Virus record (IMG/VR): IMGVR_UViG_3300002514_006955
Coordinates: 1-20,004 of that record
Length of the DNA: 20,004 nucleotides
Reading direction: 5' to 3' (one strand)
Origin: a virus
Part shown: positions 1-20,004 of the stretch, piece by piece
Position numbering within the stretch: the first letter of the stretch is position 1
How the letters are laid out: each line of letters starts with the position of its first letter
Translations under genes and position numbers: made by a program
The notes under the pieces: model-generated
Told to the model about the DNA's origin: nothing
Databases searched by the model: none
Seen by the model: only the letters and a program-made list of their open reading frames with translations

Positions 1-1807
1 CAGGTCCAGTTCCATATGACGCTCCACTCATAGATCTCCAGTTAATTGCGTTACTACTCGGCACAACTCCCATATTGACTAATCTGGCTCCCGGAAGTTT
101 ATGAGCTACAGCATTCATTGAAATATAACATGCACCAGCAAGAGCATCTGTCAAATCGTCAGTTCTAACATCTCCATCTTTAGGAGCACTAACCCTAAAT
201 CCTTTTACAGTTGTCTTCCTTTGTAAATGAAGCATTTCATCTTGCATTAGTTTATGTCTGGGTATCCAAATTTTATCGCTATTCATCAATACTTCCAACT
301 GAGTATATATCGCCATTTTATATTGAGCAGAAAAGTGAGTACATTTGGCTGGTACTCCTGCCTTTTTAAGTTTCTCAATACTTTGTATGGAATTCCAAAC
401 ATCATATGTAACCATACCTAAATGGAATTTTCTTCTTAAATTGATGACATAATCATCAACCTCTTCTATTCTAACTGGTTTTCCTGGTAATGGTTTCCAA
501 TATTTTATCTGATCAACAACTATCCTAAAATCAGATTTGTTTGTTTCTGTATTTAAATACCTTTCTCTATGTATGATAACAAGAGCATAGTTGTGACTTG
601 TAGTCGCTGGGTCTAGGTGAGCAAAGTACGTAAACCCTGCTCTTCCTGTTTCTTGTAGCTCAAGTCCAGCTTTAAAGCATCCTATAACTTTATCTCTCAC
701 GAAGAAGCTCTCACCACCGGTACCAGAGAACTCTGCTCCATACTCCATCAAAAAGTCTTCTGCATTCATGGATTCGTTGTTTTTTCTTAATGACTTTTCG
801 GTCATTTTTGGATTTACGTGCCATGTAGGAAGTTTGCACATTAATCTATCTTGTACTAGATGGGCTTCTTTATAAAGTCTGTGGAACAGTCCCTCTTCGC
901 CTCTAGGAGACGAGATACAAACAAGTTTACTATCTAGTACTCGCTCTGTTTGTTCTTCTCCATTTTCGTCAATAACTTTTATGTTGCGACCAAATGTTTC
1001 CAAACTAGGGGTAAGAGCGGTAAATATTCTTTCGCCGGAAGAAGCTCCGCCTGAAGTTTTATAACTTGCAACTTCGTCCATCAGCAAAACGAATATCTGC
1101 TTACCAAGCAGAGCGTCAGAGTTACTGTGTCCAACTTCTACAACGATAGAACCTTTAGTTCTTGATTTAAACAAATCATTGTTTTTTTTGTCTTGTGGAG
1201 TCAATAGGAAAATTTTGTTCGCTTCTATTCCATCTGGTATAAACTTATTTTGGAAGTAAGGAGAATAAAGAATTCTTGTTTTGACTTCATTAAACGCAAG
1301 TTGTGCCTGAGGAGCGGCAGTAGCAACCGTCAGAATCGTAATTGGGTTTGAATCACTTAATCCATAAATGGCATAAGGGTTTCCTCCAGCACATTCAAGA
1401 AGCCTCATAGCTTCGTATGCCATAATAATCCCACACAAGAAATCCTTTCCTGATCGTCTTCCCCATATCAGAATTAGTTGTCTGAATACTTCCGTTTGTT
1501 CAAACTTTGATAGTAAGTCTCCTCTCTCTTCAGTATTGCATCCTATGTCTTTACACATTTGAATTTCTTCTTCTGTCAAAGTTATGTTTTTATTTCCTAC
1601 AGAACCTCTATAGAATATTTTTAAAATCAGTTTTTGCATAGGGTAAAGTGTAATCCCCTGTCCACCAAGATCTAGATATTCCTTTTTTTCGCAAAAAGAA
1701 ACGATATCAGGAATTGAACTACCAATACCGTCCTTTGAGGATAGCTCTGTCTTCATTTTTTGTATCAAATCTTTAACTGTTTTTTGTGGCTTTTTTGTTC
1801 TAGGCAC
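1..1807 (-). CDS. terL: Phage terminase large subunit (C-terminus cut by window edge)
   Basis: This is the ATP-driven DNA-packaging motor and genome-cutting nuclease that docks on the procapsid portal. I translated it by hand from a GTG at 1807, preceded by AAGGAG at a 6-base spacing; there is no stop before base 1. About 602 residues are visible. A Walker A-like GRRSGKD lies near residue 116, after a hydrophobic strand (LILIWG). A Walker B, FVLLMDEVAS, lies near residue 242, with Asp-Glu in the expected place. The C-terminal RNase H-like nuclease is marked by AHLDPATTS (about 394-402), whose Asp should bind metal, and DDLTDALAG (about 549-557), the usual last acidic motif. The ATPase-then-nuclease order and length match TerL proteins. 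It is the last visible gene of a minus-strand run, 19 bases after the preceding stop. The GTG start is inferred from the Shine-Dalgarno site. Confidence 0.93.
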   Translation of the reverse strand, partial: MPRTKKPQKTVKDLIQKMKTELSSKDGIGSSIPDIVSFCEKKEYLDLGGQGITLYPMQKLILKIFYRGSVGNKNITLTEEEIQMCKDIGCNTEERGDLLSKFEQTEVFRQLILIWGRRSGKDFLCGIIMAYEAMRLLECAGGNPYAIYGLSDSNPITILTVATAAPQAQLAFNEVKTRILYSPYFQNKFIPDGIEANKIFLLTPQDKKNNDLFKSRTKGSIVVEVGHSNSDALLGKQIFVLLMDEVASYKTSGGASSGERIFTALTPSLETFGRNIKVIDENGEEQTERVLDSKLVCISSPRGEEGLFHRLYKEAHLVQDRLMCKLPTWHVNPKMTEKSLRKNNESMNAEDFLMEYGAEFSGTGGESFFVRDKVIGCFKAGLELQETGRAGFTYFAHLDPATTSHNYALVIIHRERYLNTETNKSDFRIVVDQIKYWKPLPGKPVRIEEVDDYVINLRRKFHLGMVTYDVWNSIQSIEKLKKAGVPAKCTHFSAQYKMAIYTQLEVLMNSDKIWIPRHKLMQDEMLHLQRKTTVKGFRVSAPKDGDVRTDDLTDALAGACYISMNAVAHKLPGARLVNMGVVPSSNAINWRSMSGASYGTGP

Positions 1808-1826
1808 AATTTGCTCCTTTAGTCCG

Positions 1827-2204
1827 TTAGCTTCCACCGTCATTAATATTACTTGAATAAATGGGATATCCAACTCTTGCAGAAACATCGGCAAAAAGTT
1901 GTCCAACTTTGATTCCAAATTCACTTAAATAATCATTTATATTAGTATATATAGTATTATCCAAAACATGAAGTTGTAAAGCTCTTACGAAACTACTAAT
2001 ACTATTTTCTGTTGTGAATCTAGTATTTAGTTTAGTCTCTATTTCTGCGATATTGGTTTTTATTCTATCAACTGGTTCATTTAAAACAGATAAATCTTCT
2101 ATTTCCCCTTCCATCAAGTCAATAAGATCTATAGCTGTCTCGTCTATGAGTTGAATCTCATTTATCTGGTCGGCAACACTTTTATAATCTGTTGGTGAAA
2201 TCAT
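1827..2204 (-). CDS. Small phage protein, probably virion-associated (unknown)
   Basis: The function is not recognised. It encodes 125 residues, acidic and mostly helical by appearance, with no signal peptide or membrane segment. Its ATG overlaps the stop of the upstream gene in an ATGA junction, which implies translational coupling. AGGA stands just before the start, though unusually close. Residues about 75-118 contain HVLDNTIYTNINDYL followed by IKVGQLFADVSARVGYPI. This layout resembles small proteins I associate with phage head or neck gene blocks, and a related stretch occurs in the next gene upstream. Position between two probable structural genes and TerL supports a virion or assembly role, but that is context only. 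Confidence 0.6.
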   Translation of the reverse strand: MISPTDYKSVADQINEIQLIDETAIDLIDLMEGEIEDLSVLNEPVDRIKTNIAEIETKLNTRFTTENSISSFVRALQLHVLDNTIYTNINDYLSEFGIKVGQLFADVSARVGYPIYSSNINDGGS

Positions 2205-2914
2205 GTTCCTATACTGTCCCTATAATATGTAAAATTATATGTATTATATTGATCTTTTTGTCTAATTCTAAAATAGTATTCTTTTCCTCTTACTAAATAT
2301 TCTGACGATGAACTTTGATACATTATTTTTCTATCTATGTAACTTGATGGGACTCCATCTGTGGGGATAGGCACAAATTCTTCTTCTTCTTTTTCATAGA
2401 GCCATTCAGCAGCAGATACGCTACTATCAGCAGAAGCTAGTATCGTAGAAAAATCGCTGTCTGCTGCTACGTCAATCTCGAAATGGTACAATGAATATAA
2501 ATTAGATCTATTGATAATCAGTGATTTGTATTCCCAATATCCTTCTTCATAAATTAAACCTGATGGCAAACTTATATCGCCATCTTTCACTACATCTAAT
2601 AATAACTGGCTTACTTTTAGACTGTTGGTGTTAAGGTAGGTTTCGAGACTGGAACTCCAATACCCAGTGATAGGAAGAAGTAACAGTTGAGAAGACAAAG
2701 ACCCAAACATAGAGTTTATTAACCCAGTTGTATATGTCTCGTAAACGGCTACAGATTTAAGTAGAAGATCTGTTTCTGTTGTTAAATCTTGACTATTTAC
2801 TATGGTCCTTACATTCTCATAAGCCTCTGCTTTTTTGAGAGTGTATCTGCCTACGGCTTTAGCTAGATTCCACATCGCATCATGCCATATTTGATTTTTT
2901 ATACTTGTTGCCAT
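2201..2914 (-). CDS. Probable phage structural protein with C-terminal beta-sandwich-like region
   Basis: This 237-residue protein is not assignable to a named family. The N-terminal half looks helical and includes LETYLNTNSLKVSQLLLDV (about residues 90-108), which parallels a stretch in the downstream 125-residue protein. The C-terminal half has strand-like alternation: YHFEIDVAADSDFSTI, then W, then YLVRGKEYYFRIRQKD. That spacing of aromatic and hydrophobic residues resembles a fibronectin type III or similar beta-sandwich fold, common in phage virion and adhesion proteins. It starts 7 bases after the upstream stop and ends inside the next gene's ATG, so it is part of one transcript leading to terL. 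A structural role is inferred from context and fold impression only. Confidence 0.6.
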   Translation of the reverse strand: MATSIKNQIWHDAMWNLAKAVGRYTLKKAEAYENVRTIVNSQDLTTETDLLLKSVAVYETYTTGLINSMFGSLSSQLLLLPITGYWSSSLETYLNTNSLKVSQLLLDVVKDGDISLPSGLIYEEGYWEYKSLIINRSNLYSLYHFEIDVAADSDFSTILASADSSVSAAEWLYEKEEEEFVPIPTDGVPSSYIDRKIMYQSSSSEYLVRGKEYYFRIRQKDQYNTYNFTYYRDSIGT

Positions 2915-2921
2915 TTTTCAA

Positions 2922-3923
2922 TTACCTACTGGGCGGGACAGAATATCTAAACGAAACGGTATTAAGTGGATCTCCAAATAGAGTTATAGTCCAATCAAGA
3001 TAAAGAGAACTGAGTATATACGCTTCGCCTATAGAAAATCCTTTTATCAAAGATTCAACGAATGGAGTTGGTCTAAGATAGCCTTCAGTCGTTGGACTCG
3101 ACATAGCCCCTGCACATGTAGCATAACCTCCATTCAAAGCTAATCTACACCATGTTTCTGAATCTAGATCTCGAACTGAAAACGCTCCATCAAAATCTGC
3201 ATTATAGAAAAATATTCTTTGAGTGTCAGTATTCCTGAAAAAAGATTCAGTAGATCTATCTTGAAACCATCCCCAATATATCGAATCCTTTTGCAGATAA
3301 GGAATAACTGGGTCAAGATAAGGATCAATTAATATGGTAGATATGAGCCTAACATTCGTTCTAGGGATTGAATTGTTCGCTGCATATAAAAGATCTTCTC
3401 TGTATTGTTCTTCTTTGCTATTTGTGACAGTCGCATATGGATCTAAAATAAAAGCTCCATTCATATATATTTGATTTTTTAGATTCTCTCCATTATCTAT
3501 AATAGCTTTTGCACTTTCAAGAGTTGGACCGTCAATTCTTGAACAAATAAGTGCGACATTTAAAGCTCGACTGCCATATTCGTACATTTCTTTTCTGTCA
3601 AAAAGAGGATTAAACGTTTTTTTAGAAAATGTATGATTTATTCTAGATATTCTAGATGTAGAAGATATAATGTCTCCACCATCATGAAATCCGCCAGGAA
3701 CATTCATTCCCAAAACAATAACGCTCGTATCTGCATCTATAACAGCTTTGATGGAATCTTCTACTTCGGCCTGAAAATCTTCATAACTTGGAAGTATCTC
3801 GGTTAGACTGCAAGGTACTCCTATTTTGTTAGATCCATCAAGATCGTATTTAGCTAAATAATAATCTGCCAATAATTCGCTATCAGCATCATTTTCTCGA
3901 TATACTATAAAAAGTTCACTCAT
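2922..3923 (-). CDS. TIGR03790-like protein (exosortase-associated family), role unknown
   Basis: The 333 residues follow the architecture I recall for TIGR03790, a family of unknown activity mostly found in bacteria with exosortase. The N-terminus reads FIVYREN with LADYYLAKYDLDGSNKIGV (about 19-36), the 'come back to tell of it' strand and helix of that family. LICSRIDGPTLESAKAIID (125-143) is its most typical block. The C-terminal part has GGYATCAGAMSSP (265-277), then FVESLIKGFSIGEAY and ITLFGDPL (313-320), matching its usual ending. Cys270 and His80 are visible and could be functional, but that is a guess. No signal peptide is present. It follows a terminator and heads the operon leading to terL, so a virion or assembly job is possible. 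AAGG sits only one base before the ATG, so the start is slightly uncertain. Confidence 0.6.
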   Translation of the reverse strand: MSELFIVYRENDADSELLADYYLAKYDLDGSNKIGVPCSLTEILPSYEDFQAEVEDSIKAVIDADTSVIVLGMNVPGGFHDGGDIISSTSRISRINHTFSKKTFNPLFDRKEMYEYGSRALNVALICSRIDGPTLESAKAIIDNGENLKNQIYMNGAFILDPYATVTNSKEEQYREDLLYAANNSIPRTNVRLISTILIDPYLDPVIPYLQKDSIYWGWFQDRSTESFFRNTDTQRIFFYNADFDGAFSVRDLDSETWCRLALNGGYATCAGAMSSPTTEGYLRPTPFVESLIKGFSIGEAYILSSLYLDWTITLFGDPLNTVSFRYSVPPSR

Positions 3924-3960
3924 ACCTTATTTTCGTAAAAAATGAACAAATTCCTTGCAA

Positions 3961-3992
3961 AAATAAAGCCTACCACAATGTGATAGGCTTTA
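3961..3992 (-). terminator. Rho-independent terminator downstream of dut
   Basis: On the minus strand AAAGCCTA and TAGGCTTT form the outer stem, and CAC with GTG extend it around an AUU loop. The C-A mismatch seen on the plus strand becomes a U-G wobble on the minus strand, giving a continuous 12-pair stem only in minus-strand RNA. It is followed by ATTTTTG. It sits about 20 bases after the dUTPase stop and before the TIGR03790-like gene, separating the nucleotide-metabolism run from the structural run. Confidence 0.85.
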
Positions 3993-4012
3993 AATGAACT
4001 ATTTAAAGATAG

Positions 4013-4606
4013 TTATTCGAATTTAATTCTACTTCCTCCATCTAAAATCAAATCTGGATTGTTGGCAATAGCGTTCAGTTGGTCCTTTACGTCAGTACTT
4101 CCAAATCCTCCCTCTCCTCGGATCGTATCTGATAATTCTGCTACTTCTTGTATCTCCATAACTTCTGTTTTTCTTATAAGCATTTGACCAATTTTATCGC
4201 CAGCTTTATATATCTTTGCACCAGATATATATTTTTTGAATGTTTCTGATGCTTCTTCCTCGTTTTTTGCCCAAACGGTTCTATGAGTTTCAGCAGGACA
4301 TTTGAAACGGAATCTATATTCTCCTCTGTATCCTTGGTCACCAACAGCCACACAGTTAGCCAGAATCAAGTCTGTCTTAGAAACTGAGCTACGAGCTACT
4401 AATTCTATATGATAGCCCACAGGAGGCTCTATAGCCAATCCTGTTTTATACTCTATATAAAGCATTCTCCATGTTATTCCATCATTATCCCCAGTTGGAA
4501 CAACTTTAATGTTCCCATCATCGATAGCGGTTATATCGTAACCAGCATCATCATCATGTGCTCTTTGAGGTATTATTGCATCTTTGTGTAACTTTTTTAC
4601 TTTCAT
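4013..4606 (-). CDS. dut: Deoxyuridine 5'-triphosphate nucleotidohydrolase (dUTPase)
   Basis: It hydrolyses dUTP to dUMP and pyrophosphate, keeping uracil out of DNA and supplying the dTMP precursor. All five motifs of the trimeric dUTPase family are present in order: DDAGYDI (19-25), ARSSVS (71-76), VGDQGYRGEY (88-97, with the uracil-stacking Tyr93), GDKIGQMLI (136-144) and the C-terminal arm RGEGGFGST (163-171). At 197 residues it is longer than the usual 140-155; the extra length is an insertion between motifs 3 and 4 (about 101-133) and a tail after motif 5. The ATG is preceded by GAGAAAGGATTGAA, a good ribosome site. It follows an HNH homing endonuclease and nrdJ in the same direction, and a strong terminator follows it. 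Confidence 0.95.
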   Translation of the reverse strand: MKVKKLHKDAIIPQRAHDDDAGYDITAIDDGNIKVVPTGDNDGITWRMLYIEYKTGLAIEPPVGYHIELVARSSVSKTDLILANCVAVGDQGYRGEYRFRFKCPAETHRTVWAKNEEEASETFKKYISGAKIYKAGDKIGQMLIRKTEVMEIQEVAELSDTIRGEGGFGSTDVKDQLNAIANNPDLILDGGSRIKFE

Positions 4607-4663
4607 TTCAATCCTTTCTCTAATTTAAGAACAAGCTGTCCAGCCACAGTTTTGGCTTGCTTT

Positions 4664-5398
4664 CTATTTGTGTTCTGAAACTAATTTGCATAATTTTTTA
4701 AAATATTCTAATGAATGATTATTCTTCATTTTATTAATGTCTTTATGGACCCATTGTACGTTTCCTTCTATATATCCTAATGAATTATCAATACGATCTA
4801 AAGATGCAGTTTCTTCTCGTACTTTTTCTTTTTTTCGGCTTTGCTGCCCAAATTGTATATCCATACCAGTTAACGCACATTTTTTGTTTTGAGCTAAAAA
4901 TAAATCCCATATATATTTTTTATCAACATTATGTTCTATATCACGAGTTTCTGCGTTTCTTTGTATTCTGCCTATTGTTGTTCCTGAGATATCCTCTATC
5001 CCGATAAAAGATGGATGTCTGCTTCCGCTAGGGTTTTCTAAGCATCCACAAGATTTTCTACCCGATTTTAACGCATGTGAACTGACTATAATCTCTTTCC
5101 CACAAGCACATTTAGTATTCCAATAAATAGTTCTTTTGTTATTTTTTAGTCTAGAAATAACAGTTAGATTTCCAAATTTATCACCAATTTTAACAAATAA
5201 ACTAGCACATCCACAAGATTTAGGTGTATATTTCCTTAAAACATCGCTTCTATAACTTTTCATCCGACCGCAATCGCATTTACATAACCAATAAGTCGAA
5301 TTGCTGTTTCTTTTAATACGTGTGTTCTCGTCTACGCTGACAACTGTTAATGTTCCAAACTTTTTACCAGTAATATCTATTTTTTTGGCTCCTCTCAT
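4664..5398 (-). CDS. HNH homing endonuclease with two zinc-binding repeats
   Basis: This 244-residue protein is a free-standing phage homing endonuclease type, which cuts an allele lacking the gene so that the gene is copied in. It has two N-terminal repeats, each reading roughly GKKFGxLTVV, then CKCDCG, then SCGC: Cys39, 41, 43, 62 and 64, then Cys97, 99, 117 and 119. These are likely zinc-binding DNA-contact modules. The nuclease part has KCALTG (173-178), SLDRIDNSLGY (199-209) and GNVQWVHKDINKMK (212-225), the phage HNH core. TATAGGAG lies 6 bases before the ATG. It lies between nrdJ and dut, a common kind of site for such elements. A decayed relative occurs at 17057-17401. Confidence 0.9.
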   Translation of the reverse strand: MRGAKKIDITGKKFGTLTVVSVDENTRIKRNSNSTYWLCKCDCGRMKSYRSDVLRKYTPKSCGCASLFVKIGDKFGNLTVISRLKNNKRTIYWNTKCACGKEIIVSSHALKSGRKSCGCLENPSGSRHPSFIGIEDISGTTIGRIQRNAETRDIEHNVDKKYIWDLFLAQNKKCALTGMDIQFGQQSRKKEKVREETASLDRIDNSLGYIEGNVQWVHKDINKMKNNHSLEYFKKLCKLVSEHK

Positions 5399-5478
5399 AA
5401 TATCTCCTATATAGCTTATAATTTATCTATATGTACAATTACTCAAGCTGATATAAAAGTCCTTTTTTAAATTTAAAA

Positions 5479-8400
5479 CTAATTGCACGCAGAGAATCCG
5501 CAGTTTTTGCACATTTTGCAACCTTGTTCACGTATTAATTCATTTCCGCATTCTTCACATTCTTCGCCATTTACTTTTTTACCATCGTCAATATATTTTT
5601 TAAGCGATCTGGCTATAGCCTTTTCAAATGATCCAAAAGAAGCTGATTTCGTTTTTTCTAATTGTTCTACTACAAACGAGATATCTGCTCCATGTCTTAG
5701 ATTAGAAGAAACGAGTCTTGTGATAGCCTCTTCCATGTCGCCTGACTCATCCATTATATTCTCTATTTCGGCTCCTTCAGACGTAATGAGTTTATAATGT
5801 CCTCTCTTAACTTTTTTGAGCATACCTGTTTTATGAGCTTTGGGTATTTGCCCATTTTTAAGAGCAAAAATTTCATATGGGTCGTCAGACAAAAGCCCAA
5901 CTACGGTAAGGTAGTCTTGTCCTTTGACGGAAATATGATAAATATCACATGGTAAAACCTTTGGTCTTTTAGGAGCATCATGTTTATCAATGTTATCAGC
6001 ATCTCTTGGGATGCAGTTGCTATCATTGGCAATAAGAACTCCAGTCCTAGAATTTTCTCGATAAACAGTAATCCCTTTGAGTCCCGCTTTCCATGCAGCT
6101 TCATAGATATCAGCCACTTCTTCAGTTGTAGTCTCTTCTTTGAGGTTTATAGTGGACGATATTGAATGATCTAAATTTCTGCCTGCGGCAGCTTGCATTT
6201 GGATTCGTCTTTTCCAATCTATATCTTCTGCACATGCACCAAACCAGGGGGATTTTGTTATATCTGTTTCTCCAGTAACGTCCATCCACATTTTAACTTT
6301 AGAATGATAGACAGTAAACTCTTCCCATGAATCTCCGTTTTGGTCTACAAAATCAACTCTAGTATTTTTATCACTAGGATTAATCTTCTTTCTTCTCTTA
6401 TATTCCATTTGGAAAAGAGGCTCGATTCCAGATGTTGTCTGAGTTAAAATGCTCACGCTACCAGCAGGAGCAGACGTAAGAAGTCCTATATTCCTTCTGC
6501 CATACTTTCTCATATCTTTATATAGTTCTGGATCTTCTTCTTTTATTCTCAGCAAGAATGGATTATTCTTTTCAAGATTATAACCCCAAATTTTAAATGG
6601 TCCTAATTCTTTTGCCATGTCTACAGAACTTCTATAACATCCAAGTTTCAAGGTTCTATAAATTTTTTCTGCTGTTTTGATTCCTTGCTTGGAACCATAA
6701 TCAAGACCTAACGCTGCAAGCGTATCCCCTAGCCCCGTTGTTCCTGTTCCAGTCCTTCTCCCCGTTTCACAGACTTCGCGTATTTCTCTCCAAAGCGACA
6801 ATTCAACCAGTTTGATTGCCTCTGGCTCTGGATCTTTATCTATCTTATCTATGATTTTGTCAATACATTCTAACTCAAGATCTATTACATTTTCCATAAA
6901 TCTTTGAGCAACTTGTGCATCTTTATGGAATTGTTCAAAATCAAATTTGGCATTTTTAGTAAAAGGATCTATAACATAACTGAAAAGATTTAATAACAGT
7001 AATCTACAGGAATCACAAGGACTTAAAGGTACTTCGCCACATTGTAGTGCAAAAATACCATCAAATATATCATTTCCTGATTTATTTTTCCTGATATCAG
7101 TGATAACTCCTACAGTATGATTGTCATCCACAGTTATATTATAAACATCTTGTTTTTTTGTGATATATTCTATTTTAGTAACTTTATGATTGTAGTCTGC
7201 TGCTAATTCTTTAATTTCTGTGAGATTTTTAAAACCATATTTTGTTCGTAACCTAAACGAAACATTTTCTTTCTTGCAAGCGTTTTCCCATTCTTTAAGA
7301 GATGGGTTTTTAATAGGATTATCAAAAGTTAATTTAGAATAAATTCGCACTTGATCATTTCTCGTTTTTATAGCTTTCTTTTCATATGTATTATTGATCG
7401 AGTTAGTTCGTGTTTTATTAGTCCCTTTTTCGTTTGCATGATAATTACTGCAAGATATGCTACAAAAACTGATTTCTCTATGACTATAATCTACTTCGAA
7501 AGAATTTCCGCACCACTCACATTTGCGTATAACTTTAACTTTGTTCTGATCTATCCTTGCGTCATATCTCTGCTTTGTTGCCTTTTGAAAAGTTTTTACA
7601 ACTCTTGGATCTTTATCTGCATGTTCTATACCGCACTCATTTGCAGCCCATTTAGCTAGATCTAAAATATTTTTAAACCATCCATTAGTTCTAAAGCTAG
7701 AAAGTCGTTTGGGTATTTTTTTATCTTTAACAAAATTGAACCAGTCATTTTTAGTAAAACGTCTATTTATTTTTTTAGTCAATGTTATTGCAAATTGTTC
7801 TATATCTTTATTTGTGTATCCAGAATATCTGCCATTTTTTTCTCCTGAATTATCTTTTTTTGCATGATATTCTTTGTGTTCTGAAAACGTCATAATGTCT
7901 AAATTATTTGGGTCATTATTTAATCCATCATAGTCTTTATGATGTACAACAATGCCACCTTTTACCCAGCCATCTTGTTTGTTTATATCATATAAAGTAT
8001 TCCATTTATCAGTGTCCATAAATTTTGCAATCAACCTATGCTCATAGATTTTGTCTTTTTTAGAGTTTAAAGCGTTACAATACGTTCTATAGTATTCTTT
8101 CTTGTTAGTTTTAACAATTTTTTCTGGCCTTTTAATGAACTTAAATAAACTGTCACCGCTTTTTAATTCTTTCGCCTCTCTGGTTTCACCTGTTTTTAGA
8201 GGGAATTTGTGATCATGGGTTACATCGATGTGAGATCCATTGTCAAAATGGACTCGTACCATTTGCTTATTGACTCCGGTCTTTCTGGGATTTCTTCCCC
8301 ATTTAATAGATATTTCTCCATTATTGGGGTTAACAGAATATACTGGTACGTCCATTCCTTCTTTTGCTAAATCTTTAAGAGAGACAGCATTTCTTCCATC

Positions 8401-9321
8401 AGCTACTGCAATTAATGTATCTCCGCTAAAACACGGGTTCGTGCCTGTTGTAGTAAAGCCATATTTGCTATAACAGTCTGCTGGACTTTCTTCTAAGATT
8501 TTGTCCCAAAACAAAAGACCTGGTTCACCTGAGTTTCTAGCGTTTTCTACTATTTGTCTCCAAACATCTCTGGCGTTGACCATTCTAGATATTTTTGGAT
8601 TTTTCGAATCTACAGGCCAACGAATCTCATATTCTTTGTTTTTATTAACAGCCTCAAGAAATTCGTTTGTCAGCTTTATAGATATGTTTGCACCAGTAAC
8701 TCTTGTTAAATCTCTTTTGACTTTCGTAAATTTTAGTATTTCTGGATGATGAACGCTGATAGATAAAAGCATTGCTCCTCTTCTGCCGTTTTGAGCTACT
8801 TCACGTATAGAGTTGGAATATCTCTCCATAAAAGAAATAATGCCAGTAGATGTTCTAGCGGCATTAGTCGTAGGCGTTCCATCAGGACGGAGATTTGAGA
8901 TATCTGTCCCAACGCCGCCTCTGCGTTTGCATATTTGAACCATCTGTTGATCTGTATGCAAAATTCCAGAATAGCTATCTAAAGGAGGAGCAACGACAAA
9001 ACAATTAGACAGAGTTACAAATTGATAAGGATTTCCGATGCCATACATTAGTGAGCCTTGGGGAACAATCTTTTTGAAATTCTGTATGTATGATAATATC
9101 TCTTCAAAAGACATTGGATTTTTGAACTTTTTCTTTTCTATCCTAGCTAATTCGGTAGCCATCCTAACATGCATTTTGTCTGGAGTGTTTTCAAGGAGAT
9201 TTTGTTTATTATCTCTTAGTGCGTATTTGTCCAAAAAAACTTTTGCTGCTAATTTATCTCCGTTGAAATATTTTGTTGATTCCTTTAGAGATGAATTATA
9301 ATCGTAAATCTCCTGCTCCAT
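5479..9321 (-). CDS. nrdJ: Class II (adenosylcobalamin-dependent) ribonucleotide reductase precursor with intein
   Basis: It reduces ribonucleotides to deoxyribonucleotides. The 1280-residue precursor becomes about 816 residues after removal of a 464-residue intein (297-760). NrdJ features are LSNCFVV (Cys107, redox pair partner), the NP/CGE active site (N295, C761, E763 after splicing), SPCDSCRLL (the second redox Cys, about 772), SAPAGSVSILTQTTSGIEP (phosphate-binding region) and a C-terminal CxxCG...CxxCxxCG cluster ending ACN, typical of class II enzymes. No radical-generating small subunit is seen nearby, consistent with B12 use. The start has AGAAAGG upstream. A HNH homing endonuclease and dut follow on the same strand, making a DNA-precursor block. 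Substrate level (di- or triphosphate) cannot be read from sequence. Confidence 0.93.
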   Translation of the reverse strand: MEQEIYDYNSSLKESTKYFNGDKLAAKVFLDKYALRDNKQNLLENTPDKMHVRMATELARIEKKKFKNPMSFEEILSYIQNFKKIVPQGSLMYGIGNPYQFVTLSNCFVVAPPLDSYSGILHTDQQMVQICKRRGGVGTDISNLRPDGTPTTNAARTSTGIISFMERYSNSIREVAQNGRRGAMLLSISVHHPEILKFTKVKRDLTRVTGANISIKLTNEFLEAVNKNKEYEIRWPVDSKNPKISRMVNARDVWRQIVENARNSGEPGLLFWDKILEESPADCYSKYGFTTTGTNPCFSGDTLIAVADGRNAVSLKDLAKEGMDVPVYSVNPNNGEISIKWGRNPRKTGVNKQMVRVHFDNGSHIDVTHDHKFPLKTGETREAKELKSGDSLFKFIKRPEKIVKTNKKEYYRTYCNALNSKKDKIYEHRLIAKFMDTDKWNTLYDINKQDGWVKGGIVVHHKDYDGLNNDPNNLDIMTFSEHKEYHAKKDNSGEKNGRYSGYTNKDIEQFAITLTKKINRRFTKNDWFNFVKDKKIPKRLSSFRTNGWFKNILDLAKWAANECGIEHADKDPRVVKTFQKATKQRYDARIDQNKVKVIRKCEWCGNSFEVDYSHREISFCSISCSNYHANEKGTNKTRTNSINNTYEKKAIKTRNDQVRIYSKLTFDNPIKNPSLKEWENACKKENVSFRLRTKYGFKNLTEIKELAADYNHKVTKIEYITKKQDVYNITVDDNHTVGVITDIRKNKSGNDIFDGIFALQCGEVPLSPCDSCRLLLLNLFSYVIDPFTKNAKFDFEQFHKDAQVAQRFMENVIDLELECIDKIIDKIDKDPEPEAIKLVELSLWREIREVCETGRRTGTGTTGLGDTLAALGLDYGSKQGIKTAEKIYRTLKLGCYRSSVDMAKELGPFKIWGYNLEKNNPFLLRIKEEDPELYKDMRKYGRRNIGLLTSAPAGSVSILTQTTSGIEPLFQMEYKRRKKINPSDKNTRVDFVDQNGDSWEEFTVYHSKVKMWMDVTGETDITKSPWFGACAEDIDWKRRIQMQAAAGRNLDHSISSTINLKEETTTEEVADIYEAAWKAGLKGITVYRENSRTGVLIANDSNCIPRDADNIDKHDAPKRPKVLPCDIYHISVKGQDYLTVVGLLSDDPYEIFALKNGQIPKAHKTGMLKKVKRGHYKLITSEGAEIENIMDESGDMEEAITRLVSSNLRHGADISFVVEQLEKTKSASFGSFEKAIARSLKKYIDDGKKVNGEECEECGNELIREQGCKMCKNCGFSACN
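7042..8433 (-). mobile_element. HNH-bearing intein within nrdJ, Cys1 to C-terminal Gln
   Basis: A protein-splicing element of 464 residues (precursor 297-760). Block A is CFSGDTLIAV, and block B has the TxxH pair T368/H371 (VTHDHKF). Block F is DVYNITVDDNHTVGV (725-739). The last residues are GIFALQ and the +1 residue is Cys761, so the element ends in Gln rather than Asn and has Leu instead of the usual penultimate His. An HNH nuclease is embedded: VVHHKDYDGLNNDPNNLDI (458-476) and EHKEYH (481-486). A treble-clef-like zinc site, CEWC...CSISC (601-624), follows it. The extein junction rebuilds TNPCGEVPLSPCDSC, matching intact class II enzymes, so the boundaries are firm. The nuclease looks complete, so mobility is plausible. 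Confidence 0.93.
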
Positions 9322-9356
9322 ATCGCTTTTACCTTTCTATTATGTCTATTATTCAT

Positions 9357-9362
9357 ATTATA
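9357..9362 (-). promoter_or_regulatory. Possible -10 element (TATAAT) upstream of nrdJ
   Basis: TATAAT lies on the minus strand 35 bases before the nrdJ ATG, inside a 179-base gap (9322-9500) after the AAA+ gene. No good -35 hexamer stands at the usual distance (TAGCAA at 17 bases). The rest of the gap is A-rich, and nothing else in it was recognised. Confidence 0.3.
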
Positions 9363-9500
9363 TTTGAGACTATTTATTTTGCTACACCGAATCTTATTTT
9401 AAATGATTTGTAAAATCTTCCTTTGTTTTCTTTTCGTCGTAACACCAACTTTTTTTTAACTCGATTCTCTGTTAATCTTTAACGGCGAAATATATTTCTT

Positions 9501-10916
9501 CTAATGAAAACCCATTTTCTCTTTTGGCTCATATTCGGCTCCGCATCCAAAATCTTTGTCTTTTAATTCTTCAATTGCTTCTTCAAAATGCTTTTGTTTA
9601 ACAATAGCTATATCATTTTTGTTCATGCTTTTGTCTTCTATTGCTAGTATAGCAGCATATTCTGAGATATGGAAAATGAATGCACCAGGCATGCCTTTTG
9701 TTTTTTTAACTATTGCTTTTATATCTACATCTTTATGAAGTTTGAAGCTTTTTGTGAATATTTCAATCATCTTTTCTCTTTCTTTTGCTGCGGGAACATC
9801 GACTTCTATAACTTTATCAAACCTTCCAGGTCTGTTTTTAATCGCTTTTTCGACTTTATCTATCATGTTAGTGGTCGCAATAGTAATAACATTTTTGAAT
9901 TCTTCTTGCAGTCCGTCCATTCTATTCATAAGTTCAATACACAAATTGCCACCGTGACCGCTAAAATCTCTATCTTCTGCGATATAATCAATATCTTCAA
10001 GTATCAACAGAGTTGGTGATAGATCTTTTGCCATTTCGCATATTCTAGAGACATCGCAAATACGTCTTATGTCTGACGGAAGAACATATATAATGGTCAT
10101 AGGCATTTCATTCGCTAGAACTTTACAGAGCATTGTCTTGCCTGTCCCAGGAACTCCACATAATATTATGCCTCGTTTTATAGAAATCTTATTTTTGGCA
10201 AGAATGTCTCTGTTGCTATATAGGTTATGAACATTTCTTTTTATGACTTTTTTGATTTTAGGTGCAATTATTATAGAATCCCAATTAGTCTTTTTATTTA
10301 GCTCTAAGAAATTGCAAAGGGGATTTATTTTTTGACCTTTATAGAAATTATTTTGCTTGCTATAACTTAACCATTTTTCCCAAAAATCTTTTGGACTTTT
10401 CAATGCAAAAATGCTATAGTTCTGCATCGATCCGTCATAGTTCGGACTCGTGAACAACGCTATTCTTTCGTTTGTTTTTTTGTTCTCCATGAATATAAAG
10501 GCTTTTATATATATAGTAAAACTCTTGCCTGGTGAGCTATATGCGATACTCATTTTAGGTTCTACAATTGCCGAATATTTAGAGATGTAGAATTTATCAA
10601 CTATCTTATAGTCATTATTTTTTAGGAAAGTTTTTAATTGATACTGCAATATGTTGTGTATGTAGAAACTAGAGTTCATGTCTACAGACTGATATTTTTT
10701 ATTGTTGAAAAATTCTGCAAGTTTCAAGACTCCAAGATCTTCGTTTGAGAATATATCCGATATTTGTCCTAGATTTGATTCAAACAATTTAACGTCAGAA
10801 TCCTTTCCTTTGGATATAGACAATTTCGAACCAGATTCAGTTACTTGAGGTTCACAAGCATCTTGATCGTCGTATCCGTCATATCCATCAGCGTACCCTT
10901 CATTTATATCTGTCAT
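9501..10916 (-). CDS. AAA+ family ATPase
   Basis: A 471-residue protein with a single C-terminal AAA module that would couple ATP hydrolysis to remodelling of a protein or nucleoprotein target, not identified here. Walker A is GVPGTGKT (254-261), Walker B is LLILEDID (303-310), sensor 1 is ATTN (347-350) and the arginine-finger region is NRPGRFD (361-367). The pore-loop region after Walker A (about 277-290) is not clearly of the aromatic-hydrophobic-glycine type. The roughly 250-residue N-terminal part matches nothing I recognise; it begins with a tyrosine/aspartate-rich tract (GYADGYDGYDDQDA) that is probably disordered. The AAA core most resembles the FtsH/Cdc48/BCS1 branch seen in large phages. 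The start has CAAGGAAACAAA upstream. It stands between a DUF115-like gene and nrdJ on the same strand. Confidence 0.88.
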   Translation of the reverse strand: MTDINEGYADGYDGYDDQDACEPQVTESGSKLSISKGKDSDVKLFESNLGQISDIFSNEDLGVLKLAEFFNNKKYQSVDMNSSFYIHNILQYQLKTFLKNNDYKIVDKFYISKYSAIVEPKMSIAYSSPGKSFTIYIKAFIFMENKKTNERIALFTSPNYDGSMQNYSIFALKSPKDFWEKWLSYSKQNNFYKGQKINPLCNFLELNKKTNWDSIIIAPKIKKVIKRNVHNLYSNRDILAKNKISIKRGIILCGVPGTGKTMLCKVLANEMPMTIIYVLPSDIRRICDVSRICEMAKDLSPTLLILEDIDYIAEDRDFSGHGGNLCIELMNRMDGLQEEFKNVITIATTNMIDKVEKAIKNRPGRFDKVIEVDVPAAKEREKMIEIFTKSFKLHKDVDIKAIVKKTKGMPGAFIFHISEYAAILAIEDKSMNKNDIAIVKQKHFEEAIEELKDKDFGCGAEYEPKEKMGFH

Positions 10917-10942
10917 TTTGTTTCCTTGTATAGCGTTGAATT

Positions 10943-10967
10943 ATTGCATTATAGCAGATGATGCAAT
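10943..10967 (-). promoter_or_regulatory. Extended -10-like TGCTATAAT within a 7-bp inverted repeat
   Basis: In the 50-base gap before the AAA+ gene, the minus strand has TGCTATAAT (10956-10948), an extended -10 form. It overlaps one arm of the perfect inverted repeat ATTGCAT (10943-10949) / ATGCAAT (10961-10967). No U-tract follows, so a terminator is unlikely. No convincing -35 is seen. It may be an internal promoter, possibly with an operator. Confidence 0.35.
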
Positions 10968-11689
10968 CACTTTTTTCTATTCTTTTTGGATTGGACATTT
11001 CTAGAGAATAATCTTTCTACAAAATATTCTCTAGTGTTTGCCGGATAATATGGTTTCAATTTTTTGACAACTTTGTCAAGAGGAAGACGATCTTTTAAGA
11101 ACTTATTGTCAGAACAATTAATAATCATTCTACCATTAGAACTTTTAGTTATCCATTTTAATCCTCTAGAACAGTTGGTTAATGTGTGTTTTTTGTGATG
11201 GGAATTATTCCCATAAAAGTCTGTTATACCATCTCTATTTTGACAGTCGAACCCTATCAAAACGATGGGATCGCAACCCAGAGCGTGAGCAAATTGGTAT
11301 GCTAGTGGTCCAGTACTACCCTTCCCAAAAAGAACCATTGGGTTAGGAGGAATACGAAACGGTCCTGGCATGAGTTTAAATTGATATGCGATCCCTCGTG
11401 GATCAGAAGCATTTCTACTATATTTAACGGCTTTCAATTTAGGTAAAATCGCTCTTTCTGTCAACCATAATTCTACGTCTTGCCACATTAATACAGTAGG
11501 GTCTATAACTTTAAACGCTCTATTAATACCTATCGTGAAAGTACCTTTCAATAAAGATGCGACATCATAGTCATTAACTGACGGACCATTTCCTATAATA
11601 AAACCAGGTAGTCCTCGCATTGTACTTTTCCAACGTCTGACTGTCAGTCTCGATTTTTTAGATACATGTACCACTTTTTTATTTATCAT
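10967..11689 (-). CDS. DUF115 / MptE-like sialyltransferase-fold protein
   Basis: About 240 residues from an ATG at 11689, which has AAAGAG upstream. It contains LPGFIIGNGPSVNDYD near its N-terminus, the glycine-rich nucleotide-phosphate loop typical of the DUF115 (MptE-like) group. FTIGINRAFKVIDPTVLMWQ follows, and then FGKGSTGPLAYQFAHALGC with IVLIGFDCQN, the second conserved block of that group. Relatives include 6-hydroxymethylpterin pyrophosphokinases and sialyltransferase-like glycosyltransferases, and many phages carry them without a known role. I therefore give only a fold-level call; a nucleotide-sugar or pterin substrate cannot be chosen. The basic C-terminus is rich in Lys and Arg. 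A longer reading from GTG at 11755 would overlap the HNH gene and lacks a ribosome site. Confidence 0.68.
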   Translation of the reverse strand: MINKKVVHVSKKSRLTVRRWKSTMRGLPGFIIGNGPSVNDYDVASLLKGTFTIGINRAFKVIDPTVLMWQDVELWLTERAILPKLKAVKYSRNASDPRGIAYQFKLMPGPFRIPPNPMVLFGKGSTGPLAYQFAHALGCDPIVLIGFDCQNRDGITDFYGNNSHHKKHTLTNCSRGLKWITKSSNGRMIINCSDNKFLKDRLPLDKVVKKLKPYYPANTREYFVERLFSRNVQSKKNRKK

Positions 11690-11712
11690 TTTTCTCTTTA
11701 GGGGGTTTTCTT

Positions 11713-12366
11713 CTATGGTTCTAACTCTACGTCCCAATAACCAAATTCGTTCCACTGGTCAGTACGAACGAAATATTTCCATTCTTTTGGAAGTTTTTGA
11801 CCAAAGGTATATAAGGGATTCCAATGAGGTTCTCTGGGAGTACTAAGCAACTTAAGCCCTGCTTCTTCAGGAGTTCTTCCTCCTTTTTCAACATTAACTT
11901 CAAAAGTCGAGATAACGACATTATCCCATGTAGTTAATCCACCGCGACATTTTGGCATAATGTGATCTATTGTTCCAGTTCTAGAAGTTACTTTTTTGGC
12001 GGTATATTGACATCTGTATCCATCTCTAATTAAAAGATTTCGTCTTGTAAGTCTAACTCTAGTGTGGGGAATTTTATTGTATTTTTGAAGGACAACAATT
12101 CTTGGAAGTCTAACTTTAAATCTATTAACGTTAAGCCATTGATAATCTCCGTAAATAGATTCATCATCCTCAATGGGAATTGAAAAGAGGTCGGACCAAT
12201 CGCTCCATGTCAAATGTTGAAACGTTTCGTTATCTACGTATTTTGCACGAAAAGAAAATACTTTATTTAATGTTTTATACAGAGGTGTAAAACCAATAGC
12301 ATCTAAGCTTTTGTTTAGAACAAGCGTAGGACTATTTATTATATTATTATTGGTTTGTGTTGTCAT
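11713..12366 (-). CDS. HNH endonuclease family protein with degenerate zinc site
   Basis: The 217 residues follow the widespread bacterial HNH family that begins with VLNxSxxxIG and carries KIPHTRVRLTRRNLLIRDG (98-116) before the nuclease core. The core reads YRCQYTAKK, TIDHIMPKCRGG (132-143, with D134/H135), TWDNVV (146-151) and KGGRTPEEAG (161-170). In typical members two CxxC pairs bind structural zinc; here only Cys119 remains, with Thr122, Thr154 and Val157 in the other places. The DH, GG and Asn positions of the nuclease are kept, so activity without zinc is possible. Its ATG overlaps the macro-domain gene's stop (ATGA), so it is translationally coupled. Its role is unknown; related genes in phages are linked to packaging or DNA processing. 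Confidence 0.85.
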   Translation of the reverse strand: MTTQTNNNIINSPTLVLNKSLDAIGFTPLYKTLNKVFSFRAKYVDNETFQHLTWSDWSDLFSIPIEDDESIYGDYQWLNVNRFKVRLPRIVVLQKYNKIPHTRVRLTRRNLLIRDGYRCQYTAKKVTSRTGTIDHIMPKCRGGLTTWDNVVISTFEVNVEKGGRTPEEAGLKLLSTPREPHWNPLYTFGQKLPKEWKYFVRTDQWNEFGYWDVELEP

Positions 12367-12866
12367 TTCTCTAGAATACTGTTAACCTTATTTATGAAGT
12401 TTTCATTTTTGTCTACAAAGTATATTTCAAGTATGTTATCGTATTCTTTAGCATGTTTTACCATTATGTTTGCAACCAAAGAATATTCTAAAGATCCTAC
12501 TCCAGTTCCCAACGCTGTCATAGCCACAGATTTTATATCATCTAATAATAATCGCTCAAACACGCTTTTTATCGCTTTCGAAATTATATTTAGACTTGTA
12601 TATCCACCAGGATATCTCATGGTTACGGCATGATAAATATATTTTACACTATTTGTAGACAGATCGCCGGGTCCAGTCACGTAACATTCGCCAGCTTCTT
12701 TATTCTTATTTTTGCATATCCTTCTCGCTTCATTTTGTATTTCTATACCACCAGCACGCCGAATAGATCCTGCAACTCCTCCCCCCATAACACCAATGCC
12801 ATTAGCAGCATTGACTATTACGTCTGTATGTACGTCAACTATGTCTCCCACAAAAGCATTTATCAT
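12363..12866 (-). CDS. Macro domain protein (ADP-ribose binding or hydrolysis)
   Basis: A stand-alone macro domain of 167 residues. Macro domains bind ADP-ribose and related metabolites, and some remove ADP-ribose from proteins, nucleic acids or O-acetyl-ADP-ribose. The signature DVIVNAANG (15-23, Asn19 and Asn22) is followed by GGGVAGSIRRAGG (28-40), the loop that contacts the distal ribose. ALGTGVGSLE (118-127) is the phosphate-binding loop. The GGGVAGSI arrangement is closer to MacroD/Af1521-type domains than to the viral type, and no catalytic claim can be made from sequence alone. AGGATATAAAA precedes the ATG. It starts 9 bases after the sigma-factor stop and overlaps the HNH gene. The NAD+ genes lie just across the divergent control region, which suggests a shared theme. 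Confidence 0.92.
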   Translation of the reverse strand: MINAFVGDIVDVHTDVIVNAANGIGVMGGGVAGSIRRAGGIEIQNEARRICKNKNKEAGECYVTGPGDLSTNSVKYIYHAVTMRYPGGYTSLNIISKAIKSVFERLLLDDIKSVAMTALGTGVGSLEYSLVANIMVKHAKEYDNILEIYFVDKNENFINKVNSILEK

Positions 12867-12875
12867 TTTTATATC

Positions 12876-13700
12876 CTAGAACAAAGGATTACTATTTTTA
12901 CATTTTTCTATTATATCAAGAATATTATCACTAAAATAATTTGGATTGATTTTTATTCTAGTTTTTAGTCTTTTCAAAACGCTTTGATGGATCTGACTAA
13001 TTCTTGATTCAGAGATTTTGAGTTGTTTGGCTATTTCTTTCATAGTCAATTCTTCGTAGTAATATAAGTAGACAATGTTTTTTTCTAGTTTTGTAAATCT
13101 TCTGCCAATAAGTTTATTCAAGAATTCCATCCTCACTATCCTACTATCAGGCGATGAGTTTTTATGAGATTCAAGATATTCGTTGAAGTCTTTTTTGTTG
13201 TCATTATTATCTATATCTGGGTTGGAGCATGACTCTATGCTAAAGATCGATCTCGCACGAAATTTTTCAGGATGCTTGTTGTAGTCTAATTCGTTAATAC
13301 CCAATTCTTTTAACGCATCTGACCTACTCGCTTTTTCACCACTAGCATTTTGAAGTTTATCTTGCTCTTTTTGTATTGAATTTTCTCTGATTCTTACACT
13401 TCTAGGAACCCAATCTTCTTTTCTCAGTCCATCTAACATCGCTCCCCTTATCCTAATGTAAGCATATGTCTCAAATTTATTGCCTCGCGTGACATCAAAG
13501 TTTTCTATAGCTTTATACAATCCATCGACTCCATGAGATGCTAATTCTGGTTGAGAAACATGACCGTTCAACTTTCTAGATAATGTTGTTGCAATCTTGT
13601 TTACGAATGTGAAATAATGTTCAACTAACTTGTTTTTACTTTTATCGTCTCTATCTTTTAAATATACGTCCCAAACATCAAAAATATTTTCAACTTTCAT
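12876..13700 (-). CDS. FliA/sigma-28-like RNA polymerase sigma factor
   Basis: A 274-residue sigma-70 superfamily factor with regions 2, 3 and 4. Region 2 contains FDVTRGNKFETYAYIRIRGA (68-87), then MLDGLRKEDWVPRSVR (88-103), a hallmark of the FliA/WhiG/SigF group. Region 4 has LTMKEIAKQLKISESRISQI (218-237), the helix-turn-helix that reads the -35 box, and ends LKRLKTRIK. Long linkers rich in Asn, Asp and Lys are present around residues 155-185. It would direct host RNA polymerase to a phage promoter class. The start at 13700 has AGGAG 5 bases upstream; a longer TTG start at 13751 lacks support. It leads the macro/HNH/DUF115 run and diverges from the NAD+ genes. Confidence 0.93.
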   Translation of the reverse strand: MKVENIFDVWDVYLKDRDDKSKNKLVEHYFTFVNKIATTLSRKLNGHVSQPELASHGVDGLYKAIENFDVTRGNKFETYAYIRIRGAMLDGLRKEDWVPRSVRIRENSIQKEQDKLQNASGEKASRSDALKELGINELDYNKHPEKFRARSIFSIESCSNPDIDNNDNKKDFNEYLESHKNSSPDSRIVRMEFLNKLIGRRFTKLEKNIVYLYYYEELTMKEIAKQLKISESRISQIHQSVLKRLKTRIKINPNYFSDNILDIIEKCKNSNPLF

Positions 13701-13722
13701 ACGGTCTCCTATTATAAGGTTA

Positions 13723-13733
13723 ATATTATAGTG
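13723..13733 (-). promoter_or_regulatory. -10-like element CACTATAATAT facing the sigma-factor gene
   Basis: TATAAT occupies 13730-13725 on the minus strand, 24 bases before the sigma-factor ATG. TTGATG (13751-13746) is a possible -35 at a short 15-base spacing. The same 11 bases occur on the opposite strand at 13776-13786. Confidence 0.45.
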
Positions 13734-13775
13734 CGACAGGAATTGCATCAAATTAAGAGTTCATCAAATTTACTA

Positions 13776-13786
13776 CACTATAATAT
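13776..13786 (+). promoter_or_regulatory. -10-like element CACTATAATAT facing pncB
   Basis: An exact copy of the 11 bases found on the minus strand at 13733-13723, here pointing to pncB, with TATAAT at 13779-13784. No TTGACA-like hexamer is at the right distance, so recognition by a non-housekeeping sigma factor, or by an activator, is possible. Confidence 0.42.
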
Positions 13787-13853
13787 ACGACAAATTGTAT
13801 ACACATATTTAAAAAAAATGCAAAAAACTTCCAAGATGTGACTCAAAAAGAGA

Positions 13854-13859
13854 TATAAT
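13854..13859 (+). promoter_or_regulatory. Second -10-like TATAAT before the pncB leader hairpins
   Basis: An exact TATAAT lies in an A-rich stretch about 20 bases before the first hairpin of the pncB leader. A transcript from here would begin almost at that hairpin. The -35 region is weak (CTTCCA at 19 bases). Confidence 0.35.
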
Positions 13860-13878
13860 AACAAATCAATCATAAACA

Positions 13879-13911
13879 GAAATCGGGAAAAAGATTACAT
13901 TTCCCGATTTT
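13879..13911 (+). terminator. First of two near-identical hairpins in the pncB leader
   Basis: AAATCGGGAAA (13880-13890) pairs perfectly with TTTCCCGATTT (13900-13910) around a 9-base loop, and one extra G-U pair closes the base. Only four T's follow before GTC, so it is weaker than the second hairpin as a terminator. It may be an attenuator, a processing site, or the end of a small RNA. Confidence 0.5.
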
Positions 13912-13950
13912 GTCAAAAAGTTTATGCTTAAAATCATAAAAATAGAGATT

Positions 13951-13985
13951 ATCGGGAAATGAGTAAATTTCCCGATTTTTATTTT
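13951..13985 (+). terminator. Second leader hairpin, intrinsic-terminator-like, upstream of pncB
   Basis: ATCGGGAAAT (13951-13960) pairs perfectly with ATTTCCCGAT (13967-13976) around a 6-base loop, followed by TTTTTATTTT on the plus strand. This is a good intrinsic terminator placed 42 bases before the pncB ATG. Its arms are nearly the same as those of the first hairpin, so the outer arms could also pair with each other across both. This suggests transcriptional attenuation in the 327-base gene-free region 13701-14027, which otherwise holds only -10-like elements and the pncB ribosome site. Confidence 0.6.
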
Positions 13986-14027
13986 AATTACAATAGGAGC
14001 GAGACGTAACAATAGAAAGGATGAAAA

Positions 14028-15194
14028 ATGGCTAGAATAACATCAAAATTAGATAATGATCTTTACAAGATTACAATGGGTGCTGCTGTAGTCAAATTAT
14101 ACCCAAATGCTAATGTAAAGTATTCTCTCTTCAATCGAGGCGGGACTGTCTTCCCAGAAGGATTCGCAAAAAAACTCAGAGAAGCAGTAGATGAAATGGC
14201 ATATCTCCCTGATTTGAATGCCTCTCAAATAGCATGGTTAAAAATCAATTGCCCATTTCTTTCTAACCCTTATATAGATTTTTTCGTAAAATATAAATAT
14301 AATCCAGAAGAAGTAGTAATATGGCAAAATGATGCTGGAGAACTTAGCGTCATCATAGAAGGTCCATGGTACAGCACAATCTATTGGGAAGTTCCTCTTA
14401 TGTCTCTCATTAGCGAGTTATATTTCGAAATGACAGGACAAAAGCCCAATGACAACTATGAAGAAATCGCCAGAAAGAAAGGCAAAAGACTTGAAGAAAT
14501 GGGAGCGTACTTCGCTGATTTCGGTAGTCGTAGACGCTTTTCTCTCAGAGTCCACGATTATGTCGTTAACGAATTGAAAACATCGAAAACTTTCATTGGA
14601 ACAAGTAACGTTCTTTTGGCATACCTCTACGGAGTTAAGCCCATTGGGACAGAAGCTCACGAATGGATTATGTTCCACGCCGCTAAATACGGATACAGAA
14701 TGGCTAACTCAATCGCTCTTGGACGATGGGTTGATGTCTATCACGGCGATCTTGGTATTGCATTGACAGATACATTCACAACCGATGACTTCTTCAAATC
14801 GTTTGACATGATGTATGCTAAACTATTCGATGGAGTAAGACATGATTCCGATGATGCTATAGTTTTCGCAAATAAAACTATCGCTCACTACAAAAGACTT
14901 GGAATCGATCCGTTGTCGAAAACTATCATCTTCTCCGATGGACTAAACGTCGATGAAGTAAAAAGGATTCATGAATTCTGCAAAGGAAAGATTAAAGACG
15001 GTTACGGCATCGGAACACATTTTTCCAACGATGTTGGAGTAAAGCCTCTTAACATAGTTATTAAAATGATAGCGGCTCAACCTAACGGTCAAGAACCTTG
15101 GGTTAATACATGCAAGCTTTCTGATGTTAGAGGAAAACATACAGGAGCAATCGAAGCAATCGAACTTTGCAAAACTACATTAGGAATTAAATAA
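14028..15194 (+). CDS. pncB: Nicotinate phosphoribosyltransferase
   Basis: It joins nicotinate and PRPP, with ATP hydrolysis, to make nicotinate mononucleotide, the entry step of the Preiss-Handler route to NAD+. The 388 residues follow bacterial PncB over the whole length: LDNDLYKITMG (8-18), FNRGG (35-39), YNPEEV (91-96), GPWYSTIYWEVPLMSLISE (112-130), FADFGSRRRFS (162-172), GTSN (191-194), GTEAHEW (207-213, with His211 matching the phosphorylated His of the E. coli enzyme), LGIALTD (242-248), RHDSDD (271-276) and VKPLNIVIK (338-346). The match to PncB rather than nicotinamide phosphoribosyltransferase is clear. GAAAGGATGAAAA precedes the ATG. Its stop shares one base with the nadE start (TAATG), so the two are co-translated. 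Confidence 0.95.
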   Translation: MARITSKLDNDLYKITMGAAVVKLYPNANVKYSLFNRGGTVFPEGFAKKLREAVDEMAYLPDLNASQIAWLKINCPFLSNPYIDFFVKYKYNPEEVVIWQNDAGELSVIIEGPWYSTIYWEVPLMSLISELYFEMTGQKPNDNYEEIARKKGKRLEEMGAYFADFGSRRRFSLRVHDYVVNELKTSKTFIGTSNVLLAYLYGVKPIGTEAHEWIMFHAAKYGYRMANSIALGRWVDVYHGDLGIALTDTFTTDDFFKSFDMMYAKLFDGVRHDSDDAIVFANKTIAHYKRLGIDPLSKTIIFSDGLNVDEVKRIHEFCKGKIKDGYGIGTHFSNDVGVKPLNIVIKMIAAQPNGQEPWVNTCKLSDVRGKHTGAIEAIELCKTTLGIK

Positions 15195-16915
15195 TGAAAA
15201 TAGTAATCGCACAAACCAATACTACGCCTTTGGATTTTCAAAGCAATACAGACCAAATTAAACTTGCAATGGAAACGGCTCGTGCTGATACGACTATCAG
15301 TTTGGTCGTAACGCCTGAACTTTCAATTCCAGGATACCTTGTAAAAGATCTAATGTACAACCACGATTTTGTTGAACAGAATTTAAGATGGTTACAAGAG
15401 ATCGTTACGTTCTCGGCTGGAAGTCAATACTCTACCGTTGTTGGATACATCGACAAGAATTATAATGGTCGAGGTAAACCTTTCCGTAACATGCTTGCAG
15501 TTATAAAAAACGGGACAGTTGTAGCTCGATACCAAAAACAACTGTTACCGTTCTACGATGTGTTTGACGAAGGGCGATATTTCGAACCTGGCAATAAATT
15601 AGCGGTTGTCGAAATAGACGGAGAAAAATGGGGATTAGCAATATGCGAAGATATTTGGAACGATAAAGATACCGACGATTATAACTATAAAACTAATCCT
15701 CTCGCTCAATATCGTGAAATGGGCATTCATAACATTATTAGCATCAATAGCTCTCCGTATGTTATGGGAAAGCCTGCCGAACGAATTAAAACGTTAAGAG
15801 AAAGTTTTGCGAAAGGGACTTTGATCTATGTCAACCAAATTGGCGGTCAAGACGATCTAGTTTTTGATGGTCACAGTCTTATCGTAGAAACTGGTAGAGT
15901 TACGTATAAGGCAGAAAGAACTATCAAATCTACGTCCCATGTCTGTACGACAGGTAACGAACACTATATAGATGTAGACGTAATGGAGAAGGTAAAGGGA
16001 AGCGAAGAAGATCCGATTGGATTACTTTGGGATATGCTCATTCTCGGATTGAGAGATTATATCAAAAAGAGCGGATTCAACTCTGTCGTTTTCGGAAGCT
16101 CTGGCGGAATCGATTCAGCCGTAATTGCAGCATTAGCTTGCGATGCTATCGGAGCAGAAAATGTTTACGGAATAAGAATGCCAAGCATCCACAGTAGCGA
16201 TCACTCCTTAGACGATGCAAAAAAATTGCAAAAGAATCTTCAATTCAACGATTCTCTTCTTCCAATCAAACATATAGAATTGTTGAGCGAATACAATAAA
16301 GTCTTTGCCAAGATCAAAGACGATAAAGGCTATAAAGGCTATAATGATGTAGCAGACCAAAATATGCAAGCTAGAATTCGCGGAGCAGCCGTAATGCATG
16401 CTTCTAACGCTTTTGGTATGCTTCCTCTCAGTACAGGCAATAAATCTGAATTGTCAGTCGGCTACTGCACAATCTATGGAGATATGTGCGGAGGATTCGC
16501 TCCTATCAATGATGTTTACAAAACCATCGTTTATGCTTTAGCTGAATACTTCAATAAGAAAAATAAGAAAGAGTTAATCCCTGTTAACATCATAAGGAAA
16601 CCGCCAAGTGCAGAACTTGCTCCTGATCAAAAAGATGATGACAATTTATTGCCATACGAAATCTTAGATCCGATTCTTTATGCATACATCGAATGTTATA
16701 TCGGCGATTTCTATGAATTCATAAGTACTGATGACCTCCCAGAAGAAGTAAAAGTCTGGGCTGTAACGCCAAACGCAAAAGCTCAATACGATAGAATGAT
16801 ATCGTTGGTTGATCGTACAGAATTCAAACGCCGACAAGCCGCTCCCGGTATCAAAGTATCAAAAGTTTCGTTCGGTACATCGAGAAGAGTTCCAATAGTT
16901 TTTAAGAAACGTTAA
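15194..16915 (+). CDS. nadE: Glutamine-dependent NAD+ synthetase
   Basis: It amidates nicotinate adenine dinucleotide to NAD+ using ATP, with ammonia taken from glutamine. The 573 residues contain both domains. The N-terminal nitrilase-like glutaminase has the Glu-Lys-Cys triad at E42 (VTPELSIPGY), K115 (RYQKQLLPFYDVFDEGRYF) and C151 (AICEDIW). The C-terminal synthetase has the ATP P-loop SSGGIDS (302-308), STGNKSE (413-419), GDMCGGFAPINDVYKT (429-444) and KPPSAELAPDQKDDD (about 466-480). No motif is missing, so it should be active. It is coupled to pncB by a one-base overlap. The intermediate adenylylation (NadD) is absent from the window. A terminator-like hairpin follows at 16991. Confidence 0.96.
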   Translation: MKIVIAQTNTTPLDFQSNTDQIKLAMETARADTTISLVVTPELSIPGYLVKDLMYNHDFVEQNLRWLQEIVTFSAGSQYSTVVGYIDKNYNGRGKPFRNMLAVIKNGTVVARYQKQLLPFYDVFDEGRYFEPGNKLAVVEIDGEKWGLAICEDIWNDKDTDDYNYKTNPLAQYREMGIHNIISINSSPYVMGKPAERIKTLRESFAKGTLIYVNQIGGQDDLVFDGHSLIVETGRVTYKAERTIKSTSHVCTTGNEHYIDVDVMEKVKGSEEDPIGLLWDMLILGLRDYIKKSGFNSVVFGSSGGIDSAVIAALACDAIGAENVYGIRMPSIHSSDHSLDDAKKLQKNLQFNDSLLPIKHIELLSEYNKVFAKIKDDKGYKGYNDVADQNMQARIRGAAVMHASNAFGMLPLSTGNKSELSVGYCTIYGDMCGGFAPINDVYKTIVYALAEYFNKKNKKELIPVNIIRKPPSAELAPDQKDDDNLLPYEILDPILYAYIECYIGDFYEFISTDDLPEEVKVWAVTPNAKAQYDRMISLVDRTEFKRRQAAPGIKVSKVSFGTSRRVPIVFKKR

Positions 16916-16990
16916 AGGAATGTTTACGATAACAATGTAATATTATAGAAGTGTCCGACCATTACTTCGAGATACTACTATAAAATTGTT

Positions 16991-17045
16991 AGGGATAATT
17001 CCTGTTTCTGAGTAATGGCTGAAACGGGTTTTATCCCTATTTTAT
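16991..17045 (+). terminator. Long hairpin downstream of nadE, likely terminator
   Basis: AGGGATAATTCCTGTTTC (16991-17008) and GAAACGGGTTTTATCCCT (17021-17038) form an 18-position stem with one G-U pair and two T-T mismatches, around a 12-base loop. ATTTTATTT follows. It stands 75 bases after the nadE stop. The T-tract is interrupted, so termination may be partial, which would allow read-through to the Nudix gene. The 140 bases between nadE and the decayed HNH gene hold nothing else that I recognise. Confidence 0.65.
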
Positions 17046-17056
17046 TTGGAGCAACA

Positions 17057-17401
17057 ATGCGGATAGATCCTAATGATATAATAAATAAAAAATACAATAT
17101 GTTAACTGTGAAAAAGTATGATGGATTTATGCTCTTGGAACCAAAAGGAAAAGGCATTTTTATATTTGCGAATGTAAATGCGGAGGAATCAAATTTGCCT
17201 ATTTTTTTACCAAAAGGCGGTAATGATTGGGATCATGAGAATACTGCATCTTTAGATAGAATCGATAGTAGTAAAGGATATGTAAAAGACAATGTTCAGT
17301 GGGTTCACAAAGATATTAATCGTATGAAATGGAATTTTCCTCAAGATAAATTTGTTAAATTATGTTCTTTTGTGGCAAATAAAATAATGGATGAGAAATA
17401 A
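17057..17401 (+). pseudogene. Decayed HNH homing endonuclease (frameshift and internal deletion)
   Basis: An open frame of 114 codons from an ATG with GGAG 5 bases upstream. It starts like the zinc-repeat homing endonuclease at 4664-5398 (NDIINKKYNMLTVKKYDG) and ends with its HNH core (ASLDRIDSSKGY, DNVQWVHKDINRMKWN). Between them the frame reads nonsense, but in the neighbouring frame bases 17155-17202 encode HFYICECKCGGIKFAY, the CxCxCG zinc repeat. That repeat has therefore been pushed out of frame by an indel. The rest of the repeats and the linker (well over 100 residues in the intact relative) are missing. Only the ends remain joined, probably by a second indel that restored frame near the T-run at 17202-17208. 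It is best read as a dead remnant between nadE and the Nudix gene. Confidence 0.85.
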
Positions 17402-17460
17402 AGTCGCATTTGGTACCGGCAGAAGGATGCCCATTGTTAAAAACTCAAATAAAGGATAAA

Positions 17461-18018
17461 ATGAAAACAACTAAACGAGAAGTAATCACAGAACGTCCGT
17501 TCTTGAACCTTATGGAAGCAACATATGAACATGAAGGCAAAGAAGGAAAGTGGACCTATGTGAGCAGATCAACTACAGAACCTGAAGGATGCGATGCCGT
17601 TATGATCGTTGGTTTGATGAGAGATCCTCATAGATTAGTTCTAATCAAACAATATAGAGTTCCTGTTGGCGATTATATTCTAGAATTCCCTGCTGGACTT
17701 ATAGATGAAGGAGAGACAGTAGAAGATACAGCTAAAAGAGAATTCGAAGAAGAAACAGGCATGAAGGTAAAAAAGATTCTGACCGTTAGCCCTCCAACAT
17801 ACAATTCAGCAGGACTCACAGACGAAACAGTGGCTATGGTTTTTGCAGAAGTCGAGGGAGAACCTTCTACCGAAAAAAATGAATCTGCTGAAGATATAGA
17901 AATACTTGTTTTAAATACTAAACAAGTGGCTGATTTAATAGATGATGAAACGGTTAAATGGTCTGCTAAAGGTTGGCTTTATAGCGGTATGTTTGTAAGA
18001 ATAATGTCTAATTTTTGA
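17461..18018 (+). CDS. Nudix hydrolase, ADP-ribose pyrophosphatase type
   Basis: A 185-residue Nudix protein likely to cleave ADP-ribose to AMP and ribose-5-phosphate. The Nudix box is complete at residues 79-101: G79, E85, then R93-E94-F-E-E97-E98-T-G100-M101, with the metal-binding glutamates in place. The N-terminal FLNLMEATYEHEGKEGKW and the LIKQYRVPVGDYILEFPAG stretch before the box are typical of the ADP-ribose pyrophosphatase subfamily, as is the SPPTYNSAGLTDE segment after it. The chosen ATG has AAAGGA 4 bases upstream; a longer TTG start at 17410 is less likely. It follows pncB and nadE, which fits recycling of ADP-ribose released by NAD+ breakdown. Its end overlaps the convergent u-spanin gene by 11 bases. 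Other nucleoside diphosphate substrates are not excluded. Confidence 0.9.
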   Translation: MKTTKREVITERPFLNLMEATYEHEGKEGKWTYVSRSTTEPEGCDAVMIVGLMRDPHRLVLIKQYRVPVGDYILEFPAGLIDEGETVEDTAKREFEEETGMKVKKILTVSPPTYNSAGLTDETVAMVFAEVEGEPSTEKNESAEDIEILVLNTKQVADLIDDETVKWSAKGWLYSGMFVRIMSNF

Positions 18019-18550
18019 AAAACGTAAATTTAACGATTAAACCTACTCCCAAAAGACCAAAGATCAAACCTAACCAAAACTTCGGACTTTCCCAAATATT
18101 GTTATATGGAGTCGGTTCAAAAGGAATGTCTATAGGAACAATGTTTTCAATAGGACTAGTGACTAAATCGTTTATTTTGTCAGAACTGTCGCCAATAGTC
18201 TTTAAATAAGGCTCTATAGAAGGCTTTGTGGTTGGTTCTGTGGTCTTTGCTATAGTTTTTATGGCATTGACCCCATTTTTTATCTTATTGCTCTCAGCGA
18301 CGATATTTTCAAGAACTTTTTGCTTCTGCTTTGCTACCCTCTCAAGGCTGTCTATCTTTTCTGTTTTATTACGATTGTCTACCACAAGGTTTTCAATAGT
18401 TATCGGCTCTTCAAAAATAGGCTCACCTATATCTTCTACTGGTGTTGCTTGAGGAGTAATCGAGCTATCTGGCGTATCGTTGAAGTAAAACTCGTAACAT
18501 CCAGAACAAAGGACTAAAGCGATTATCAATGTTAGTGCTATTTTTTTCAT
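18008..18550 (-). CDS. Probable unimolecular spanin (u-spanin)
   Basis: A 180-residue protein whose layout fits a u-spanin, the single protein that links and fuses inner and outer membranes at the end of Gram-negative lysis. From the ATG at 18550 it has a basic N-terminus and hydrophobic core (MKKIALTLIIALVLCSGC). The Cys at position 18 is the probable lipid-attachment residue; the -3 position is Cys instead of Leu, so the lipobox is imperfect. A periplasmic linker rich in Pro, Thr and Glu and a helical, coiled-coil-like stretch (about 65-105) follow. The C-terminus is a membrane helix, FWLGLIFGLLGVGLIV, ending in a short basic tail. It lies next to a lysozyme gene, on the opposite strand. 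GGAG is 12 bases before the ATG. No sequence match to a known spanin is claimed; the call rests on topology and neighbours. Confidence 0.68.
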   Translation of the reverse strand: MKKIALTLIIALVLCSGCYEFYFNDTPDSSITPQATPVEDIGEPIFEEPITIENLVVDNRNKTEKIDSLERVAKQKQKVLENIVAESNKIKNGVNAIKTIAKTTEPTTKPSIEPYLKTIGDSSDKINDLVTSPIENIVPIDIPFEPTPYNNIWESPKFWLGLIFGLLGVGLIVKFTFFKN

Positions 18551-18574
18551 TTTAAAGGATATCTCCGTTATATA

Positions 18575-18593
18575 CCGAATATATATTATCGGC
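18575..18593. promoter_or_regulatory. Palindromic AT-rich element between u-spanin and lysozyme, with GCCGATAA
   Basis: CCGAATATATATTATCGG (18575-18592) is an imperfect palindrome in the space between the two divergent lysis genes. On the minus strand its edge reads GCCGATAA (18593-18586), identical to the classical -10 box of FliA-type sigma factors, and about 35 bases before the u-spanin ATG. The -35 TAAA is not at the expected distance, so a promoter claim is tentative. Confidence 0.35.
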
Positions 18594-18596
18594 ATA

Positions 18597-19481
18597 ATGA
18601 ATTGGTATAAACAACAAAATATTAAATACTACTTGGATGAAACAATGATGAAAGAAGCAGGATTTCTAAACAATTTCATAATCGGAGAAATAATGGTTCT
18701 AGCTCCGTTACTAGGCTATCTAGGATGGACTCAAACAGACATTTTTAACCGTCTAAAGAGCAACAACGGCGATACAGCAGCTTTAAAACAGCAAGCCATA
18801 GAAGAAGCTCAACAGCAAGATGTACCAGAACAAATTATTCAACAAGTCCAAGATAATATCAACAAACCTCAACAAGAAGTGACAGAACAAGCACCTGTAC
18901 AAAAAGAGCCTACAGCTTTTGATCGTATGCGTCAAAAATTGATCGATAACGAAGGCTTTGTTAATAAGGCAAATCCAATAGGAAGAAAAGGGGAAATAGA
19001 TATAGGTGTTGGACATGCCATGCTTAACCCCAACAACGGAAAAACAAAAGCAAAACAAACAGCAGTATCAAGAAGGATTTTCTCAAAACTATTCGGAAAC
19101 ACAGTCAATTTTGATGCAGTCCTAAATGGCAGACAAGAACTTACAAATCCACAAGTAGAACAACTGTTGAAACATGATATAGATGAACACTCTAATAGGG
19201 CTAAACGTTTATTCAAAGACCCAAATCATTTTAATTCACTGCCTCCATATCTGCAAGATGCTATCTTTGATGGAGTCTATAGAGGCGATATCGGTACAAG
19301 AGCTACCCCCAAAACTCTTAGATTTATGAATGCAAACGACTGGGCAAGTGCCGGAAAAGAATACCTAAACCATCAAGGTTATAGAAAAGCTAAAAAAAGA
19401 AGACTTGGTGGAGTAGCAACTAGAATGGAAGCAAATCAAAGAGCTATGTTCCAATACGCTAGAGAGTTAGGACAGATCTAA
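18597..19481 (+). CDS. Phage lysozyme-like muralytic enzyme (endolysin)
   Basis: A cell-wall degrading enzyme of the phage-type lysozyme superfamily. The catalytic part begins near residue 107 with AFDRMRQKLIDNEGF (Glu119 in the place of the T4 lysozyme general acid). GEIDIGVGHAM (132-142) is the usual second motif with its Gly-x-Gly-His. The rest is helical with YLQDAIFDGVYRGDIGT (about residues 219-235), typical of the C-terminal lobe. The N-terminal 100 residues include a hydrophobic stretch (about 28-44, ending VLAPLLGYLGW) and a Gln-rich, probably coiled linker. Two starts are possible. The first ATG has no ribosome site, whereas ATG 18693 has GGAG 5 bases upstream and gives 262 residues that start in the hydrophobic part. 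It could be a free endolysin or a virion lysozyme. Its stop overlaps the convergent gene. Confidence 0.82.
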   Translation: MNWYKQQNIKYYLDETMMKEAGFLNNFIIGEIMVLAPLLGYLGWTQTDIFNRLKSNNGDTAALKQQAIEEAQQQDVPEQIIQQVQDNINKPQQEVTEQAPVQKEPTAFDRMRQKLIDNEGFVNKANPIGRKGEIDIGVGHAMLNPNNGKTKAKQTAVSRRIFSKLFGNTVNFDAVLNGRQELTNPQVEQLLKHDIDEHSNRAKRLFKDPNHFNSLPPYLQDAIFDGVYRGDIGTRATPKTLRFMNANDWASAGKEYLNHQGYRKAKKRRLGGVATRMEANQRAMFQYARELGQI

Positions 19482-20004
19482 GTCCACAACGTTTTCCTAA
19501 TCTTCATCAATCTTATCAAATGATCAGTATCTTCTTCGTAGTATTTTAAATCTTTGTCATAGTCCCAATTTGAAGGTTTGCTCATTTCTTCTTGTCTCTC
19601 GGGACGTACTACCTTCCACCAGTTATAGAGATATTTTAATTCTTTCTCTAATTTTTGATCGTGTTCATGCTTCTCTTGAAGAGCTTTAATGTTATCCGCT
19701 TGAGATTGTTTGTCTTCCCAGTCCTCTTTCTTCATCTCTTCTATTTGCTCAGTATGATCCCAACCAATATTTTCTAACAGCTTCTCATTTTCTATTACAT
19801 CACAGAAGACAGCAAAACTAGAATGAAGTAAAAGAAGATCTCTGTCTACCCATGTTGGCGGTAGAGTCTTTGCTTTTACCACATTATAACGATGAAAGAG
19901 GAAACATTTGCAGTAATAGTATTTATCTGCAATTTTTCTTTTGCATCTACTGAGCCACCAATAGAAGTTGTGGGGAAAGTGTTTACGCTTTTCATTTAAA
20001 TCGT
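19478..20004 (-). CDS. Uncharacterised phage protein (5' end beyond window)
   Basis: The frame stays open from the stop at 19478 to the window's end, so the gene starts outside; I read about 174 residues. It should not be started at the GTG at 19882, because the preceding residues (WWLSRCKRKIADKYYYC, then RYNVVKAKTLPPTWVDRD) continue without a stop and look natural. The pattern of a basic aromatic region, then TWVDRDLLLLHSSFAVFCDVI, then an acidic helical segment ending ELKYLYNWWKVVRPER, resembles an uncharacterised family seen in many tailed phages (TW/HDxDxxxLHAxFQxLVDFVE, then YNWWK). No function is known to me for it. It converges with the lysozyme gene, sharing bases at the stop codons, and no terminator is seen between them. 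Confidence 0.8.
   Translation of the reverse strand, partial: DLNEKRKHFPHNFYWWLSRCKRKIADKYYYCKCFLFHRYNVVKAKTLPPTWVDRDLLLLHSSFAVFCDVIENEKLLENIGWDHTEQIEEMKKEDWEDKQSQADNIKALQEKHEHDQKLEKELKYLYNWWKVVRPERQEEMSKPSNWDYDKDLKYYEEDTDHLIRLMKIRKTLWT

Follow-up and report, generated by a model that had tools for sequence, protein, structure and literature searches.

The sequence studied (the window, below) is the whole virus record IMGVR_UViG_3300002514_006955, a viral fragment of 20,004 bp. On its plus strand, pncB and nadE are found behind a leader with inverted repeats and are followed by genes for an HNH endonuclease and a Nudix hydrolase, and a sigma factor gene and a macro-domain gene form a divergent unit on the minus strand (Table 1).

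Table 1. Features around the pncB-nadE locus, with positions in the 20,004-bp window.
Feature	Position	Strand	Best evidence
Macro-domain protein, 167 aa, divergent unit	12363..12866	-	PF01661 84.5 bits
FliA/WhiG-like sigma factor (frame)	12876..13751	-	TIGR02479 195.8 bits, cut-off 189.6
pncB leader: two inverted repeats, with a T run after the second (attenuator-/terminator-like)	13880..13985	+	
pncB, nicotinate phosphoribosyltransferase, 388 aa	14028..15194	+	TIGR01514, PRK05321, 2im5
nadE, glutamine-dependent NAD+ synthetase, 573 aa	15194..16915	+	PRK13981, 5kha
HNH endonuclease gene, inserted between nadE and Nudix	17015..17401	+	PHROG endonuclease families
Nudix hydrolase, 185 aa from ATG	17461..18018	+	PF00293, NUDT5, Nudix box

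Because PHROG and Pfam profile scans give terminase, dUTPase and ribonucleotide reductase matches on the record, together with a lysozyme-like gene, the record is phage DNA, as a previous reading of the same stretch (the sequence-only reading) had assumed; it is a fragment of a very large phage. It is hardly conceivable that cellular chromosomal DNA was wrongly filed as viral here. PncB and NadE are ordinary bacterial enzymes, the DNA surrounding nadE in a record named Acinetobacter phage MD-2021a is bacterial chromosome (its matches were left out of the argument), and a phrog_2 terminase match is found in only 25 of the 50 viral contigs searched; against these points stand the phage genes on the record itself and the terminase match in 7 of the 8 clade contigs searched, by which cellular contamination was ruled out.

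PncB exceeds the curated cut-offs of TIGR01514 (388.5 bits; cut-off 269.55) and PRK05321 (425.1 bits; cut-off 379), and its nearest solved structure is 2im5 (E 9.6e-98). NadE, composed of CN_hydrolase and NAD_synthase domains (Pfam), scores 536.6 bits against PRK13981 (cut-off 479) and is nearest to the solved structure 5kha (E 1.2e-103). H211 is invariant across 8 phage PncBs, E42 and K115 are invariant in 6 phage NadEs, C151 is found in 5 of these 6, and the SSGGIDS loop is present in NadE; these are presumably active-site residues, and the catalytic motifs described in the sequence-only reading are intact. Its one-base overlap, shared by the pncB stop and the nadE start, is also correct. 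By family assignment, the two enzymes are members of the Preiss-Handler pathway, as had been proposed, and not of the NARP1 or NARP2 sets. In a test for NAMPT, PncB scored 46.5 bits against phrog_448 compared with its 388.5 bits against TIGR01514, which assigns the phosphoribosyltransferase to PncB and not to NAMPT; a single PF04095 match is found in 11 of 12 relatives, and none in the twelfth.

The Nudix gene had been described as following nadE with a complete Nudix box of the ADP-ribose pyrophosphatase type. The box is indeed intact, and the best solved relative is human NUDT5 (E 1.4e-21), but the HNH gene intervenes; L004, the closest relative, has no HNH gene, and its nadE and Nudix gene are only 17 bp apart. 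The Nudix protein matches PF00293 with 60.2 bits, and the NCBIfam ADP-ribose diphosphatase models match it below their cut-offs only; probably, it is an ADP-ribose/ADP-sugar pyrophosphatase. The frame opens at 17410, and the start is probably the ATG at 17461, at whose Met the relatives start. ADPRase-like Nudix enzymes can act on other substrates.

The leader of pncB folds with z = -5.8 over 13860-14030, and a scan found 3 terminator-like sites where 3.2 were expected. The exact repeat arm pair is shared by the studied record and L002, its near-identical counterpart, and is missing from 11 other loci. The leader of L008 has two similar repeats with an ordinary fold (z -1.18); 27 of 200 shuffles fold equally well or better, and a conserved RNA structure is therefore not proposed. 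An Rfam scan for a riboswitch in the leader gave no match at E <= 0.5.

In IMG/VR, 234 stretches encode a relative of the phage PncB at E <= 1e-3, and the best 80 of them were kept for a survey of 83 non-redundant phage PncB loci, 10 of which were reached only via NadE or sigma queries; 55 of the 83 span at least 19 kb. Before the count, L002 and L003 were dropped as near-identical to the studied record, and L080 and L106 because they come from the contigs of L079 and L005; NadE loci whose stretch has no PncB were left out as well. Within 10 kb of PncB, among these 83 loci (best 80 of 234 stretches), NadE was found in 62, PncA in 52, an adenylyltransferase of NadD, NadR or NadM type in 31, and Nudix in 28. 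All four steps are present in 21 loci; the adenylyltransferase is NadD proper in 16 of them, NadR alone in 4 and of NadM type in 1. Without the 10 loci reached only by NadE or sigma queries, a partner is found in 67 of 73 and all four steps in 19 of 73. Furthermore, the partners lie on the same strand as PncB in 62/62 cases for NadE, 50/52 for PncA and 30/31 for the adenylyltransferase. The co-occurrence of pncB, nadE and Nudix in other phages, which had been suggested as a check, is thus found.

For comparison, the 80 best bacterial PncB matches, mostly from Bacteroidota and including one (L239) that may be phage DNA, have PncA in 3 loci, NadD in 2, NadE in 1 and Nudix in 1. The phage genes share enzyme families and reaction order with bacterial Preiss-Handler recycling but differ in being clustered beyond chance: at least one partner accompanies PncB in 77 of the 83 phage loci (best 80 of 234) and in 5 of the 80 bacterial ones, where partners may be under-detected because the HMMs were built from phage proteins, although a bacterial NadE still matched at 2.9e-63. 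D62, H64, H131, K165 and C215 are invariant in 50 of 50 phage PncA candidates, 43 of which match the nicotinamidase model at E <= 0.001. For NadD, TIGR00482 matches each of the 23 phage candidates at the same threshold (19 of them also match the coaD model, whose best E is weaker). Among the 52 PncA loci, L088 has a 129-aa piece that lies at the end of its stretch, and L081 and L113 have frames of 364 and 649 aa. Elsewhere, several partners fall below NCBIfam cut-offs, such as NadD of MT835470 (84.1 against 112.45) and also NadR and PncA of LR756501, and phages reading TAG as sense are under-counted (G038).

The macro gene, whose predicted domain was also recovered by a profile built in the analysis (A4), is the second gene of the opposite operon, as had been noted, behind the sigma gene (start, judged by alignment, probably at M18 of the listed frame) and across the divergent promoter from pncB. 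It had further been counted with Nudix, PncB and NadE as one functional set for ADP-ribose handling. Such a set would fit the presence of the macro gene in 14 of 15 PncB-bearing sigma loci (two near-identical to the studied record), of Nudix near PncB in the proportion given above, and of ADP-ribosylglycohydrolase-like genes close to PncB in L010, L107 and L121. Of 20 sigma loci, 19 have a macro gene next to the sigma gene. However, the clade loci L177, L180, L186 and L189 keep this sigma-macro backbone without PncB in the stretch examined, so that membership of the macro gene in the NAD set is not established. Of 69 loci outside the sigma group, 1 has a macro gene close to PncB, and the protein is poorly conserved, with 29-57% identity to that of the studied record. 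A single functional set is improbable.

The Preiss-Handler reactions run in the order PncA, PncB, NadD, NadE. From the missing adenylyltransferase, the sequence-only reading had deduced a split pathway, in which the phage gives only PncB and NadE (plus Nudix), the host supplies PncA and NadD, and the NaMN-forming and last steps are reinforced. The record is a fragment, so the absence of NadD on it shows nothing; a split pathway deduced from these 20,004 bp was rejected, and the case cautions that missing steps should not be read from 20-kb fragments. Near-identical contigs of 29 and 37 kb, fragments as well, gave no PncA or NadD match. In favor of a split, PF01467 (adenylyltransferase) has no match in any of 20 contigs, 12-186 kb long, that belong to the clade or its close kin and of which about 15 show PncB in the part covered. 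Among 16 contigs above 200 kb, 6, all six with PncB, likewise give no match at E <= 0.01 (a seventh matches below the cut-off only); to our knowledge, moreover, NadD is near-universal in bacteria and would be available in the host. Against it, diverged enzymes score very low in this Pfam search (in LR756500, E 0.0028 and below cut-off), all four steps stand together in the 21 loci of the survey, and the contigs of the clade are fragments. Just one of them, G059 (548 kb), exceeds 200 kb; its PncB and NadE pass the Pfam cut-offs, and 20-50 kb away it has a NadD (TIGR00482, 183.8 bits; cut-off 112.45) and a PncA candidate in which the motif set is complete (25.4 bits against a Pfam cut-off of 27; 29.6 against 174 for the nicotinamidase model). 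Isochorismatase-family proteins above the Pfam cut-off occur in clade loci L092 and L100, and PncA candidates in L178, L274 and L275. Reliance on a host nicotinamidase, also proposed, is not supported as it was put, given the size of the fragment, the 21 four-step loci and the candidate in G059. A split pathway is thus unlikely. Most likely, PncA and NadD lie elsewhere in the genome of the studied phage, as in its 548-kb relative, and we consider it probable that pncB-nadE is the locally clustered part of a phage-encoded route from nicotinamide to NAD+. In a number of related huge phages all four enzymes of the route are encoded, and these viruses probably can refill NAD+ by it.

L004 is 65-88% identical to the studied record in other proteins, such as NadE (88%), Nudix (76%) and the lysozyme-like protein (86%), and its PncB is only 42% identical; judged by these identities, PncB has been swapped. 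In L008, by contrast, PncB is 66% identical, and NadE is a 271-aa protein with the synthase domain only. Such comparisons point to gene swapping with the pathway steps kept. In a PncB tree made by a quick method, 82 phage and 80 bacterial rows sort strongly (4 changes, compared with 54 by shuffle). Because 50 of its 159 inner branches are open and it contains some long rows, we make no claim about the direction of transfer.

In the route as we picture it, PncA would convert nicotinamide to nicotinate, PncB would join nicotinate with PRPP to form NaMN, NadD would turn NaMN into NaAD, and NadE would make NAD+ with ammonia from glutamine. The Nudix enzyme would split ADP-ribose into AMP and ribose 5-phosphate, thereby removing the other NADase product and feeding PRPP. 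The route may keep NAD+ up during infection, and resistance to NAD+-depleting defences would be the likeliest selective reason. Alternatively, NAD+ may be raised as a plain metabolic supply for replication, for example for NAD+-dependent DNA ligase, without selection by defences. DNA_ligase_aden is matched at E <= 0.001 in 17 of 50 records (16 above cut-off, G059 included), too few for the ligase to be the sole reason; the other 33 have no such match, among them LR756511 (595 kb) and LR756501 (735 kb), two records with NAD genes; most of the 50 are fragments. Supply as the whole explanation is possible but doubtful; the two purposes are not mutually exclusive, and nothing in the analysis separates them. 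As to counter-defence, we tentatively suggest, as conceivable though short of probable, a third way for phages to rebuild NAD+, widespread among huge phages, in which nicotinamide released by NADase defences is deamidated and rebuilt by PncA-PncB-NadD-NadE, Nudix recycles ADP-ribose towards PRPP, and single enzymes are repeatedly exchanged from phage to phage with the set of steps kept.

Bacterial immunity commonly works through NAD+ depletion, to which NARP1 and NARP2 have been described as phage answers. If the deamidating route, complete in 21/83 loci (best 80 of 234), works in infection, the list of answers would be widened, phages resisting Thoeris, SIR2 or TIR defences could be predicted, and ready-made operons would be at hand for testing. 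NARP2 reportedly consists of NAMPT and NMN adenylyltransferase. Like the NadV-NadM pair, it is a phage salvage from nicotinamide but keeps the amide and passes via NMN, whereas the studied phage would use the deamidated route with NadE. NARP1 (Adps and Namat) rebuilds NAD+ from NADase products in two steps, ADPR-PP being made and then joined to nicotinamide (PMC12774641, PMC13232231). It is likewise phage-encoded, but the studied record has PncB and NadE instead, and no NARP1 enzyme is named among the 19 proteins of the fragment by general PHROG models (for 10, also Pfam and NCBIfam).

NadV, NadM and NadR have been surveyed in phages in a paper whose main text contains no occurrence of PncB or NadE (PMC9503650). 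The KEGG enzymes pncA/pncB/nadD/nadE have been reported in human-gut vOTUs, with three contigs drawn, in a comparison of KEGG frequencies between patient groups whose available text holds no huge-phage pathway analysis, gene swapping or test (PMC11780533). Already in print, then, are KEGG listings of the enzymes from gut viruses and, for one phage, a suggested role in counter-defence; open-licence PMC papers, the scope of the search (subscription journals lay outside), gave no further account of phage PncA-PncB-NadD-NadE as counter-defence. A paper on Xanthomonas phage X1 lists pncB/nadE (PMC13384950), and this list is not counted as support because the collection lacks the X1 relative BUDD and the 25 NadE-matched and 13 PncB-matched records include no Xanthomonas phage. 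In the Agrobacterium phage Atu_ph07 paper, the nicotinate phosphoribosyltransferase gene served as a PCR marker, and Nudix, NadR and PnuC are discussed (PMC6102473). Atu_ph07 and Sinorhizobium phage Phosso, both isolated jumbo phages with distant PncBs (27-28% identity), carry PncB, NadE, Nudix, adenylyltransferase-family and isochorismatase-family genes.

The window covers one 20,004-bp virus record in full and is phage DNA, because it carries genes for a large terminase, a dUTPase and a ribonucleotide reductase that has an insert bearing an HNH motif, together with HNH genes and a lysozyme-like gene. PncB and NadE exceed the curated cut-offs and keep their active-site residues, and the two genes have one base in common; the genes described in the sequence-only reading are thus real. 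The Nudix protein has NUDT5 as its best match among solved structures, but NCBIfam ADPRase models score below cut-off, so that ADP-ribose is a putative substrate. An HNH gene lying downstream of nadE had been overlooked; this gene is absent from L004, a locus whose NadE is 88% identical to that of the window and whose nadE-Nudix gap is 17 bp. The pncB leader folds better than 200 of 200 shuffles (z -5.8), the two repeat copies pairing with each other in the predicted fold. The leader of the related locus L008 has two similar repeats, and its fold is not unusual.

The same reading had proposed a split Preiss-Handler pathway with a missing adenylyltransferase. Two contigs almost identical to the window, of 37 and 29 kb, give no match to PncA or to an adenylyltransferase. 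In longer relatives, PncA, PncB, NadE, NadD and Nudix all occur in a single stretch of MT835470 (117 kb, gut), NadD and PncA being below the NCBIfam cut-offs. A single stretch of Sinorhizobium phage Phosso encodes NadE, PncB, Nudix and proteins of the adenylyltransferase and isochorismatase families, and LR756501 (735 kb) has PncB, NadE, PnuC, a NadR-like protein and PncA within ~9 kb (PnuC above the NCBIfam cut-off, NadR and PncA below). In Pfam searches, 7 of 12 relatives have a match to PF01467 (adenylyltransferase) and 5 of 12 to PF00857 (isochorismatase/nicotinamidase). The sequence-only interpretation is supported in part: it has the right route but gave the missing step the wrong weight.

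Furthermore, IMG/VR was scanned with phage PncB and NadE alignments, and a sigma alignment added the clade of the window; in the window itself, FliA/WhiG-like sigma and macro genes are divergent to PncB. The loci were annotated with our own HMMs, and 94 loci became 83 after 95% clustering. Within 10 kb of PncB, NadE is found in 62, PncA in 52, adenylyltransferase in 31, Nudix in 28 and macro in 14 of the 83 phage loci. The partners NadE, PncA and adenylyltransferase are almost always on the same strand as PncB; PncB, PncA and NadE are together in 40, all four steps in 21, and 6 lack all three partners. When the 10 loci that came from NadE or sigma queries are left out (n = 73), the counts are NadE 52, PncA 48, adenylyltransferase 29, Nudix 22 and all four 19, while the same HMMs in 80 control bacterial pncB loci give PncA 3, NadD 2, NadE 1, Nudix 1 and macro 0. 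The adenylyltransferase of the four-step loci is NadD in 16, NadR alone in 4 and NadM-type in 1; NadR is an NMN adenylyltransferase and so, strictly speaking, belongs outside the Preiss-Handler route. Each of the 23 NadD candidates has a TIGR00482 match at E <= 0.001, some under the model cut-off. Phage PncA candidates retain the D, H, H, K and C residues. At E <= 0.001, PF00857 matches 44 of 50 and the nicotinamidase model 43 of 50, so that 6-7 of the 50 are candidates by motifs and context. NadE frames, among the 62 loci having one, are at least 500 aa in 17 and short in 45.

Individual genes appear to have been swapped. L004 resembles the window in NadE, Nudix (76%), ORF 18008-18595 (65%), the lysozyme-like protein (86%) and the last ORF (83%); its PncB is 42% identical to that of the window and ~55% to PncBs of loci L094-L096 and L101. 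L004 may be a chimeric assembly, because this PncB is a 306-aa piece at the contig end. L008 is similar in sigma (67%), macro (57%), PncB (66%) and Nudix (54%), and its NadE has the synthase domain only (271 aa), versus the 573-aa glutamine type in the window. Selection on the pathway would give such an outcome, a step kept while its enzyme is exchanged.

A FliA-like sigma gene lies opposite PncB in 14 of the 83 loci, with macro behind it in 13 (L074 being without). Among 20 sigma loci, macro is present in 19 and PncB in 15; the L185 stretch ends before the PncB side. In L177 and L186, macro is followed by genes resembling the next ones of the window (by eye) and then by ribonucleotide reductase (Pfam), and other genes occupy the expected place of PncB. 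Because L177, L180, L186 and L189 have sigma and macro without PncB, the macro-sigma pair looks like a backbone and the NAD genes a movable neighbour, within the stretches examined, which leaves macro a tentative member of the NAD+ set. Adenylyltransferase matches number 0/8 in clade contigs in one search, 0/8 in smaller clade contigs in another and 0/4 in close contigs. The clade contigs examined include one longer than 200 kb, G059 (548 kb); it encodes a clear NadD, located at 93.9 kb (TIGR00482, 183.8 bits), and a PncA candidate at 73.6 kb (25.4 bits, Pfam cut-off 27), with PncB at ~46 kb and NadE at ~53 kb (converted from locus coordinates). Among 20 clade and kin contigs, PF00857 is above cut-off in 3 and weak in 2 more; by eye, the match in contig G056 has an incomplete motif set.

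NADases produce nicotinamide and ADP-ribose. PncA, PncB, NadD and NadE together remake NAD+, and an ADPRase yields AMP plus ribose 5-phosphate, the latter being a substrate for the PRPP synthetase of the host. That these genes co-occur speaks for a putative phage-controlled NAD+ route, whatever the cause of its retention. NAD+-dependent phage ligase can be one consumer and is hardly the general reason for the route, because 17 of 50 records have such a ligase; counter-defence, the purpose proposed earlier, is plausible. Component enzymes in phages and a first counter-defence suggestion are already known, as listed in PMC11780533 (gut-virus NadE, NadD, PncA, PncB), PMC11097641 (snow viruses with nadE alongside NAMPT, nadM, nadR), PMC13384950 (phage X1 with pncB, nadM, nadD, nadE, NAMPT; counter-defence suggested) and PMC10607447 (nicotinamidase in a gut-phage table). 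The main text of PMC9503650 gives NadV, NadM and NadR as the phage NAD+ synthesis enzymes without naming PncB or NadE, and PMC7824862 gave NAD-gene terms in references only. No system-level account across huge phages was found in searches of the open-licence PMC literature.

Two in-frame TAG codons in an adenylyltransferase frame suggest that TAG is a sense codon in the phage of contig G038. CAKLQF020000022.1, named Acinetobacter phage MD-2021a, contains bacterial chromosomal DNA, with nadE amid rpsL and other housekeeping genes.

Coordinates of features in the window and in other loci (L) or contigs (G)
Sequence	Position	Strand	Feature	Remark
Window	5479-9321	-	Ribonucleotide reductase large subunit	HNH-bearing insert ~450 aa, intein-like by eye
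L186			Relative	Weak Hint/intein matches
Window	13880-13985		pncB leader, inverted repeat in two copies	T run after second copy
Window	17015-17401		HNH gene	Between nadE and Nudix gene
L071	12789-13670		NadD-like protein (293-299 aa in the three loci)	Additional N-terminal part ~100 aa
L048	12387-13286		NadD-like protein	As L071
L066	6118-7008		NadD-like protein	As L071
G038	81595-82089		Adenylyltransferase frame	Contig of L095
L239	8513-11751		Nudix-NadE-PncB-PncA cluster	12.8-kb contig filed as Myxococcota MAG; resembles phage arrangement
L010	9851-10651		ADP-ribosylglycohydrolase-like gene near PncB	Near copy of L107
L107	11851-12651		ADP-ribosylglycohydrolase-like gene near PncB	Near copy of L010
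L121	4514-5335		ADP-ribosylglycohydrolase-like gene near PncB	
L005	7086-14277		Long-form PncA candidate, then protein vWA-like by eye	vWA-like protein without Pfam match; PP2C and kinase-domain genes after PncB-NadE
L274	910-3165		Long-form PncA candidate, then protein vWA-like by eye	
L275	1480-3112		Long-form PncA candidate, then protein vWA-like by eye
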